Shown here: one piece after another, positions 1 to 64,000 of the stretch | Layout: each line of letters opens with the position of its first letter | Numbering within the stretch: position 1 is the first letter of the stretch | Assembly (NCBI RefSeq): GCF_003856835.1 | Contig: NZ_CP034145.1 | Coordinates: forward strand, 2,852,001 to 2,916,000 | Source of the DNA: Haloplanus aerogenes | GTDB lineage: Archaea > Halobacteriota > Halobacteria > Halobacteriales > Haloferacaceae | Direction of reading: 5' to 3' | Length of the DNA: 64,000 nucleotides | Made by a program: the position numbers and the translations under genes | Notes under the pieces: model-generated | What the model was told of the DNA's origin: nothing | The model's input: the letters and a program-made list of their open reading frames with translations, nothing else | Databases searched by the model: none

Positions 1-205
1 CGTGTTCCTGCCCGTAGGCGACGGACTGGAGTCGCTCCAGGTCGTCGCCACGGACGACGAGGAACTCCCACGGCTGAAGGTTGAACGACGAGGGGGCGTG
101 GCGAACGTCCTCGAAGAGGTCGTACAGCGTTTCGTCGTCGATGTCGGCGTCCGAATACTGGTGGACGGACCGACGCGTGCGAATGACGTCGTCGAACTCC
201 ATCAT
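1..205 (-). CDS. Nitroreductase family protein, N-terminal part
   Basis: Reading inward from the left edge on the minus strand gives about 68 residues of an FMN-dependent nitroreductase-like protein. The start region has the family's FMN-phosphate-binding Arg-Ser pattern (TRRSVHQY, residues about 9-16), followed by APSSFNLQPWEF, which resembles the conserved Pro-Ser-xx-Asn-xQPW segment. The family reduces nitro groups, quinones or flavins with NAD(P)H; the substrate here is unknown. Two consecutive Met codons (205 and 202) could start the protein. The C-terminal two thirds lie outside the window. Confidence 0.8.
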   Translation of the reverse strand, partial: MMEFDDVIRTRRSVHQYSDADIDDETLYDLFEDVRHAPSSFNLQPWEFLVVRGDDLERLQSVAYGQEH

Positions 206-327
206 CGGTTAGAGGCGTCGGAGCAACAAGAACCGGCGGAAGTCGGCCGAACTCGCCGGCTGTGGATAGATAGCGCGACTCGTACGTCGGTGCCGGCTGT
301 CGACGACGATGGTGACAACGATCCGTA

Positions 328-744
328 TCAGCGCACGATGGTCACGGGCACTGACGACCGGCGGACCACCCCCTCAGCGACGCTGCCGAGCAAGATGCGG
401 GAGACGCCGGCGCGGCCGTGACTCCCGAGGACGACGTGGTCGAACGGGTCTTCGTCGACGACGTCGACGATGACGCGGGCGGGACTTCCCACCTCGATCC
501 GGGTGTCGAACGGGTGGTCGGTGAAGTCCCGCGCCGCGTCGAACTGTTCGCGCGCCGTCTCACGGGCGCGTTCGTACCACGCCTCGGAACTGCCGGGGAG
601 GGCGCGCTGGCCGAAGCCGGCCGTGACCGGGTCGATGACGTACAGCAAGGAGAGGTCGGCATCCGGCCACTCTGAGACGGCGAACTCCAAGGCCGCCTCC
701 GACTGTGGCGTGCCGTCGAACGGAACGAGGACGTGGGCTGGCAT
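328..744 (-). CDS. Universal stress protein (UspA family)
   Basis: A 138-residue single-domain Usp. It begins with the usual beta-strand plus Asp (HVLVPFDGT) and ends with the ATP-binding signature GSHGRAG followed by LLGSVAEGVV and the last strand VPVTIVR, so it belongs to the nucleotide-binding Usp class. Members are cytoplasmic, often dimeric stress or energy-state proteins. It stands alone, convergent with the nitroreductase fragment and divergent from the cupin gene at 836. The client process cannot be told from sequence. Confidence 0.9.
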   Translation of the reverse strand: MPAHVLVPFDGTPQSEAALEFAVSEWPDADLSLLYVIDPVTAGFGQRALPGSSEAWYERARETAREQFDAARDFTDHPFDTRIEVGSPARVIVDVVDEDPFDHVVLGSHGRAGVSRILLGSVAEGVVRRSSVPVTIVR

Positions 745-835
745 ACCCTATCGTACGCGGAACGGACACAAAAACCGTCCCCACCCGAACAGGATCGGGG
801 TGGGGGTTAGTGGCCGCCGCCGCGTACGCCCGCCG

Positions 836-1138
836 ATGCCCGAACGAACCACGCTCGCCGACCTCGACGACCGCCCCCACGCGGAGGTGTTCGACGAGCG
901 CCGCCCACGAACGGTCCGCCTCTCGCTCGACGCCGACGAACGCGTCCCGCGGCACACCCACGAGGGGACGAACGTCGTCCTCCACCTGCTGACGGGCCGG
1001 CTCGAACTGACGCTGGACGACGAGACGTACGCCCTCGACGCGGGCGATCTGATCCGGTTCAGCGGCGACCGCGAGGCGTCGCCGTACGCGGTCGAACCGA
1101 GCACCGCCGTCGTCGTCTTCGCGCCGGTAGAGGCGTGA
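836..1138 (+). CDS. Small cupin-domain protein
   Basis: A 100-residue single cupin barrel. The first cupin motif is visible as RHTHEG (His40, His42, Glu43), followed by a Gly-rich turn (LLTGRLELTLDDE) and DAGDLIRF, the start of the second motif. The His-His-Glu set suggests a bound divalent metal. The ATG at 836 is preferred over far upstream in-frame starts because it opens the conserved part and because sequence 5' of it overlaps the divergent usp promoter. A dioxygenase, isomerase or ligand-sensing role is possible; no substrate can be assigned. Confidence 0.75.
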   Translation: MPERTTLADLDDRPHAEVFDERRPRTVRLSLDADERVPRHTHEGTNVVLHLLTGRLELTLDDETYALDAGDLIRFSGDREASPYAVEPSTAVVVFAPVEA

Positions 1139-1179
1139 TACTGCCGGCTGTACGGCGATAGAGAGGGACACCGGCAGTA
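1139..1179. repeat. Inverted repeat (possible terminator) containing a dispersed 16-mer
   Basis: Directly after the cupin stop codon, TACTGCCGG (1139-1147) is matched by its exact reverse complement at 1171-1179, a 9-bp stem around a 23-nt loop. The left arm belongs to the 16-mer TACTGCCGGCTGTACG, which recurs exactly at 35462-35477 in another intergenic gap. It could end cupin transcription or be a dispersed intergenic element. Confidence 0.5.
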
Positions 1180-1238
1180 CGAGTCGGGCGCACACGGCAC
1201 GCGCAGGCCTTTTCAACTACCATCGCTTACCTCACGTC

Positions 1239-1892
1239 ATGGACTCGGCGGTACTACTCGATCTCCTCGGCAACGAGAACCGCCGGCGGATACTGCGTCT
1301 TCTGGCTCGAAAGCCCTGCTACGTGACCGAAATCAGCGAATATCTCGGTGTGAGTCCGAAAGCGGTGATCGATCACCTCCGCAAACTGGAGGAAGCGGGG
1401 TTAGTCGAGAGCCACACGGACGACCAGCGACGGAAGTACTTCCACATCTCGCGAAATCTCCGACTGGAGGTGAGCGTCTCGCCGTACGGCTTCGGCACCA
1501 AGAGCGCCTACCCGGCCAGTCCCAGTCTCGATATGAACGGCCAGTGTCGACACGTCACGCTCGACGCGCCGGGCGAGGCGGACGACGACGTGACGGAACT
1601 CGCGGCGGCGTTCGACCAGTTACAGGCGCTCGAAAACGAACTCTCCCTCGCCCAGCGGTGGGTGTACGGCCGAATCACGGAAATTCTGGACCGGCTGAAC
1701 GACCATCTCGGCGTCGACGCCGACAGCCGCTTCCACGCCGAAGTGCTGGCGGCGGTGGCGACGGGGTCGAAGACGACGGGAGAGATCGTCGAGGCAGTCG
1801 ACGCCCCGACCGACGCGGTCCGAGGGGCGCTGAACACGCTCGCGGATCGCGGACTCGTCAGTCAGCGGGGCGACGAGTGGCGGATCAGCTAA
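1239..1892 (+). CDS. Two-domain winged-helix transcriptional regulator (ArsR-type N-terminus)
   Basis: 217 residues. Residues about 5-70 form an ArsR-like winged helix (LLGNENRRRILRLLARKPCYVTEISEYLGVSPKAVIDHLRKLEEAGLV). A Glu/Leu-rich middle helix follows, and a second HTH-like segment closes the protein (SKTTGEIVEAVDAPTDAVRGALNTLADRGLV). This architecture is common in haloarchaeal regulators. I see no clear metal-site cysteine pair, so metal sensing is not indicated. The convergent neighbour at 1885 overlaps the 3' end by 8 nt. The target genes are unknown. Confidence 0.8.
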   Translation: MDSAVLLDLLGNENRRRILRLLARKPCYVTEISEYLGVSPKAVIDHLRKLEEAGLVESHTDDQRRKYFHISRNLRLEVSVSPYGFGTKSAYPASPSLDMNGQCRHVTLDAPGEADDDVTELAAAFDQLQALENELSLAQRWVYGRITEILDRLNDHLGVDADSRFHAEVLAAVATGSKTTGEIVEAVDAPTDAVRGALNTLADRGLVSQRGDEWRIS

Positions 1893-2325
1893 GCTCCTTC
1901 GTCAGCCCGGCCCGCAGGTCGCGCCCGAAGTAGTGGCCGACGAGCGCAGCGAGGAGGCCGGCAGTCGTCCCGACGCCAGCGATCTGAAGCCCGTAGTCCG
2001 CGACGACGGGAAAGAGTACGCTGTTGAGCGTCCCGAGCACGAAGCCGAGGCCGGCGGTGAGCGCGCCGGCGAGGCCGACCTCGACGTACCGCCGGCCGGA
2101 GACGAGAAACGCGAGGGCGAAGCCGGCGAGGGCGATACCGAGGAAGCGGCCGAGATAGCCGACGACGGGGACGAGACCGCCGGCGACGAGGCCGACGACC
2201 GAGAGGACGAGTGCGAGGAGGAAGACGCGGGGAGCGAAGAGGCGACGGAATCGGGCGCCGAGTGAGAATCGGCTGCCTCCGGACTGCTCGTCTCCGTCGT
2301 CGCTCGTCAGGCCGGGGCGGCGCAT
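1885..2325 (-). CDS. Haloarchaeal integral membrane protein, about 4 TM
   Basis: 146 residues from the ATG at 2325. A charged cytoplasmic N-terminus of about 35 residues precedes roughly four Gly/Leu/Val-rich membrane segments (starting FLLALVLSVVGLVAGGLV, then GIALAGFALAFLV, GALTAGLGFVLGT and VGTTAGLLAALVGHYF). It resembles the many small Gly-rich haloarchaeal membrane proteins in DUF families, but I cannot place it in one with certainty. The longer reading frame to 2451 has a non-acidic, Arg-rich extension and is not chosen. The 3' end overlaps the regulator at 1239 tail to tail. Confidence 0.65.
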   Translation of the reverse strand: MRRPGLTSDDGDEQSGGSRFSLGARFRRLFAPRVFLLALVLSVVGLVAGGLVPVVGYLGRFLGIALAGFALAFLVSGRRYVEVGLAGALTAGLGFVLGTLNSVLFPVVADYGLQIAGVGTTAGLLAALVGHYFGRDLRAGLTKELS

Positions 2326-2416
2326 ATCACATCTCTGGCGTCGACGGTGAAGTCGCTTGCGACGACCACACGCGACGTTGCCCAACCTTGTAGGAACTGT
2401 TCCACACAGTGAGTCC

Positions 2417-2953
2417 ATGGCCGATTCTGACGGCATCGAGTTCACCGTCATCCTGTACGGAATCGTCGCGTCGAACGCCCTGTTTCGCGTGTCCTACAGC
2501 CTCGACCTCGGGAACGCCATGCTGGTGTTCGCGTTTCTGATTCTCGCCGCCGACTGGGTCGAGTACCAGCTATCCGTGGCAGCGGTGCCGTCGACCATCG
2601 AGTCCACGCTTGCCCAGTTCGGCCTCGACATGCTCATCCTGATCGTGTGGACGTTCCTCCCGGTCGTTCCGTCCGATCAGGTGGCCGTCTACGTCGGCAT
2701 CGTCGCCGCCTTCGTCGCGCTACAGGGGACGTGGGATCGGCTCCTGACCGAAACCGGCGGTGGAGACGCGACGCGTGCCAACTGGGCGCTCGCGGGGACG
2801 TACGGCGTCCTCCTGCTCGCACACTGGTGGCTCGGCCTTCCACGACATCTCCTCTTCGCGACGAGCGTCGGCCTGTTCGTCGGGGTGAAGGGGTTCGGGT
2901 GGCGGGCGCTGTACCGCGACGCGAAACGCGCCGACGCGACGGTTTCGATCTGA
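2417..2953 (+). CDS. Hypothetical membrane protein
   Basis: 178 residues with about five hydrophobic segments (FTVILYGIVASNALF, AMLVFAFLILAADWV, FGLDMLILIVWTFLP, VAVYVGIVAAFVAL, YGVLLLAHWWLGL) and a basic C-terminus. The start at 2417 gives an acidic N-terminus (MADSDGIE); the extended frame from 2357 has poor codon character. No catalytic motif is recognised. It lies 51 nt upstream of gatD on the same strand and may be co-transcribed, but nothing links the functions. Confidence 0.6.
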   Translation: MADSDGIEFTVILYGIVASNALFRVSYSLDLGNAMLVFAFLILAADWVEYQLSVAAVPSTIESTLAQFGLDMLILIVWTFLPVVPSDQVAVYVGIVAAFVALQGTWDRLLTETGGGDATRANWALAGTYGVLLLAHWWLGLPRHLLFATSVGLFVGVKGFGWRALYRDAKRADATVSI

Positions 2954-3004
2954 AACGTGGTCCGAACGAGTGGATTCAAGTCCGCGCAGGCGGTAGCCCG
3001 GCGT

Positions 3005-4252
3005 ATGAATCCAGGGGATCGCGTCCGCGTCGAACGTGGGGATGTCGAGAACGAAGGCGTCCTCATGCCGTCGACGACGGCCGACCATCTCGTCGTGAAG
3101 TTACCCGGCGGCTACAACGTCGGCATCGACCGCGAGGATGCCGCGGTCGACGTGCTCGAACGCGACGTGTACGACGTGGAGAGCGCGAGTGCGGGCGAGG
3201 GCGAGTCGTCGACCATCGAGTTCGACGACGACCTGCCCACCATCTCGCTCATCTCGACCGGCGGCACCATCGCCTCGACCGTGGACTATCGGACCGGCGC
3301 CGTGACCGCACAGTTCGACGCCGAGGACGTGCTCCGCGCGGTGCCGGATCTCGCGGGGCGAGCGAACTACCGCGGCCGCGTCGTCGCCAACATTCTCTCC
3401 GAGAACATGACGCCCGCGGTGTGGCAGGATCTCGCCGAGGCGGTATCCGAGGAGATCGAAGCCGGCGCCGACGGCGTCGTCGTCATGCACGGCACGGACA
3501 CGATGCAGTACACGGCGTCGGCGCTCGCGTTCATGCTCGACACGCCGGTGCCGGTCGTCTTCACCGGGAGTCAGCGCTCCGCCGACCGCCCCTCCAGCGA
3601 CAACGTGATGAACGCCGTCTGTGCCGTCGAGGCGGCGAAGGCCGACCGCGCCGAGGTGTTGCTCTGTATGCACGAGTCGTCGAGCGACGACACCTGCGCG
3701 CTCCACCGCGCGACGCGCGTGCGGAAGAATCACACTTCGCGCCGGGACGCCTTCGAGACGGTCGGCGCGAAGCCCATCGGACAGGTCGACTACGCCACCG
3801 AGACGGTCACGTTCCGGCGCGATGGCCCCGACCGCGGCGCGACGGAGCGCGACCTCTCGCCCGATCTGGAGACGAGCGTCGAACTCGTGAAGTTCACGCC
3901 GGGCATGAACCCGGCTGCGCTCGACCACCTCGACGACGCCGACGGCGTCGTCATCGAGGGGACCGGACTGGGGCACGTGGCGACCGACTGGATCGACCGG
4001 ATCGAGGAACTGGTCGCGGACGGCACGACGGTCGCCATGACGAGCCAGTGTCTCGAAGGTCGGGTGTGTGACCGGGTGTACGACACCGGCCGCGACCTGC
4101 TGGATGCAGGCGTCGTCGAGGCGGGTGACACCCTGCCGGAGACGGCGACGGCGAAGCTGATGTGGGTGCTGGCGAACCGGGAGGATCCGGCGGCCGCGAT
4201 GGGCGAGTCGCTGGCCGGCGAACTCCAGCCACGGTCGGTGCCCTGGACCTGA
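3005..4252 (+). CDS. gatD: Glu-tRNA(Gln) amidotransferase subunit D (GatD)
   Basis: 415 residues, the normal GatD length. GatD is the L-asparaginase-like subunit of the archaeal GatDE enzyme: it releases ammonia from Gln or Asn so that GatE can convert Glu-tRNA(Gln) to Gln-tRNA(Gln). An N-terminal beta-barrel (residues about 1-75) precedes the asparaginase domain, which carries TGGTIAS (85-91, nucleophile Thr) and HGTDTM (162-167). The ATG at 3005 gives the standard start MNPGDRVRVE. gatE is not in the window. The GNAT gene begins at the base after the stop codon, so the two are probably co-transcribed. Confidence 0.95.
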   Translation: MNPGDRVRVERGDVENEGVLMPSTTADHLVVKLPGGYNVGIDREDAAVDVLERDVYDVESASAGEGESSTIEFDDDLPTISLISTGGTIASTVDYRTGAVTAQFDAEDVLRAVPDLAGRANYRGRVVANILSENMTPAVWQDLAEAVSEEIEAGADGVVVMHGTDTMQYTASALAFMLDTPVPVVFTGSQRSADRPSSDNVMNAVCAVEAAKADRAEVLLCMHESSSDDTCALHRATRVRKNHTSRRDAFETVGAKPIGQVDYATETVTFRRDGPDRGATERDLSPDLETSVELVKFTPGMNPAALDHLDDADGVVIEGTGLGHVATDWIDRIEELVADGTTVAMTSQCLEGRVCDRVYDTGRDLLDAGVVEAGDTLPETATAKLMWVLANREDPAAAMGESLAGELQPRSVPWT

Positions 4253-5158
4253 ATGCAACTCCGCCCCGCTCGGCCGGACGACCACGACGACGTCGTCGCG
4301 TTCACGCGCGACACGTGGCCCGAGCAGGAGTTGGAAGACTACCTTCCCCGAACCTTCCGCGAGTGGGCGGCCAACGACGACGACGCCCAGCGGACGCTCG
4401 TCGTGGACGACGACGGCGACGCAGTCGGCGTGATTCAGGGCGTCCACCTCACCGGGCGCGAGGCGTGGGTGCAAGGGTTGCGCGTCCACCCCGACTACCG
4501 TGATCGGGGGCTGGCCCAGCGCCTGACGAACGCGATTCTCTCGTGGGCGCGGGAGCGCGGTGCGGTCGTCTGCCGCAATCTGGTCTTCTCGTGGAACGTC
4601 GCCAGCCTCGGCCTCGCGCGGAGGCTGGGGTTCGAGCCGGCGACCGAGATTCGGTGGGCGCGGATCGAGGCGGACGCCGACGCCGACCCGTCACTCGACG
4701 TGACCGCCGATCCCGACGCCGGGTGGACGTTCTGGACCGACTCGGCCGCGCGCGAACGGCTTCGTGGGCTGACGATTCACCCGTCGCGGGCGTGGACGCT
4801 GTCGGAACTCCGGCCTGCGGATCTGGAGCGGGCGGCCGAGGCAGAGGGGCTGTTCGTCGTCCGCGGTGGCGGAACGCGGGGGATGGCGCTCCGGAACCGG
4901 GTGTTCGAGGCGGGTGACGACGACCCGGAGCGCTGGACGGAGTACGCGGTCGGCGCGTGGGCGGACCTCGACGCGGCCCGGGCGCTGGTCGACGCGGTGG
5001 CGCGGGACGCCGCCCGCCTCGACGCCGACCGGGCGCGGATGCTGATCCCGGAGACGCCGCGCTTCGTCACCGACGCCGCGGCGGCGCGGGCGGACGTGAG
5101 CGGCGACCCCGATTTCGTCCTCGCGGCGGATCTGACCGATCCCGACGTGGGACGCTGA
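4253..5158 (+). CDS. GNAT-family N-acetyltransferase
   Basis: 301 residues, longer than a single GNAT domain. Residues about 1-150 are the acetyltransferase fold with motif A, the acetyl-CoA site, at about 75-91 (LRVHPDYRDRGLAQRL). The following 150 residues form a second, weaker GNAT-like or ligand domain, as in some two-domain haloarchaeal acetyltransferases. Its ATG directly follows the gatD TGA, indicating a polycistronic message. The acceptor substrate is unknown. The family is known to acylate protein N-termini, lysines or small amines, and nothing here selects among these. Confidence 0.85.
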   Translation: MQLRPARPDDHDDVVAFTRDTWPEQELEDYLPRTFREWAANDDDAQRTLVVDDDGDAVGVIQGVHLTGREAWVQGLRVHPDYRDRGLAQRLTNAILSWARERGAVVCRNLVFSWNVASLGLARRLGFEPATEIRWARIEADADADPSLDVTADPDAGWTFWTDSAARERLRGLTIHPSRAWTLSELRPADLERAAEAEGLFVVRGGGTRGMALRNRVFEAGDDDPERWTEYAVGAWADLDAARALVDAVARDAARLDADRARMLIPETPRFVTDAAAARADVSGDPDFVLAADLTDPDVGR

Positions 5159-5196
5159 TCCACAACGCACTTACTCGCGGTCGCCGGAGGTGAGGT

Positions 5197-6507
5197 ATGA
5201 TCCACGTGGTCGGCGGGGGCATCGCTGGACTGGCCGCCGCCTACCGGCTCCAGCAACACGGTCACGAGGCGACGGTGCTGGAGGCGAGCGACGACCTCGG
5301 CGGGCTGGCGGCGACGTATCCTACCGCCGGCGACGACATCGAGCAGTTCTACCACCACCTCTCGAAGTCCGAGGAGACCATCGTCGAGTTGGCCGAGGAT
5401 CTGGGGCTGGGCGACCGCGTCGAGTGGCTGGTGGGCAGGAACGCCTACTACGTCGACGGCGTCGTCCACCCGCTCGACACCCTGCCACAGATCGCCGCCT
5501 ACCCCCATCTCAGCTTCTACGACACCTTCCGACTGGGGATGCTCACGCTCGAAATCGACGTGCGTGGCGGCCGTCCACGCTTCGACACCTACGACGACCT
5601 GAGCGACTTCGAGGACGTGCCGATCAAGGAGTTCCTCCTCGAACACACCACCCGCGGCGTCTACGAAAACTTCTTCGAGCCGCTGCTGGACGCGAAGTTC
5701 GGCGACCGCAAGGACGACGTGAGCGCCGCGTGGCTCCTCGGCCGAATCAAGTTCCGGGGCGAACGCGACCTGTTGCGCGGCGAGATTCTGGGCTACTTCG
5801 ACGGTGGCTTCGCCGTCCTGATCGACGCGCTCGTGGACGCGGTGGGACGGGAGCACGTCGTCACGGGGGCACGAGCGACGGATCTCACGGTCGAGGACGG
5901 CGCGGTGGACTCGATCACTGTCGAGACCGAGTCGGGCGTCGAGACCCACCCGACCGACGGCGTCGTCGTGGCGACGATGCCGAACGTCCTCGAATCGCTG
6001 ACCGGCTACCCCTGCGACATCGACTTTCAGGGCGCGGTCTGTGCCGTCGTGACGATGGACGACCCGCTGACGGAGACCTACTGGCTCAACGTCGCCCACG
6101 ACGCCCCCTTCGGCGCGCTGATCGAACATACGAACTTCGTGTCGCCGGAGCGCTACGGCGGCGACCACCTGCTCTATATCGCCAGTTACGTGCAGGACCC
6201 GTCGGAGGCGGTGTGGCAGATGGACGACGCTGCGTTACGGGAGACGTGGCTCGGCCACGTCGCGGAGATGTTCCCCGAGTTCGATCAGTCCACCGTCAGC
6301 GAGTTCCGCGTGGCGCGTAACCCGCGGGCGGCGCCGGTGTACGAGCGAGGGTATCTGGACATGGTGGTGCCGTACGATCTGGGCGACGCGGTGGGAGAGG
6401 GAATCTACTACGCGGGGATGGCGAGTCGCGCGCAGTACCCCGAGCGAAGCCTCAACGGCGGTATCGTCGCGGGCTTCGAGTGTGCGGATCGGATCGCGGA
6501 GAACTAG
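5197..6507 (+). CDS. FAD-dependent protoporphyrinogen-oxidase-like oxidoreductase
   Basis: 436 residues. The N-terminal Rossmann dinucleotide motif VVGGGIAGLAAAYRL (4-18) is followed by EASDDLGG, the acidic residue that binds the FAD ribose. The C-terminal SLNGGIVAGFECADRI segment is the second FAD-contact region of the amine oxidase / protoporphyrinogen oxidase superfamily. Haloarchaea have several such proteins, some annotated as phytoene-desaturase-like or protoporphyrinogen oxidase; the substrate is uncertain. It is 38 nt downstream of the GNAT gene and convergent with the next gene, overlapping it by 4 nt. Confidence 0.85.
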   Translation: MIHVVGGGIAGLAAAYRLQQHGHEATVLEASDDLGGLAATYPTAGDDIEQFYHHLSKSEETIVELAEDLGLGDRVEWLVGRNAYYVDGVVHPLDTLPQIAAYPHLSFYDTFRLGMLTLEIDVRGGRPRFDTYDDLSDFEDVPIKEFLLEHTTRGVYENFFEPLLDAKFGDRKDDVSAAWLLGRIKFRGERDLLRGEILGYFDGGFAVLIDALVDAVGREHVVTGARATDLTVEDGAVDSITVETESGVETHPTDGVVVATMPNVLESLTGYPCDIDFQGAVCAVVTMDDPLTETYWLNVAHDAPFGALIEHTNFVSPERYGGDHLLYIASYVQDPSEAVWQMDDAALRETWLGHVAEMFPEFDQSTVSEFRVARNPRAAPVYERGYLDMVVPYDLGDAVGEGIYYAGMASRAQYPERSLNGGIVAGFECADRIAEN

Positions 6508-7091
6508 GCACGCCCCTCTTCGTCTTCCACACCGGGTGCGACGGACACGTCCACGTCCTCCGGTTCCTCCTGCCCGCCGACGACGAGGTTACCCTCACCG
6601 TCCTCGACGTACACGTCGTCTGCGAACCCGCCCTCGGCGTGGGGATGGACGGGGTCGTCGATGCGTTCGGGCGTCGCCGGCGCGTCGGGCAGATCGCCGC
6701 CGTACTCGCCCAGCGGGTCGGCGATGGTGATCCCCTTACGCTCGAAGAACTCCTCGTAGCGCTCGTAGTGGGCGTCGAGTTCGTCGGCGGGGAACTCCAT
6801 CATCTCGGTCCACCCGTGGTTGAAGAACTCGAAGTTCGCCTGAATGTGCGTGATTTCGCGGGCCTTCGCCTCGGAGAAGCCCTCGTCGAGGGCGTCGACG
6901 TAGGTGTCGAACGTGTAGTCGAAGAACGCCTCGAGCCGTTCTTCGCGCTCTGCGCGACGGCCCTCGGCGGCCTTCGATCCGAACACGTCGACGTGCAGGT
7001 CGACGAGTTTCTCGCGGACCATCTCGCCGACGACGGGCATCGTGAGCGCCTGCTTGGCGGCGAAGTGGCGGACGTTCTGGCGGAGTTTCAT
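6504..7091 (-). CDS. Conserved haloarchaeal protein of unknown function (DUF6149-like)
   Basis: 195 residues. The N-terminal half is predicted helical and contains a conserved-looking core: FNHGWTEMMEFPADEL and a stretch of Glu/Tyr/Arg residues. The C-terminal 60 residues are very acidic and probably disordered (EDGEGNLVVGGQEEPEDVDV). No signal peptide, membrane segment or known catalytic motif is seen. It resembles a haloarchaea-restricted family I associate with DUF6149, from memory only. It overlaps the convergent oxidoreductase by 4 nt. Confidence 0.65.
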   Translation of the reverse strand: MKLRQNVRHFAAKQALTMPVVGEMVREKLVDLHVDVFGSKAAEGRRAEREERLEAFFDYTFDTYVDALDEGFSEAKAREITHIQANFEFFNHGWTEMMEFPADELDAHYERYEEFFERKGITIADPLGEYGGDLPDAPATPERIDDPVHPHAEGGFADDVYVEDGEGNLVVGGQEEPEDVDVSVAPGVEDEEGRA

Positions 7092-7261
7092 CGGCGACCG
7101 TTAGGAACGTTCGGCCTTCAGGGTGACGGTCGGTGCGACATCGCGGCATCGACGGCCGACTGCGTCCGGATAACCGACGGTGGTCGAACCCCAGTGTCGA
7201 CGATTGCGGCGAATTTCGCAGATAACAATCGACATTAACGTGTACCCCTAAAGTTCGGGAT

Positions 7262-8500
7262 ATGACTCAGTCGTATGTGATCATCGGTGATGGAATCGCG
7301 GGGAGCTCTGCCGCCGAGACGCTGCGTGAAGGGGCGCCGGACGCCGACATCACCGTCATCACCGACGAGGGGGAAGCCCTCTACAACCGCATCCTGATCA
7401 AGGAGTTCGCGAAGGGGAAACTCCCGGAGATGCCGATATCCATCCACGAGCCGGAGTGGTACGAGGACCGCGACATCGACCTGCGGCTCAACACGCTGGT
7501 GACGAACATCGATCCCGACGGCCACCGTCTCCAGACCCACGAGGACGAAGTCATCGAGTACGACAAACTCCTCGTCGCGACGGGCGGGACGCCGACGCAA
7601 CTGCCGGTCGAGAACAGCGACGCCGACGGAATCCACCACTTCTGGACGTTCCAGGACGCCCGCTCGATCCGGGAGCACGCCGATGAGGCGGAAACGGGCA
7701 TCGTCGTCGGCGCGGGCCTGCTGGGCATCGACCTCGCGGCCATCTGCGGCGCACAGGACGTGGAGGCCCACTACCTGATGCGTGGCGACTGCTGGTGGCG
7801 CTACGCGCTCTCGACGGAGGGAGCGGAGATCCTCCACGACGCCATGCGGGAACAGGGCGTCGAACCCGTCTTCCAGAGTGGTGTCGATCACTTCGAGACG
7901 GACGACGACGGCCACGTCACGGCCGCAATCGACCCCAACGGCGACCGCTACGAGGGTGACTTCGTCGGCATCGCCATCGGCCTCAACTTCAACACCGAGA
8001 TCCTGCAGGGAACGGGCGTCGAACGCGACGGCGGCATCCTCGTCGACGAGTACATGCAGACGAACGTCGACGACATCTACGCCGCCGGAGACATCACGCG
8101 GTATCACGACACGATCCTCGGCGAACGCGCCCAGAACGGCTCGTGGGACAGCGCGAAGGCGCAGGGCACCATCGCCGCGACGAACATGCTCGACCCCGAA
8201 TCCGAGGCGTTCCGCTTCGTCTCCTCGTACTCCATCACCCACTTCGACTTCCCCTTCCTCTCCTTTGGCCACCCGACTATCGGGGACGACGAGTGCGAGC
8301 GCAAGTACTCCGACACCGAGTGGCGGCGGCTGGCGTTCAAAGACGGCAAACTCGTCGGCGGTGTCCTGATCGGCGACCTCTCGCCGCAGAGCGCGTACAA
8401 GAAACTGATGCGCGAGGAGCGCGTCGTCGCGGACCAGAAGGACGTGCTGCTGGAGAAATCCGTGGACCTCGACGAGCTGGCGCCGGCCCAGGAGCAGTAA
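7262..8500 (+). CDS. NAD(P)/FAD-dependent oxidoreductase (pyridine nucleotide-disulphide family)
   Basis: 412 residues. It has an FAD-binding IGDGIAGSSAAETL motif at the N-terminus, LLVATGGTPTQLP in the usual FAD second-contact position, an NAD(P)-binding GIVVGAGLLGIDLAA about two fifths along, and the late FAD motif DIYAAGDIT. This layout matches NADH:rubredoxin reductase, NirB N-terminal and ferredoxin-reductase relatives. No CxxC redox pair of the thioredoxin reductase type is present. An electron acceptor cannot be named. An AT-richer stretch lies just upstream and would suit a short-leader promoter. Confidence 0.85.
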   Translation: MTQSYVIIGDGIAGSSAAETLREGAPDADITVITDEGEALYNRILIKEFAKGKLPEMPISIHEPEWYEDRDIDLRLNTLVTNIDPDGHRLQTHEDEVIEYDKLLVATGGTPTQLPVENSDADGIHHFWTFQDARSIREHADEAETGIVVGAGLLGIDLAAICGAQDVEAHYLMRGDCWWRYALSTEGAEILHDAMREQGVEPVFQSGVDHFETDDDGHVTAAIDPNGDRYEGDFVGIAIGLNFNTEILQGTGVERDGGILVDEYMQTNVDDIYAAGDITRYHDTILGERAQNGSWDSAKAQGTIAATNMLDPESEAFRFVSSYSITHFDFPFLSFGHPTIGDDECERKYSDTEWRRLAFKDGKLVGGVLIGDLSPQSAYKKLMREERVVADQKDVLLEKSVDLDELAPAQEQ

Positions 8501-8585
8501 GGCGGCGGGTCCAACCGGAGAAATGATTCTCAGTCGATAGGAGCGAGCGTACGGAGTTACGCCGTCTCGGCGCGTAGTTCCCGGC

Positions 8586-9068
8586 ATGACGGTGGACGAA
8601 CTCGCCGAGTACGGGATGCAGCGGATGGACGAAGGGGAAATCGAGGCGTTCCTGTCGAGTCACAGCGTGGGGGTACTGGGGTTGCCGACGGAGGGGGCAC
8701 CGAGTTTGCGCCCGATGTCGTTCGGATACGACGGGGACGAGACGCTCTACTTGCTCTACGTCGTCGGGTCGGAGAGCCGGAAAGCGGCGCTGAGCGACCG
8801 CGCGACGGTCGCGCGCTTTCTCGTCTACACCGCGGAGACCGCGTTCAACTGGCGGAGCGTGTTGCTCACCGGCCACATCGACCGCGTGCCCGACGACGAG
8901 GTGACGACGGTCACGGCCGACGTGGAGATGCCGTGGCGGCCGGACCTGTTCCGCCGGGCGAGTGACGCGGAGCGGACGGCGGTCTACCGCTTCGAGATCA
9001 CGGATCGGAGCGGGATCGAGCATCTCGGCCTACCGCCGGCGTTCGAGGAAGCGGGCGACGAGGCGTAG
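8586..9068 (+). CDS. Pyridoxamine 5'-phosphate oxidase-like flavin-binding protein
   Basis: 160 residues in the split-barrel flavin-binding fold. The N-terminal helix MDEGEIEAFLSSHSVGVLGLPTEGAPSLRPMSFGYDG is the typical start of the haloarchaeal PNPOx-like family, in which the SLRPMSF strand lines the cofactor site. Family members bind FMN, F420 or haem; the cofactor is not determined here. It is 85 nt downstream of the oxidoreductase at 7262 and could be co-transcribed, which would suit a flavin role, but this is only inferred. Confidence 0.85.
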   Translation: MTVDELAEYGMQRMDEGEIEAFLSSHSVGVLGLPTEGAPSLRPMSFGYDGDETLYLLYVVGSESRKAALSDRATVARFLVYTAETAFNWRSVLLTGHIDRVPDDEVTTVTADVEMPWRPDLFRRASDAERTAVYRFEITDRSGIEHLGLPPAFEEAGDEA

Positions 9069-9250
9069 CCGAGGGCGGCCTGAAGGGCGCCGAGAGGGCC
9101 GACACAGCGCCCCATCGACGCGAGTCGATTCCGATGATCGCCGTACTGTTAAACCGTCGTTCGTCGATATTCGACCGTCCGAACCGCCCCCGGATTTTAT
9201 GGGATTACTGAAACATCGGGCGTAGTGTGTGACGGCAGCACATAGCAACC

Positions 9251-9358
9251 ATGGGACGAGATAACATCCTACGAAGATACGTCGACCAGTCGATACGACG
9301 GCACGGACGGCCGCGGCTGACGGCGGTGGGCGAGACGGCCCGGAGCGACCGATCATGA
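9251..9358 (+). CDS. Short ORF overlapping the transhydrogenase start (possible leader peptide)
   Basis: A 35-codon ORF from the ATG at 9251 encodes a basic peptide (MGRDNILRRYVDQSIRRHG, then RPRLTAVGETARSDRS) and ends in a TGA that shares the ATGA overlap with the ATG of the next gene at 9355. Such an overlap usually signals translational coupling. The peptide is Arg-rich, unlike the acidic proteome, so a regulatory leader or RNA-contacting peptide is possible. I do not recognise it as a known family; chance is not excluded. Confidence 0.4.
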   Translation: MGRDNILRRYVDQSIRRHGRPRLTAVGETARSDRS

Positions 9359-10560
9359 TCGTCGGCGTCCCGGGCGAGACAGCGAGCGACGAGACGCGGG
9401 TCGCGCTCATACCGCCGGTGGCGAAGAAATTGATCGACCGAGACGTGACGGTATGCGTCGCGAGCGGCGCGGGCGAGGGATCGGACTGGAGCGACGAGGC
9501 GTACCGGGAGGTCGGCTGTGATGTGGTCGAGGACCGCGCGGACGTGTTCGAGCGGGCGGACGTGATCTGCCAGATCAGCGGACTCGCGGCGAACGCGGAC
9601 GAGCCGATGGACCCCTACCGCGAGGGACAGACGGTGATCGCCACGCTCGGTCCGTACGACCTCACGGACGAGACGTACGAGGAACTCGAACGGCGGCGCG
9701 TGAGCGCGTTCGCACTCGAACTCATGCCGCGGATCAGCCGCGCGCAGAGCATGGACGTGCTGTCCTCGATGGCGAGCATCGGCGGCTACAAGGCGACGCT
9801 GGTGACGGCCGAACAGTTGCCCAAACTGTTCCCGCTGGAGATGACCGCGGCCGGCACCGTCCGGCCGGCGGAGGTGTTCGTCATCGGGGCGGGTGTCGCG
9901 GGGCTGAAAGCCATCGCGACGGCCGAACGCCTCGGCGCGTCGGTGAAGGGGTACGACATCCGGCTAGAGGTGAAACAGGAGGTCGAAAGTCTCGGCGCCG
10001 ACTTCGTCGAACTCGATCTGGAGACGGAAGGGTCGGGCGACGACGAGGGCTACGCCGTCGAGATGGGCGAGGAGTTCTACGAACAGCAGCGCAAGGAACT
10101 GAGCCGAGTCGTTCCGGAGTCGGACGTGGTGATCACGACGGCGGCCATTCCCGGTGCGCCCGCACCCGAGCTCGTCTCGGCGGAGATGATCGAAGGGATG
10201 GACGACGGCTCGGTCATCGTCGACCTCTCGGCGCCGACGGGCGGCAACTGCGAACCCACGGTGGCCGGCGAGACGATCGAACACGAGGGCGTGACCATCT
10301 TCGGCCCGACCAACCTCCCGGCGACGGTCCCGCAGACGGCGAGTCAACTGTTCGCCAACAACCTGTACAACTTCCTCGATCACCTGCTCGACGACGACAG
10401 CGAACTCGTCCTCGACACGGACGACGAAATCGTCGACTCGACGCTACTTACACACGATGGCACGATACGACGACCCCACGAGGACGGCGGTGAGACGGAC
10501 GACGAAGACGACGACGCGGCGGCCGACGACGAACCGGTGGAGGACGAGGCCGATGCGTAG
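9355..10560 (+). CDS. NAD(P) transhydrogenase subunit alpha, soluble domain I (PntAA)
   Basis: 401 residues. This is the NAD(H)-binding domain I of proton-translocating transhydrogenase, related to alanine dehydrogenase. The N-terminus GVPGETASDETRVALIPP is diagnostic, SIGGYKA lies mid-protein, and a Rossmann motif (VFVIGAGVAGLKAIATA) binds NAD(H). The C-terminal 40 residues are an acidic tail. The enzyme couples hydride transfer between NADH and NADP+ to the proton gradient. It is the first of three genes in order alpha-1, alpha-2, beta, with a 9-nt gap to the next. Confidence 0.95.
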   Translation: MIVGVPGETASDETRVALIPPVAKKLIDRDVTVCVASGAGEGSDWSDEAYREVGCDVVEDRADVFERADVICQISGLAANADEPMDPYREGQTVIATLGPYDLTDETYEELERRRVSAFALELMPRISRAQSMDVLSSMASIGGYKATLVTAEQLPKLFPLEMTAAGTVRPAEVFVIGAGVAGLKAIATAERLGASVKGYDIRLEVKQEVESLGADFVELDLETEGSGDDEGYAVEMGEEFYEQQRKELSRVVPESDVVITTAAIPGAPAPELVSAEMIEGMDDGSVIVDLSAPTGGNCEPTVAGETIEHEGVTIFGPTNLPATVPQTASQLFANNLYNFLDHLLDDDSELVLDTDDEIVDSTLLTHDGTIRRPHEDGGETDDEDDDAAADDEPVEDEADA

Positions 10561-10569
10561 GAGGGAACC

Positions 10570-10866
10570 ATGACATTCGTCCAGAACCTGACGTTCTTCG
10601 TCCTCGCCGCGTTCGTCGGCTACGAGATCATCACGAAGATTCCGACCAACCTCCACACGCCGTTGATGTCGGGCGCGAACGCCATCTCGGGGATCACGCT
10701 CATCGGGTCGGTCGTCGTGGCTGGATCGGGGTCGACGACGCTGGCGACGGGACTCGGCTTCCTGGCCGTCGTCATGGCGACGGTCAACGTCGTCGGCGGC
10801 TACCTCGTGACCAACAGCATGTTGGACCAGTTCCGGAGCAGCGACGACCGCAGGAGGGGTGACTGA
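10570..10866 (+). CDS. NAD(P) transhydrogenase subunit alpha, small membrane part (PntAB)
   Basis: 98 residues with three hydrophobic segments (LTFFVLAAFVGYEIITKIP, GITLIGSVVVAGSG, LGFLAVVMATVNVVGGYLV). The segment TPLMSGANAISGI is the conserved loop of the alpha subunit's membrane domain. In three-gene transhydrogenases this protein supplies the first helices of the proton channel. The stop codon shares a base with the ATG of the beta gene at 10866 (TGATGG), so translation is probably coupled. Confidence 0.93.
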   Translation: MTFVQNLTFFVLAAFVGYEIITKIPTNLHTPLMSGANAISGITLIGSVVVAGSGSTTLATGLGFLAVVMATVNVVGGYLVTNSMLDQFRSSDDRRRGD

Positions 10867-12305
10867 TGGCGGCCATACTCGGTGGCCTGTCGGCCTCAGC
10901 GCTCGCGTTCGTCTACCTGATCGCCGGCATCCTGTTCATCCAGGGGCTCCGCGATATGACCCACCCGCGGACGGCGCCACGGGGCAATCTCATCTCCGCC
11001 GGTGGGATGGCGCTCGCGGTGGGCATCACGGTCCTCGTGACCGACATCCTCTCGCCGGTCCTGCTGTTCGCGGGCTTGCTCGTCGGCGCGGCAATCGGCG
11101 TCTGGCTGGCGGTGACGGTGGAGACGACGGAGATGCCCCAACTCGTCGGCCTGTTCAACGGCTTCGGCGGGGGCGCCTCGGCGCTCGTCGCCGGCGCGGA
11201 ACTCATCGACATGTTCGGCACCGGCGCGTTCCAAGTGGGGGTAACGTCGACGGCGGCGCTCGCGGGCATCATCGGCTCCGTCACGTTCTGGGGCAGCCTC
11301 GTCGCCGCCGGCAAACTCCACGGCGTCGTCGACGACTCGGCGGTGCGGTACAGCGGTGAACAGGCCGTCAAGGCGCTGTTTCTGGTGCTTTCCGTCCTCG
11401 CGGGCCTCCACCTGATCGTCCGGCCGAACCTGCTCGGCGCCGTCCCGCTGGCGGGGTGGGTGCCCTCGTACTGGGTGCTGGTCGCCGCCGCATCGATCCT
11501 CGGCGTGTTGCTGGTGATCCCCATCGGCGGCGCGGACATGCCGGTCGTCATCGCGCTGCTGAACTCCTACTCCGGACTGGCGGCGGCGACGACGGGCTTC
11601 GTCCTCGATAACTCCGTGTTGATCATCGCCGGAACGCTCGTCGGCGCCTCGGGGCTGATCCTCACGGTCATCATGTGCGAGTCGATGAACCGCTCGCTGG
11701 CGAACGTCTTCTTCGGCGGTATCGGCGAAGCCAGCGAGAGCGGTGAGGAGATGGAGGACATCTACGAGGGCAACATCACGACCACCTCGCCGGAGGAAGT
11801 GGAGATGACTCTCGACGTGGCCGACCGCGTCGTGATCGTCCCCGGCTACGGTATGGCCGTCGCGCAGGCCCAACACGCCGTCGCGGAGCTGGCCGAACTG
11901 CTGGAGAAAGAGGGCGTCGACGTCGAGTTCGGCATCCACCCCGTCGCGGGCCGGATGCCCGGGCACATGAACGTCCTCCTCGCGGAGGCGGACGTGCCCT
12001 ACGAGAAACTGAGGGATCTGGAGGAGATCAACCCGACCTTCTCCCAGACGGACGTGGTGATCGTCATCGGCGCCAACGACGTGGTGAATCCGTCGGCCAA
12101 CACGGCCGACTCGGGGCCCATCGCGGGCATGCCGGTCCTCAACGTCGGTGAAGCGCGCACGGTCATCGTCAACAAGCGGAGCCTCAGCCCCGGCTTCTCC
12201 GGGGTCCCCAACCCGCTGTTCGCACAGGACAACACGAACATGCTCTTCGGCGACGGCAAGGAGACGATGCAGGAACTGGTGAATATCTACAAAGAGAACC
12301 ACTGA
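10866..12305 (+). CDS. NAD(P) transhydrogenase subunit beta (PntB)
   Basis: 479 residues. About nine membrane segments occupy residues 1-270, including NGFGGGASALVAG, the Gly-rich conserved channel helix. The C-terminal soluble domain III binds NADP(H): VIVPGYGMAVAQAQHAV is the fingerprint, and HPVAGRMPGHMNVLLAEA plus IGANDVVNPSA complete the site. With the two preceding genes it forms a full membrane-bound transhydrogenase. No other gene follows closely: a 61-nt AT-richer gap separates the next small gene. Confidence 0.95.
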   Translation: MAAILGGLSASALAFVYLIAGILFIQGLRDMTHPRTAPRGNLISAGGMALAVGITVLVTDILSPVLLFAGLLVGAAIGVWLAVTVETTEMPQLVGLFNGFGGGASALVAGAELIDMFGTGAFQVGVTSTAALAGIIGSVTFWGSLVAAGKLHGVVDDSAVRYSGEQAVKALFLVLSVLAGLHLIVRPNLLGAVPLAGWVPSYWVLVAAASILGVLLVIPIGGADMPVVIALLNSYSGLAAATTGFVLDNSVLIIAGTLVGASGLILTVIMCESMNRSLANVFFGGIGEASESGEEMEDIYEGNITTTSPEEVEMTLDVADRVVIVPGYGMAVAQAQHAVAELAELLEKEGVDVEFGIHPVAGRMPGHMNVLLAEADVPYEKLRDLEEINPTFSQTDVVIVIGANDVVNPSANTADSGPIAGMPVLNVGEARTVIVNKRSLSPGFSGVPNPLFAQDNTNMLFGDGKETMQELVNIYKENH

Positions 12306-12366
12306 CGGCGCACTTCCCGGCGAATGTTGCGAAACCTTTATGATTCTTAATGACAATCGTTGACAC

Positions 12367-12579
12367 ATGGCACGCGCCGTCGACTCGGAGTACGACGTGG
12401 ACAGAACGGATACGGTGCCCGAGACGGCCCGAGTTCGTCACATCGACGAACTCGACGAGTCGGCACAGGAGTATCTGTTCAACGTCGCAGAAGGGGCATC
12501 GCCGCGAGACCCGAACAACCTCTCGGAATTGAACGAGGGCGATGTCGTGGTATTCACTGATTACTACCACATCAAGTAA
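12367..12579 (+). CDS. Small conserved haloarchaeal protein
   Basis: 70 residues, acidic, no membrane segment. The pattern DELDESAQEYLFNVAEGASPRDP followed by LNEGDVVVFTDYYHIK resembles a short haloarchaeal domain in which a helical N-half precedes a closing beta hairpin; I do not know a function. An AT-rich stretch (ACCTTTATGATTCTTAATG, 12334-12352) precedes the ATG by about 15-30 nt and could be a leaderless promoter. Other ATGs in overlapping frames give Arg-rich products and are rejected. Confidence 0.65.
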   Translation: MARAVDSEYDVDRTDTVPETARVRHIDELDESAQEYLFNVAEGASPRDPNNLSELNEGDVVVFTDYYHIK

Positions 12580-12620
12580 CGGACCGAAGCGGTTTTGTTC
12601 GGGCCAGCGATAGGGCGGGT

Positions 12621-13034
12621 ATGGACAGTGGCGGCGGCGGGACGATGACGCTGGCGTTCGAGTTCGAAGCGCTGCAGGCGCTCGCCGACCCGAACGCCGT
12701 GTTCGACGACGCCCGACAGTGGACCGAGTACGTGGGCGTCCTGAGCGACGAACCGACGTACGTCGTCACCAACTTCACGCGGAAGCGACGCCTCCGACAG
12801 GACTTCTTCTCCGGCCCGCGGGGCGTCGACGAGAGCCTCGACAACGTCCGCGACCAGTTCGACACGGATCGACACGTCTTCATCGGCACGACTGAGGAGG
12901 ACCGGGACACCGCCGAAACCCACGGCTGGGAGTATCTCGACATCGAGGAGGCCGCGGAGTTCGCGGAGTGGGAGCTGGGCGAGGACGTGGAAGACGATCC
13001 GTTCGAGGCGGAGACGCGGGACGACTGGCCGTAA
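12621..13034 (+). CDS. Conserved haloarchaeal hypothetical protein
   Basis: 137 residues, strongly acidic, soluble. A Gly-rich N-terminus (MDSGGGGTMTLAFEFEAL) leads into a compact alpha/beta region (WTEYVGVLSDEPTYVVTNFTRKRRLRQDFFSGP) and an acidic tail. An internal Met at residue 9 could be the true start. It looks like a haloarchaea-specific family without assigned function. It is monocistronic, with 94 nt to mptA. Confidence 0.6.
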   Translation: MDSGGGGTMTLAFEFEALQALADPNAVFDDARQWTEYVGVLSDEPTYVVTNFTRKRRLRQDFFSGPRGVDESLDNVRDQFDTDRHVFIGTTEEDRDTAETHGWEYLDIEEAAEFAEWELGEDVEDDPFEAETRDDWP

Positions 13035-13128
13035 AACGACCGGCGAATCCGGGTCGGAGGCGGGCATTCGAACACCAGTGCTAGGTGGACCGAAAGCCAT
13101 AATCGCGGCCGGTCCTTGCCGATAGTCA

Positions 13129-14061
13129 ATGAGTCACCAGTTGCCTGACGTGCAGGCAAGTCAGCCCGACGTGACCGTCGGGCTCAGTCAGGTCGGGGTG
13201 ACGGGCGTCGAGAAGCTCGTCAAACTCGACCGGAACGGCAAGCGCCCCATCGTCCTGATGGCAGAGTTCGAGGTGTTCGTCGACCTGCCGAGCGGCCGCA
13301 AAGGCATCGACATGAGTCGGAACATGCAGGTGATCGACGAGACGCTGGAGAAGGCCGTCTCGGAGCCGTCCTACCGGGTCGAGGAAGTGTGTGGCGACGT
13401 GGCCGAGCGACTGCTCGAAAAACACGACTACACCTCGACCGCCGAGGTGCGGATGGAAGCCGACTACGTCACCCGGGAGAAGACGCCGGCATCGGATCTC
13501 GACACGCAGAACACGGCGACGATCATCGCGGGGGCGGTCGCCACGGAGGAGGGCACCCGCGAGGAGATCGGCGCCCGCGTCACGGGCATGACCGTCTGTC
13601 CCTGCTCACAGGGCATGTCCGAGTCGCGCGCTCGGGACACGCTCCGGAATCTCGGCGTCGACGAGGAGACGACCGAGGCGTTTCTCGACGAGGTGCCCCA
13701 GCCCGGCCACTCCCAGCGCGGCCACGCCACGCTCACCATCACGAGCGAGGGTGCCCCCGACGTGGACCTGCGGGACGTGATCGACGTGGCCCGCGACGCG
13801 ATGAGCGCGCGGATCTACAACCTCGCCAAGCGACCGGACGAGGATCACATGACCTACCACGCCCACGCGAACGCCAAGTTCGTCGAGGACTGCGTGCGCT
13901 CGCTCGCCGAATCCGTCGTCGAGGAGTTCGACCATCTCGACGGCGGGGCGGTGATCCACATGAAGCAGTCGAACGACGAGTCGATCCACCAGCACAACGC
14001 CCACGCGGAGCGCGAACTCACGCTCGACGCCCTCCGCGAGGAAGTCGGCAAACAGGCCTGA
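13129..14061 (+). CDS. mptA: GTP cyclohydrolase MptA
   Basis: 310 residues. MptA (archaeal FolE2/GTP cyclohydrolase IB relative) converts GTP to 7,8-dihydroneopterin 2',3'-cyclic phosphate, the first step of pterin biosynthesis in archaea. Visible signatures are the N-terminal [12 protein letters not shown], the metal-site segment [14 protein letters not shown] (about 156-169, with Cys157 and Cys159) and the late His-rich stretch [15 protein letters not shown]. Haloarchaeal MptA supplies tetrahydrofolate and molybdopterin-type pterins. It is convergent with the TrmB gene, with 39 nt between them. Confidence 0.95.
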
Positions 14062-14100
14062 TCGGAAGTAGCATCTCGTCGACCCCAGACGAACGCCGCT

Positions 14101-14925
14101 CTACGGCGACTGTATCTCTCTGCGGAAGTCCAGCGGCTCCGACTCCATCCACTGTTCCTCGAAGACGGTCCGCACGTCGGCGGCGAAGGCCGCGTCCTTG
14201 AAGTCGATCATGGCGAACGCCTCGCTCGAATCGAGCGGGTTGGGAACCTCGATGCACACCTCCTCGTCGTCGACGAGTGTGAACGTGCCGTCGATGGCCG
14301 TCGACGCACGGCTCGCGTAGTGGTCGTGGCCGCCGAGACGGCTGGCGTACGCCCGCCGGAGGTCGTCGGGGACGGTCTCGACGAGTTCCGGATCGATCAG
14401 CACCGACACCGAGACGCCACGGTCGAGCGCCGCCTTGAACGCGTCGAGGACGCGCTGGCCGACCGCGCCGATGTCGATCTGTGCGGAGGGCATACCGGCG
14501 ACGTGACGAATCTCCTCGTCGGCCGCCGAGAGCCGTTCGATCAGAAGGTCGACCGTCTCCTCCGGGCCGACGGCGGCCGTCCAGAACTGTCCCTCCACGG
14601 GCGTGGCCGCGTCCAGGTCGTCGACCAGATCCGCGGCGACCGACTCGTAACGCTCCGCCTGCTGGTCGAGTTCCCGCTTGCGCGCCTCGACCAACCGGTC
14701 GAGCGCCGTGTCGGGTTCGACCGCAACGTACTTCTTCGGCCGACTCGCCGCCTGACTCCGCACCAGCCCGTTGCTCTCTAGCCCGTTGAGTACGTCGTAA
14801 ATCCGCCCCATCGGGACCTCGCTCGACGACGACAACTCCTTGGCCGTTGCTGGCCCCTGGTCGAGCAGTGCCTGGTAGGTTCGGGATTCGTACTCCGAAA
14901 GTCCGAGATCGCGAAGACTCGCCAT
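14101..14925 (-). CDS. TrmB-family transcriptional regulator
   Basis: 274 residues. An N-terminal winged helix (LRDLGLSEYESRTYQALLDQGPATAKELSSSSEVPMGRIYDVLNGLESNGLV, residues 4-55) is the TrmB signature. A coiled stretch (about 75-105) then leads to a phospholipase-D-like/TrmB effector domain. TrmB proteins often respond to sugars and control transport or central metabolism in archaea. The gene is divergent from the thioredoxin-domain gene's neighbourhood and not in an operon, so targets are unknown. Confidence 0.88.
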   Translation of the reverse strand: MASLRDLGLSEYESRTYQALLDQGPATAKELSSSSEVPMGRIYDVLNGLESNGLVRSQAASRPKKYVAVEPDTALDRLVEARKRELDQQAERYESVAADLVDDLDAATPVEGQFWTAAVGPEETVDLLIERLSAADEEIRHVAGMPSAQIDIGAVGQRVLDAFKAALDRGVSVSVLIDPELVETVPDDLRRAYASRLGGHDHYASRASTAIDGTFTLVDDEEVCIEVPNPLDSSEAFAMIDFKDAAFAADVRTVFEEQWMESEPLDFRREIQSP

Positions 14926-14966
14926 ACGCCGTCATCGAACTGGAGTGATAAAAACAAATCGGACGT

Positions 14967-16559
14967 TTATTCGGCCAGCGCCGCGACGGCGTCGGCGAGA
15001 TCGGCTGGGGCCGTCACGACTCGAGAGCGACCACCGACAGTGACGATCCCGGTCCCTGCGTCCGGCCCGGGCGCCCCGGGTCGGACCACTTTTTCGTGGT
15101 CCGCGACGCGGAGTGCGGCCCGGTGGAGGTCGCTGCCGGCGTCGGGAGCGACTTCGATCACCAACGGGTCCCGGCGGAGGCGAGCGGCGACGGCGCCGTA
15201 GCCCGCGACCTGCACGCCGAAGCGGTCCCACGCGCCCGCGAAGGCGGCGACCGCGTCGTGGGCCACCTCGCGATATCGGGGCTCGCCGGTCAGCACGGTG
15301 AGGTCGAGCAACGCGTCGGCCATGGCGACGTTGCTATCGAGCGGACGGAGCGGCCGGTCGAGGAGTCCCGGCCCCGATGACGGTCCGTCGCGGAAGGAGC
15401 CATCCTCGCGCAGCGTCTCGATGGTTCGGTCCGCGACGCGCCGAGCCATCGACAGCGCGTCGTCGTCGCCGAGCACCTGCGCGGCGCGCGTCCCGGCCGC
15501 GACGACCCGCGCCGCGTCGTCGAGGAGGAGCGAGGGCGCGTCGTCACCGATCCAGTGGCGAACCACCCCGTCGTCGACGAACTCCTCACGGAGCGTCGAC
15601 AGGGTTCGGCGGGCGTACTCCCGGGGTTGCTCGGCGTCGGTGTAGCCCGCGAGGACGAGGCAGGCGTCGACCGCGAGCGCGTTCGAGTCGGCGTACGCGG
15701 TCAGATCGGTCCGCGGGCCGGTGTCCCCGTCGTCGGGGCCCTGACTCCCGCCGAACGCCGACCCGTTCCAGAGCGCGTCGACCAGATACTCGACCGTCCG
15801 CTCCGCAGGCCGGCGGTACGCGTCCTCGCCGGTGTAACAGTAGGCGTGGGCGAACGCCCGGACGAGCGCCGCGTTGTCCGCCAGCAGTTTCGCGCGGTCC
15901 GGGTCGCGCCAGTCCCGCGTCCGAGCGTAGCGGTAGAAGCCGCCGTCCTCCTCGTCGAACAGACCGCGCGTGACGGCGTCGAGCGTCTGGCGCGCCCGCG
16001 CCTGGTCGCGTTTGAGCGCGAACTCGATGGTGCGGGGGAGCGGGAACTTCGGGGCGTCGCCCCACCCGCCGAACTCGTCGTCGAACTGCGCCTCCAGTTG
16101 CCCGGCGAGGTGTTCCTCGATGCGGTCGGTCACCTCGCCCGCGGGCGTCGGATCACCGGCGAGGGCACGCGGGATCCGTCCGGCGTCGGCGCCGCTGGCG
16201 TCCCAGCGCTCGCGCACGCGGTCGATCACCTGTCGCATCCCGTCGGGGCCGAGAAAGCCCGCACCGGCGATCCGGTCGCCCGACGGCGTGCAGAACACGG
16301 TGGAGGGAAAGCCGCCGACGTTGTACCGCTCGCGGACCCGCGGGTGGCGGTCCACGTCGACGCGGACGGGGACGAAGCCGTCGTTCAGGTTGGCCGCGAT
16401 ACGTGGCTCGCCGTACGTCCGGGCGTCCATCTCGTGACAGTCCCCACACCACGTCGCCGTCAGCGCGAGCAACACGGGCGCGCCGCGGCGACGCGCCTCG
16501 TCGAAGGCGGCCTCGCCCCAGTCGCGCCACTCGACGCGCGTCCCCTCGGCCTCGGTCAT
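14967..16559 (-). CDS. Thioredoxin-domain protein of the YyaL/DUF255 family
   Basis: 530 residues. Residues about 10-110 are a thioredoxin-like domain with the redox pair in TATWCGDCHEMD and a following cis-Pro segment GGFPSTVF. The rest is an (alpha/alpha)6-barrel glycosidase-like domain with repeated helix pairs. The family is related to mammalian SPATA20. It is shorter than bacterial members of about 680-700 residues, as haloarchaeal versions tend to be. The substrate is unknown. The start at 16559 follows a 90-nt gap to the divergent FxsA gene. Confidence 0.85.
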   Translation of the reverse strand: MTEAEGTRVEWRDWGEAAFDEARRRGAPVLLALTATWCGDCHEMDARTYGEPRIAANLNDGFVPVRVDVDRHPRVRERYNVGGFPSTVFCTPSGDRIAGAGFLGPDGMRQVIDRVRERWDASGADAGRIPRALAGDPTPAGEVTDRIEEHLAGQLEAQFDDEFGGWGDAPKFPLPRTIEFALKRDQARARQTLDAVTRGLFDEEDGGFYRYARTRDWRDPDRAKLLADNAALVRAFAHAYCYTGEDAYRRPAERTVEYLVDALWNGSAFGGSQGPDDGDTGPRTDLTAYADSNALAVDACLVLAGYTDAEQPREYARRTLSTLREEFVDDGVVRHWIGDDAPSLLLDDAARVVAAGTRAAQVLGDDDALSMARRVADRTIETLREDGSFRDGPSSGPGLLDRPLRPLDSNVAMADALLDLTVLTGEPRYREVAHDAVAAFAGAWDRFGVQVAGYGAVAARLRRDPLVIEVAPDAGSDLHRAALRVADHEKVVRPGAPGPDAGTGIVTVGGRSRVVTAPADLADAVAALAE

Positions 16560-16649
16560 ACCGGGTCTCGGTGGCGGGTGGGCCTAAGACCTTCGTCCCG
16601 GCCGCACCACGTCAAAAGGGCTATGGGTGGCCACCCGGTAGTGGGCGGT

Positions 16650-17141
16650 ATGCGCCTGCGCTGGGTGATCCTGCTCCTGTTGCTCATCCCTCTCGCCGAC
16701 GCCCTGTTGCTCGTCGTCGTCGCCGACGCCGTCGGCGCCCCGACGACCGTCGCGCTGGTCGTCCTCACCGGCCTGATCGGCATGTTGCTGGTCCGTGCGG
16801 AGGGGCGACACACTGTCCGCCGGTTGCAGGAGAAACTCGCGACGGGCGAGGTGCCGACGAAGGAACTCATGGACGGCGGCCTGCTGATCGCCGCGGGTGC
16901 CTTCCTGCTCACGCCGGGCCTCGTCACCGACGCCATCGGCTTCCTCATCGGCGTGCCCCTGACGCGCGCGCCGATCCGAGCCGGCCTCGAACGGTTCGTG
17001 GTGCGTCCCTACATGGACCGGAAGAGCGGTGGGTTCGTCACCGGCGGCGTCTACACCGGCGGCTTCCCCAACGAGGGCGACGCCTACGACGACGACGTGT
17101 ACGACGTGGACGGGAGTTCGTACCGCGTCGACGACGAGTGA
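16650..17141 (+). CDS. FxsA-family membrane protein
   Basis: 163 residues from the ATG at 16650 (an in-frame ATG at 16623 is the alternative). Two N-terminal TM segments (WVILLLLLIPLADALLLVVVADAVG and TTVALVVLTGLIGMLLVRAEG) and a third (LLIAAGAFLLTPGLVTDAIGFLIG) match the FxsA pattern, including the conserved LLTPGLVTDAIGF. The C-terminus is acidic and Gly/Tyr-rich. In E. coli FxsA relieves phage F exclusion; the archaeal role is unknown. Confidence 0.85.
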   Translation: MRLRWVILLLLLIPLADALLLVVVADAVGAPTTVALVVLTGLIGMLLVRAEGRHTVRRLQEKLATGEVPTKELMDGGLLIAAGAFLLTPGLVTDAIGFLIGVPLTRAPIRAGLERFVVRPYMDRKSGGFVTGGVYTGGFPNEGDAYDDDVYDVDGSSYRVDDE

Positions 17142-17225
17142 GCGTCCACGGGTGACACGCGTCCGAAGGGAACCGAAAAGAAACGCTTAAACAACCGACC
17201 GCGCAAGCAATTGATGCGCTCACCT

Positions 17226-17299
17226 GGGCCAATAGCTCAGTCAGGTTGAGCGCTCGGCTGATAACCGGGAGGTCCGCGGTTCAAATCCGCGTTGGCCCA
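17226..17299 (+). tRNA. tRNA-Ile (GAT)
   Basis: A complete 74-nt cloverleaf. The acceptor stem GGGCCAA pairs with TTGGCCC, with discriminator A. The anticodon arm CTCGG-CTGATAA-CCGGG gives anticodon GAT, and the T-arm is intact. No intron is present. Its last 13 nt (17287-17299) begin an 88-bp segment repeated at 21040, so the gene was the integration target of the element on its right and was restored by the left junction. Confidence 0.97.
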
Positions 17300-17374
17300 T
17301 CCACTGCGCTCACGGTTTCTTGCCGTGGCGCGTTAGGGGCTGATTCCTCCCCAGCCACCTAACTTCGTTCCTAC
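17287..17374. repeat. attL: 88-bp direct repeat, left copy
   Basis: Begins with the last 13 nt of tRNA-Ile and continues 75 nt downstream. It is identical at all 88 positions to 21040-21127 and mismatched just outside on both sides. It contains a small hairpin (CACGG at 17311-17315 with CCGTG at 17323-17327) that could end tRNA transcription. Confidence 0.9.
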
Positions 17375-17508
17375 ACTCCCCAAAGAGGCGTCTTTCTGTA
17401 TGGCTCTTCGATCCGCTGATAAACGACCTCAATTGAGTCTCCTCCTCGCTCTAGAAGTGGCTACGCCGTGTATCCGAGGTTATCACACCCCGACGGCACG
17501 CGGCGCTC

Positions 17509-17751
17509 ATGCAGGTGTTACAACAGAAGAACCTCAGCGGCGTCGTGACGATTCCGAAGGAACACTTGGAGCGGGACGGTGTCCTGGAGGACGGGGAGTT
17601 TCCCGACGAACAGAACCTCGTCGTGGATCGGGTCGGGCGACAGCAGTACCTCGTGCGGATGGTTGAGGGCGGGGACGTGCCGGATTTGGAGGCGGCGGAG
17701 GTGGTTCAGCGGGTGGCGGCGAAGATCGCGGTGTCTGAGAGGTTGGAGTAA
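17509..17751 (+). CDS. Small AbrB-like (swapped-hairpin) protein
   Basis: 80 residues: an N-terminal stretch LQQKNLSGVVTIPKEHLERDGV resembles the AbrB/SpoVT beta-strand plus helix (compare VTIPKxLR), followed by a short acidic middle and a C-terminal helix. Proteins of this type in haloarchaeal mobile DNA may bind DNA or act as antitoxins; no toxin gene follows it, so its role is open. It lies 135 nt inside the left repeat, the first gene of the element. Confidence 0.6.
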   Translation: MQVLQQKNLSGVVTIPKEHLERDGVLEDGEFPDEQNLVVDRVGRQQYLVRMVEGGDVPDLEAAEVVQRVAAKIAVSERLE

Positions 17752-18015
17752 TTTCTACGATCCGTGCGGACAGCTACTCTACGGGAGTGACAGTGTGCGT
17801 ACAGTTTCCGTAGCCGTGCTGAATACACAGCGCGTATCTCGCATGTTGGACGCGGAAATAACGGACAGGTACAACCTGCGGTCCCGACAACGTTGCCGGC
17901 CACCGACGACAGTTCGAAGCCCGAGCGTGACTCGTGCTACGAGATGGAGACCCGAGCGTGCTGTCGACATAACCGATATACACTTGTTGTTCCATGAGCA
18001 GTCGAAAGCCATCCC

Positions 18016-18738
18016 ATGAGCCGAATGTCGCTACTTATCCCCGTGTTCTTTCCTCAAGAGGAAGCTCTGACGGACACGAACGTGCAAGGGCTGACTGGAT
18101 TCGATATCGTGTTGTTCGGCTACTGGAAGACGCCTGAAGGGGAGGATCCAGCGGTTATCCGCGAGGAACACGTGGCCGAAGCCCAAGCCAAACTCTACGA
18201 GTTGGCGGCCCAGTTCAGTCGTGCCGACGCGTCGACGGAGGTACAGTTGCACTTCGGGCCGGCGGACGAGCAGATGACCGTACTCCAGACCCGGGTCGCC
18301 GAGGAAACCGATGCCGACGCGGTCGTCATTCCGAAGCGAATCACCCTGTGGAACAACATCCTCGTCCCATTGCGTGACGATCAGAACGCTGATCGGATCG
18401 TAGAGTTTCTCGATGCGTTCGCTCCGGAGACGACTTTCATGCTGGAGTTGTTCCACGTCGCGACCGACCCGAGTGAGGTTGAGACCGCCCGAGAGATGCT
18501 CGGTAGCGTGGAACGAAGGCTACTCGACCACGGGTTCACCGAGAGCGATCTCGAAGTCACCGTGGAAGTCGCTACCGATCCAGAGGCAGCAATCATCGAG
18601 CGGGCGAGCGGCCACAACGTCGTCGTGCTCGGGGAGACAGAGGAACTACCGCGCGAGAAGCTGTTCCTCGGACCGACCTATGAACGCATCTCGGAGCGTA
18701 CTGACATCCCGGTCGTGGTCGTTCGAAACCGACGCTGA
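18016..18738 (+). CDS. Universal-stress-protein-like protein (two-domain)
   Basis: 240 residues. The C-terminal part, LWNNILVPLRDDQNADRIVEFLDAF through GHNVVVLGETEELPREKLFLGPTYERISERTDIPVVVV, matches a Usp fold: a strand-Asp start and a final strand after a helix. The ATP motif GxxGxG is replaced by GETEELPREKLFLGP, so nucleotide binding is doubtful. Residues 1-100 look like a degenerate first Usp domain. An internal Met at 18025 is the alternative start. As element cargo it may modulate host stress responses; that is inference. Confidence 0.7.
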   Translation: MSRMSLLIPVFFPQEEALTDTNVQGLTGFDIVLFGYWKTPEGEDPAVIREEHVAEAQAKLYELAAQFSRADASTEVQLHFGPADEQMTVLQTRVAEETDADAVVIPKRITLWNNILVPLRDDQNADRIVEFLDAFAPETTFMLELFHVATDPSEVETAREMLGSVERRLLDHGFTESDLEVTVEVATDPEAAIIERASGHNVVVLGETEELPREKLFLGPTYERISERTDIPVVVVRNRR

Positions 18739-19112
18739 CGTGGGTTCCGTGGCTCTCATTCGCCGTGATGAAGAGTATGAGTATTGGTCGGTACGGCGGC
18801 ATCGATAACAGGAGGCGTGCCGAACACCGCTCATCGATGGAGACTGGTGCTTTTGTGTCGGATATCATCCGTACACCTCCGCAATCCCCTAATTTATCGC
18901 CCGTACAGCCGTGGACGATACTTTGTGGATTCCAACTGCTGACTACACCCTCTGTATCTCGCACACCGATACCGTCAGAAGATGAGGACTTCAACAAGGC
19001 CGCTGAAGCCTAATCACTGATGCATGCCAAATCGTCTCCCCGTGGGTTCACGCGTCGATGTTCACACTCCACCGGGTTTCTCCATTTGTGACCACACCGA
19101 CCGCCGTCGATG
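18739..19112. other. 374-nt gap without a supported gene
   Basis: The only long frame (18765-19013, plus) would encode an 82-residue, Ser/Arg/Pro-rich, non-acidic product with poor third-position GC, unlike its neighbours, and is not called. The stretch is less GC-rich than its surroundings and looks like decayed element DNA. No inverted repeat or tRNA is apparent. Confidence 0.5.
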
Positions 19113-19365
19113 ATGGCGAGAAAGGTTGTGCGGATTGAGGACCGGATGGACCGCTGGCGATTCACCTGCCCGAACGGCCATCGGTCGTGGGAGCCGACGA
19201 ACCAACTTCTGGTGCCAGCAGTGCGCCCGCCTCGACGGCGTCGACGGCGTGTTCCACGAGCTGCGTGACCGGAAGACTGGGGAGTGTGTCGAGCGCGAGC
19301 AAGTGCGCTTGCTCGTCGCGCGCGGGCCGTACGACCGCGACCTGGACGGGAGGAGTCAGGCGTGA
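19113..19365 (+). pseudogene. Frameshifted zinc-ribbon gene copy (damaged duplicate of 21317-21574)
   Basis: The first 30 codons (MARKVVRIEDRMDRWRFTCP) and the last 50 (beginning QQCARLDGVDGVF) match the intact gene at 21317, but in different frames. Around 19203-19206 the intact GAACCACCAC reads GAACCAAC, a loss of 2 nt that removes the second half of the zinc-site region from frame. The remaining sequence is nearly identical between copies, so the break is recent. It sits between the Usp-like gene and hicA inside the element. Confidence 0.8.
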
Positions 19366-19388
19366 GCGACGCTACGCGGCCGGTGCGG

Positions 19389-19634
19389 TCAGCGATGCTC
19401 GTCGATCCACTCGCACCACGCGTGGAAGTCGTCGGCCCCACACTGGTCGGCGATACTGCGGAGGGTTCCGATCTTTACCTCGTCGTGCATCGGCACGTCG
19501 ACGTTCCGAACCTCGCCCGTGTCCTCGTTCTCGTAGCGAAGGCGAACGTGACTCCCGGCACGGGAGACGGGCGTGTAGCCGAAACTTCGGAGTACCGAGA
19601 TGATCTCGCGTCCCGAAAACGTCGTCCGGACCAT
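19389..19634 (-). CDS. hicA: HicA-family mRNA interferase toxin
   Basis: 81 residues. The double-stranded-RNA-binding-like fold is indicated by FSGREIISVLRSFGYTPVSRAGSHVRLRYE: the G-S-H segment carries the catalytic His of HicA/YcfA toxins. VPMHDEVKIGTLRSIADQ follows. HicA degrades mRNA and is neutralised by HicB. It lies 3 nt downstream of the hicB stop, so antitoxin-first order and co-transcription are clear. The toxin may stabilise the element in the chromosome. Confidence 0.9.
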   Translation of the reverse strand: MVRTTFSGREIISVLRSFGYTPVSRAGSHVRLRYENEDTGEVRNVDVPMHDEVKIGTLRSIADQCGADDFHAWCEWIDEHR

Positions 19635-19637
19635 CGA

Positions 19638-19895
19638 CTACTTCAGAAAGTCGGGGAGTTCCTTGTCGCCGCCCGCGTCGGGGTCGAGGCCGAGTTCTTC
19701 GAGGTCGTCGTCGGTGACGGGGTCGCCGCTGCCCTCGTGGAGGACGAGAACCTCGGCCAGCTGGGAGAGCGCCTCCGCGCGAGTGTCCCCGCCGCGCGCC
19801 AGTCCAGTTTCGAGGTCCTTCGCGGTGACGCTCCCGTCGTCCTCTTGGACGAAAACGACTCCTTCCGTCTCCTCGTCACGCGTGGCACTTGCCAT
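19638..19895 (-). CDS. hicB: HicB-family antitoxin
   Basis: 85 residues from the ATG at 19895. The RNase-H-like HicB core is seen in VVFVQEDDGSVTAKDLETGLARGGDTRAEALSQLAEVL; the tail GDPVTDDDLEELGLDP is characteristic of haloarchaeal members and recurs in a fragment at 22362-22460. It pairs with hicA immediately downstream. The frame extending to 19988 is rejected: its N-terminus is Arg/Pro-rich and overlaps the integrase start. Confidence 0.88.
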   Translation of the reverse strand: MASATRDEETEGVVFVQEDDGSVTAKDLETGLARGGDTRAEALSQLAEVLVLHEGSGDPVTDDDLEELGLDPDAGGDKELPDFLK

Positions 19896-19966
19896 CAGCC
19901 GAGATGTAGGACTGAAGCGCGGATAAGCATTCGGGGGCGCTCGACCCCGAACGGGGGTGTCGCCGC

Positions 19967-20980
19967 GTGAGCGACGACCTCGACCCACTCTCCCCGGACA
20001 CCGCGCTGGAACTCTATCTCAACCACCGTAGCGGGGAGATTTCCGACCAGACCCTCCAGACCCACCGCTACCGGCTGGGGTCGTTCGTCGAGTGGTGCGA
20101 GGAGAACGATTTCCACAACCTGAACGACATCACCGGGCGTGACCTCCACGCGTACCGCGTCGAGCGGCGGGAGGAGGGCGACCTGAAGCCCGTGACGCTT
20201 CAGGGGCAACTGTCCACGCTTCGGGTGTTCCTGGAGTTCTGCGCGTCTATCGACGCCGTGCCGGACGACCTCCGGTCCAAGATCCTCCTGCCGACGGTCA
20301 GCGGAGAGGAACAGGCGAGCGTAACGACGCTCGACCACGAACGCGCGGAGGCGATTCTGGAGTACCTGGAGACGTATCGCTACGCCTCCCGGGAACACGT
20401 CGTCTTCGCCCTGCTGTGGACTACAGGGATGCGGATGGGAAGCCTCCGAGCAATCGACCTGGAGGACTTCGACCCCGAGTCACCCCACGTCGAACTCGTC
20501 CACCGTCCCGAGACGAGGGCGACGCTGAAGAACAAGAAGCGAGGGGAGCGGTTCGTCGCCCTCTCCTCGGGCATGGCGTCGCTGCTGGAGGACTACGTCG
20601 ACAACGTCCGCCTCGACGCCGAGGACGAATACGGACGCCGTCCGCTCGTCACTACCAACCGGAGACGCCCAGCGACGGGGACGATTCGACACTGGATCTA
20701 CGGCGTCACGCGTCCGTGCCTGCACAGCGAGTGCCCGCACGACCGCGACGTAGAGGAGTGCGATGCGACGGAGTACGACCACGCCAGCAAGTGCCCGTCG
20801 AGTCGGTCGCCCCACAACCTCCGGTCCGGGGCGATCACCGCGCACCTCCTCGACGACGTGCCGGTGGAGATCGTCAGCGACCGGATGAACGTCAGTCAGG
20901 ACATTCTGGACCGGCACTACGACCGCCGGTCACCCCGGGAGAAGATGGAACAGCGCCGCGAATACCTGCGGAATATCTGA
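19967..20980 (+). CDS. Tyrosine recombinase/integrase
   Basis: 337 residues from a GTG start. An N-terminal SAM-like core-binding domain (residues about 12-100, STLRVFLEFC) precedes a catalytic domain carrying the first Arg (WTTGMRMGSLRAID), the H-x-x-R box (SPHNLRSGAI) and the terminal nucleophile region DRHYDRRS. A four-Cys/His segment between them (CLHSECPHDRDVEEC, then ASKC) looks like a zinc-binding insert, as in related haloarchaeal integrases. Its gene ends 59 nt before attR, so it very probably catalysed insertion at tRNA-Ile. Confidence 0.93.
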   Translation: MSDDLDPLSPDTALELYLNHRSGEISDQTLQTHRYRLGSFVEWCEENDFHNLNDITGRDLHAYRVERREEGDLKPVTLQGQLSTLRVFLEFCASIDAVPDDLRSKILLPTVSGEEQASVTTLDHERAEAILEYLETYRYASREHVVFALLWTTGMRMGSLRAIDLEDFDPESPHVELVHRPETRATLKNKKRGERFVALSSGMASLLEDYVDNVRLDAEDEYGRRPLVTTNRRRPATGTIRHWIYGVTRPCLHSECPHDRDVEECDATEYDHASKCPSSRSPHNLRSGAITAHLLDDVPVEIVSDRMNVSQDILDRHYDRRSPREKMEQRREYLRNI

Positions 20981-21039
20981 AAGCCCATGACCCGATTCAA
21001 TTCCGACACCGAGTGCTGCGTAGAGTTCAAATCGCTATC

Positions 21040-21127
21040 CCGCGTTGGCCCATCCACTGCGCTCACGGTTTCTTGCCGTGGCGCGTTAGGGGCTGATTCC
21101 TCCCCAGCCACCTAACTTCGTTCCTAC
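21040..21127. repeat. attR: 88-bp direct repeat, right copy
   Basis: Identical to 17287-17374. It contains only the last 13 nt of tRNA-Ile and no functional tRNA, as expected for the far junction of a tRNA-integrating element. Just upstream, TTCAAAT (21026-21032) also resembles the T-loop. A hairpin, CCGGAGA (21133-21139) with TCTCCGG (21146-21152), follows 6 nt after the repeat. Confidence 0.9.
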
Positions 21128-21316
21128 TCGCTCCGGAGAGAAATATCTCCGGATCGGGGCATCCGACCCAGTCGCTCGTGTCCCCTGAAAAAACGTTCAG
21201 TTTCACCCGCACTGTCCCCCGATTTCGCCGCGCTGGGTCGCACTCCCGACCAGTTTCACTTCCACTCCCCGGCTGTGGATTCGCCCTTTTACGATCCAGC
21301 CCGTCGGTCCCCGATG

Positions 21317-21574
21317 ATGGCAAGAACGGTCGTGCGGATCGAGAACCAGCTAGACAGGTGGCGGTTCACCTGTCCCCGCGGGCACCGGTCGTGGGAGCCG
21401 ACGAACCACCACTTCTGGTGCCAGCAGTGCGCCCGCCTCGACGGCGTCGACGGCGTGTTCCACGAGCTGCGTGACCGGAAGACTGGGGAGTGTGTCGAGC
21501 GCGAGCAAGTGCGCTTGCTCGTCGCGTGCGGGCCGTACGACCGCGACCTCGACGGAAGGAGTCGGCGTGATTGA
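21317..21574 (+). CDS. Small zinc-ribbon protein (intact copy)
   Basis: 85 residues. CPRGH (about 21-25) and CQQC (about 37-40) could form a C-x3-H / C-x2-C zinc site. The rest, LDGVDGVFHELRDRKTGECVEREQVRL, is a compact alpha/beta region. The ATG at 21314 is an alternative. The family occurs widely in haloarchaeal accessory DNA, function unknown. A nearly identical but frameshifted copy lies inside the element at 19113, so a duplication spans the right repeat. Confidence 0.7.
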   Translation: MARTVVRIENQLDRWRFTCPRGHRSWEPTNHHFWCQQCARLDGVDGVFHELRDRKTGECVEREQVRLLVACGPYDRDLDGRSRRD

Positions 21575-21651
21575 GACCGCCGAGCGGAGCGACGAAGAGC
21601 ACGCGGGAGCGGTTGGTGAGGAACTTCGGTTTTGGGGGTCACAGAGTGAGC

Positions 21652-22032
21652 TTACTCGTCGTCGGGCGCTCGCTCTTCGAGTTTGACCCGCTCTGCGAGT
21701 CCGTCGTATGCTTGGTCGCTGGAGGCGATGGTATCACCGTCAGATTCGACGAGGTGAAGCGCGTCGAAGGGCGTCAGTCCCTCCTGCTCGACGTAACTCG
21801 CGGCGGCCAGTACGGTATCGGCGTCCCCGCGAATCTCCAGCAGTTCGGCGGCGTTCGCGACCACGCGTTCGGTGTCGCGGCCCTCGCGGTACGCGACCAA
21901 CAGCAGTTCGATGAGGGTGAACTGCGATGTCCACAGGTCGTCTCGATGCTCTCGATACACCGCGTCAGCCGACTCGCCGAGCCAATCGTCGGCCTTGACG
22001 AGCGCGAGCAGAAAGTCCGTCTCGGCGTACAT
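21652..22032 (-). CDS. vapC: PIN-domain ribonuclease toxin (VapC family)
   Basis: 126 residues. The PIN acidic quartet is visible: Asp in AETDFLLALVKAD, Glu in SQFTLIELLLVAY, Asp in LTPFDALHLVES and a final Asp in IASSDQAYD. VapC toxins cleave tRNA or rRNA and are held by VapB. Its start codon adjoins the stop of the upstream antitoxin gene (22033), so both are one transcript. Confidence 0.9.
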   Translation of the reverse strand: MYAETDFLLALVKADDWLGESADAVYREHRDDLWTSQFTLIELLLVAYREGRDTERVVANAAELLEIRGDADTVLAAASYVEQEGLTPFDALHLVESDGDTIASSDQAYDGLAERVKLEERAPDDE

Positions 22033-22263
22033 CTACGGCCCTGCCTCGTCCAGCGCCTCTTCCCGACCGCTCGCGCGAAGTTCTTCGGCGGTTTTGTCCA
22101 CGTCGTCGAACTCGTCTCGGAGGGCCGCGAGAGGATCCTCAGCGACAGGGACGAGCTTGATTCCGTCGTGGAGTTCGACGACGTGGAAGCGGTCACCGAA
22201 CCGCTCCCGGAGCTGTTTCGGGAGGGTCAGTCGCCCGCGGTCGTCGAGCGTCACTTCGGTCAT
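22033..22263 (-). CDS. vapB: VapB-type antitoxin with AbrB/SpoVT DNA-binding domain
   Basis: 76 residues from the ATG at 22263. MTEVTLDDRGRLTLPKQLRERFG is the classic AbrB swapped-hairpin domain; the C-terminal helical tail (AALRDEFDDVDKTAEELR) would wrap the toxin. The antitoxin precedes vapC without a gap. An in-frame ATG at 22302 exists, but its extension is hydrophobic and atypical. Confidence 0.88.
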   Translation of the reverse strand: MTEVTLDDRGRLTLPKQLRERFGDRFHVVELHDGIKLVPVAEDPLAALRDEFDDVDKTAEELRASGREEALDEAGP

Positions 22264-22361
22264 GTTCCCGACCACGGTGGGCAGATCAAAAAGTGTTCCC
22301 ACGATAATCAGTCGTTACCCATATCTCTCAGAACGGCCAGTGAATCGCGTCAGTACCACGG

Positions 22362-22460
22362 CTACTCCGCAAAATCGAACCACGGCGCGTCCGGTTCCTG
22401 CAGTCCGTCGGGAACAGACTCGGGGTCGATCCCGAGATCCCGTAAGTCCTCGTCGGTCAC
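22362..22460 (-). pseudogene. C-terminal fragment of a second hicB-type antitoxin
   Basis: The minus strand reads VTDEDLRDLGIDPESVPDGL and then QEPDAPWFDFAE before a stop. It matches the tail of the HicB at 19638 (VTDDDLEELGLDP). In frame upstream, a TAA interrupts the frame about 30 nt earlier, so only the tail is left. No hicA follows. It suggests that the region right of attR once carried another HicAB pair. Confidence 0.6.
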
Positions 22461-22679
22461 GGGCAGTCCATAGTTGTCACTGGTCGTCCCTCCAACCGTT
22501 TAACCCCATATATCGGGAGTCTTGCTCGACAGCCGCAACATCTGGTGGCCACCGCACCCACATATAGCCCGAACCAACCTGATGTAGGACGAATTAACTT
22601 GTTTTCGGCCACGAGCAGGGATGTGACCGAGACACGAGGACGGTGGGAGTGAGGGCCGCGGAAGGCGTCAGAAGGGGAC

Positions 22680-23327
22680 CTATCCGACTTCGAGATTCGA
22701 CCACTCGACGAACCGCCGCAACTGATCGGTCGGAGCGACCGTGCGTTCGTCCGGGTCGTACTCGATCACTCCAACCGACGCGAGCTTCGGGAGGTCGATG
22801 TGGTGGAGGGCGATGGCGAGACGCCGGTTGTCGTCGGGCAGTGTCGCACTCGTTTCCCGCACGAGCAGTTCGGTCGCGAGTTCGTCCACAGTGACGGGGG
22901 CGGATCGGTCAGCGACGAGCGAGACGAGGTCCTGTCGGTACGGCCGCGCGAGGACCACGCTCACCACGTCCCAGAACGGATGGTCCGGGTTGCGCAGATC
23001 GGGGGGCGACAGAACCGCCGTCTCGACGGAGAAGTCGTCAGCGACGATGCCTTCCGGTTGCGAGTCGATCCAGCCGACCGACGCTAACTTCGGGAGACAT
23101 CGGTGCCGCAGATCCATCCGTACCGACTGGCACTCGGTCTCGGTGACGTCCGACGGAGCGATCCCGTTCGCACGAGCGACGAGGTGGACACCGAGTTCGT
23201 GAACGGTCATCGGGTGGGCTCGATCCAGCAACACCGCGAGAATCCGTCGCTGCCGTCGGTCGTCGAGTATCGACGCGCGTACGAGGTCGTCCCCTCCCCC
23301 CGGATGGCATTGCGTCTCGATGCCCAT
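22680..23327 (-). CDS. Haloarchaeal DNA-binding protein with two tandem winged-helix domains
   Basis: 215 residues. Two similar units: ILDDRRQRRILAVLLDRAHPMTVHELGVHL with LRHRCLPKLASVGWI, and VVLARPYRQDLVSLVADRSAPVTVDELATEL with LHHIDLPKLASVGVIEYD. Both follow the haloarchaeal DUF7344-type winged-helix pattern (RR-IL, then LPKLA-G-I). The internal duplication is clear. Targets are unknown. It marks the return to chromosomal-type sequence after the accessory region. Confidence 0.8.
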   Translation of the reverse strand: MGIETQCHPGGGDDLVRASILDDRRQRRILAVLLDRAHPMTVHELGVHLVARANGIAPSDVTETECQSVRMDLRHRCLPKLASVGWIDSQPEGIVADDFSVETAVLSPPDLRNPDHPFWDVVSVVLARPYRQDLVSLVADRSAPVTVDELATELLVRETSATLPDDNRRLAIALHHIDLPKLASVGVIEYDPDERTVAPTDQLRRFVEWSNLEVG

Positions 23328-23383
23328 GAACGATGCCAGCGTCCGGAAAGATATAGTTTAGCTACCCAAAATTTGTGAGTCGT

Positions 23384-25591
23384 TCAGAATTCGGCGAAGA
23401 CGACGTCGAGAAGTTTCCGCTCGGCCTTGCGAACGTGCTGGTGGAACGTCGATGCGCCGACGCCGAGCGATTCGGCGACCTCCTCGCCGGAGCGATGCCG
23501 CGGCCACTCGAAGAAGCCGCCGAAGTAGCCCGCTTCGAGCGCCGTCCGCTGGCGCTCGGTCAGATTCTCCGCGAGGGCGTTCAGGATGTGCTGTGACGAT
23601 GGCTCGTCCCGGGCAACCTGGCGTTGGCTGACGATCTGAACGTCCAGATACGTCTCCTGAATCCGGTCGATGACCCGGCGCACGTTCGTCCCCGGCGGGA
23701 ACTGGATGGTCGCGCTGTACACGCCATCCTCGATCCGGCCCGTCTTGAAATTCCCCCCGTAGTCCGCGACGATGGAAGTCATCGGCGGGTCCGAGAGTCG
23801 CTGTTCGAACCGTACCTCGTCGCCCGTGTCGTCGAACGTGCGCACGTCCTTCCAGTCCGGGCGTTGCTCACCGAGCGTGTGGATCATCGGCATGGCGCCG
23901 TCGATTGCGGTCCCGTACAGCAGGTATTCGTCGTCGCCCATCGGCGTCACCCGGTCGATGGTGACGGTCCCGTCCGTCGATTCACGCGACGCCAGCAGGT
24001 TCGGGATTCGGATCTCGAGTTCGATCATCTCGTCGCTCATGAGTGCCCGTTTACGGTCGACCGCGGCGATGGCGTGACCGACCACGTCACCCAACTGCCC
24101 GACGACTGCCCGCTCTTTTTCGGCGAACGCGTCGGCGCGCTCCGAGCAGACACCGAGGACGCCGTAGAGCATCCCCTGATGAACGATCGGAATCACGGCC
24201 GACGACCGGTAGCCGAACGCGCGCGCGTCGTCGCGTAACGACTCGAAGTCCGGGTCCTCGCGTACGTTCTGCGCGATCTGTATCTCCTGGGTGCGGATGG
24301 CGTCCGCAGTCGGTCCGTGACTGGTCGGTCCGTCGAGATCGGCCGAGAGCGAGAGTTCGTCGAGGTACCCCTCGACGCCAGCCTCCACTCGCGGCTCTAG
24401 CTGGAGTCCCGAGTCGGCCGCGCCCAGCCAGGCGAACCGATATGAGTCGGACACCGCCAACTGGTCACAGACGACCCGTTCGATCTCTTCCCGGGTCGAC
24501 TGGTCGATGACCGCCTCGGTGATCCCACGAACGACGTCGTTGAGTTCGTCGAGCGCGGCGAGTTGTTCGCGCTGGCGCTCCAGCTCGCGTTCGTACTGCC
24601 GGCGCTCCGAGATGTCGGTCGCCATCAGAATCGCGCCGTCGAACTCGTCGTCACGATACAGGGGCACTGCCCGCCCCGTGAAGTACGCCTCCTTGCCGTA
24701 GATCGATTTAAACGGGAACTCGAATTCGATGGTCTCCCCGTCCTGCAACCGGTGGAACATCTCCGCTTGCCCCGTCTCCACGATCGGCGGCAGTTTGCTG
24801 ATGTCCACCCCGATGGCATCCGACGACTCCTGGTCGTCGGGCAGGCCGATGATCTCCTCGGCGCGCGGGTTCTCGTACGTGATCTGCAGATCCTCGTCCA
24901 GCCGAAACATCCCGAACGGCGCGTTCTCGACCAGTTCCTCGTTGAATCGGCGGGCGTCGCGAAGTTCGCGTTCCTGTTCCTTGTGCTCGGTGATGTCGCG
25001 GACGACACAGATGATCCCGCCGTCGTCGGCGACGGTCAGTGAGAGGTCCTGGGGAAAGGTCGTCCCGTCCTGTCGGCGCCCGAGTGCCTCGCCGCGCCAC
25101 GCCCCCTCCTCGTAGAGCGTCGGGATGATCTCCTCTTCGAACCGGGCGAGTTCGTCCTCGCCGTAACAGACGTGCCAGTGTTCGCCGAGGAGAGCGTCGG
25201 CGTCGTCGTAGCCGTACAGGTCCGCGTGTGTGTCGTTGACGTAGAGATACTCGCCGTCGGCGTCGGTGATCGCGATGCCGTCGATGACCGACTCCATCAC
25301 CCGTGACCGCTGCTCCAGGTCCCGCCGGCGCTCCGCAGACTCGTCAGTGTCGTGGGACGATGGCAAAGCCGTCCCGGTCGGAGGCCGCCACCAGACCCGT
25401 GAGTTCGACCCCGTCTCCTTCGTCTCGATCACACCACGGTCGGCGAGTTTGCGGAGCCGTTTGTACACAGTCCGTCGGTTGGCGTCCAGTGCGTCCGCCA
25501 CCTCCGGCGTCGTGAGCGGTTCGAACTCCTCGCCCCGGTCGAAGACGGCCAGGGTCTCGGCGTATATATCCCGTGGCTGACGGGAAGTCAT
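23384..25591 (-). CDS. Bat-like multi-domain transcriptional regulator (HTH, PAS, PAS, GAF, HTH-10)
   Basis: 735 residues from the ATG at 25591. An N-terminal HTH (TTPEVADALDANRRTVYKRLRKLADRG, 27-53) is followed by two PAS domains (about 95-205 and 215-330; the first ends IICVVRDITEHKEQ), a GAF domain (about 345-490) and a Bat-type C-terminal output ending in the HTH-10 helix pair (LTERQRTALEAGYFGGFFEWPR and GVGASTFHQHVRKAERKLLD). Such proteins sense light, oxygen or redox ligands and regulate directly. The halocyanin gene starts 120 nt away in the opposite direction and is a plausible target. Confidence 0.9.
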   Translation of the reverse strand: MTSRQPRDIYAETLAVFDRGEEFEPLTTPEVADALDANRRTVYKRLRKLADRGVIETKETGSNSRVWWRPPTGTALPSSHDTDESAERRRDLEQRSRVMESVIDGIAITDADGEYLYVNDTHADLYGYDDADALLGEHWHVCYGEDELARFEEEIIPTLYEEGAWRGEALGRRQDGTTFPQDLSLTVADDGGIICVVRDITEHKEQERELRDARRFNEELVENAPFGMFRLDEDLQITYENPRAEEIIGLPDDQESSDAIGVDISKLPPIVETGQAEMFHRLQDGETIEFEFPFKSIYGKEAYFTGRAVPLYRDDEFDGAILMATDISERRQYERELERQREQLAALDELNDVVRGITEAVIDQSTREEIERVVCDQLAVSDSYRFAWLGAADSGLQLEPRVEAGVEGYLDELSLSADLDGPTSHGPTADAIRTQEIQIAQNVREDPDFESLRDDARAFGYRSSAVIPIVHQGMLYGVLGVCSERADAFAEKERAVVGQLGDVVGHAIAAVDRKRALMSDEMIELEIRIPNLLASRESTDGTVTIDRVTPMGDDEYLLYGTAIDGAMPMIHTLGEQRPDWKDVRTFDDTGDEVRFEQRLSDPPMTSIVADYGGNFKTGRIEDGVYSATIQFPPGTNVRRVIDRIQETYLDVQIVSQRQVARDEPSSQHILNALAENLTERQRTALEAGYFGGFFEWPRHRSGEEVAESLGVGASTFHQHVRKAERKLLDVVFAEF

Positions 25592-25608
25592 ATTCGGGCA
25601 TCCACACC

Positions 25609-25620
25609 AAAGTATATAGT
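25609..25620 (-). promoter_or_regulatory. TATA box for the Bat-like regulator
   Basis: On the minus strand an ACTATATACTTT element lies about 20-28 nt upstream of the ATG at 25591. This spacing suits an archaeal leaderless transcript and supports the chosen start over the far upstream in-frame ATG at 25936, which would lie inside the divergent halocyanin gene. Confidence 0.6.
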
Positions 25621-25711
25621 TCCGTTGACGGAACCGATCGAGGGGCCGTCCGAAAGGTTCCACACTGCCAACCCCGAAAGTCGAATAGTCGTCGACCGCC
25701 ATAATGGAACG

Positions 25712-26320
25712 ATGACCGACGAACGCACCCGCCGGACGGTCCTGCGCCTCGCCGTCGGGGCCGGACTGGTGGGACTGGCCGGTTGCCTCACTCCTCGCCG
25801 GCAACCACGACCCGGTGGCGGCGGAGACGGCGGGTCGGGGGCCCGCGGAACGCCCCACAGCCCCGGGAGTGGGCCCCACGACCAACAGGGGACGGGACGC
25901 CACGGCGGCCAACACGGCAGTCCGATGGGGCCACACGGGTCGACGACCCGCCGAGGAACACAGGCGCGGGACGGCGACTCGGCCGATCAGTGGTTAGCCG
26001 ATGTCGACAACTTCGACGGGGTCGTCGACCGAACCAACCGGTCGACGGTGACGGTGCGAGTCGGCGCGGCGGGCAACGGCGGCTACTACGCCTTCGAACC
26101 CCCGGCCGTCCGCGTGTCGCGAGGGACGACCGTCGAGTGGACGTGGACCGGCGAAGGCGGCGCGCACGACGTGGTCGCGCGCGACGGCAGTTTCGAGAGC
26201 GACCTCACCGCGAGCGCCGACGCGACGTTTAGCCACACGTTCGCCACGACCGGAACGTATCCGTACTACTGTACGCCACACCGGTCGCTGGGGATGAAAG
26301 GCATCGTTGTCGTCGTCTGA
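25712..26320 (+). CDS. Halocyanin-like blue copper lipoprotein with His/Gly-rich linker
   Basis: 202 residues. The twin Arg (RTRRTVLRL) and the lipobox LAGC give a Tat-exported lipoprotein. A 70-residue linker follows, rich in Gly, Pro and His (RHGGQHGSPMGPHG). The type 1 copper domain (about 110-202) shows the ligands His (GAHDVV), Cys (YYCTPH), His and Met (SLGMKG). Halocyanins carry electrons outside the membrane, for example to a terminal oxidase. The start at 25712 gives the signal; the upstream frame does not. Confidence 0.9.
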   Translation: MTDERTRRTVLRLAVGAGLVGLAGCLTPRRQPRPGGGGDGGSGARGTPHSPGSGPHDQQGTGRHGGQHGSPMGPHGSTTRRGTQARDGDSADQWLADVDNFDGVVDRTNRSTVTVRVGAAGNGGYYAFEPPAVRVSRGTTVEWTWTGEGGAHDVVARDGSFESDLTASADATFSHTFATTGTYPYYCTPHRSLGMKGIVVVV

Positions 26321-26399
26321 GCGCGTATACGCCACGTTCCCGCGGCAACGGAACCGCCCCGCGATTATATGACAATGGAACAATAATTTTCGAGGTGGC

Positions 26400-27218
26400 A
26401 TGTACCAGGTACTCGTCCCCGTCGACACGAACACGAACCGCGCGCAGCATCAGGCGCAGTACGTCGCTCGCTTGCCCAACGCCGAGTCGACCGTGGCGGC
26501 GACGGTGCTCTACGTCGCGCCGCCGGAGACGTTCGCCTCGGCCGACGAGGTGTCGTTTGCGGAGGTGGACGCCGCCGCCACCGCCGCCGAGATACTCGAA
26601 CGCACCGGTGTCGAGGTCGACCGCCGCGTCGATGGCGGGAGCGTCTCGCGGGCCATCGTCGACGCCATCGAGGACGTGGATGCCGACGAAGTGGTCATGG
26701 GCGGACGGAAACGATCTGGCGTGACCAGCGTGTTGCTCGGAAGTACCGTCCAGGACGTGTTGCTCTCGACGGAGCGGCCGGTCACCGTCACGGGCGAACG
26801 GGTGAGTCTCGGTGACGGGGTGCGCCGGGTACTCGTTCCGGTCGACGAGAGCGAGACGCGGGCGCGCCGACAGGCGGCGTACGTCACTGATCTGCCCGGC
26901 GATCCGTCGAACGTCGAGGCGACCGTGTTCTACGTCTTCCGCCACCAGGATTACGCGGGCGCTCCACCCCACGAGTTCGCGGAGGTGGATAGTGCCGTCG
27001 CCGCCGCCGAGGAACTCGAAGCGGCCGGGGTCGAGGTCGAACGCGTCGCCGAGGGCGGGGAAATCGCCCGGCGCATCCTCCGAGCGGCCGAGGACCGCGC
27101 CGTCGACGGCATCGTGATGGGCGGGCGGAAACGCTCCGGCGTCCAGAAGGTGCTGCTCGGAAGCACGATCCAGGACGTCTTGCTCTCCGCCGAGCGACCG
27201 GTCACGCTGACGGGGTGA
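26400..27218 (+). CDS. Tandem universal stress protein
   Basis: 272 residues with two Usp domains (about 1-130 and 138-272). Each ends with the same block, VMGGRKRSGV followed by a Leu-Leu-Gly-Ser-Thr run and ERPVT, so the protein arose by internal duplication. GRKRSG...GS keeps the nucleotide-binding pattern in both halves. The ATG is preceded by GAGGTGG, a possible ribosome site, and an AT-rich box near 26371. It lies downstream of the halocyanin gene on the same strand. Confidence 0.88.
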   Translation: MYQVLVPVDTNTNRAQHQAQYVARLPNAESTVAATVLYVAPPETFASADEVSFAEVDAAATAAEILERTGVEVDRRVDGGSVSRAIVDAIEDVDADEVVMGGRKRSGVTSVLLGSTVQDVLLSTERPVTVTGERVSLGDGVRRVLVPVDESETRARRQAAYVTDLPGDPSNVEATVFYVFRHQDYAGAPPHEFAEVDSAVAAAEELEAAGVEVERVAEGGEIARRILRAAEDRAVDGIVMGGRKRSGVQKVLLGSTIQDVLLSAERPVTLTG

Positions 27219-28554
27219 GCCCCAGCTGGTCGGCGTGGCGGTCGAGCACGTCGTCGAGCGTGAAGTTCTTCTCGGCCAGTTCGTACCGGACGCGGACGAC
27301 GGGCACGTCCACGTCGATCAGGCGGGCGAGATCGTGTGGCGTCCCGGAGACCACCACCTCGGGATCGGCATTCCGGATCGTCGCCTCGAGGTCCCGAATC
27401 TGCCGGTCGCTGTACCCCATCGCCGGGAGGACGGTGTCGAGGTGGTCGTAGGCCTCGAACACGCGTTGGAGCGACCCGACGGCCACGGGTTCGGGGTCGA
27501 CGATATCGGCGGCGCCGTACTTCCGGGCGGCGAGGAGGCCGGCGCCGTGCGGGGCGTTGCCGTGTGTGAGCGTCGGACCGTCCTCGACGACGAGGACGCG
27601 CTTGCCGGCGATGGCGGACCCGTCGGCCGTGATCGTCGAGTCCGCGTGGATGATCGTCGCGTCGGGATTCACCGCGCGGGCGTTCTCCTCGACCTCCCGA
27701 ATCCCGGCCGCATCGGCCGTGTTCTCCTTGTTGATGAGGACGTAATCCGCGATCCGGAGGTTGGTTTCCCCGGGGTGATAGCGGAGTTCGTCGCCAGCGC
27801 GGTGCGGATCGGCCACCACGACGTGCACGTCGGGCGTGTAGAACGGGAGTTCGTTGTTGCCGCCGTCCCAGACGATCACGTCGGCCTCGGCTTCGGCGCG
27901 GTCGAGGATGGCCGCGTAGTCGACGCCCGCGTAGACGACGTGGCCCCGTTCGATGTGGCCCTCGTACTCCTCGCGTTCCTCGATGGTCACCTGCTGATCG
28001 TCCAGATCGTCGAGGCTGGCGAATCGCTGGACCTTCTGGGCGACGAGGTCGCCGTAAGGCATCGGTTCCCGGACGACGACGACGTCGGCACCGCGGTAGG
28101 CCAGTAAATCCGCGAACTTCCGGGCCGTCTGTGACTTGCCACAGCCCGTTCGGACGGCGTCGACGGCGACGACCGGCACGTCGGCGTCGAGCATCATCCG
28201 GTCCGGACCGACGAGGCGGAAGTCCGCACCCGCAGCGAGCGCGCGCGATGCCTGGTGCATCACGTGTTCGTGCGATACGTCGGAGTACGAGAAGACGACC
28301 GTGTCCACGTCCGCCTCGTCGACGATGGTTTCGAGGTCGAATTCGGGCCGGATCGGAATCCCGTCCGGGTAGCCCTCGCCGGCCAGTTCGGCGGGATATC
28401 GTCGCTCCGGCGGTTCGTCGAGTTCGCCGAGGTTCTGCGACTCGGTGCGCGTGAACGCGACCACTTCGCAGGAGTCGTCGTCGCGGAAGACGGTGTTGAA
28501 GTCGTGGAAGTCACGCCCCGCCGCGCCCATGATGACGACGCGCGTCGTGTTCAT
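27202..28554 (-). CDS. Cyclic 2,3-diphosphoglycerate-synthetase-like P-loop protein
   Basis: 450 residues. An N-terminal Rossmann-like region (TTRVVIMGAAGRDFHDFN) is followed by a P-loop (DAVRTGCGKSQTARKFADLL) and a long C-terminal domain. The layout matches the archaeal family annotated as cyclic 2,3-diphosphoglycerate synthetase, which makes an osmo- and thermoprotective metabolite in methanogens. In haloarchaea its real reaction is uncertain; some annotate it only as a GTPase. The 3' end overlaps the Usp gene by 17 nt. It is divergent from arcC. Confidence 0.8.
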   Translation of the reverse strand: MNTTRVVIMGAAGRDFHDFNTVFRDDDSCEVVAFTRTESQNLGELDEPPERRYPAELAGEGYPDGIPIRPEFDLETIVDEADVDTVVFSYSDVSHEHVMHQASRALAAGADFRLVGPDRMMLDADVPVVAVDAVRTGCGKSQTARKFADLLAYRGADVVVVREPMPYGDLVAQKVQRFASLDDLDDQQVTIEEREEYEGHIERGHVVYAGVDYAAILDRAEAEADVIVWDGGNNELPFYTPDVHVVVADPHRAGDELRYHPGETNLRIADYVLINKENTADAAGIREVEENARAVNPDATIIHADSTITADGSAIAGKRVLVVEDGPTLTHGNAPHGAGLLAARKYGAADIVDPEPVAVGSLQRVFEAYDHLDTVLPAMGYSDRQIRDLEATIRNADPEVVVSGTPHDLARLIDVDVPVVRVRYELAEKNFTLDDVLDRHADQLGLTPSA

Positions 28555-28646
28555 ATGTCAACAGTACGCGGCAGACGACAAGATAGTTCCCCGGCCCCGT
28601 GTATGAGGGACCGCCTCTATAACTGCCCGCGGCGCGTCGATGGAGT

Positions 28647-29585
28647 ATGAACGACACGCGGAGCGACGGGACCGATCCGCTCGTGGTGGCGCTCGGTGGA
28701 AACACGCTCCTCGGCCAACACGGCCCGTGGACCGCCGACGAACAGCGCTCGGCGGTCGAGCGCACGGCCCGACACCTCACGGACACCCTCGACCCCGGAA
28801 CCGACCTCGTCCTCACGCACGGCAACGGCCCGCAGGTCGGCAATCTGCTCGTCCAACAGGAGGCCGCCGCGGAGACGCCACAGTTGCCCCTCGACGTGCT
28901 GGTGGCCGAGACGCAGGCACAGATCGGCTACATGCTCCAGCAGGCACTCGACAACGAACGACCGACCGAGACCGAGGTCATGACGCTCGTGACGCAGGTG
29001 GTCGTCGACGGCGACGACCCCGCGTTCGCCCGGCCGACGAAACCCGTCGGTCCCTTCTACACGGAGACGGAGGCGGCCGAGAAGCCGTTCGAGACGCGCG
29101 CCGTGTCGGACGGCGAGCGCCCCTACCGGCGGGTCGTCCCCTCACCGGATCCCGTCGAGGTGGTCGAGGCCGACGAAATTGCGGAACTCGTCGCCCGCGG
29201 GAACACCGTGGTCTGTGCCGGGGGAGGCGGCGTGCCGGTCGTCCGCGATGGGGGCCTCCGCGGCGTCGAAGCGGTCGTGGACAAGGACCGAACCTCGCAG
29301 TTGCTCGCGACGGCGCTCGGCGCCGACACATTAGTCCTCCTGACCGACGTGGCGCACGCGTACGTGAACTACGGCGAGGCGGATCAGCGGCCGCTGGGAC
29401 GGGTCACGGCCGCCGACCTGCGGAAACACCTCGACGCGGAAGAGTTCGGCGAGGGGAGCATGCAGCCGAAAGTCGAGGCCTGCCTCCGGTTCGTGGCGGC
29501 AGGCGGCGAACGCGCGATTATCACGACGCCCGACCAACTGGGCGACGCGCTGGCCGGCGAGGCCGGGACGCGGGTGGTGGCGTGA
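28647..29585 (+). CDS. arcC: Carbamate kinase
   Basis: 312 residues. VVALGGNTLLG at the N-terminus, LTHGNGPQVGNLL and the late GSMQPKVEACLRF are the amino-acid-kinase-fold signatures of ArcC. The enzyme makes ATP and carbamate from carbamoyl phosphate, or the reverse. No arginine deiminase or ornithine carbamoyltransferase gene is near, so the classic deiminase pathway is not implied here. It shares a 92-nt divergent promoter region with the synthetase-like gene. Confidence 0.93.
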   Translation: MNDTRSDGTDPLVVALGGNTLLGQHGPWTADEQRSAVERTARHLTDTLDPGTDLVLTHGNGPQVGNLLVQQEAAAETPQLPLDVLVAETQAQIGYMLQQALDNERPTETEVMTLVTQVVVDGDDPAFARPTKPVGPFYTETEAAEKPFETRAVSDGERPYRRVVPSPDPVEVVEADEIAELVARGNTVVCAGGGGVPVVRDGGLRGVEAVVDKDRTSQLLATALGADTLVLLTDVAHAYVNYGEADQRPLGRVTAADLRKHLDAEEFGEGSMQPKVEACLRFVAAGGERAIITTPDQLGDALAGEAGTRVVA

Positions 29586-29597
29586 GCCGCGTCGGTG

Positions 29598-30215
29598 TCA
29601 GGCGCGATAGCGCGCCGGGACGTACGCCAGGACTCCCTCGGGGGCGAGCGGCGTGAGCACGCGGTCGACGAGCACGACGGCGAGAGCGGGCAGGACGCGC
29701 CGGACGGTGGTATAGACGGCTGCGACGGCCAGCGCACCGACCACGAGCCAGCGGAGGGGGGCGCCGAGCGAGACGAGGAGGGGGACCGCGAGCGCGACGG
29801 AGAGGAAGAAATCTCCGGGCGAACCGTCGTAGCGGACCCACCGACGCGGCGCGATCCAGCGGCGGTTGTAGTGGTCGTAGACGGCGCGGTCGGAGGTCGC
29901 CTCCCACGGGCGGAGTTCGAGCCCACCCCCGAACGCGTCGGCGACGCTGTGGACGGCCGCCCCGAGGAGGACGAACGCAGTAGCGACCGTCAGGAGGGTG
30001 GGGACCGCGACGGCGAGCGCGAGCGCCACCGCCGCCAGCGCGGAGTAGTACACCGGATAGTGGAGCGTCTTCCGGTGCCCGGCATAGAGGTCGAGGTCAG
30101 GTAACACGCCGCCGACGAGCCCCGCGACGAGTGCGACGGCGCCGAACTCCGGGCTGACGTACGCCACCGGGAGGGCGAGGACCATCCCCGCGATGGCGTG
30201 GGTCGGGAGCATCAT
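29598..30215 (-). CDS. Membrane-bound metal-dependent hydrolase family protein (YdjM/DUF457)
   Basis: 205 residues. The start MMLPTHAIAGMVLALPVAY and the following GGVLPDLDLYAGHRKTLHYPVYY carry the family's conserved His and Asp residues; several TM segments follow. YdjM-type proteins are annotated as inner-membrane metal-dependent hydrolases; the substrate is unknown. The ATGs at 30215 and 30212 are both near the family start; the frame's extension to 30248 is not needed. Confidence 0.82.
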   Translation of the reverse strand: MMLPTHAIAGMVLALPVAYVSPEFGAVALVAGLVGGVLPDLDLYAGHRKTLHYPVYYSALAAVALALAVAVPTLLTVATAFVLLGAAVHSVADAFGGGLELRPWEATSDRAVYDHYNRRWIAPRRWVRYDGSPGDFFLSVALAVPLLVSLGAPLRWLVVGALAVAAVYTTVRRVLPALAVVLVDRVLTPLAPEGVLAYVPARYRA

Positions 30216-30472
30216 CGTGTCGGTTTGTATGGAACAGGATTTGATCAATGTATCGGTGATTCATACGGCGTGACGGAGGCGAACCAATCAGTTGGCCACA
30301 ACATTCATGTTATGCAATGACATAGCATAGTGTGGAGAGGTGATGAGGTAGTCCATCGAAAGATCCCCCCGACCGCGACATGCCGCGCGGCGAACGCACC
30401 GCTTTTCCGCGACCCCGTTTTCCCGTCCGAACTCCGAACCGTTAACACTCCGTCCATCCGAATCGGTGCCCG

Positions 30473-31225
30473 ATGGGTACCGTACTGAGCCTCGTCGCCG
30501 ACGTGCAGTACGATCTCCAACGACTCCACGGGCTCTGGATGGCGCTGGCGTTCCCCCAGTTGCGCGACTCCCATCCCGTCGTGTCGCGGTGGACGCCGAC
30601 CACGACGCGGGAGCGCGTGACGTATCGGGTGTGGGCGGTGCTCGGGGCACTGGGACTGTTCGTCGGCTACCCGCTCGCCGTCCTCGGGCTCCTGATCCGG
30701 TTTCACGTGCGGCGATTCGACCGCACGGCGACCCGACTCGGTGCCGTCGGGACCGTCCTCCTCGCCGCCCTCGTCTGGGGGGCGCTGACCGCACTCGCTC
30801 GACTCCGCTTCTCGACAGAGGGCTTTCTCGCCGTCGCCGCCGCGGGCACCGTCGCCGTCCTCTCGACGATTCTCGCACTCCTCTTCCGGCGAATCGGCGG
30901 CCGCGTGACGACCGTCTTCGTCGCCTACCCGTTCGCCGTCGTCGCCGTCTTCCTGCCACCCGTCGTCGCCGCGCTCTACTCGCCGACGCTCGCGAGCGTC
31001 GTCTTCCCGCGGAGTGAGACGCTGGCCATCTGGCTCCTCGACAGCGTCCTCACCTACGGGAACCTGAACACCCTCCTCCGCCAGCGGTTCGAACTCGTCG
31101 GCTTCGCGTACGTCGCGATGTGGGGCAGTCTCGCCGTCCCGGTGGGGTGGGCGCTCGGCCTGCTGGTGACGCTGGCGAACCTCGTCCGACCGAGTAGCGG
31201 GGACGAGGAGGAAGGAGACGGATAG
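30473..31225 (+). CDS. Hypothetical membrane protein, about 6 TM
   Basis: 250 residues. A short soluble N-terminus (VQYDLQRLHGLWMALAFPQLRD) is followed by about six TM segments, e.g. LGALGLFVGYPLAVLGLLIRF and FAVVAVFLPPVVAALY, and an acidic C-terminus. No transporter or enzyme motif is recognised. The 257-nt upstream gap (30216-30472) is AT-richer around 30300-30345. Confidence 0.6.
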   Translation: MGTVLSLVADVQYDLQRLHGLWMALAFPQLRDSHPVVSRWTPTTTRERVTYRVWAVLGALGLFVGYPLAVLGLLIRFHVRRFDRTATRLGAVGTVLLAALVWGALTALARLRFSTEGFLAVAAAGTVAVLSTILALLFRRIGGRVTTVFVAYPFAVVAVFLPPVVAALYSPTLASVVFPRSETLAIWLLDSVLTYGNLNTLLRQRFELVGFAYVAMWGSLAVPVGWALGLLVTLANLVRPSSGDEEEGDG

Positions 31226-31259
31226 ACACCTCCAAGGGGCCGGGGCGACTGCTCCGACT

Positions 31260-31406
31260 GTGGTCGTCATCGTGACCTGCGAGGAGTGTGGGCGGGGGTA
31301 CTCTCACACCCGCTTCGTCGGCGAACCCGACCGGCACGGCGCCCGGCCGATCCAGTGTCCGAACTGTTACGCGTATCTGGGGCGGACGGAGCAGGAGTCT
31401 GGGTGA
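31260..31406 (+). CDS. Small CPxC-type zinc-finger protein
   Basis: A 48-codon ORF with GTG start encodes two Cys pairs: CEEC (7-10) and CPNC (33-36), a compact zinc-ribbon. It starts 34 nt after the preceding gene. The second GTG (31272) would cut off only four residues. Haloarchaeal genomes carry many such one-domain zinc-finger microproteins. The stop TGA overlaps the 20-nt copy of the tRNA-iMet tail. Confidence 0.55.
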   Translation: MVVIVTCEECGRGYSHTRFVGEPDRHGARPIQCPNCYAYLGRTEQESG

Positions 31407-31553
31407 GCGGGAGGTAGATTTGAACCACGCCGAGACGTTCCTGCTCGCTTCGCTGCGCGGGCTGCGACTCGCCTGGTTCAAATCTACTGGGCATTTTTCG
31501 GCCGACCGGCTCCCTCCTCGCTTCGCTCGTCGGTCGCGGTGTCGGCCGAAAAA
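31406..31553 (-). repeat. tRNA-iMet tail module: tRNA 3'-end copy plus nested inverted repeats
   Basis: The region downstream of tRNA-iMet contains a 20-nt exact copy (31406-31425) of the tRNA's 3' end (31555-31574). A 14-bp inverted T-arm repeat (31414-31427 with 31474-31487) follows, then a second 14-bp inverted repeat (31493-31506 with 31541-31554) abutting the tRNA. The loop includes CTCGCTTCGCTGCGCG (31444-31459), which recurs next to tRNA-Lys. The function is unknown. Confidence 0.75.
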
Positions 31554-31628
31554 TAGCGGGAGGTAGATTTGAACTACCGATCTCCGGGTTATGAGCCCGG
31601 CGGAATCTCCTGGCTATCCCATCCCGCT
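31554..31628 (-). tRNA. Initiator tRNA-Met (CAT)
   Basis: 75 nt. The acceptor stem AGCGGGA pairs with TCCCGCT, giving the A1:U72 pair of archaeal initiators. The anticodon stem CCGGG/CCCGG has three consecutive G:C pairs next to the loop, another initiator hallmark. The anticodon is CAT. No intron is present. Confidence 0.93.
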
Positions 31629-31677
31629 ACCAGCGTCTATCCGCGAGACGGCGTTAAGGGTTTTGAAATCGGAACTG

Positions 31678-33552
31678 TCAATCCATTGCCTCCGGCGACG
31701 CGAACCGAGCGGGGAGGTCCTCGACCGATCCCACCTGCACCGCCCAGAGGTCGGCGTAGAGGCCGTCCTGCGCGAGTAGCTCCTCGTGCGTCCCGTGCTC
31801 GACCAACTGCCCGTCGTCGAACACGAGGATGGTGTCGGCGTCCCGCACCGTCGACAGCCGGTGGGCGATGGCGAAGGTGGTGCGGTCGGCGGTCAGTTCC
31901 GCGAGTTGCCGCCGGATCACCGTCTCCGTCTCGTTGTCGACGTGGCTCGTGGCCTCGTCGAGGACGAAGAGTTCGGGGTCGGTCACCAGCGCCCGCGCGA
32001 TGGCGAGGCGCTGCCGCTGGCCGCCGGAGAGCTTCACGCCGCGCTCCCCGACGACGGTGTCGTAGCCGTCGGGCAGGTCGGTCACGAACTCGTGGGCGCC
32101 GGCGCGCTTCGCGGCCTCGACGACCGCCGCTCGGTCCGCGTCCTCGCGGCCGTACCGGATGTTCTCGGCGACGGTGCCGTGGAACAGGTACGGCTCCTGA
32201 CTCACGTAGCCGATGGCGTCCCGGAGGCTGGTGCGGGTCAGATCACGGACGTCGTGGCCGTCGATACGGACGGCGCCCGCGTCCACCTCGTAGAACCGGA
32301 GGAGGAGTTTCAGGAGCGTCGTCTTTCCCGCCCCGGTCGGGCCGACGACGCCGACGAAGTCGCCGGGGGCGACGGCGAAGCTCACGTCTTCGAGGACGCG
32401 TCCGTCGCTTCCGGGGTAGGCGAAGGAGACGTGCTCGTAGGTCACGCGCCCCTCGGGGTCGACGAGGTCGACGGCGTCGTCGACTTCGGGGAGTCGTGGC
32501 CGGCGCTCCTCCACGTCGACGATGCGAGCGGCGGCGGCGCTGGCGTACTGGTAATCGTCGAGTACTTCCCCGACCCGTCGCATCGGGTAGCGGAACCGAC
32601 GGCTGTAGAGCAGGAAGGTGACCAGCACGCCCGCCGAGAGGGGTTCGGTGAAGACGAAGGGCGGCCCGAACAGCACCCACCAGCCCCCGAGCAGGAAGGT
32701 GACCGTGTAGCCCGTCGCGGTGATGGCCCGCACGACGGGGAAGAAGGCGATACGAACGCGGATGGCGTCCCACTGCCGGTCGAGATACGATCCCGACGCC
32801 GAAGCGACGCGGTCGTTCTCGAAGGCCTCGTTCGTGTAGGCTTTCACCGTCTCGATGCCGCCGAGGTTGTTCTCCAGGCGCGCGTTGAGCGAGCCCACCT
32901 GCTCGCGCACGGCGCCGTATTTCGGCTGAATACGCCGCACGAACACGACGGACACGGCGACGAGGATTGGGACGACAGCGAGCGACACCAGCGCGAGCTG
33001 CCAGTTCAGCCAGAGCATGATGGCGCCGATGACGACGACGCGGGTCACGATGCGCATCGCGTTGTGGAGGCTCGTCGTGAGAAACTCCTCCAGCTGGTTC
33101 ACGTCGTTGTTGAGGACGCTCATCAGTTCGCCCGTCTGCGTCCCCTCGAAGAAGGCGAGTTCGAGGTCCTGCATCGTCCGATAGGCGGCCGTCCGCACCG
33201 CGTGCTGGAGGTGCTGGGCGAAGTGGTTCCACGCCCAACTGTTGATCCACGCGAGGCCCGCAGCGCCGAGATAGCAGGCGAACGCGACACCGACGAGCAG
33301 GCCGAACTGCGCGCGGACGGCGGTCGGGAGCCACGCGTCGGGGACTAGCGGGAGCGCGAAGGGCCGGGCGTCCGTGAAGAACACGTCGATAGCCAGTCCG
33401 AGGAGGTACGACGGGAGGAGTTCGAGCGCGATGGAGCAGGCGCTGGCGACGCCACCGAGGAGGAACGCGGGGAGGTGCGACCGGCCGTAGGTCAGCAGGA
33501 CGCGGCGGAGTGGGGCGTCGTAGTCACCCGATTCCGGTGTGTCGTCGCGCAC
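31678..33552 (-). CDS. ABC transporter: fused permease and ATPase (multidrug/lipid exporter type)
   Basis: About 624 residues from a GTG at 33552 (start uncertain). Six TM helices (about 20-320) precede an ATPase with Walker A (VGPTGAGKTTLLKLL), the signature LSGGQRQRLAIARAL, Walker B (LFVLDEATS) and the switch His (AIAHRLSTV). As a homodimeric half-transporter of the MsbA/LmrA type it would export lipids, drugs or peptides. The substrate is unknown. It begins 50 nt after tRNA-iMet's 5' end on the same strand. Confidence 0.9.
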   Translation of the reverse strand: MRDDTPESGDYDAPLRRVLLTYGRSHLPAFLLGGVASACSIALELLPSYLLGLAIDVFFTDARPFALPLVPDAWLPTAVRAQFGLLVGVAFACYLGAAGLAWINSWAWNHFAQHLQHAVRTAAYRTMQDLELAFFEGTQTGELMSVLNNDVNQLEEFLTTSLHNAMRIVTRVVVIGAIMLWLNWQLALVSLAVVPILVAVSVVFVRRIQPKYGAVREQVGSLNARLENNLGGIETVKAYTNEAFENDRVASASGSYLDRQWDAIRVRIAFFPVVRAITATGYTVTFLLGGWWVLFGPPFVFTEPLSAGVLVTFLLYSRRFRYPMRRVGEVLDDYQYASAAAARIVDVEERRPRLPEVDDAVDLVDPEGRVTYEHVSFAYPGSDGRVLEDVSFAVAPGDFVGVVGPTGAGKTTLLKLLLRFYEVDAGAVRIDGHDVRDLTRTSLRDAIGYVSQEPYLFHGTVAENIRYGREDADRAAVVEAAKRAGAHEFVTDLPDGYDTVVGERGVKLSGGQRQRLAIARALVTDPELFVLDEATSHVDNETETVIRRQLAELTADRTTFAIAHRLSTVRDADTILVFDDGQLVEHGTHEELLAQDGLYADLWAVQVGSVEDLPARFASPEAMD

Positions 33553-33641
33553 GCCCCCACGAAGGCGACGGCCGACCAAAACGTCTCGGGGCAAGTATCT
33601 TCGCCGAACGTTTAATGACACTCGGTGACACATTGCGGGGC

Positions 33642-33821
33642 ATGGTCGAAGCGTTCGTCAGATTGCTGTGCCCCGAGTGTGGGAAAGATTGGGAAGACGC
33701 GCCGACGGAGCTTCCTGCCCCGAAAAAGAATTTCAGTTGTCCCACGTGCCACGCGACGCGCCGACTCGCGGAGTTCATGCGGACCGAGCGCGACTTGGAG
33801 CTGGTAAAACAGTTCGAGTAG
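33642..33821 (+). CDS. Conserved haloarchaeal zinc-ribbon protein
   Basis: 59 residues. LLCPECGKDWEDAPTELP and FSCPTCHATR give a C-x2-C / C-x2-C zinc-ribbon. The start at 33642 (MVEAFVRLLCPECG) matches the conserved shape; an in-frame ATG at 33615 is an alternative. It is convergent and nearly touching the aIF2-beta gene. The role is unknown, perhaps in nucleic-acid binding. Confidence 0.75.
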   Translation: MVEAFVRLLCPECGKDWEDAPTELPAPKKNFSCPTCHATRRLAEFMRTERDLELVKQFE

Positions 33822-34229
33822 TCAAAGGTCCGGTACGGCCGACAACGCCCCGCAAGCGTCGCATTTCAACACGGTCGCGCTGCGCTCGTCCACCAGCCGT
33901 GTGTCCGGCGAGCCACACTCCGAACACGTCACGAAGGACTCGACGTACTCGTCGATGGCGTCGGCCACGCGCGACTGCTTGAAGTCGCCGGTGAACCGGG
34001 CCCGCCCCCGGTCGTCGATGCTGGCGCTGGTGCCGAGCTCCGACTGCAGGAACTTGAGCAGGTGGTCCTGCGCCCGGTTCAGGCGGTCGATGGTCGCCTG
34101 AAAGTTCTCGTAGATGGTGACGTTGCCCTCGGGACGAACCTCGGGGTCGGGAACTTGAAATCGATCGGCTGCGTCGCCTACCTCCGGCGTCTCGGTCAGT
34201 GCCCGGTCGAGACTGTCTTCGTAATCCAT
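33822..34229 (-). CDS. Translation initiation factor aIF2 subunit beta
   Basis: 135 residues from the ATG at 34229 (MDYEDSLDRAL). The central fold and the C-terminal zinc-ribbon (CSECGSPDTRLVDERSATVLKCDACGA) are diagnostic. aIF2-beta assists aIF2-gamma and alpha in delivering initiator Met-tRNA to the small subunit. Its presence 2.2 kb from the initiator tRNA gene is probably coincidental. Confidence 0.93.
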   Translation of the reverse strand: MDYEDSLDRALTETPEVGDAADRFQVPDPEVRPEGNVTIYENFQATIDRLNRAQDHLLKFLQSELGTSASIDDRGRARFTGDFKQSRVADAIDEYVESFVTCSECGSPDTRLVDERSATVLKCDACGALSAVPDL

Positions 34230-34318
34230 GAGTCGATGTGGCACCCCCGGCGACTAAAACGTTTCAGAACGGGGCGAGACGGACGAGACAGTCGCCGTGC
34301 GCGACGACGAGTGACGTG

Positions 34319-34852
34319 CTACCGGTCGTAGACGACGGCGCCAATCCCACCTAGCGACAGAACCAGGGCCAGCCCGAGGGAGAGTCCGTCGGGAAAGACG
34401 CCGAGTTCGCCGGCGAAGACGACACCGAGCGCCGAGAGGAGGAGGAGGACGTCGAGCGGTCGCTTCTCACGCGTCGAGTCCGCTCGCCCCTCGAATCGGT
34501 CGAGATACGCCAACAACTCGTCGGTTTTCGGCGTTCGCTCGATAGTCCCCCGATCCTGATCGAACGCGATGGCGTCGAACTGATCGAGTTTCGGGAGATG
34601 GGCCTGATACAGCGAGACGTACACCCGCTTGCGCTGCGTGGAGGTGACGGTGTCCTCCGGCACGTCGTTTTCCACCGCGGCGACGTGTCTCGCCAGGTCT
34701 CCCTGCGTCGTCGAATCGCGGTCCCGAAGGTACTCGAGGACCAGCCGGCGTCGGTGGTTCTGGAGGATGACGAAGATTTGATCCAACTCTTCCGGGGGCG
34801 ACGCCGCCCCCTCCTCCGTTTCCTCCGTCTCGACAGCCAGCGTCGAACTCAT
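34319..34852 (-). CDS. Haloarchaeal winged-helix protein with two C-terminal TM helices
   Basis: 177 residues from the ATG at 34852. A winged helix (LQNHRRRLVLEYLRDRDSTTQGDLARHVA then LYQAHLPKLDQFDAI) of the DUF7344 type occupies residues 20-110; two TM helices (VLLLLSALGVVFAGEL and SLGLALVLSLGGIGAVVY) end the protein. Such membrane-tethered regulators are common in haloarchaea. The longer frame to 34981 is not favoured. Confidence 0.8.
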   Translation of the reverse strand: MSSTLAVETEETEEGAASPPEELDQIFVILQNHRRRLVLEYLRDRDSTTQGDLARHVAAVENDVPEDTVTSTQRKRVYVSLYQAHLPKLDQFDAIAFDQDRGTIERTPKTDELLAYLDRFEGRADSTREKRPLDVLLLLSALGVVFAGELGVFPDGLSLGLALVLSLGGIGAVVYDR

Positions 34853-35173
34853 ACGAACAGACGTGATCGGTCGAATTCCCGTACGCGCCACTCTCCAAAC
34901 CCGAGTACGGCTGTCAAAAATGTCAATGTCATATGCAATTTGAATACAATAGCAGAGAACAACAAGATCGGTGATATTCACGCCAGCGGGTGAATCCGAA
35001 AGAGGGGCTCGAGCGGTGATCGCTGACAGGCACAGTAGGCTCTGCCTACCGTCGTACTCCGGGGATGCTGGCCGTCTCTCACTGGTTGTGAGAGTGTGAG
35101 ACAGTGACTATAGCCGCATGTTAACTCCACTCAAGATAGTAATATAACCTTCCACTCGCTATGGAAGGTTGTT
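34853..35173. promoter_or_regulatory. Structured intergenic region with three inverted repeats
   Basis: This 321-nt gap lacks a gene. In its right part are three inverted repeats: GTAGGC/GCCTAC (35035-35040 with 35044-35049), CTCTCAC/GTGAGAG (35076-35082 with 35088-35094) and AACCTTCC/GGAAGGTT (35146-35153 with 35163-35170), the last ending 3 nt before the ATG of the next gene. A TATA-like TAATATA sits at about 35139-35145. It could hold operators, an RNA leader or a small RNA. Confidence 0.6.
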
Positions 35174-35407
35174 ATGAAAAAGCAGGAGCTCATTCACCTG
35201 CACGGCCTCCTCGCGGAGGTAGAGAAACAGTGTGCAGCATGGCACGACGACGAAATTGACCTTACGGCCTACGAGGAGATGGGGGTACGACCCACATCCA
35301 TCCACAAATCGAAGACGGACCACAAGGCGGCTGTTTTTAAACTGGCAAACGGAATCACTTCTTCGCTGGAGACGTCCGAGGAGCGCGTCGCTCCTCACGC
35401 GGACTGA
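35174..35407 (+). CDS. UPF0058-family small protein
   Basis: 77 residues starting MKKQELIHLHGLLAEV, the conserved opening of the archaeal UPF0058 family. His and Cys residues (HLHG, KQCAAWHDDE) may bind metal. The C-terminus is short and acidic. The family is widespread in haloarchaea, with unknown function. The leader's inverted repeat (35146-35170) sits directly on the start, suggesting RNA-level or operator control. Confidence 0.82.
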   Translation: MKKQELIHLHGLLAEVEKQCAAWHDDEIDLTAYEEMGVRPTSIHKSKTDHKAAVFKLANGITSSLETSEERVAPHAD

Positions 35408-35461
35408 TCCGACGGCGCGGTCTCCTGCCGAACGCCCGACCCAAAGAGCGCCTGCCATTCG

Positions 35462-35477
35462 TACTGCCGGCTGTACG
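35462..35477. repeat. Dispersed 16-mer TACTGCCGGCTGTACG, second copy
   Basis: Identical to 1139-1154. Here it is partnered with ACAGCCGGC (35530-35538), the reverse complement of its inner part, so it could form a hairpin in the 135-nt gap between UPF0058 and UPF0212. In both loci the repeat is intergenic, near a stop codon. Confidence 0.4.
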
Positions 35478-35542
35478 TCGACAGCGATGTCTATCACCAC
35501 CCCGGGGTAGCGAATCCCCCGAAACAGGGACAGCCGGCCGTA

Positions 35543-35977
35543 TCACTCGTCGACCAGTTCCTCGAACTCCGGGATGAGATCGTCCTCGTCTTCCTCCTCG
35601 TCCTCGTCAGCTGGCTCCGTACTCGTCTCGCTCTCGTCCTCGTCCTCGATCGGATCGACACGCAAGACCGTGAGCGGAACGTTCTCGAGTCGCTGTCCGA
35701 TCTCCTTGCGCGCGATGCGCGAGGCGTGTTCTTCCTGTTCTACGTTGAACACTTTCATCTCGAGTTCGAGCGCCACGAGAGCCTCGTCGGCGGCGATGAA
35801 CGCGGGCGGGAGTTCCTCACCCGACGGGGACGTCCGCGACCCCATCTCGATTTCGACGTAGTTGAGGTCCGGATTCAACATCTCGCCGGTCTTGGCGATG
35901 GCGATACGGATCGCCTCGTCGGGAGTCTCTACGTCGTACACCGGAACCGCTGCCTCGACGACGACTCGACAGTCCAT
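35543..35977 (-). CDS. UPF0212/DUF555-family protein
   Basis: 144 residues if started at the ATG at 35977 (MDCRVVVEAAVPVYDVETPDEAI); an ATG 30 nt upstream (36007) is possible. The core IRIAIAKTGEMLNPDLNYVEIEMG is the family hallmark; the last 25 residues are Glu/Asp-rich. The family is archaeal, with no assigned function. It is divergent from arsR. Confidence 0.8.
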   Translation of the reverse strand: MDCRVVVEAAVPVYDVETPDEAIRIAIAKTGEMLNPDLNYVEIEMGSRTSPSGEELPPAFIAADEALVALELEMKVFNVEQEEHASRIARKEIGQRLENVPLTVLRVDPIEDEDESETSTEPADEDEEEDEDDLIPEFEELVDE

Positions 35978-36079
35978 ACCACACAGTAATTGTATTTCCA
36001 CCGTCATGAACCTTCGCCCCCTCGGGCGACCGAGCGTCCCGACGGCCCCGTCGGCGCGAGTCGCCTGCGAGCCAGTTAG

Positions 36080-36095
36080 TTGAATAGCCATTCAA
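36080..36095. promoter_or_regulatory. Candidate ArsR-type operator (TTGAAT-n4-ATTCAA)
   Basis: A perfect 6+6 inverted repeat about 115 nt upstream of arsR in an AT-rich stretch between the divergent UPF0212 and ars genes. ArsR/SmtB-family operators are often imperfect TTGAA-type palindromes; assignment here is inference. Confidence 0.35.
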
Positions 36096-36208
36096 TCTAA
36101 ATTCCTCGTCGACAGGAATACAATCGCTCTGTATGCCGATATTGAGCTAATTTCGGCCATTTTCCCGATTTCGAACCGAAACATCTAATTGAGTAAATTC
36201 TAAACCAA

Positions 36209-36610
36209 ATGCCGATGGCAAAGGGAACGGAACGACTCCGACGATATCTCGACGACGAACTCGGGGAGTGCCGGAGCGAGGACGTGGAGGAACGGCTCGA
36301 CGAACTCGGCACGCTCGAAGCGGCGCTCGGCACGGCGCAGGTGCGCGCCGAACTCGACGTACTCTCGGCGCTCGCCAACGAGACGCGGTACACGCTCGCC
36401 CGCGTCCTCGTGGCGGCCGGCGAGGAACTCTGTGTCTGTGAACTCAATGCCGTCGTCGACGTGAGCGAGAGCGGTCTCAGCCACGCGCTCTCGAAACTCG
36501 TCGACGCCGGCCTCGTCGAGGGGCGGAAAGACGGGCGCTGGAAGAAGTACCGCGCGACCAACCGCGCCGTGACGCTCGTGACCGTGCTGGAGGGCAGTGT
36601 CGATGAGTAA
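36209..36610 (+). CDS. arsR: ArsR-family metalloregulator
   Basis: 133 residues (ATG at 36209; 36215 is an alternative). The winged helix includes LSALANETRYTLARVLVAAGEELCVCELNAVVDVSESGLSHALSKLVDAGLV. The pair in ELCVCEL is the As(III) site of classical ArsR. When arsenite binds, it leaves the DNA and the downstream acr3-arsC genes are expressed. Its stop overlaps the acr3 start by 8 nt. Confidence 0.93.
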   Translation: MPMAKGTERLRRYLDDELGECRSEDVEERLDELGTLEAALGTAQVRAELDVLSALANETRYTLARVLVAAGEELCVCELNAVVDVSESGLSHALSKLVDAGLVEGRKDGRWKKYRATNRAVTLVTVLEGSVDE

Positions 36611-37754
36611 CGCCCACCAGCACGGCCCCAACTGCGACTGCGAGAGCTGTGGCGACCCGCGGTCGATGGACTTCCTCGATAAGTACCTCACCGTCTGGAT
36701 CTTCGGCGCGATGGCCGTCGGCGTCGGCCTCGGCTACGTCGCCCCGTCGGTGACCGGCCCGATCCGTGACCTGCATCTCGTCGAAATCGGCCTCGTCGTG
36801 ATGATGTACCCACCGCTCGCCAAGGCAGACTACTCCCAGCTTCGGGCGGTCTTCAGCAACTGGCGCGTGCTCGGCTTGAGCCTGATCCAGAACTGGCTCA
36901 TCGGCCCGACGCTCATGTTTGCGCTCGCCGTCGTCTTCTTCAGCGGCCTCGTCCCCGGACTGCCCGCCCGTCCCGAGTACTTTCTCGGTCTCGTGTTCAT
37001 CGGCATGGCCCGCTGTATCGCCATGGTGCTCGTCTGGAACGAGTTGGCCGAGGGATCGACTGAGTACGTCACCGGCCTCGTCGCGTTCAACAGTCTCTTT
37101 CAAATCGTCACCTACGGCGTCTACGTCTGGTTTTTCGGCCTCGTGCTTCCGCCCCTCTTGGGCATGGAGACGCTCGTCGCCGGCATCACGGCCTTCGACG
37201 TGACGCCGATGCAGGTGTTCGAAGCCATCGTCGTCTTCCTCGGCATCCCCTTCGCCGGCGGCATCCTCACCCGTTACGTCGGCACGCGAACGAAAGGCGA
37301 GGAGTGGTACGACGACGAGTTCGTCCCCCGTATCGATCCGCTCACCCTCGTCGCCCTCCTCTTTACCGTGATCGTGATGTTCGCCACGCAGGGTGGCAAC
37401 ATCGTCGCCGCGCCGGGCGACGTGCTCCTCATCGCCGTGCCCCTCACCATCTACTTCGTCGTGATGTTCTTCGTGAGCTTCGGGATGGGGCGCGGTATTG
37501 GCGCCGACTACTCGACCACCACCGCCATCGGCTTCACCGCCGCCTCGAACAACTTCGAACTCGCCATCGCCGTCGCCGTCGCGGTGTTCGGCGTCGGCTC
37601 CGGCGTCGCCTTCGCCACCGTCGTCGGCCCGCTCATCGAGGTGCCCGTCCTCCTCGCACTGGTGAACGTCGCGCTCTACTTCCAGCGACGGCTGGACTGG
37701 CGCGGCCGCGACACCGAGAGCATCGACGCGACGACCGACCCCACTGACGACTGA
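36603..37754 (+). CDS. acr3: Arsenite efflux transporter, Acr3 family
   Basis: 383 residues. The ten-TM Acr3 fold is indicated by the N-terminal TM, the conserved Cys in FIGMARCIAMVLVWNELA and the late NNFELAIAVAVAVFG. The ATG at 36603 is used (GTG at 36597 possible). The N-terminus has a Cys/His tail, HQHGPNCDCESCGD, that could bind As(III). Acr3 exports arsenite by proton exchange. It overlaps arsR and is followed 2 nt later by arsC. Confidence 0.94.
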   Translation: MSNAHQHGPNCDCESCGDPRSMDFLDKYLTVWIFGAMAVGVGLGYVAPSVTGPIRDLHLVEIGLVVMMYPPLAKADYSQLRAVFSNWRVLGLSLIQNWLIGPTLMFALAVVFFSGLVPGLPARPEYFLGLVFIGMARCIAMVLVWNELAEGSTEYVTGLVAFNSLFQIVTYGVYVWFFGLVLPPLLGMETLVAGITAFDVTPMQVFEAIVVFLGIPFAGGILTRYVGTRTKGEEWYDDEFVPRIDPLTLVALLFTVIVMFATQGGNIVAAPGDVLLIAVPLTIYFVVMFFVSFGMGRGIGADYSTTTAIGFTAASNNFELAIAVAVAVFGVGSGVAFATVVGPLIEVPVLLALVNVALYFQRRLDWRGRDTESIDATTDPTDD

Positions 37755-37756
37755 CC

Positions 37757-38179
37757 ATGACCGACACCACCCACCCGACCCGCATCGCCTTCGTCTGCGT
37801 CCAGAACGCCGGCCGTTCCCAGATGTCCGCCGCCTTCGCGGAGCGCGAACGGGAGCGCCGCGGACTGGACGTGGAGATTCTGACCGGCGGCACCCACCCC
37901 GCCGAGGCGGTCCACGACGAAGTGATCGAGACGATGGCCGAACGCGACATCGACCTCTCGGATCGGACACCCCGCGAGATCACCACCGAGGAACTCCGCA
38001 CCTGCGACTACGTCACCACGATGGGCTGTTCGACGCTCGATCTGGGGGACGTGGACGTCGACGTGCGCGACTGGGCGCTCGACGACCCCGATGGACAGGA
38101 TCCGGAGCGTGTCCGCGAGATTCGCGACGAAATCGAGACGCGAGTGAAGGCGCTGTTCGACGAAATCGAAGGCAAGTAG
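37757..38179 (+). CDS. arsC: Arsenate reductase, low-molecular-weight phosphatase type
   Basis: 140 residues. The P-loop VCVQNAGRSQMSAAF has the Cys-x5-Arg of the LMW-PTPase/ArsC fold; later Cys residues (LRTCDYV, MGCSTL) fit the reducible cysteines. It converts arsenate to arsenite for export by Acr3. The three genes form one operon, arsR-acr3-arsC. Confidence 0.92.
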   Translation: MTDTTHPTRIAFVCVQNAGRSQMSAAFAERERERRGLDVEILTGGTHPAEAVHDEVIETMAERDIDLSDRTPREITTEELRTCDYVTTMGCSTLDLGDVDVDVRDWALDDPDGQDPERVREIRDEIETRVKALFDEIEGK

Positions 38180-39094
38180 TCACTCCCCGCCCGCGCGCAG
38201 GTAGTAGAACAGATAGGTCTGGGCGTAGCCCGCGTACGTGCCGCCGAGTCGCTCGCGGATCGCTCGCGAGGTGTCGGCGTACGACCCCCGGTCGCAGTCG
38301 GGAAAGTGGTCCGCGATGGCGGACCGAATCCACGTATCCAGCGGCACCGCTTCGAGGTAGCCGAGCGAGAACAGCAACACGCAGTCGGCCACCTTGTCAC
38401 CGACGCCGACGAACTGCGTGAGGTAGTCGCGCGCGCCCTCGTAGTCGTACTCGCGGGCCGCGGCCGGGTCGGCCGCCCCCTCCGCGACCATCTCGGCCGT
38501 CCGCGTCACGTACGGCGCCCGATACCCGAGTTTCAGGTCGCGGAGGTCTTCTTCCGTGCGTGCGGCGAGTTGCGCCGGCGTCGGGAAGGCGTGGTAGGTC
38601 CGGCCGTCGACGGTCAGGGTGTCGCCGTACTCGCTGGCGAGCGCACGTTGCATCCCGTGGATGCGCGACACCCGCATCTGCGCGGAGCAGATGAAGGAGA
38701 TCAGACAGGGGAAGGGTGGGTCCCGAACCAGCCGCATCCCCCGATACGTCTCGTACGCGCGTTGCAGGAGCGGGTCGTCCGGCGTCGCCGCGAGGATGGC
38801 GTCGAGGTCGTCGTCGAGGCGGAGGAGATGGGTCAGGATGGGGACGGCGTCGGTCGTCGACTCCCACGCCAACCGGCCGTCGGTCTGGCGCACCCGGACG
38901 ACGGCCCGGTCGTTGCCGACGGCGTCGAGCGGTGGGACGACCGTCTCGTACCACGCGTCGCCGCCGTGGGCGTCCATCCGCTCGTACATCCCACCGTCCG
39001 CTCGGTCCCAGAGGTAGCTCTGCCCGCTCTCGACGGTCGCCTGCAGGTCGAAGGCGCCGTCGAGGTCGGCGAGCGGGATGGCGCCGCGTTCCAT
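38180..39094 (-). CDS. 8-oxoguanine DNA glycosylase (Ogg-type)
   Basis: 304 residues from the ATG at 39094. The N-terminal OGG fold precedes the helix-hairpin-helix (FVGVGDKVADCVLLFSLGYLEAVPLDTW) with catalytic Lys and Asp. The enzyme removes oxidised guanine opposite C and nicks the strand. A much longer in-frame extension is rejected: it overlaps the divergent-strand permease and is Arg-rich. It is convergent with arsC. Confidence 0.88.
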   Translation of the reverse strand: MERGAIPLADLDGAFDLQATVESGQSYLWDRADGGMYERMDAHGGDAWYETVVPPLDAVGNDRAVVRVRQTDGRLAWESTTDAVPILTHLLRLDDDLDAILAATPDDPLLQRAYETYRGMRLVRDPPFPCLISFICSAQMRVSRIHGMQRALASEYGDTLTVDGRTYHAFPTPAQLAARTEEDLRDLKLGYRAPYVTRTAEMVAEGAADPAAAREYDYEGARDYLTQFVGVGDKVADCVLLFSLGYLEAVPLDTWIRSAIADHFPDCDRGSYADTSRAIRERLGGTYAGYAQTYLFYYLRAGGE

Positions 39095-39132
39095 AGCGGG
39101 AGGGAGGACCGCCGGGATTTCCCGGTTTCGCT

Positions 39133-40560
39133 TTACTCCCTCCCCTCGTACGCCGCGGACAACGGCGGGCGCTCGACCCCCCGATCCGCCCGGTAGTCGG
39201 CGGCAACGGCGAGGACGGCGACGCCGACGAGTTCCCACAGGAGGAGCGCGGGCAGGACGGTCGACAGCGGGTCGCGCACGAGGACGGCCTCGTCGACGAC
39301 GGCGAGGGCGGGGTCCCAGCGCGTGAACCCGAGCGAGGTGGCGGGGTCGAGCGCGAACACCTGCCAGAGGACGACGGCCGCGGTAGCGACGCCGACGAGA
39401 GCGACGGTGGCGAGGGCGGGAGCAGGGAGGCGAAGCCGACACCGACGGTAGAGCGTCGGTCGGAGGACGGGGAGGACAGCCACGGACGCCGCGACCGTGC
39501 CGTAGCCGACGAAGATACCGGCGAGTGAGAGGTAGAGCGCCTGCCCCACGGCATCGAGAGCGACGACGGCACCCGCGAGCAGGCCGGTCAGCGCCAGCGC
39601 GGGGTCCGGGAGACCGGGGCGCGTGTCGCGGTCCGCGCCCGGTATCACCTCCGCGAACCCTCGGATCGCCCGCGTCGGGAGCCACACGGTCGCCAGCGCG
39701 GCGCCGAGGGTGGCGAGGAGCATCCCGGGCCCCAGCAACAGCGTCGTCTCGACGCCGAGGCCGCTGGCGGCCGCGTCGGCGAAGGGCGCCGCCGCGAACA
39801 CCAGTCGTGGCCACGGGATGACGCCGAGCGTGACGAAGGCGGCCGCGACGGCGACGGCGCCGGCGAGCACGACGGCCAGGAGGAGCGCTCGCGGGACCGT
39901 CCGCCGGGGGTCGCGGGTGACCGTCGAGACGGCCGCGCCGGCATCGAAGCCGACGAAGCCGAAGAGCGTGGCGGCCGTGGCAGCACCGAGGGCGGCGAGC
40001 GGTTGCTCTCGGAGCGTCGGCGTCGGGAACAGCGGTGAGAAATTGTCGGGAGCGACGGCCAGGAGTGCGGCGAGCGCCATCACGACGAGGAGGGCGACGA
40101 GGGGACCGACGACGTAGAGTTGGGCCCGCCCGGCCACGTCGGGACCGAGCGCGTGGATGGCGACGAGGACTGCGAGAACGACGAATGTGGACACGGTGGG
40201 TGAAAGGGGGACGACACCGGCGAGCGACCGGCCGAGGGCGGCGACGAGCGCGGCGAGGACGGCGACGTACGCGCCGACGGCCGGCCACGCGGCGAGGAAG
40301 CCGAGGCGGCGGGAGCCCCACGTCCGGGAGACGGCGGCGTAGACGAGGCCGTCGCACTCGGCGAGCGGGCTAGACAGGTAGACGGCGTAGGCGACCGCAA
40401 CCGAACAGACGGCAAGCGTTCCCACGACGTACGCGACTGGCGTAGCGGGGCCGCCGAGGTTCTCGACGCCGTGGGGCAAGGCGAACACGCCCGCACCTAG
40501 CGGTAAGCCGAGGGCGACGGCGACGACGTGACGGACGCCGAGGGGGCGGTCGAGGGACAC
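39133..40560 (-). CDS. APC-family amino acid permease
   Basis: About 475 residues from a GTG at 40560 (a GTG 6 nt upstream is equally possible). About 12 TM segments; the first, VALGLPLGAGVFALPHG, is the substrate-binding unwound helix of the APC fold. FGFVGFDAGAAVS is the conserved TM6 region. The substrate is unknown. It is in the same direction as the glycosylase, 38 nt away. Confidence 0.85.
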   Translation of the reverse strand: MSLDRPLGVRHVVAVALGLPLGAGVFALPHGVENLGGPATPVAYVVGTLAVCSVAVAYAVYLSSPLAECDGLVYAAVSRTWGSRRLGFLAAWPAVGAYVAVLAALVAALGRSLAGVVPLSPTVSTFVVLAVLVAIHALGPDVAGRAQLYVVGPLVALLVVMALAALLAVAPDNFSPLFPTPTLREQPLAALGAATAATLFGFVGFDAGAAVSTVTRDPRRTVPRALLLAVVLAGAVAVAAAFVTLGVIPWPRLVFAAAPFADAAASGLGVETTLLLGPGMLLATLGAALATVWLPTRAIRGFAEVIPGADRDTRPGLPDPALALTGLLAGAVVALDAVGQALYLSLAGIFVGYGTVAASVAVLPVLRPTLYRRCRLRLPAPALATVALVGVATAAVVLWQVFALDPATSLGFTRWDPALAVVDEAVLVRDPLSTVLPALLLWELVGVAVLAVAADYRADRGVERPPLSAAYEGRE

Positions 40561-40644
40561 GTTCACAGGGAGCGTGGCAGCGAAAAATAACTTGCGCGGC
40601 CCGGTGTTCGACAGTATTATTCCGTTCGTCCGACTTCCACCGAT

Positions 40645-42567
40645 ATGAGCGAAATCGTAGTGACGCTTCCCGACGGGTCGGAACTCTCCGTCGCGGAGGG
40701 GTCGACGGTCGAGGACGTCGCCTTCGAGATCGGACCGGGTCTCGGGCGCGACACGGTCGCGGGGGTCGTCGACGGCGACCTCGTCGACAAGGCCACGCCC
40801 CTCCACGACGGCGCCGACCTCGTCATCGTCACGGAGGACAGCGACGAGTATCTGCGTGTGTTGCGCCACTCCGCGGCACACGTCTTCGCCCAGGCGCTCC
40901 AGCGCCTGCATCCCGGGGCCAAACTCGCCATCGGTCCGCCGACCGACGACGGCTTCTACTACGACGTGACGAACGTCGACCTCGACAGCGAGGACCTAGA
41001 GGAAATCGAAGCGGAGGCCGAGGAGATCATCGCGGACGACCTCGACATCGAACGGGTCGAACGCGCACGCGAGGACGTACTGGACCAGTACGAAGACAAC
41101 CCGTACAAGCAGGACATTCTGGAGATGGAGGCGGCGGGCGAAGACCCCGTGATCATCTACCAGCAAGGTGAGTTCGAGGACCTCTGTCAGGGCCCCCACG
41201 TCGAATCGACGGGCGAGATCGGCGCGTTCAAACTCCTCAACATCTCCTCCGCCTACTGGCGGGGCGACGAGGAGAACGACACGCTCACGCGCGTCTACGG
41301 CACGGCCTTCGAGAGCGAGGCGGAGATGGAAGACTACCTCGAACGCCGACGCGAGGCCCAGGAGCGCGACCACCGGAAACTCGGACAAGAACTCGACTTA
41401 TTCTCCATCGACGAGACGACGGGACCGGGTCTGCCGCTCTACCACCCCAACGGCAAGCGCGTCCTCGACGAACTCTCGGACTTCGCGCGCGATATGAACC
41501 TTGACGCCGGCTACGACCCCGTCGAGACACCCCACCTGTTCCGGACGGAACTCTGGAAGAAGTCGGGCCACTACGACAACTACGTCGACGACATGTTCCT
41601 CCTCGACGTGAACGACGAGGAGTACGGCCTGAAGCCGATGAACTGCCCGGGCCACGCGACCATCTTCGACCAGAAGTCGTGGTCCTACCGCGACCTCCCC
41701 GTCCGCTACTTCGAGGACGGCAAGGTGTACCGGAAGGAACAGCGCGGCGAACTGTCGGGGCTCTCGCGGGTGTGGGCGTTCACCATCGACGACGGCCACG
41801 TGTTCGTCCGCCCCGATCAGATCGAAGACGAGGTGAACCTCGTCATGGACAACATCTTCCGGGTGTTCGAGACGTTCGGCCTCGACGCGGAAGTCGCGCT
41901 GGCGACCCGCCCGGAGAAGTCGGTCGGGAGCGACGAAATCTGGGAGCGTGCCGAGTCACAGCTTCGGGACGTGCTCGATTCCCAGGACATCGCGTACGAG
42001 GTGGAGGAGGGCGACGGCGCCTTCTACGGCCCCAAAATCGACTTCGCGTTCGAGGACGCCCTCGGTCGGAAGTGGGACGGACCGACGGTGCAACTCGACT
42101 TCAACATGCCCGAGCGGTTCGACCTCACCTACACCGGCGAAGACAACGAGGACCACCGCCCGGTCATGCTCCACCGCGCGCTCTACGGCAGTTACGAGCG
42201 CTTCCTGATGGTGCTCATCGAGCATTTCGACGGGAAGTTCCCGCTCTGGCTGTCGCCCGAACAGGTGCGCATCCTCCCCGTCAGCGACGACAACCTCGGC
42301 TACGCCCACCGCCTCGCGAACGAACTCGACGACTTCCGGGTCGAAATCGAGGACCGGTCGTGGACCGTCGGCCGCAAGATTCAGCAGGCCCACAGCGACC
42401 GCGTGCCCTACATGCTCATCGTCGGTGACGACGAGGAGGCGAGCGGCACCGTCTCGGTGCGGGATCGGAAAGAGCGAGAACGGAAGGACGTGGAGCGCGA
42501 GGCGTTCGCCGATCACCTGCGGGCCGAACGCGACGAGAAGCGGATCGAACCGGACTTCCTCGATTAA
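40645..42567 (+). CDS. thrS: Threonyl-tRNA synthetase
   Basis: 640 residues with the bacterial-type layout: TGS domain (1-62), editing N2 domain with [11 protein letters not shown], the class II catalytic core ([10 protein letters not shown] with zinc Cys, [12 protein letters not shown] as motif 2) and an anticodon-binding C-terminus. Haloarchaea commonly use this bacterial-type enzyme. It charges tRNA-Thr and edits mischarged Ser. Confidence 0.96.
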
Positions 42568-42758
42568 AGCATCGCGCGGTTTTCCTCGTCGATCAGGTTG
42601 TAGAGCCGCAGGTCACAGTCGGGCAGGAACTGGAACGTCGCGTTCCCGGTGGGATCGGCGGTTGTCGGCTCGGGCGTCGTCTCGGCGCGCCACTTGCCGT
42701 CGGTCAGCGTCGGTGTCTGTCGGGCGGTGCGGTCAGTGGTGGGTGTGGATGTGCTCAT
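42564..42758 (-). CDS. Small haloarchaeal hypothetical protein
   Basis: 64 residues, Thr-rich N-terminus ([18 protein letters not shown]) and an ordered C-terminus ([24 protein letters not shown]). Overlaps the thrS stop by 4 nt tail to tail. No function is recognised; the acidic, ordered C-terminus makes it more likely real than a shadow. Confidence 0.55.
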
Positions 42759-42887
42759 TCGAAATCTGCGTCGGACGGTCGGTCGAACGTCGATACCTGT
42801 CGATGGAGAAGGGTCAGTCGCGTACAGGTACGACGTGCGAATGCATCGATTTCGACGACGGATGTATTCTACATAAAAGTTCCTGTT

Positions 42888-43176
42888 CTATCGAGCAGGG
42901 ACGGGGCGGTCGACGCCGGCAAACTCGAAGCGGGCGCCGTCCGGCGTGACGAGACACCCGATGCCGGGCACGGCGTCGAGCAGTGCCGTCGACGTGGGGC
43001 GGGGGATCGACGGCGACGACGGCGTCGAACGTCGCGTCCGTGAGCGCGTTCACGGTGTCGGCAGCGGTCGTCACCGTCTCGACTGACACGTCGATATCGG
43101 CGTCGGCATCTTCCAGCGCGGCAGCGAGTCGAGCCGCCAGCGTCGACGACGGATGCAGGAGCAGAACGCGAATCAC
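42888..43176 (-). pseudogene. Receiver-like small protein interrupted by a +1 frameshift in a C5 run
   Basis: The first 58 codons from a GTG at 43176 read VIRVLLLHPSSTLAARLAAA and on to DAVVAVDP, a receiver-type pattern with Asp near the C-end. After the run of five C (plus-strand G at 43001-43005) the frame fails, but the next frame gives TALLDAVPGIGCLVTPDGAR and a TAG at 42888. Dropping one C restores a 95-residue protein. Either a real mutation or a homopolymer read error. Next to a response regulator. Confidence 0.65.
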
Positions 43177-43314
43177 GACAGTCGTCTCCGGGTTCGCGTC
43201 GAGTGGTATAAACGTGCGGCGCGGATCGCTACCGTCGGCAGATCGGCTGTAACCGTGTCCCGGTGTGCAACCGGACGGGTGGCGGCACACCGGTGACGAC
43301 GTACGACGATCCTC

Positions 43315-44061
43315 TCACTCGTCGGGATCGGCGGTCGACACCTCGGAGACGGAGATGAGGAGGCGGTCGTCGTCGAGCGCCGTGACCATCTTCGACTCGG
43401 TGAACGTACTCCCGTCGGCGCGGAGGCCGGTACTCTGTCCCGTCCACTTGCCACCCTGCTGGACGACCGGTAACACGTGGGTCCGAATGTGTTCCACCTC
43501 GTCCTCGGGGTGGAGGTCGGTCCAGTGTTTCCCTTCCACTTCGTCGGGATCGTAGTCGTAGAGAGCGGCGTAGCCGGTGTCGACGCGGTCGAATCGCTCG
43601 TCCGACCCGACGATACCAATCGCGTCGACTGCCGTCTCCGCGTGCGGATCGAACTGGCCGTCCGCGTCGACGGCGTGTTCGATCCGGCGGACGAGCATGG
43701 TGTACTGGTCGGTGCCGTAGCCCTTCCGGAGGTAGTCCGTCACGCCGGCGTGGACGATTTCGGCCGCCACGTCGCCAGTCTCCTCGCCCGAGAAAAGGAG
43801 GAAGGGGAGGCTCGGGTGAGTCTCCCGGACGGCGTGCAGAAACGCGATGCCGTCGGTGCCGGGCATCCGGTAATCGCTGACGACGCAGTCGAAGTCGGTC
43901 TCGTCAGCCCGGAGGCGAGCGAGCGCGTCGTCAGTCGAGGTGGTCGTCGTCACGGTACAGTCGACGGAGTCGTCGCGTTCGAGATACGTCTTCACGAGGT
44001 CACCGAGCGCAGCGTCGTCGTCGACGTGGAGAATCGAGAGAGGTGAAGCTGTCCGCGTCAC
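43315..44061 (-). CDS. Response regulator with receiver and PAS domains
   Basis: 248 residues. A receiver domain (1-125) has the acidic pair in LHVDDDAALGD, the phosphoacceptor Asp in CVVSDYRMPGTDG and Lys in DYLRKGYG. A PAS-like domain follows (DTGYAALYDYDPDEVEGKHWTD). There is no HTH or kinase domain, so it relays signals by protein contact. The phosphodonor kinase is not nearby. Confidence 0.88.
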   Translation of the reverse strand: MTRTASPLSILHVDDDAALGDLVKTYLERDDSVDCTVTTTTSTDDALARLRADETDFDCVVSDYRMPGTDGIAFLHAVRETHPSLPFLLFSGEETGDVAAEIVHAGVTDYLRKGYGTDQYTMLVRRIEHAVDADGQFDPHAETAVDAIGIVGSDERFDRVDTGYAALYDYDPDEVEGKHWTDLHPEDEVEHIRTHVLPVVQQGGKWTGQSTGLRADGSTFTESKMVTALDDDRLLISVSEVSTADPDE

Positions 44062-44118
44062 GCTTGACGTGAGGCGGCGATAAACAAAAGCGGCGCGGCC
44101 GTGACTACCCGTGACGGG

Positions 44119-44922
44119 CTACACGCCACCCAGCATCGCCGCGACCAGAATCCCGGCACCCACGACGCCGGCGACGACGCCGACGCCTCGCGCGAGGCGG
44201 TCGCCCCACGCCACCGTCCGCTCGACGGAGAGGACGAGGGTGATGAGGGCCATCCAGACCAGATTCATCGTCCCGACGACCACCATGAAGGCAAAGAGCG
44301 CCCAGCAACAGCCGAGACAGAATTTGCCGTGGTCCAGACCCATCCGCGCCGCCCCACGAACCCCGGGGCGGCTGTGAGTCATGAGAAAGCCCAGTGGCGT
44401 CCGGCAGTGGTCGAGACAGCGATCCTTGTACGGCGAGAGCTGATAGGCCGCGAGCAGGACGAGCGTCCCCCCGAACAGGGGCGTCGACTCCGCCACCGCC
44501 GCGACGGGGACGACGACGTTCACGGTCAGCGGGACGATGCCGACTGCCGTCCAGAGGAGCGTGTAGCCACCGAGGAAGGCGCCGACGCGGAGCAAGCGCT
44601 CGCCGCGCGACCGACCGGTCAGCGTCTGGTGGTACATCCGCACCAGCGGGACGGAGGACGGATACATCATCGCGACCATCATCACCCCCCACATCAGGAG
44701 GTAGAGCGCCCAGCCGGCGGGGCCGGCGCCGGTCGCCATCGCTTCGGGGACGCCCGGCGCGGTCATGTCCATCGCCATCCCTCCCGAACCTGGCATCGGG
44801 AGCCACCGACGGATCATCCAGAGCCACGCGAGCAGGGCGATCAGGTACACCGCGAGGACGACGAGATGCGTCTCCCGGACCCGCCGCCAGCCGCCGATTA
44901 CGGGCCACGAATGCCCCGTCAT
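44119..44922 (-). CDS. DUF2182-family membrane protein
   Basis: 267 residues. About six TM segments; MWGVMMVAMMYPSSVPLVRMYH is the family signature. Late Cys/His residues (DRCLDHCRTPLGF and GKFCLGCCWALF) could bind copper. The DUF1326 gene directly upstream on the same strand (4-nt gap) is a known partner, so both act together at the membrane. Confidence 0.88.
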   Translation of the reverse strand: MTGHSWPVIGGWRRVRETHLVVLAVYLIALLAWLWMIRRWLPMPGSGGMAMDMTAPGVPEAMATGAGPAGWALYLLMWGVMMVAMMYPSSVPLVRMYHQTLTGRSRGERLLRVGAFLGGYTLLWTAVGIVPLTVNVVVPVAAVAESTPLFGGTLVLLAAYQLSPYKDRCLDHCRTPLGFLMTHSRPGVRGAARMGLDHGKFCLGCCWALFAFMVVVGTMNLVWMALITLVLSVERTVAWGDRLARGVGVVAGVVGAGILVAAMLGGV

Positions 44923-44926
44923 CCGT

Positions 44927-45538
44927 TCAGGCGTTCGTCAGCTCGAAATCACAGACGTAGGCGTTGTTCCCCCCGAGATCCCAGTCGTACCGGTCGTCGT
45001 ACGCGACGGTCGCGTGCGTCGACTTGGCGGTCTTCATCGTCAGACTCGACGTGAGCGGGTGCGGTGAGATAGTGCCGGTCTCCTCGTTGAAGCCGGCTTT
45101 CTCAACGACCTCCATCGACACGTCGTCGCCGACGGTAGCGGTCGTCGTCTTCCCGTTCCGCTCGAACTCGATGGGTGCGGTGACGACCTCGGTCGACCGG
45201 AAATGACCGTCCGCCACGGGTGCCCAGATACCACCCGCCCGGCCGAGGTAGATGTCTTCGATGGCGGCTCGTTCCTCGTCGGTCGCCTCCTCGTCGACGA
45301 CGAGGACCACGTCCCACTGCGTCGACGGGTCGAACATGACTCCCTCGTCCGCGACGATCAGCATCGCCACCTTGCGACCGCCGAGGTCGATATCGCCGTA
45401 CTGTCCGTCGGTCACGTGCCACGCCAACGCGGCCGTGCAGCCGTCGTCGTCGGCCGGTTCCAGCCAGATACACTGACAGGCCACGTCGCAGTTACACGCC
45501 TCCGCGTACTCCCCCGAAAGTTCCCAGTGTGCCGTCAT
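44927..45538 (-). CDS. DUF1326-family protein
   Basis: 203 residues from the ATG at 45538. The start EYAEACNCDVACQCIW carries a four-Cys motif typical of the family (Cys-x-Cys and Cys-x-Cys). A DUF1326-DUF2182 pair suggests a two-component membrane module, perhaps redox or copper linked. Longer frame to 45601 not favoured. The reaction is unknown. Confidence 0.87.
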   Translation of the reverse strand: MTAHWELSGEYAEACNCDVACQCIWLEPADDDGCTAALAWHVTDGQYGDIDLGGRKVAMLIVADEGVMFDPSTQWDVVLVVDEEATDEERAAIEDIYLGRAGGIWAPVADGHFRSTEVVTAPIEFERNGKTTTATVGDDVSMEVVEKAGFNEETGTISPHPLTSSLTMKTAKSTHATVAYDDRYDWDLGGNNAYVCDFELTNA

Positions 45539-45635
45539 TGTGGTACTCCGTACCATAGACGAACTGTTGGACGATAAACACATATGCTCGATTGCCGACA
45601 CGCCGCTTTTCTGACAGGATGGCGCGAGCGACGGC

Positions 45636-46316
45636 CTATTCGTCGTCCGGCAGGTCCAACTCCTCGTACCGGCCGGAGGACCGGTCGTACACCGAGAACA
45701 GGTAGGCGCTCGTGAGGCCGACGACGCCGACGCTACTCCAGAACAGCATCGGCGGGCCGCCGTGGTTCGTGGTGGGGACGTACGGCCACTCGAGGCTCCC
45801 CTCCTCGACGATGGTGTCCGAGGGAGGCATGACGCCGCGAGGGGTGTCCGACTCGGGGAGCGCGCTCTCCTCGGCGGGGCCGCCGGGCGACCCGCAGACG
45901 ATGCGCCCGACCATCCCCAGCGTCTTGTGCGGGATGCAGTAGTAGTCGTACGTGCCCGGCTCCTCGAAGGTGTAAGAGAAGGTTGCGCCCTGTTCCTCGA
46001 AGACGCCGCTGTCCCAGGACTCGGCGGCTTCCGGAATGCGCCGACTCCCGTCGTATCGGGGGTTGTTCTGCGTGTACGCCGTCGCGGAGTGCTGGCCGCT
46101 CTCGTTGACCCACTCGACGGTGTCGCCGGGTTCGACGTGCAGGCCGACGGGGTCGTAGTAGAACGAGCCCCGGTCCGTGGCCATCGTCACCGTGTGCGTC
46201 TCCCCACCGCCGCTCTGGGCGGTGACGGGACCGGCGGCGAACAGCCCTGCCGTCGCCCCGCCGACGGTCCGCAGGAACCCACGGCGCGTCGACCGATTCG
46301 TAGCGTTCCGAACCAT
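45636..46316 (-). CDS. Tat-exported plastocyanin-like blue copper protein with C-terminal TM
   Basis: 226 residues. TRRGFLRTVGGATAGLFAAG is a Tat signal. The cupredoxin domain (about 38-145) shows copper ligands His (SGQHSATAY), Cys (YYCIPHKTLGM), His and Met. A C-terminal helix (FWSSVGVVGLTSAYLF) anchors it outside. It probably carries electrons, fitting the nearby Rieske/cytochrome b genes. Confidence 0.9.
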   Translation of the reverse strand: MVRNATNRSTRRGFLRTVGGATAGLFAAGPVTAQSGGGETHTVTMATDRGSFYYDPVGLHVEPGDTVEWVNESGQHSATAYTQNNPRYDGSRRIPEAAESWDSGVFEEQGATFSYTFEEPGTYDYYCIPHKTLGMVGRIVCGSPGGPAEESALPESDTPRGVMPPSDTIVEEGSLEWPYVPTTNHGGPPMLFWSSVGVVGLTSAYLFSVYDRSSGRYEELDLPDDE

Positions 46317-46429
46317 GTGCCCGTACCTGTGTGGAGTACCTTTGAACCCCTTTCGAAACGCGCAACGGCTGTTAGAGTGCCGTTACACCGTCACACACCC
46401 GCGAAGGCGATAGCCCGCCTCGGCGACGG

Positions 46430-46702
46430 CTACGCCGTCAGGGTCGCCCGGAGGTCGTCGGCGTCGACACGATACTTGAACTTCGGGCGGCCGTCGACCG
46501 TGACGTAGGGCACGCGCTCGCCGTATCGCTCCCGCAGGTCGGGGTCGGTGTCGACGTCGACCGTCTCTATCTCGACCGATCGGGAAACCGAGTCGGCGAC
46601 CCGTTCGATGGTCTCGATGGCGTCGTCACAGAGATGACAGCCCTCGCGCGTGTAGACGACGACGTGGGCCGGTTCGGCGTCGGGATCGGATACCGAAGTC
46701 AC
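46430..46702 (-). CDS. Glutaredoxin-like protein
   Basis: 90 residues from a GTG at 46702. VVVYTREGCHLCDDAIETI gives the C-x2-C redox pair of a thioredoxin fold and ERVPYVTVDGRPKF carries the cis-Pro. It may reduce disulphides; partner unknown. The longer frame upstream covers another gene's antisense and is rejected. Confidence 0.85.
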   Translation of the reverse strand: MTSVSDPDAEPAHVVVYTREGCHLCDDAIETIERVADSVSRSVEIETVDVDTDPDLRERYGERVPYVTVDGRPKFKYRVDADDLRATLTA

Positions 46703-46804
46703 GACCCGCCGTAGCCGCCGCTGGCTCGTAACTCCTTCTACTGTGTCGAACCAGCCGCGGCCGCAAATCGCAACGGTGTTGTCGGCCGCGGCGAGAGGAC
46801 GGGT

Positions 46805-47065
46805 ATGGCGTCGTTTTTCGACCGCTTCGTCCATCCCCGGATCGCCCGCGTGGCGACGGCCGGCGCCCTGCTGTGGGCCGGGTCCTTCCTCGTCGCCGTC
46901 GCCGGCCTCGTGATTCGAGGGGGCCAGCCGAACACCGCCGCGACCCTCTTTTTCCTCTCGGGGGTCGTCGGCCTCGTGGGGATGCTCGTTCTGGCGGGCT
47001 GTGGCTGCTACTTGTTCGGAATGCGACTGCGGCAGAAAATCGGGGCCTACTACTCTCAGCTGTAA
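46805..47065 (+). CDS. Small two-TM membrane protein
   Basis: 86 residues. Two hydrophobic segments (ATAGALLWAGSFLVAVAGLVI and LFFLSGVVGLVGMLVLAGCGCYLFGM) flank a short loop. It is found in many haloarchaea near respiratory genes by my recollection; function unknown. It is divergent from the glutaredoxin-like gene. Confidence 0.6.
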   Translation: MASFFDRFVHPRIARVATAGALLWAGSFLVAVAGLVIRGGQPNTAATLFFLSGVVGLVGMLVLAGCGCYLFGMRLRQKIGAYYSQL

Positions 47066-47118
47066 GTCCGTGGCACGATTCGCCACGTCGGGGTGTCGAA
47101 TCGTGGCCGAGAGTATAA

Positions 47119-47286
47119 CTACTCCGCGTCGACGAACACCGTGGCGACGCCCACGACGAGGCCGCCGACGATGGCGAGCGGCGAGAGCGCGCCGAACGCC
47201 CCCGCGATTCCGCCGGCGATGGCACAGAGGCCAACGACCTTCGTCGTGCGGTCGAGCGCGAAGTAGGCCCGCGGGGACAGGTGCAT
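47119..47286 (-). CDS. 55-residue membrane protein downstream of cytochrome b
   Basis: MHLSPRAYFALDRTTKVVGL then a Gly/Ala-rich helix (IAGGIAGAFGALSPLAIVGGL) and a short acidic end. It begins 1 nt after the cytochrome b stop (TGA G ATG), so translation is probably coupled. It may be a small subunit of the bc-type complex. Too short for usual gene callers. Confidence 0.7.
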   Translation of the reverse strand: MHLSPRAYFALDRTTKVVGLCAIAGGIAGAFGALSPLAIVGGLVVGVATVFVDAE

Positions 47287-47287
47287 C

Positions 47288-48652
47288 TCAGGCCACCTCG
47301 CCCTTCCGCGCCAGCCGCCGCTTGAGCGCGTAGTAGACGATCAGTCCTTCCGCCGGCGGGACGAGCAGCGTCATCCCGAGCATGTACGGGAAGATGGCGT
47401 CGGCGCTCATCCCGAGCGTCTCCGCGACGAACGTGTCCATCCCCGCGATGGAGAGGACGATGATCGTGGAGATGGCGGCGACGCCGACGGCCGTCGGCAT
47501 GGGCCGGTCGAGCGGGTTGGCGGTGAAATGGACCGGCTCCTCGTGGCGGTCGATGAACACCCAGAGCGCCATCACGCCGATGACGACGCCGGGGAAGAGC
47601 ACGCCGCCGATGAACCGCCCGTAGCCGAAGAAGATGTTGGGCGTCATCTTCAGCGCGCCGAACACCCACATGAAGAACCAGTCGGGACGGACGCCCGACG
47701 GCTGGGTGAGCGGCGACGCGGGGCCGATGATGGCCACCCGTTGAACCGGGAACAGCGCCGCGAGGAAGGAGATGATCGAGGTGGTAAAGCAGAAGACGAT
47801 GATCGACATCGCGACCTGGTTGGGCCACATGGGCACGCCGACGACCACGCTCTCGTCGTCGGGGTCGGGCCCGACGGGCGAGCTATCACGCGAACTCTCC
47901 GGGTGCTCCGTGTGCTTCTGTCGGAGCAGGAAGAACATGTGCAGGCCGATCAGCCCCATGATGATCGCCGGGAGCAGGAAGACGTGATAGAAGAAGAATC
48001 TGGGAAGGATATACGTCGCGTTGGCGGGGAAGTCGCCGCCGAAGATGAGGTTCTTCAGCATCGTACCCACGACCGGGATGGAGGAGGTCATCTGGAACCC
48101 GATGGTGGTCGCCGTCTGACTGAAGTCGTCGTACGGGAGCGCGTAGCCGAAGTAGCCCTCGCCGAGCGCGAGCAAGAGCAGTCCGCTGCCGACGAGCCAG
48201 TTCGGCTCGCGCGGGTTGCGGTAGGCGCCGGTGAAGAACACGCGGAACATGTGCAGGCCCATGGCGGCGACGAACAGATAGGCCGCCCAGTGGTGGGCCA
48301 TCCGGACGAACATCCCGAAGCGCACGTCGTAGGAGATGCGCAGGACGCTCGCGAACGCGCCGGGCACCGACTGCCCCGCGTACTTCGCGACCTGTCCCTG
48401 ATAGACGACTTCGGAGGTGACGGGCGTGTACATCAGCCCGAGGAACGTGCCCGTGGCGGCGAGGATGACGAAGGAGAACAGCGCCACCTCGCCGAGCAGG
48501 AACGAGCCGTAGCGGTCGTCGGGGAACGCCTTCCCGAACGCGTCGTCGTCGAGGTCGAGACGGGCGTCGAGCCAGCGGTAGAGTCGGCTGTGTTCGTAGC
48601 GCTCGACGCCACCGTCGGTGCGGGCGTCCGTCGATTGGGTGTCGTCAGCCAT
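47288..48652 (-). CDS. Cytochrome b (full-length, bc-type complex)
   Basis: 454 residues from the ATG at 48652. The His pairs for two b haems are in RMAHHWAAYLFVAAMGLHMFRVF and FYHVFLLPAIIMGLIGLHMFFLL. PDWFFMWVFGALK resembles the PEWY quinol-site region of the C-terminal part. It is the quinol-oxidising core. The Rieske gene precedes it by 2 nt. No cytochrome c1 gene follows; halocyanins probably accept the electrons. Confidence 0.94.
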   Translation of the reverse strand: MADDTQSTDARTDGGVERYEHSRLYRWLDARLDLDDDAFGKAFPDDRYGSFLLGEVALFSFVILAATGTFLGLMYTPVTSEVVYQGQVAKYAGQSVPGAFASVLRISYDVRFGMFVRMAHHWAAYLFVAAMGLHMFRVFFTGAYRNPREPNWLVGSGLLLLALGEGYFGYALPYDDFSQTATTIGFQMTSSIPVVGTMLKNLIFGGDFPANATYILPRFFFYHVFLLPAIIMGLIGLHMFFLLRQKHTEHPESSRDSSPVGPDPDDESVVVGVPMWPNQVAMSIIVFCFTTSIISFLAALFPVQRVAIIGPASPLTQPSGVRPDWFFMWVFGALKMTPNIFFGYGRFIGGVLFPGVVIGVMALWVFIDRHEEPVHFTANPLDRPMPTAVGVAAISTIIVLSIAGMDTFVAETLGMSADAIFPYMLGMTLLVPPAEGLIVYYALKRRLARKGEVA

Positions 48653-48654
48653 GG

Positions 48655-49299
48655 TCAGTGAGAGGCTCCGATGGGTCCTTCGAAGGGGCCGGTTGCGAGC
48701 AGAAGTTCGCCCTCGTCGCTGATGCCGATGGGAAGCTGCGGGAGCGCGCTGGGCGCGGGCCCGCCGACGACCTCGGCGCCCCGGAGTGGGTCGTAGGAGG
48801 TGCCGTGACAGGGGCAGTAGAGGTTCTCCTCGGCCCGCCCCGACACCAGACACTCCTCGTGGGTACAGACCATCGAGTACGCGACGTAGCCGTTCGCCGT
48901 CCAGTCGAGGTGCGTCGGCTCCTCGAAGTCGTCGGGGCCGAAGCGGACGAGCAGGGTCGTCGCCTTCTTCTTTTCGAGGGCACCGCCGCCCTCCTTCTCG
49001 GGGAGGACGGTGAGGGTCTCGCCGCTGCCCTGTTCGAGCTGGTCGGCGGCGATGCGGTTCCCCTCCTGATCGACGAGGTGGGTCCCTTCGACGTAGATGT
49101 TCTCGTAGGTGAGGTCCTCGCCGCCGGCGAGGCCGGCGTCGGCCAGCCCCGTGATGTAGTTGATGGAGACGGCACCGATGGCGGCCCCGCCACCGATCAC
49201 GCCGAGAATTTTGGCGACGTTCCGGCGGGTCGTCACCGAGATGTCGTGGTCCGTCTCGTCGAGCGATACAGCGTCGTCGGGGATATCGTCGGTAGTCAT
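48655..49299 (-). CDS. Rieske iron-sulphur protein
   Basis: 214 residues. The N-terminus has a Tat/TM anchor (VTTRRNVAKILGVIGGGAAIGAV). The two Rieske boxes are CTHEECLVSG and CPCHGTSYD (His-Cys ligands of the 2Fe-2S cluster, disulphide Cys). The long region between the anchor and box 1 is haloarchaeal. It transfers electrons from quinol to the acceptor. Same operon as cytochrome b. Confidence 0.95.
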   Translation of the reverse strand: MTTDDIPDDAVSLDETDHDISVTTRRNVAKILGVIGGGAAIGAVSINYITGLADAGLAGGEDLTYENIYVEGTHLVDQEGNRIAADQLEQGSGETLTVLPEKEGGGALEKKKATTLLVRFGPDDFEEPTHLDWTANGYVAYSMVCTHEECLVSGRAEENLYCPCHGTSYDPLRGAEVVGGPAPSALPQLPIGISDEGELLLATGPFEGPIGASH

Positions 49300-49302
49300 T
49301 GG

Positions 49303-49875
49303 TTAGTGCTCCCGTCGTTCTGCGACCGTGATACTCGGCATGAACCAGGTGGTGTAGACGGCGACCCAGACGCCCATGGTGAGCAACATCATACCCATGT
49401 AGATGCCGATGAACTGCGTCCGAGCGTAGTTGAGACCCTCCCAGGCGAGGAGGGCGGCGAAGACGACGACGGCCCACGTGAGGAGGCCGAGCGTCGCCAG
49501 CCCGACGGAGGGCGTCCGTGCCGGCCAGTACGACAGCACCGACCGATCCTCGGAGGTCAGCCACGACGGCATGACCGCGTCGTCCAGTCTGAGCACGTCC
49601 GTCGCGCGCCCGACGCGCTCGGTGAACCGTCTCGTGTAGACGATCATCGCCACGAGGACGAAGAGGGCGAGCCACGTCACGACGCCGGACACGTTGGTGT
49701 TGACCTCGTTCGGGGTCGGGAGAAACGTCTCGGAGGGAACGATCTCGTTGTCGTCGTCGCTCTGGAGCTGGACGCCAGCGGTCGGCTCACCGCTCGCCAG
49801 CGCGAAATACCACATCGGCGCGAGAACCAGACCGATGAGGACGACGATCAGGATCGTTTCGCGTTCGATTCGCAC
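49303..49875 (-). CDS. Haloarchaeal membrane protein of the cytochrome bc operon
   Basis: 190 residues from a GTG at 49875. Four TM segments (ILIVVLIGLVLAPMWYFALAS, VVTWLALFVLVAMIVY, VGLATLGLLTWAVVVFAALLAW, GMMLLTMGVWVAVYTTWF). It is first in the operon, followed 3 nt later by the Rieske gene, so it is likely an accessory subunit or assembly partner. No haem-binding motif seen. Confidence 0.75.
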   Translation of the reverse strand: MRIERETILIVVLIGLVLAPMWYFALASGEPTAGVQLQSDDDNEIVPSETFLPTPNEVNTNVSGVVTWLALFVLVAMIVYTRRFTERVGRATDVLRLDDAVMPSWLTSEDRSVLSYWPARTPSVGLATLGLLTWAVVVFAALLAWEGLNYARTQFIGIYMGMMLLTMGVWVAVYTTWFMPSITVAERREH

Positions 49876-50110
49876 GTTCTGATCACCTCGAGGGCTGTCG
49901 GTCGAGAGGGAGTAGACGGAACATCTTCGTGTGTACTCCGTGGTCGGCAATCCACCCAAAAGCCAGTTTCTATTCACGCAGAAAAACGTCGTTAAATAGT
50001 GTCACAGAGGAGTGTTATCGGCTATCATGCAGACGATCGGTCGAATGTAGGTGCATTTACTTGTCATTCTAAAATGTCGAATCCAATCGTTTCGTTCGGT
50101 GGTTGGAGAA

Positions 50111-50221
50111 GGCCGGGAGGGAGTTGAACCACGGTCGGACGTGCTCGCTTCGCTGCGCGCGACCTCCCTAGTTCAACTCCTCCGTAGCCGCTTCGCTCCT
50201 CACGTGCGTTCGGAGCAGAAG
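50111..50221 (-). repeat. tRNA-Lys tail module: tRNA 3'-end copy plus inverted T-arm
   Basis: Downstream of tRNA-Lys, 50111-50130 copies 20 nt of the tRNA 3' end (50225-50244) exactly. GGAGTTGAAC (50120-50129) has its reverse complement GTTCAACTCC at 50171-50180. Between lies CTCGCTTCGCTGCGCG (50144-50159), the same 16-mer as in the tRNA-iMet module. A second stem-like segment (near 50185-50220) abuts the tRNA. Function unknown. Confidence 0.75.
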
Positions 50222-50295
50222 CGGGCCGGGAGGGAGTTGAACCCCCGACCGACGGATTAAGAGTCCGTCGCTCTACCTGACTGAGCTACCGGCCC
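50222..50295 (-). tRNA. tRNA-Lys (CTT)
   Basis: 74 nt. Acceptor GGGCCGG pairs with CCGGCCC, discriminator G. The anticodon loop CTCTTAA gives CTT. The T-arm GGGGG-TTCAACT-CCCTC is imperfect but typical. Its 3' end has a 20-nt duplicate 114 nt downstream, as in the tRNA-iMet module. Confidence 0.95.
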
Positions 50296-50395
50296 TGTAC
50301 CATCGGTACCGGTGGACCGGTAAAAGGCGTTTCCTTTCCCGTCCGATGGGCCGAAGGGACGGTGTTAAGTGAGATGCCGCGATACGTCGGCGTAT

Positions 50396-51853
50396 ATGAG
50401 CAACGCGGCTACGGTCTCGACGATGTCGTCGTACGCGATCCTCGGCTGTGGGAGCGTCGGCCACGCCGTCGCCGAGGACCTCGCGGACGAGGGCAAGAGC
50501 GTGCTGATCCTCGACCGGGACGAGAGCCGCGTCGAAGCGCTCCGCGATCAGGACCTCGACGCCCGACGCACGGACATCCGAGACGACGAGGTGGCCGACC
50601 TCGTGGCCGACCGCGACGTGATCCTCATCCTCGCCTCCGACGTGGAGGCGAACAAGGCGGCCGTCTCCACCATCCGCGAACGCGGCGGCGACCAGTTCAT
50701 CATCGTCCGGGCCTCCGATCCCGTCTCCGAGGACGAACTCACCGAGGCGGGCGCGGACGTGGTCATCACCCCCTCGCAGGTCATCGCGGAGTCCGCCCTC
50801 CGCGCGCTGGAGACGGGCGAACTGGAGTACAAGGCCCAGCAACTGGCCGACCTCCTGCGGTCCGCCGGCGGCCGTCTCGCCATCCTCACCCACGACAACC
50901 CCGACCCGGACTCCATCGCCAGTGCGGTGGCGCTGCAGGCCATCGCCGACGCCCACGACGTCGAGGCTGACATCCTCTACCACGGCGACATCGGCCATCA
51001 GGAGAACCGGGCGTTCGTCAACCTCCTCGGCATCGAACTCCTGCCGTTGTCGGAGGTGGAGTCACTGGACAACTACGCGCTCGTCGCGCTGGTCGATCAC
51101 ATGAAGTCGGGCGATATCGGCCTCGACACCGGCGTCGACATCTTCATCGACCACTACGAACCCGAATCCGACTACGACGCCGACTTCATGGACGTGCGGC
51201 CGAACGTCTCCTCGACCTCGACCATCCTCACGAAGTACATCCAGGAGTTCGACCTCTCGCCGGACGAGGCAGTGGCGACGGCGTTGCTGTACGGCATCCG
51301 GGCCGAGACGCTCGATTTCAAGCGCGACACGACGCCCGCGGACCTGACCGCGGCGGCGTATCTCTACCCCTTCGCCAACCACGATACGCTGGAACAGGTG
51401 GAGTCGCCGTCGATGTCGCCGGAGACGCTCGACGTCCTCGCCGAGGCGATCCAGAACCGACAGGTACAGGGGAGCCACCTCGTCTCGAACGCGGGCTTCA
51501 TCCGCGACCGCGACGCGCTGGCACAGGCCGCCCAGCATCTCCTGAATCTGGAGGGTATCACAACCACCGCCGTCTTCGGCATCGCCGACGACACCATCTA
51601 TCTCGCCGCGCGGTCGAAGGACATCCGCATCAACATCGGCAACGTACTGGAGGACGCCTACGGCGCCATCGGCGAGACGGGAGGTCACTCGACGCAGGGG
51701 AGCGTCGAGATTCCGCTCGGCCTCTTTACGGGTATCGAGGCGAGCGAGGACAACCGCGACACCCTCCTGTCGCTGGCCGAGGAGGCCGTCCGCAAGAAAC
51801 TGTTCGACGCGATGGGCGTCGAGAGTAGCGCGGCAGAAGGAAACGGAAGTTAG
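50396..51853 (+). CDS. DHH phosphoesterase with N-terminal TrkA-N-like domain
   Basis: 485 residues from the ATG at 50396 (ATG at 50423 possible). A Rossmann domain (AILGCGSVGHAVAEDLADEGKSVLILDRD, about 14-42) precedes the DHH domain (LTHDNPDPDSIASAVAL, VDHMKSG, FIDHYEP), which carries the metal-binding Asp/His set. The combination suggests an NAD-sensing phosphodiesterase acting on nanoRNA or a cyclic nucleotide. The substrate is unknown. Confidence 0.85.
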   Translation: MSNAATVSTMSSYAILGCGSVGHAVAEDLADEGKSVLILDRDESRVEALRDQDLDARRTDIRDDEVADLVADRDVILILASDVEANKAAVSTIRERGGDQFIIVRASDPVSEDELTEAGADVVITPSQVIAESALRALETGELEYKAQQLADLLRSAGGRLAILTHDNPDPDSIASAVALQAIADAHDVEADILYHGDIGHQENRAFVNLLGIELLPLSEVESLDNYALVALVDHMKSGDIGLDTGVDIFIDHYEPESDYDADFMDVRPNVSSTSTILTKYIQEFDLSPDEAVATALLYGIRAETLDFKRDTTPADLTAAAYLYPFANHDTLEQVESPSMSPETLDVLAEAIQNRQVQGSHLVSNAGFIRDRDALAQAAQHLLNLEGITTTAVFGIADDTIYLAARSKDIRINIGNVLEDAYGAIGETGGHSTQGSVEIPLGLFTGIEASEDNRDTLLSLAEEAVRKKLFDAMGVESSAAEGNGS

Positions 51854-52146
51854 GCGACGACTTCTTCGTCCTCGTCCGTATCTTCGAGGCGCTCGACCAC
51901 GTCGTTGATGAGGATCACGTCACCGACGGCCCGGACCCAGCGGTAGGGAATCATCACACCTTTGCCGGACTCGATGCGCCCGGCGAACAGTTCCTGACTG
52001 AGTTCGCCAAGCGCGAGTCCGGTGACTGCCTGCTGGTTCAGATTCAGTCGTACGTCCTCGACTTCTCCGACGAAGACCCCGTTGTTCGAGTACACCTCGC
52101 GGCCGACGAGCGTCGTAATCTCCTGTGGCGTGCCGTCCATATGCAT
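51850..52146 (-). CDS. PRC-barrel domain protein
   Basis: 98 residues (ATG 52146 or 52140). TTLVGREVYSNNGVFVGEVEDVRLNLNQQAV and LFAGRIESGKGVMIPYRWVRAVGDVILIND form a PRC beta-barrel, as in RimM tails and archaeal CdpB-type proteins. PRC-barrel proteins in archaea act in ribosome maturation, tRNA processing or cell division (CdpB). Overlaps the DHH gene by 4 nt. Confidence 0.85.
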   Translation of the reverse strand: MHMDGTPQEITTLVGREVYSNNGVFVGEVEDVRLNLNQQAVTGLALGELSQELFAGRIESGKGVMIPYRWVRAVGDVILINDVVERLEDTDEDEEVVA

Positions 52147-52454
52147 TCCCTGTTCGTCGCGGGTCTTAATAGTTCGCGGATAGCTGCGAACGTCCGGTTC
52201 TCGGGGCTGGAGCGACGTGGGTCCGGACGCTCTCGATTTTAAGTGATGGTCGGGGAAATGACGGCCACGCGATGGCCGTCGAATCGGACGCGGTCGGGGT
52301 CTACGTCCACCCGGACGACCTGCACGCGGTGTTCTGGCGGTACCGCGCCGAGGCGACGCCGAAGACGACCGTCTGAGGCGCCACCGAGTACGACAGAGGG
52401 GGTCGTCGCGTCACGGAATGACAATTTGTAGCCGTCGGGCGAACGGGCAGACGC
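52147..52454. other. 308-nt gap with a possible micro-ORF
   Basis: Only a 34-codon ORF (52272-52376, plus) is worth noting: it encodes MAVESDAVGVYVHPDDLHAV and ends RAEATPKTTV, acidic/ordered enough to be a degraded protein tail or a microprotein. No RNA gene or strong palindrome is seen; a TTTTAAG at about 52235 could be a promoter element. Confidence 0.35.
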
Positions 52455-52751
52455 ATGTGGACTCATGCTGCTGACGACGCCTTCCGGGCGCTGGCCGACG
52501 AAAAGCGGCGGCTAGTCGTTCGATATCTGGTGAACGACGACGAGGGGGTCGCATCCTACGAGGAAGTGATCGACTACGTCGCGTCCCGCTGCTCGGTGGG
52601 TTCCGAGCGAGCGAGCATCGCTCTCAGGCACTCGATTTTGCCGACGCTGGCGGAGACGGATCTGCTTCGATACGATCACGACGCCGAGCGAATCCGGTAT
52701 CGGCCGAACGAACTGGTCGAGGACGCGCTACGCGTCGTCGACGGCGCGTAG
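52455..52751 (+). CDS. Small winged-helix protein (DUF7344 type)
   Basis: 98 residues. FRALADEKRRLVVRYLVNDDEGVASYEEVIDYVASR then LRHSILPTLAETDLLRYD gives the haloarchaeal winged-helix pattern (RR-VV-YL, LP-LA--LL-YD). A single domain without TM helix. The target is unknown. Convergent with the LUD-domain gene, 4 nt apart. Confidence 0.78.
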   Translation: MWTHAADDAFRALADEKRRLVVRYLVNDDEGVASYEEVIDYVASRCSVGSERASIALRHSILPTLAETDLLRYDHDAERIRYRPNELVEDALRVVDGA

Positions 52752-52755
52752 TACC

Positions 52756-54954
52756 CTACGGTGCGATCAGTTCGACCGGGTGCGTCGCGGGGCGGGCGAG
52801 CAACGCGTCCAGCTGTTCGAGACAGGAGGTGCCGCTGGCGACGACGGTCCGGTCTCGCGCTTCGGTGGTCGAGAACTGCTCGGCCAGGTCGTCGCCCACG
52901 TCCATGCTCAGTTCGTAGTAGGTGTCCTTGTAGCCGAAGGAGCCGGCCATCCCGCAACACTCCACGTCGGAGGTGAGCACGTCGTAGCCCAGATCCTCGA
53001 GCACCGCGACGGTGTGGGCTTCGAGGCCGAGCGTCCGCTGCTGGCAGTGGGCGTGATACGCCACGTCGTGCCCGTCGCCGGCGCGGAGCGTGTCGGCGTC
53101 CGCACCGTTCTCGAGGAGGCCGTAGACGTACTCCATGATCTCGTAGCTGTTCTCCTGCAGACGCTCGACGGACGCGTCGGGGAGGAACCGCTCGTACTCG
53201 CGGTCGAACATGGCGAGGTCGGAGGGTTCGATGACGACCACGTCGCGGCCGGCGTCCAAGTGTTCCGCGAGGCTGCCGTACACGTCGTGAGCGTGCTCCT
53301 CGGCGGTGGCGACCATGCCCTGCGAGAGCGGGGCGCGACCGCTCGACCGCATCGGCGGGACGCGGACCGAGACGCCGAGCGCCTCCAGTACCCGCACGGC
53401 TGCCTTCCCGCGTTCGACCTGCACGTGGTTGGTGTACACGTCGGGATAGAGGACGACTTCGCGGGTCGGGTCCGATACCGTCGAGACGCGCTTCTCGAAC
53501 CAGTCGACGAGGGTCTCGCGCTGGAACTCGGGGAGGTCGCGGCGGGCGTCGACGCCGGCGACGCGTTCGAGCGCCCAGCGCGCCGGGCCAGTGTCGGCGA
53601 TCCAGTTCGAGACGGGCGCGGTCGCGCTGCCCAGTTTCGCCAGCGTCTCGAAGTTGCCGAACAGCCGCTTGTCCAGGTCGAGGCCACCGGGCTCCTCGTC
53701 CGGCGTCAGCCCCTCGACGAGGAAGTCGTAGCCCTCGGGCTCTTTCCCGCGGTTGATCCGGTCACGGACGACGGTGTTGATCCACGGGATGTCGATCTTG
53801 GTGGGACAGCCGTTGACACACCGGGAACAGCCGGTACAGAAGTCGTTGAACTCGGCGGCGGTGTCGAGCCCCTCTATTCCTGCCTCCCAGCCGGTGCCGA
53901 TGCCGCCGGAGTAGGTTTCACCGCCGAAGGCGTGGCCGCCGACGTGCTGGAAGTTGGCACAGGAGTTCGCACACTGGCCACACCGGATGCAGTAGAGCGT
54001 CTCGCGGAGCTGGTCGTCCTCGCGCATCGCCATCCGGCCGTTGTCGATCAGGACGAGGTGGAACTCGCGGTCCGAATCCCGCTCGGAGAGGGGCGTCTCG
54101 TCGTCGTCGAAATCGAGCGTGGGGGAATCGACGGGCGGGGTGAGCATGGAGACGTAGGCGGTGAGGTCCTGTCCCGTGCCCGACCGCGCGAGGAGTTCGA
54201 GGAACGGCGAGAGGTCGTCGGTCGAGGGGATTACCTTCTCGACCCCCGAGACGGCGATGTGGGTGTCGGGCGTCACGGCACATTTCCGGGCGTTGCCCTC
54301 GCTGGTGACGATGGCCATCGTCCCCGAGTCCGCGGTGATGAAGTTGGCGCCGGTCATCCCGATGTCGGCGTCGCGGATGCGCTCGCCCAGTTTCTCGCGG
54401 GCAAAGGTCGTGAGTTCGTCCGCCGTCTCCGGCGGGTCCTCGGGGTCGAAATGTTCCTTGAACAGTTGGGCGATGCTCTCCTGTGAGCGGTGGATGGCCG
54501 GCGCGATGAGATGCGACGGCGTCTCGCCCGCGACCTGAACCACCCACTCGCCGAGGTCCGTCTCGACCACGTCGACGCCGTCTTCCGCGAGGGCGTCGTT
54601 GACCTCCAACTCCTCCGTAGTCATCGACTTGCTCTTGACGACGCTCTCGGCGTCGTGGTCGGCCGCCACGTCGCGGATGTACCGGTTGGCGTCGTCGGCG
54701 TCGTCCGCGATGTACAGGTTGCCGCCGTTTTCTTCCACCGCCGTCCGCAACTGCTCCAGCAACTCGGGTAGGCGGTCGATGGCGTCCTCCTTGATCTCGC
54801 GGACGCGCGTGCGAAGTTCCTCGTAGTTCTCCAGATCCGCGACCGCCTCCTGTCGCTTCCGGTTGAAGCCCTTGGTGTTCTTCTCGATGGCGGGGCCTTC
54901 GGTCGCCATCAGGCGGCGAATCTCGGCCGCTTTGTCGCCTTTGCCCTTACTCAT
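52756..54954 (-). CDS. LutB-type LUD-domain iron-sulphur protein fused to a CCG domain
   Basis: 732 residues. The N-terminal 300 residues are a LUD domain (SKSMTTEELEVNDAL, TGANFITADSGT). A pair of 4Fe-4S motifs follows (CIRCGQCANSCANF and CTGCSRCVNGCP). The C-terminal 300 residues end with a cysteine-rich CCG-like domain (AHCQQRT, ECCGMAGSFGY), the part that LutA supplies in bacteria. Its C-terminal third is paralogous to the end of the D-lactate dehydrogenase at 60046. Lactate oxidation is implied. Confidence 0.88.
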   Translation of the reverse strand: MSKGKGDKAAEIRRLMATEGPAIEKNTKGFNRKRQEAVADLENYEELRTRVREIKEDAIDRLPELLEQLRTAVEENGGNLYIADDADDANRYIRDVAADHDAESVVKSKSMTTEELEVNDALAEDGVDVVETDLGEWVVQVAGETPSHLIAPAIHRSQESIAQLFKEHFDPEDPPETADELTTFAREKLGERIRDADIGMTGANFITADSGTMAIVTSEGNARKCAVTPDTHIAVSGVEKVIPSTDDLSPFLELLARSGTGQDLTAYVSMLTPPVDSPTLDFDDDETPLSERDSDREFHLVLIDNGRMAMREDDQLRETLYCIRCGQCANSCANFQHVGGHAFGGETYSGGIGTGWEAGIEGLDTAAEFNDFCTGCSRCVNGCPTKIDIPWINTVVRDRINRGKEPEGYDFLVEGLTPDEEPGGLDLDKRLFGNFETLAKLGSATAPVSNWIADTGPARWALERVAGVDARRDLPEFQRETLVDWFEKRVSTVSDPTREVVLYPDVYTNHVQVERGKAAVRVLEALGVSVRVPPMRSSGRAPLSQGMVATAEEHAHDVYGSLAEHLDAGRDVVVIEPSDLAMFDREYERFLPDASVERLQENSYEIMEYVYGLLENGADADTLRAGDGHDVAYHAHCQQRTLGLEAHTVAVLEDLGYDVLTSDVECCGMAGSFGYKDTYYELSMDVGDDLAEQFSTTEARDRTVVASGTSCLEQLDALLARPATHPVELIAP

Positions 54955-55459
54955 CGAGCATCACCACGTGGACCGCCTCGGGACCGTGGGCACCGAGGAC
55001 GAGTTTGCCCATATCCGCAGTGGCGCTGGGACCGGTGGCGACGATGGCGCTCAGATCCTCGTCGCGGGCCGCGTCGCCGAAGCGATCCAGCGCCTCGGGC
55101 AGGTCCGGGAGCACGTCGCTCGCGCGGAGTACGGGCACGTGGAGTTTGGGGTAGAGGCTGACGGGTTCGGCGCCGTCGGCAGTGGAGGGGAGGAGGACGC
55201 TGCCGTAGTTGGCGACGCCGAAGGAGGCGGGCGTGACACCCGTCTCCGCGCGTTCGAGGGCGGCCGGCGTCGGATCGACCGTCACGCTGTCGGGATACTC
55301 CACGTCGAAGGGGAGGGCGACGCCGACGGCAGGGTCGCGGACGATGTCGTCGAGTGTCGCCGCGAAGTCGTCGACCGTCGTCCGGGTGAGTTCGACGCCG
55401 AGGTCGGCCAGCGCTTCCTCGAACGTCGAGAGGGTCGGGTTCGTGGTCGTCGTTGCCAT
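54947..55459 (-). CDS. LutC-type LUD-domain protein
   Basis: 170 residues, LUD (DUF162) fold: VGVALPFDVEYPDSVTVDP, GVANYGSVLLPSTADGAEP, and ATGPSATADMGKLVLGAHGPEAVHVV. It begins before the LutB-type gene and overlaps it by 8 nt (ATGAGTAAG), so the two are translated together. In bacteria, LutABC oxidises L-lactate to pyruvate; here the first component may be fused into the LutB-type protein. Confidence 0.88.
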   Translation of the reverse strand: MATTTTNPTLSTFEEALADLGVELTRTTVDDFAATLDDIVRDPAVGVALPFDVEYPDSVTVDPTPAALERAETGVTPASFGVANYGSVLLPSTADGAEPVSLYPKLHVPVLRASDVLPDLPEALDRFGDAARDEDLSAIVATGPSATADMGKLVLGAHGPEAVHVVMLDE

Positions 55460-55507
55460 GCCGGGTGGATTGGGACGCGGCGGCTTTGTAGCTTCGGTGT
55501 CGTCGCG

Positions 55508-57250
55508 TCAGTGGCCCGACTGATCATCGGCCGTCAGCGCCGCGACGGACCTCCTTGCGGCGCGCTTGGCACGCACGGACCGCACGACTGCGTACGCTTG
55601 CACGAGGGCGTAGCCGGCCCAGAGCGCGTAGCCACCGGGCGCACTCCCGACGACGCCGACGGTGGTCGCGAAGGCGTCGACGCCGGCCGCCGTCGCCGTC
55701 TGCCCGATCAGGAGGACGCTGAAGTAGCCGTAGAAGCCCGACGCCCACCACATGGCGGCGACGCGGTCCCACCCGGGCTGGAGGTGTTCGGGCAGACGCG
55801 CCGTGTTGACCAGCAGGGTGAGGACGGTGTACGGCCACATCATCACGCCGGAGAGGGCGGCGCCGACGACGAGGAGGACGAACGGCCCGCGCGTGCTGAG
55901 CGGCGACGAGAAGAGGAGGATGACGGTCACGCCCCAGACGGTGAAGCCGGTGAGCAGCCACCAGAACAGGCGCGAGAGGTCCCAGCCGGCGTCGCGCGCG
56001 AACGCCTCGTAGACGGCGTCGGCGGAGTTGCGGACGAACGACTCGACGATGGCGTATTCGGTCGTAAAGAGCGCGACGAAGAGGAGAACGAACACGAGGA
56101 GCGCGCCGATACCGCCGAGTGCGGGGGCGATTTCGCCCAGCCACATGTCGAGCGCGTTCGCGTCCGTCCCGGGGGCGTGGCGGTGCGCGACGGCCATCAA
56201 CACCGTCGCCACGAACAGGAGGCCGGCGACGAAGGTGAGGAGGTGTTCGGCCTGGATGACACGCCACCAGCCACGCCAGCGCTGCAGGTGCAGGCGCGTC
56301 GGTCGGAACGTGAAGCCGTCGCGGCGGATCGGTTCGGGGTCGTCGCCGGTGAGCGGGTTGCGCACGCGGCCCTGATAGTTACCCATGGCGTACCCCTTCT
56401 CCCGCACCCAGAGGGACTGCGAGAGGTTGAGGTAGCCGCCGGCGCCCGCGAAGGCGAGGCCGCCAAGGAAGACGGCCACGTCCATCTCCGGCGGGAGGGA
56501 GCCGACGCCCGTCACCACGGCGGAGACGGAGCCGAGTTCGAAGACGGCGCCGCTCGCGACGGCGAGCGCCAGCGCCGTCCCGATGGCGACGAAGAGCAGG
56601 CCGATCTGGAGCGCCTCGACGGCGTTGTACGCGACCGACGAGACCTGATAGGAGAGCCAGACGATCAACAGGAGGCCGACCGCTAGCGGTTTCCACGCGG
56701 GGAGGCCGAAAAGCGTCGACCCCGCGAGACCGGTCGCGGTGGCGACGACCTGTGCGGCGCCGGCGGCCCATCCGGGCCACCCGAGGCTGAGGAGGCCGGC
56801 GAGAAGGAACGCCCACGGCCACGCGCGGTGGACGCGGAGGTAGGATCGAAAGACGCTCTCGCCGGTGGCGAGCGTCCAGCGCTGGAGTTCGGTGTTGATC
56901 ACGAACTGTGTGAGAACGCCGACGAGGAAGGCCCAGTAGATGCCCCAGCCGTGCCGGGCGATGAGCCCGGGCCAGAACAGCGTCTCGCCGCTGCCGAGCG
57001 ACGCGCCGAGCATGATGGCACTCGGGCCGACGACGTGGCGGACGCGGGGGACGCGCGGGAGTTCGGCGAGGCGGAACGCGCCGCCCGTGCCGCGGTCGGG
57101 ATAGTCGGCCGTCTCCGGGGCGCGGTCGAGGTCGTCGTACGGCAGCGGGCAGTACCACGTGCCGCGGTACTGGCGACCTTCGACCGCGGAGGCGTAGACG
57201 GGGGCGTCGGCGTCCGTGTCCGTCTCCGGATCGGGCGTCTCGTCACCCAC
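55508..57250 (-). CDS. Nramp-like transporter without canonical metal-site motifs
   Basis: 580 residues, about 11 TM segments. TM1 reads GPSAIMLGASLGSGE (75-89) rather than the DPGN motif, and the helix near SQSLWVREKGYAMG lacks MPH. The general LeuT-like layout matches Nramp relatives found in archaea and actinobacteria. The substrate may not be Mn/Fe. The gene sits between the LUD pair and the HTH regulator on the same strand, so a role in the lactate island is plausible. No functional evidence beyond the position. Confidence 0.75.
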   Translation of the reverse strand: MGDETPDPETDTDADAPVYASAVEGRQYRGTWYCPLPYDDLDRAPETADYPDRGTGGAFRLAELPRVPRVRHVVGPSAIMLGASLGSGETLFWPGLIARHGWGIYWAFLVGVLTQFVINTELQRWTLATGESVFRSYLRVHRAWPWAFLLAGLLSLGWPGWAAGAAQVVATATGLAGSTLFGLPAWKPLAVGLLLIVWLSYQVSSVAYNAVEALQIGLLFVAIGTALALAVASGAVFELGSVSAVVTGVGSLPPEMDVAVFLGGLAFAGAGGYLNLSQSLWVREKGYAMGNYQGRVRNPLTGDDPEPIRRDGFTFRPTRLHLQRWRGWWRVIQAEHLLTFVAGLLFVATVLMAVAHRHAPGTDANALDMWLGEIAPALGGIGALLVFVLLFVALFTTEYAIVESFVRNSADAVYEAFARDAGWDLSRLFWWLLTGFTVWGVTVILLFSSPLSTRGPFVLLVVGAALSGVMMWPYTVLTLLVNTARLPEHLQPGWDRVAAMWWASGFYGYFSVLLIGQTATAAGVDAFATTVGVVGSAPGGYALWAGYALVQAYAVVRSVRAKRAARRSVAALTADDQSGH

Positions 57251-57350
57251 GGTCGGCGGATCGGCCGCGTGGCGTCCGGCGGTCGCTGGTCGTCTGCCGC
57301 GTACGCATAGGACAGTGGAGGTGTGGAGCGCCCGGAGAAAAAGGGACCGA

Positions 57351-57926
57351 TCAGCCGCCGAGGAAGTGCCAGAGGTGGCCGCGCTCGGCCGGGGGATCGA
57401 CGCCCGGCAGGTCCTTCAGCGCGGGTTGGATGGCGTTCCACCACGCCTCCGCGGACTCGTAGCCCGCGGGGTAGTCGTGGTACACGTCGCGCAGGAAGTC
57501 GGCCTTCTTCGCCTCCGGGTTGGCCGCGAGGTAGTCGTAGGCGGCCGACAGCGCCTCACGACGGGCTTCGAGCGTCGGCCCGCTTCCGGGGAGCGTCGCG
57601 TCCCGAATGGCGTTGTCGACGGCGAGGGGGCGGTCGGTGTCGGCCTCGGCGGCCGCGCCGGGGGCCGGCCCGCGCTCCATCGGCACCCACCACACCCGAC
57701 TCCGGGCGCCGACCTTCCGGGTCTTCAGCGTCCCCCGGTCGACCAGCGTCGAGAGTTTGTTGTGCGCGGTCCGCCGTGAGCAGGCCAGTGCGTCCATCAC
57801 GTCGCTCGCGGTGAGGGGGCGGGCGAGGTCGTCCCGGTCGTCGAACACCTCCAGTACCGCCTCCGGCGGGATACGGTCGGCGTACTGCCCGTCGTCGTTC
57901 CGGGGTCGCTCACCCTCCTCGCTCAT
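57351..57926 (-). CDS. HTH transcriptional regulator of the lactate island
   Basis: 191 residues. A winged helix (LTASDVMDALACSRRTAHNKLSTLVDRGTLKTRKVGARSRVWW, 38-80) resembles the N-terminal HTH of the Bat-like protein at 23384. The C-terminal half is helical and unassigned. It is divergent from lctP; phased operator-like repeats lie just upstream of its start, suggesting autoregulation and control of lctP. Confidence 0.8.
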   Translation of the reverse strand: MSEEGERPRNDDGQYADRIPPEAVLEVFDDRDDLARPLTASDVMDALACSRRTAHNKLSTLVDRGTLKTRKVGARSRVWWVPMERGPAPGAAAEADTDRPLAVDNAIRDATLPGSGPTLEARREALSAAYDYLAANPEAKKADFLRDVYHDYPAGYESAEAWWNAIQPALKDLPGVDPPAERGHLWHFLGG

Positions 57927-58254
57927 GCCGAGAACCCACTACACACGAGTACAAAAGCCTTTGCACACGTGAGTATCTTCGTACACACGAGTGTAGCGGC
58001 CACTACAGACGTGTGAACTGGATTGGCGGAGTGTAGGACGAAGCGGCGTTTCAACCGGTTCAAACCCGCGAATAACCACTTCACACGACGATACCGGATC
58101 GTGTGTCTCGCTACCGAACCGCCGGCAACTATCACGAAAAGCGAGGAACGATGGATATATATCGGGGGAAATGGTGGCACTCGACGATGCCAGAACGATC
58201 AGAGAACGACTGTGGAACCGGTAGCGCGGCCGGCACGCCGCGCTGGAGGGTGTG
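57927..58254. promoter_or_regulatory. Operator-like repeat cluster and promoter between regulator and lctP
   Basis: TACACACGAGT occurs at 57940-57950 and 57982-57992, exactly 42 nt (four helical turns) apart. Related CACACG sites are at 57964-57969 and, inverted, 58010-58015, and again at 58082-58087. A GATATATATC TATA-like palindrome is at 58154-58163, about 92 nt before the lctP ATG. The cluster sits within 90 nt of the regulator's start; it looks like its own operator array. Confidence 0.7.
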
Positions 58255-59964
58255 ATGGCGGCCATCGACGTCGCCATCGCGGTGTTACCGCTCGCGGCCA
58301 TCGCCTACCTGATGGTCGGGCGGTTCTGGCCGGCGACGCGGGCGATGCCCGTCGCGTGGATCGTCGCCATCGGCGCCGGCTACTTCGGCTGGAACATGTC
58401 GCCGACGTGGATCGGCGCCGCCACCATCAACGGCTTCATCACCGCCGCGAGCATCCTGTGGATCGTCTTCGGGGCGATCCTCCTGCTCTACACGCTCAAA
58501 CGCACCGGCGCGTTCGACGCCATCAACCAGGGGTTCGCCTCGATCAGCGACGACCGCCGCGTACAGGTGGTCCTGCTCGTCTTCCTGATGGGCTCGTTCA
58601 TCGAGGGGGCGGCCGGGTTCGGCACGCCCGCGGCCATCGTCGGTCCGCTTCTCGTCGGCCTCGGCTTCCCGCCGCTGGCGGCCGTCGTCGTCGCCCTCAC
58701 GGGTAACCTGATGGCGATCACCTTCGGCGCCGTCGGGACGCCGCTCATCATCGGGATGATCGACATCTTCGAGGACGTGGACGTCATCTCCTCGGCCGTC
58801 GCCGCTCAGGGGATGAACATCGAGGGCTGGGTGGCCGAAATCGCGGTGTGGGCCGCCTCCTTCCACGTCATCGTCGGCGCCGCCCTCCCCTTCATCGGCG
58901 TGGCGATGATGACGCGCTTCTTCGGTGAGGAACGCTCTATCAAGCCCGCGCTGGAGGTCCTGCCGCTCACGCTGTTCGCGTGGGCCTCCTTCGCCGTCCC
59001 CTACTGGGCGACGGCCTACTTCCTCGGGCCGGAGTTCCCCGGTCTGATCGGGGCGATGGTCGGCCTGTTCGTCACGGTCGGCGCGCTCAAGGCCGGCTTC
59101 TTCCACCCCGACGAGGATTGGGACTTCGCCGACCAGTCCGCGTGGCCCGACCACTGGGTCGGTGACATCCAGCCCGGCGAATCCTCGTCCCGTGACACAC
59201 ACGTCGCCGCCGACGGCGGGACGGTCCAGACCATGTCGCTCCCGCGGGCGTGGACGCCCTACGCCCTCGTCGCGGTACTGCTGGTCGTCACCCGCGTCGT
59301 CGACCCGGTGACGACGTTCCTGCAGTCGAACCTCGTCCTGCAGTGGCAGTCGATCCTCGGCACGTCGCTGTCGGGGTCGTTCGCCACGCTGTACCTGCCC
59401 GGCGCGGTGTTCGTCGCCGTCCACCTGCTGACCATCCCGATCCACGGGATGGACGCGAAAGAGATCAAGGGCGCGTGGGCCGAAACCATCGAGAAGGTGA
59501 CCCCCGCCGTCATCGCCCTGCTCTTCGCGGTGGCGACAGTGCAGATCATGCTCCAATCGGGAACCGCGACGGGGACGGACGGGATGCTGATCGTCCTCTC
59601 CGACACGATGGCCGGGGTCGCCGGCGGCGTGTACCCCTTCTTCGCGTCGCTCGTCGGCGCGCTGGGGGCCTTCCTCGCCGGGTCGAACACCGTCTCCGAC
59701 ATCCTGTTCGGCACGTTCCAGTACGGCGTGGCCGATCAGATCGGCTTCCCGCACACCATCATCCTCGGCGCACAGGCCGTGGGCGGGGCCATCGGCAACC
59801 TCATCGCCGTCCACAACGTCGTCGCGGCGCTCGCCGTCGTCGGCCTGGTCGGTCAGGAGGGACGGGTCATCCGCTACGAACTCATCCCGCTCGCGTACTA
59901 CGCGACGATGACGGGGGCACTGACGCTCCTGTTCGGGTACGTGCTGTTCCCCGGCGTCTTCTGA
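58255..59964 (+). CDS. lctP: L-lactate permease (LctP/LldP family)
   Basis: 569 residues from the ATG at 58255 (GTG just before it). About 12-14 TM segments; [26 protein letters not shown] is the family signature and [16 protein letters not shown] the second conserved half. It imports lactate or glycolate by proton symport. The dehydrogenase gene follows by 81 nt and the regulator is divergent, so this is a lactate uptake and oxidation locus. Confidence 0.93.
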
Positions 59965-60045
59965 GGCACGCCACCCGCGCACGCTCTTGGGTGTGCGCAC
60001 CACGAGTACCTGCATTTTATGCGGTCATACACCAAGTGGCCGCCA

Positions 60046-63000
60046 ATGGCAACGACAGGCGACGCCCCCGACGATCCGTCGTCGGCGGGTGATTACGACT
60101 ACCAGAGCGACGACGTCGACCGGCCGGGCATGGTCGACGACCTGGACGGGCTGATCGACGGCGACGTCCGCTTCGACGACTACTCCCGACAGCTGTACGC
60201 CACCGACGCCAGCGCCTACGAGATGACGCCAGTCGGCGTCGTCGTCCCAACTTCCACTGCCGACGTAGTCGCCGTAGTGGAGTACTGCGCCGAGCGCGAG
60301 ATTCCCGTCCTCCCCCGCGGCGGCGGCACCAGTCTCGCCGGCCAGACCGTCAACGAGGCGGTCGTCATCGACTTCTCGCGGGAGATGACCGACGTGCTGG
60401 AGATGGACCCCGAGGCCCGCCGCGCCCGCGCCCAACCGGGCGTGAAACTCGGCGACCTCAACGCCGAACTCGCCCCTCACGGCCTGAAGTTCGCACCCGA
60501 CCCCGCGTGGGGCGACAAGAGCGTCCTCGGCGGCGCCATCGGCAACAACTCCACCGGCTCCCACTCCCTGAAGTACGGCAAGACCGACGCCTACGTCGAG
60601 GAGGTCGAGGCCGTCCTCGCGGACGGCACGGTGACGACGTTCGGCGAGGTGACCCTCGACGAACTCCGCGAGGGGGCCGACTCCGACGGGAACTTGGCGG
60701 AGCGGTTCTACGCCGAAGTGGCTCGCATCGTCGACGAGGAGACTGACGAAGTGCGCGAGAAGTACCCCGACCTGAAGCGCAACGTCTCGGGCTACAACCT
60801 CGACCGCCTGATCGACGAGGCGGAGACGGGGTCGGTCAACCTCGCCCGTCTGCTGGCGGGAAGTGAGGGAACGCTCGCGATCATCACCGAGGCGACCGTC
60901 TCGCTCGAACCCGTCCCCGGGACGAAGGCCATCGGTCTCCTCACGTACGACGACCTCATCGACGCGATGGAGGACGTGGCGCCCATCCTCGACCACGACC
61001 CCGCGGCGGTCGAAGTGCTGGACGACGTGTTGCTCGATCTGGCGCGCGAGACGGCCGAGTTCAGGGACGTGGTGGGGATGCTCCCCGAGGGAACCGACTC
61101 GGTCCTCCTCGTCGAGTTCTACGCCGAGAGCGACGAGGAGGGACGCCAGAAAGTGGCGGATCTGATCGCGGATCGGGTACCCGACGGCGACAGCGAGGCC
61201 GACCCGTCCGACGGCGCGACCGACCTGACGGCGGCCCCGCGGCGCGCCCGGACGGCGATGGAGGCCCACGACGCCGAAACGCGGGAGAAGTTCTGGAAGA
61301 TGCGCAAGTCCGGGCTGCCGATCCTGCTGGGGCGGACGACCGACGCCAAACACATCGCGTTCATCGAGGACACAGCCATCCCGGCCGAGAACCTCCCCGC
61401 CTACGTCGCGGACTTTCAGGAGATGCTCGACGACCACGATACGTTCGCGAGTTACTACGCCCACGCCGGGCCGGGCGTCCTCCACATCCGCCCGCTGGTC
61501 AACACCAAGACGGTCGAGGGCATCGACCAGATGGAATCCATCGCCGACGCCGCGACCGATCTGGTCGTCAAGTACAACGGCTCCGTCTCGGGCGAACACG
61601 GCGACGGCCGGGCGCGCACCCAGTGGAACCGGAAACTGTACGGCGAGCGCCTCTGGCAAACCTTCCGCGACCTGAAGACGGCGGTCGACCCGGACTGGCT
61701 GCTCAACCCCGGCACCGTCTGTGGCGACGTGGACATGACCGAGAACCTCCGGTTCGACGCCGACTACGAGTTCGACGCCGGCTTCGACCCCGCCCTGAAC
61801 TGGGACAACGAGAACGGCCTGCAGGGTATGGTCGAACTCTGTCACGGCTGTGGCGGCTGTCGCGGCCCGCAGGAGACGACCGGCGGCGTCATGTGCCCTA
61901 CCTACCGCGCCAGTCAGGAGGAGATCACCGCCACGCGGGGCCGGGCGAACCTGCTCCGGCAGGCGATGAGCGGCGATCTGGACGACGACGCCGCCGACGT
62001 GGAGTTCATGCACGAGGTGCTCGACCTCTGCATCGGCTGCAAGGGCTGTTCGAAGGACTGCCCGAGCGAGGTGGATCTCGCCAAGTTGAAAGCCGAAGTC
62101 ACCCACGAACACCACCAGCGGCACGGGTCGTCGCTTCGGGACAAACTGTTCGCGAACATCGACGCGCTGAACGCGCTGGGGTCGGCGCTCGCGCCCGTCT
62201 CGAACTGGGCGGCGAAGGTGCCCGGCGCTCGAGTGGTCATGGAGAAGACCGTCGGTATCGCGAAAGAGCGCTCGCTCCCCACCTTCCACCGCGAGTCGCT
62301 GACCGAGTGGTTCGACGCCCGGGGCGGCGCGCAAGTGCGCGAATCGGAGGCCGCCCACCGCGTCCTCCTCTTTCCCGACGCCTACACCACTTACAACGCG
62401 CCGGCGGCGGGCAAAGCCGCAGTCCGCGTGCTGGAGGCCGCGAACGTCCACGTCGCCATACCCGACGACGTGACCGGAAGCGGTCGTCCGCCATTCTCGA
62501 AGGGCTTTCTCGACCGGGCCCGCGAACAGGCGCGAACGAACGTCGACGCCCTCGCGCCCCGCATCAGGGACGGCTGGGACGCGGTCGTCGTCGAACCCTC
62601 CGACGCCGTGATGTTCCAGTCCGATTACCGCGACTTGCTCACCGGCGACGACGTGGACACGGTGGCCACCAACACCTACGGCGTCATGGAGTATCTCGAC
62701 GCCTTCCGACTCGACGAGTCGCTCGCCCTCGATGCACCCGCCGAGTCGCTGACCTACCACGGCCACTGCCACCAGAAGGCGACCCAGAAAGACCACCACG
62801 CCGTCGGCGTCCTCCGTCGGGCGGGCTACGCGGTCGACCCCCTCGATTCGGGCTGTTGTGGCATGGCCGGCTCCTTCGGCTACGAGGCCGAACACTACTC
62901 GATGAGCAAGGCCATCGGAAAGATCCTCTTCGAGCAGGTGGACGACAGCGACGGTGACCGGGTCGTCGCCCCCGGCGCCTCCTGTCGCACCCAACTCGAA

Positions 63001-63057
63001 GATCACTACGACGAGAAACCCCCCACGCCCGTCGAGATGCTCGACCGGGCGCTCTAG
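60046..63057 (+). CDS. Fused FAD-linked and Fe-S D-lactate dehydrogenase-type protein
   Basis: 1003 residues from the ATG at 60046. The N-terminal 550 residues are an FAD-binding type 4 (GlcD/D-LDH) domain: PRGGGTSLAGQTVN, GGAIGNNSTGSHSLKYG, and the late GEHGDGRARTQWN. Two 4Fe-4S segments follow (CHGCGGCRGPQETTGGVMCP and CIGCKGCSKDCPSEVD), and the CCG domain (HGHCHQKAT, SGCCGMAGSFGYEAEHY) ends the protein. It oxidises D-lactate (or 2-hydroxyacids), passing electrons to the quinone pool. Confidence 0.92.
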   Translation: MATTGDAPDDPSSAGDYDYQSDDVDRPGMVDDLDGLIDGDVRFDDYSRQLYATDASAYEMTPVGVVVPTSTADVVAVVEYCAEREIPVLPRGGGTSLAGQTVNEAVVIDFSREMTDVLEMDPEARRARAQPGVKLGDLNAELAPHGLKFAPDPAWGDKSVLGGAIGNNSTGSHSLKYGKTDAYVEEVEAVLADGTVTTFGEVTLDELREGADSDGNLAERFYAEVARIVDEETDEVREKYPDLKRNVSGYNLDRLIDEAETGSVNLARLLAGSEGTLAIITEATVSLEPVPGTKAIGLLTYDDLIDAMEDVAPILDHDPAAVEVLDDVLLDLARETAEFRDVVGMLPEGTDSVLLVEFYAESDEEGRQKVADLIADRVPDGDSEADPSDGATDLTAAPRRARTAMEAHDAETREKFWKMRKSGLPILLGRTTDAKHIAFIEDTAIPAENLPAYVADFQEMLDDHDTFASYYAHAGPGVLHIRPLVNTKTVEGIDQMESIADAATDLVVKYNGSVSGEHGDGRARTQWNRKLYGERLWQTFRDLKTAVDPDWLLNPGTVCGDVDMTENLRFDADYEFDAGFDPALNWDNENGLQGMVELCHGCGGCRGPQETTGGVMCPTYRASQEEITATRGRANLLRQAMSGDLDDDAADVEFMHEVLDLCIGCKGCSKDCPSEVDLAKLKAEVTHEHHQRHGSSLRDKLFANIDALNALGSALAPVSNWAAKVPGARVVMEKTVGIAKERSLPTFHRESLTEWFDARGGAQVRESEAAHRVLLFPDAYTTYNAPAAGKAAVRVLEAANVHVAIPDDVTGSGRPPFSKGFLDRAREQARTNVDALAPRIRDGWDAVVVEPSDAVMFQSDYRDLLTGDDVDTVATNTYGVMEYLDAFRLDESLALDAPAESLTYHGHCHQKATQKDHHAVGVLRRAGYAVDPLDSGCCGMAGSFGYEAEHYSMSKAIGKILFEQVDDSDGDRVVAPGASCRTQLEDHYDEKPPTPVEMLDRAL

Positions 63058-63815
63058 AGCGGCGTCGCCGACTGCCACAGCCGTTCGTGGAGGTCCCGCG
63101 CCCACCGCGTCGCCGCCGGATCGTCGGTGCCGACGAACCCGCGAGGTGTGCCGTCGAGATAGAGGACGAGCCCCACTTCGGGCCCGTCCGGCGTCTCCGC
63201 GAGGACGAGCGTCACGGGCTCGTCACGGTCGGTGCGTCGGATGTCGATGCGGCCGAGGTCGAGCGCTTCGCGCAAGTCGCCGGGACGGGTCGAGCGCTGT
63301 TGGTCGACGACCCGATCCGTGACGACGAACGTCCCGGTCATCCCGTCGAGTACCTGATTGTGGTAGACGCGGGCGTTCCGGGAGAGATGTCTGGCGGAGT
63401 AGACGGAGACGTGCGTGGCGTCCGCGACGAGGGCGGCCACGCACTCGACGGGTCGGTGCGGCGCGTGCGGGCGCGGCTCGACGACTCGCGCGTCGTCGAA
63501 GAGGGCGGGGTCGACGTCGATCCCGACTTCGATTCCGTCGAAAAGCGACGCGACGTCGGCGAAGCGACCGATCCGCTCGATCCGCCGGTCGTGTTCGTCG
63601 AGCGCCAGCCGACCCGGCACCGTCAGCTGGTAGCCGTCCGCCGTCGCGGCGACGAACCCGAGCATGGACAGGTCACGGAGCGACCGCTCGGCCGTCGACC
63701 GCGAGACGCCGATCCGTTCCGCCAGTTCCGCCTTCGAGGCCGACGCCACGGCCAGGGCACGAAGAGTCTCGGTGCGACGCTCGACGACCGCCGCGGGTGA
63801 ATCATCGCCTATCAT
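63054..63815 (-). CDS. Winged-helix regulator (lactate island, right end)
   Basis: 253 residues. AVASASKAELAERIGVSRSTAERSLRDLSMLGFV (22-55) is an HTH. The remainder is a soluble effector-type domain resembling other haloarchaeal HTH-plus-sensor regulators. It overlaps the dehydrogenase stop by 4 nt, tail to tail. A palindrome CTATCA-TC-TGATAG (63809-63822) covers its start codon, a possible autoregulatory operator. Confidence 0.8.
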   Translation of the reverse strand: MIGDDSPAAVVERRTETLRALAVASASKAELAERIGVSRSTAERSLRDLSMLGFVAATADGYQLTVPGRLALDEHDRRIERIGRFADVASLFDGIEVGIDVDPALFDDARVVEPRPHAPHRPVECVAALVADATHVSVYSARHLSRNARVYHNQVLDGMTGTFVVTDRVVDQQRSTRPGDLREALDLGRIDIRRTDRDEPVTLVLAETPDGPEVGLVLYLDGTPRGFVGTDDPAATRWARDLHERLWQSATPL

Positions 63816-63844
63816 CTGATAGATCTACAAAACGCTTATATATC
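63809..63844 (-). promoter_or_regulatory. Start-codon palindrome and TATA box of the right-end regulator
   Basis: CTATCA (63809-63814) with TGATAG (63817-63822) overlaps the regulator ATG, and on the minus strand TATATAAGCG lies 21-29 nt upstream of it (63836-63844), suiting a leaderless promoter. Binding of the regulator here would repress itself; this is inference. Confidence 0.5.
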
Positions 63845-64000
63845 ATTGGTCACTCGATGCGGTGTTTCGCGAGGGGTAACATGAAGATATCGACGAATGT
63901 GTTTAATAATGCCGGGGTGCCTCTGACACACGGGGTCGTGGCGGGTTGCCCGGCCCGCCGTTCGATCCGCTGCTCGACGCCCGGCGGATTCGCCCGGATC
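63816..64000 (+). other. Right edge: no gene resolved
   Basis: After the promoter, an ATG at 63881 opens a frame to the window end (MKISTNVFNNAGVPLTHGVV) with unusual codon use. Another frame gives a Pro-rich stretch. I cannot decide which, if any, is coding; sequence beyond 64000 is needed. Confidence 0.3.

Follow-up and report, generated by a model that had tools for sequence, protein, structure and literature searches.

Short gene-less units downstream of haloarchaeal tRNA genes carry the 3' end of the tRNA that they follow

Why should a tRNA gene be followed by a second copy of its own 3' end and by an inverted version of its own T-arm? This question is raised by the tRNA-Lys gene of Haloplanus aerogenes, which lies in a 64,000-nt stretch of contig NZ_CP034145.1 (positions 2,852,001 to 2,916,000), hereafter the window. 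The initial annotation reported that tRNA-Lys and the initiator tRNA-Met each carry such a module, with arms specific to the tRNA and a shared loop, and proposed either a recurrent element that, on moving, takes a copy of the end of the tRNA, or a trailer structure kept by selection. In this study, we found that the observation is correct and that the phenomenon is much larger than first noted. On balance we lean, without firm commitment, towards viewing these units as minimal gene-less insertions that form a haloarchaeal family, about 115 bp long and seated exactly at the tRNA 3' end.

The modules of the window

In the window, the 20-nt copy of the tRNA-Lys 3' end is exact (50111-50130), the inverted T-arm lies beyond it, and the loop 16-mer CTCGCTTCGCTGCGCG is identical in the Lys and Met units (Table 1). 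Both modules lie on the tRNA strand, which is the minus strand here. The tRNA-Ile gene (17225-17303), described as lacking the module, indeed has no copy within 330 nt, and the only match to its 3' end in the window is the gene itself. Related Halobacteria do have the module at tRNA-Ile (loci L123 and L124). A Phage_integrase domain match is located at 20327-20614 (+), about 3 kb downstream of this module-free gene.

Table 1. Coordinates of the tRNA genes and unit parts at the Lys and Met loci of the window
Feature	Position	Strand	Details
tRNA-Lys(CTT)	50221..50295	-	ARAGORN; Rfam RF00005, 71.4 bits; nt 53-73 are the duplicated segment
Lys unit, hairpin A (trailer hairpin, loop 1)	50181..50221	-	CTCC-GA-AC-GCAC-GT-GA-GGAG
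Lys unit, inverted T-arm copy	50171..50180	+	GTTCAACTCC on the + strand; complement of the tRNA-sense T-arm
Lys unit, inner hairpin (loop 2)	50131..50170	-	TAGGGAGGTCGCGCGCAGCGAAGCGAGCACGTCCGACCGTG; holds the 16-mer at 50144-50159
Lys unit, direct copy of the tRNA 3' end	50109..50130	-	G53 to about nt 72
tRNA-Met(CAT)	31553..31629	-	ARAGORN
Met unit, hairpin A (loop 1)	31489..31553	-	TTTTTCGGCCGAC...GTCGGCCGAAAAA
Met unit, inverted T-arm copy	31475..31488	+	GGTTCAAATCTAC on the + strand
Met unit, inner hairpin (loop 2)	31427..31474	-	Holds the 16-mer at 31444-31459
Met unit, direct copy of the tRNA 3' end	31405..31426	-	GTTCAAATCTACCTCCCGCT

A search of the 3.5-Mb genome returned the 16-mer five times, and each of these sites follows a tRNA gene at a distance of 60-180 nt (His twice, Met twice, and Lys); the reversed control returned none. 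Rather than being spread broadly away from tRNAs, the 16-mer is found in this genome only beside tRNA genes. The 16-mer was also considered as a free-standing repeat. This reading was rejected, as its look-alike in relatives, which ends in CACGG and sits in CACCCTCCGCTCCGTGCTCGCTTCGCTGCGCGCGCAGCCAC, belongs to a separate family off tRNAs. The CACCCTCCGCTCCGTGCTCGCTTCGCTGCGCGCGCAGCCAC repeat of these relatives (L062, L063, L065, L066, L075, L076, L078) contains the 16-mer and has no T-arm copies.

Anatomy, distribution and turnover of the units

For 45 tRNA genes of H. aerogenes, we inspected the sequence that follows the gene. A copy of the gene's own 19-nt 3' end (up to three mismatches) was present within 330 nt downstream of 18 of them, while upstream flanks gave none, dinucleotide shuffles 0/900 and foreign-tRNA comparisons 0.5%. 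The inverted 12-nt T-arm (at most one mismatch) followed 29% of the tRNAs, as compared with 0% upstream, 0% in shuffled sequences and 2.3% for foreign tRNAs. With a looser cut, a full copy was found within 600 nt of 23 of the 45 genes, eight of which have two or more. In this genome, about half of the tRNA genes bear one or more units of about 115 bp on the tRNA strand, and a chance origin of the copies is ruled out by the shuffle, upstream and foreign-tRNA controls.

Read in RNA sense, the tRNA is followed by hairpin A, which starts from the discriminator, then by the inverted T-arm, the inner hairpin and the direct copy of the 3' end. Units have a median length of 115 bp, with a 5-95% range of 92-205 bp. 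In a set of 136 modules drawn from many genera, agreement of the direct copy with its own tRNA is 88-100% at each position from G53 to nt 73, and complementarity of the inverted arm is limited to nt 54-64. At positions that vary among tRNAs, this arm is specific to its own tRNA and thus covaries with the adjacent gene. Agreement with the own tRNA versus the control is 0.95 versus 0.50 at nt 57, 0.96 versus 0.67 at nt 59, and 0.76, 0.66 and 0.57 versus 0.51, 0.41 and 0.26 at nt 62, 63 and 64, reaching the control level from nt 65-66 onward. Pairing in P1 amounts to 88.7%, against 79.0% after shuffling (shuffle maximum, 80.8%). Over nt 54-64, fidelity is 86% for the inverted arm and 97% for the direct copy. 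Moreover, where the copy has drifted, the arm agrees with the tRNA more often than with the copy (29 versus 9), which suggests that the present hairpin is not strictly maintained. We also considered an inverted copy of the entire 3' end and rejected it. Since the stem reaches the acceptor end in only about 25% of filled loci (8% with foreign ends), our claim for the arm is limited to nt 54-64.

The conserved core adjoining the T-arm is CAGGGAG...CGACCGTGG. It had been proposed that the loop follows the module; this holds only in part, for the deep conservation lies in the core, and the 16-mer belongs to just one common version of the loop family that the core closes. A K-turn reading of CAGGGAG/CGACCGTGG was discarded because the required 3-nt bulge is absent, as judged from the sequence. 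In 89 units compared by eye, no matching terminal inverted repeats were seen at the unit ends, and in an Rfam scan only tRNA reached the threshold, with no match to rtT or any other described RNA family. Three variants were noted in passing. A second type of downstream unit, found at Ala, Arg and Gly tRNAs (L019, L026, L088, L109, L111), consists of a hairpin GTCCC..TCGCTC..GCGGGAC and then a partial copy that comprises the acceptor end but no T-arm. A nested double hairpin of about 55 bp (GAGACGCGAACGAAGTGAGCGTCTCGGTATGGCGAACGGCGGAGCCGTGAGCCAGCGAG) occurs within unit loops at Val, Lys, Gly and Arg tRNAs (L020, L023, L084, L102, L105, L106, L182). Finally, units of about 266 bp at tRNA-Phe (L025, L163) add a 26-nt copy of the tRNA-Phe anticodon-arm region, in exact tandem in L025.

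The core pattern is present in 193 of 292 haloarchaeal genomes, representing 61 of 77 genera, and the reversed pattern in none. In a sample taken across the phylum, it was detected in 27/53 haloarchaea and in 0/242 other genomes. All 37 core loci that were fetched, comprising 30 loci plus seven named ones (Halorarius litoreus, Halorubrum salipaludis, H. amylolyticum, H. aidingense, a Halorubrum MAG, Haloarchaeobius iranensis and a Halovenus MAG), sit behind a tRNA whose sequence the arms match, at a distance of 40-180 nt; the exception to this spacing is the Halorubrum MAG locus, where the core lies in the second unit of an array. No description of units copying tRNA ends in this way was found in the open-access literature searched, from which they are apparently missing.

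Comparison of three sister genomes revealed that occupancy differs at many tRNAs. The Thr(GGT) site is filled in genome G000 and exactly empty in G002 and G003, while Arg(TCG) is filled in G002 and exactly empty in G000. Behind Ser(TGA), G002 has three different units in tandem and G003 has none. These exact pairs and the three different tandem units argue for insertions and against scars of large islands. Together with the position-specific match of the 136 modules to their own tRNAs, the precise sites substantiate the idea of a recurrent element with arms matching the local tRNA. The same empty site, however, is equally obtainable by a clean slippage deletion between the 21-bp repeats, and each pair may reflect either a gain or a loss. 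Elsewhere in G003, about ten tRNA-like genes are packed in 1.5 kb of a 429-kb contig (G003:C1:401628-403110; L224), which resembles the tRNA clusters of viruses or plasmids.

Rearrangement is also evident within arrays. At tRNA-Lys, two units, A and B, occur in several orders and also as hybrids, truncated units are found, and exact tandem repeats are present at His (x2), Leu (x3) and Val (x4). After masking, unit similarity is 0.276 for the same tRNA across genomes, and for different tRNAs it is 0.108 within a genome and 0.102 between genomes. The units thus cluster by tRNA, not by genome, and form tRNA-specific lineages that rarely switch tRNA, which fits the sequences better than frequent hopping between tRNAs. 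Such lineages explain why the arms follow the tRNA, and no copying step at each move is needed. Of the initial idea of an element that copies the tRNA end, the element is supported in outline, and the copying is an inference.

Predicted folds of circularised units are unbranched rods in 61/75 cases versus 72/225 after shuffling, with a mean z of -4.3. In the predicted rod, the tRNA 3' end and the inverted arm pair to form the stem, and the own 3' end gives a stabler circular fold than a foreign one in 65 of 75 comparisons (mean, -6.9 kcal/mol; p = 4e-12). Very stable loops of single-stranded DNA are known with the motifs c(GNA)g, c(GNNA)g and c(GNAB)g, which differ from the stable loops of RNA. 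Of the mini-hairpins with flanking tandem GA on the tRNA strand, 41 have triloops, 35 of which are c(GNA)g, and 25 have tetraloops, which include 14 GNNA and 8 GNAB, with no GNRA and no UNCG. Such tandem-GA mini-hairpins are rare on the antisense strand and across the window at large. The loop motifs may point to DNA-level recognition, as a hint and not as proof, for TTT or TTC loops, which are not DNA-type motifs, are common among the short inner hairpins.

Insertion elements, DNA dynamics and trailer structures

Our best explanation, which we put forward tentatively, is that of a non-coding, non-autonomous insertion element that recombines at the tRNA T-loop and 3' end and is probably recognised as a folded single strand. 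A unit would enter or leave by recombination between its own 3'-end copy and the 3' end of the gene, and, to judge from the boundary of the copy, the junction would fall at the 5' edge of the T-loop. An intact tRNA would remain because the unit supplies an identical 3' end. The inverted arm may fold the single strand so that the attachment core, that is, the T-arm beside CAGGGAG/CGACCGTGG, becomes double-stranded in an attC-like manner, and such folding would explain the need for a match between arm and tRNA. The enzyme would act in trans from outside the unit, a resident tyrosine recombinase being the leading putative candidate. Tyrosine recombinases were found in all 17 genomes tested; as core-free genomes have them too, the evidence is permissive only. 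One genome (G020) has four core modules and a single tyrosine-recombinase match, and in one genus (g40) integrases are present and the core module is absent. Losses and exact tandem copies are explicable by replication slippage from one 21-nt repeat to the other, and template switching could keep the arms matched. We class the units with the small non-coding mobile repeats, as a new family of this broad kind. It is rather doubtful that they amount to a new class of mobile DNA, in which cassettes of about 115 nt would exist as folded single-strand rods or dumbbells, with the tRNA 3' end as both attachment site and hairpin arm, in integron-like arrays across haloarchaea.

The same rearrangements could arise in the absence of any dedicated enzyme, by template switching at the quasi-palindromic T-arm, by slippage that expands, corrects and deletes units, and by strain-to-strain recombination at tRNA genes. 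The direct-inverted-direct order, the exact tandem repeats, the hybrid and truncated units, the ease with which arms would be corrected to the local tRNA and the tRNA-specific lineages all agree with such dynamics. Alone, however, they cannot yield the same 16-nt core beside different tRNAs in 61 of 77 genera, nor can they by themselves explain the restriction to haloarchaea or the unlike units in one array. We regard this account as unlikely.

A structure of the pre-tRNA trailer maintained by selection is, in our view, improbable. Here, the inverted T-arm would pair with the tRNA or with the 3'-end copy acting as a decoy, steering folding, 3' processing or termination. On this account, the units would duplicate in tandem and would be swapped through homologous recombination. 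That the units always lie on the same strand directly downstream of tRNAs is what this account predicts, and so are a core conserved throughout the class, the covariation with the own tRNA and P1 pairing above that of shuffles. At invariant positions of the arm, transitions that keep a G.T wobble outnumber those giving A.C (33 versus 10), an excess that fits any single strand, RNA included. Nevertheless, a unit is missing from half of the tRNAs and from entire orthologous loci, and three unlike tandem units can stand behind one tRNA. Besides, the arm does not track the copy (29:9 in favour of the tRNA), the faithful acceptor copy (nt 66-73) falls outside the hairpin, and GNRA is found in 0/14 of the GNNA loops, with no UNCG.

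Two further accounts invoke known machineries. The units might be passengers of a known transposase, either of the IS200/IS605-type Y1 family or of Cas1/casposases with target duplication at the tRNA 3' end. PATEs are small palindromic IS605-derived elements of haloarchaea (PMC3119063), and casposases insert at tRNA 3' ends with duplications of 14-15 bp and accept short single strands (PMC6977970). Yet the duplication here is 21 nt and not 14-15, and terminal inverted repeats were not seen. When two tables over the same 292-genome sample were compared by reading, without a formal statistic, Y1 matches were absent in six carriers (G020, G147, G045, G054, G061, G132) and present in core-free genomes of g40. 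Likewise, Cas1 is absent in 11 of the 13 carrier genomes examined (G000, G002, G006, G008, G013, G020, G053, G062, G075, G089, G147). Since Y1 and Cas1 are missing from many carriers, neither is required, and we consider this origin very improbable. Least probable of all are ordinary attachment-site scars of large integrated viruses or islands. Integrases classically target tRNA 3' ends and leave partial tRNA copies behind (PMC8371274, PMC9897764). Here, however, the inserts measure about 115 bp, no island separates the two copies, and the window contains no additional copy. The inserts also have a conserved non-coding core, an inverted arm and precise empty sites, and searches of plasmids and phages with the Lys unit and of viral contigs with the core pattern gave no match.

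Up to half of the tRNA genes of haloarchaeal genomes are trailed by turnover-prone units made in part of the sequence of their own tRNA. If mobile, the insertion units that we favour would rank with the smallest known insertion elements, their own arms encoding the recognition of the target, and would allow single-strand site-specific recombination to be tested in archaea. Should selection maintain them, they would add a new layer to tRNA 3'-end biology. Either way, they would account for partial tRNAs and trailer hairpins in the annotation of haloarchaeal genomes.

Relation to known systems

Archaeal elements with tyrosine recombinases, of the SSV, pT26-2 and SNJ2 types, integrate in tRNAs (PMC8371274). 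Like them, the units target the 3' part of the tRNA, restore it, leave a partial copy at the far end of a precise insertion and form tRNA-specific lineages. Unlike them, the units are about 115 bp long and gene-less, have a conserved hairpin core and an inverted T-arm matched to each tRNA, and stand behind up to half of the tRNAs. Integrase and cargo are not carried, units of 92-205 bp being too short for an integrase.

Short gene-less mobile repeats are represented by the Haloquadratum SMRs, MITEs and PATEs, the mobilisation of SMRs being described as enigmatic; SMRs and MITEs have terminal inverted repeats, and PATEs have near-terminal palindromes and no target duplication (PMC3119063). The units differ in being tRNA-specific, with arms derived from the target. 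By eye, 89 of them show none of the terminal inverted repeats of MITEs and SMRs, nor do the units follow the Y1 dependence of PATEs or RAYT/REP elements, given carriers without Y1 and core-free genomes with it. Casposons also insert at tRNA 3' ends, with a 14-15-bp duplication, terminal inverted repeats and cas1solo (PMC6977970). The units share with them the location and the duplication of the target, which is 21 nt here, and many carriers are without Cas1.

In Escherichia coli, the 178-bp repeats of tyrT, which give rtT RNA, lie in tandem downstream of the tRNA, each with a tRNA 3' end. The units are likewise arranged as tandem repeats downstream of a tRNA gene and contain its 3' end. The tyrT/rtT case concerns one locus, and we know of no inverted T-arm or class-wide conserved core in it. 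Lastly, integron attC sites are imperfect single-strand hairpins in which folding makes the recombination core, and their cassettes form arrays behind one primary site. The units have no cassette genes, and their arms are tRNA sequence instead of R and L boxes. Like attC, they stand in arrays behind one site, here the tRNA, and are predicted to fold as imperfect single-strand hairpins with a conserved bulged core in the stem, where the crossover would take place to judge from the copy boundary.
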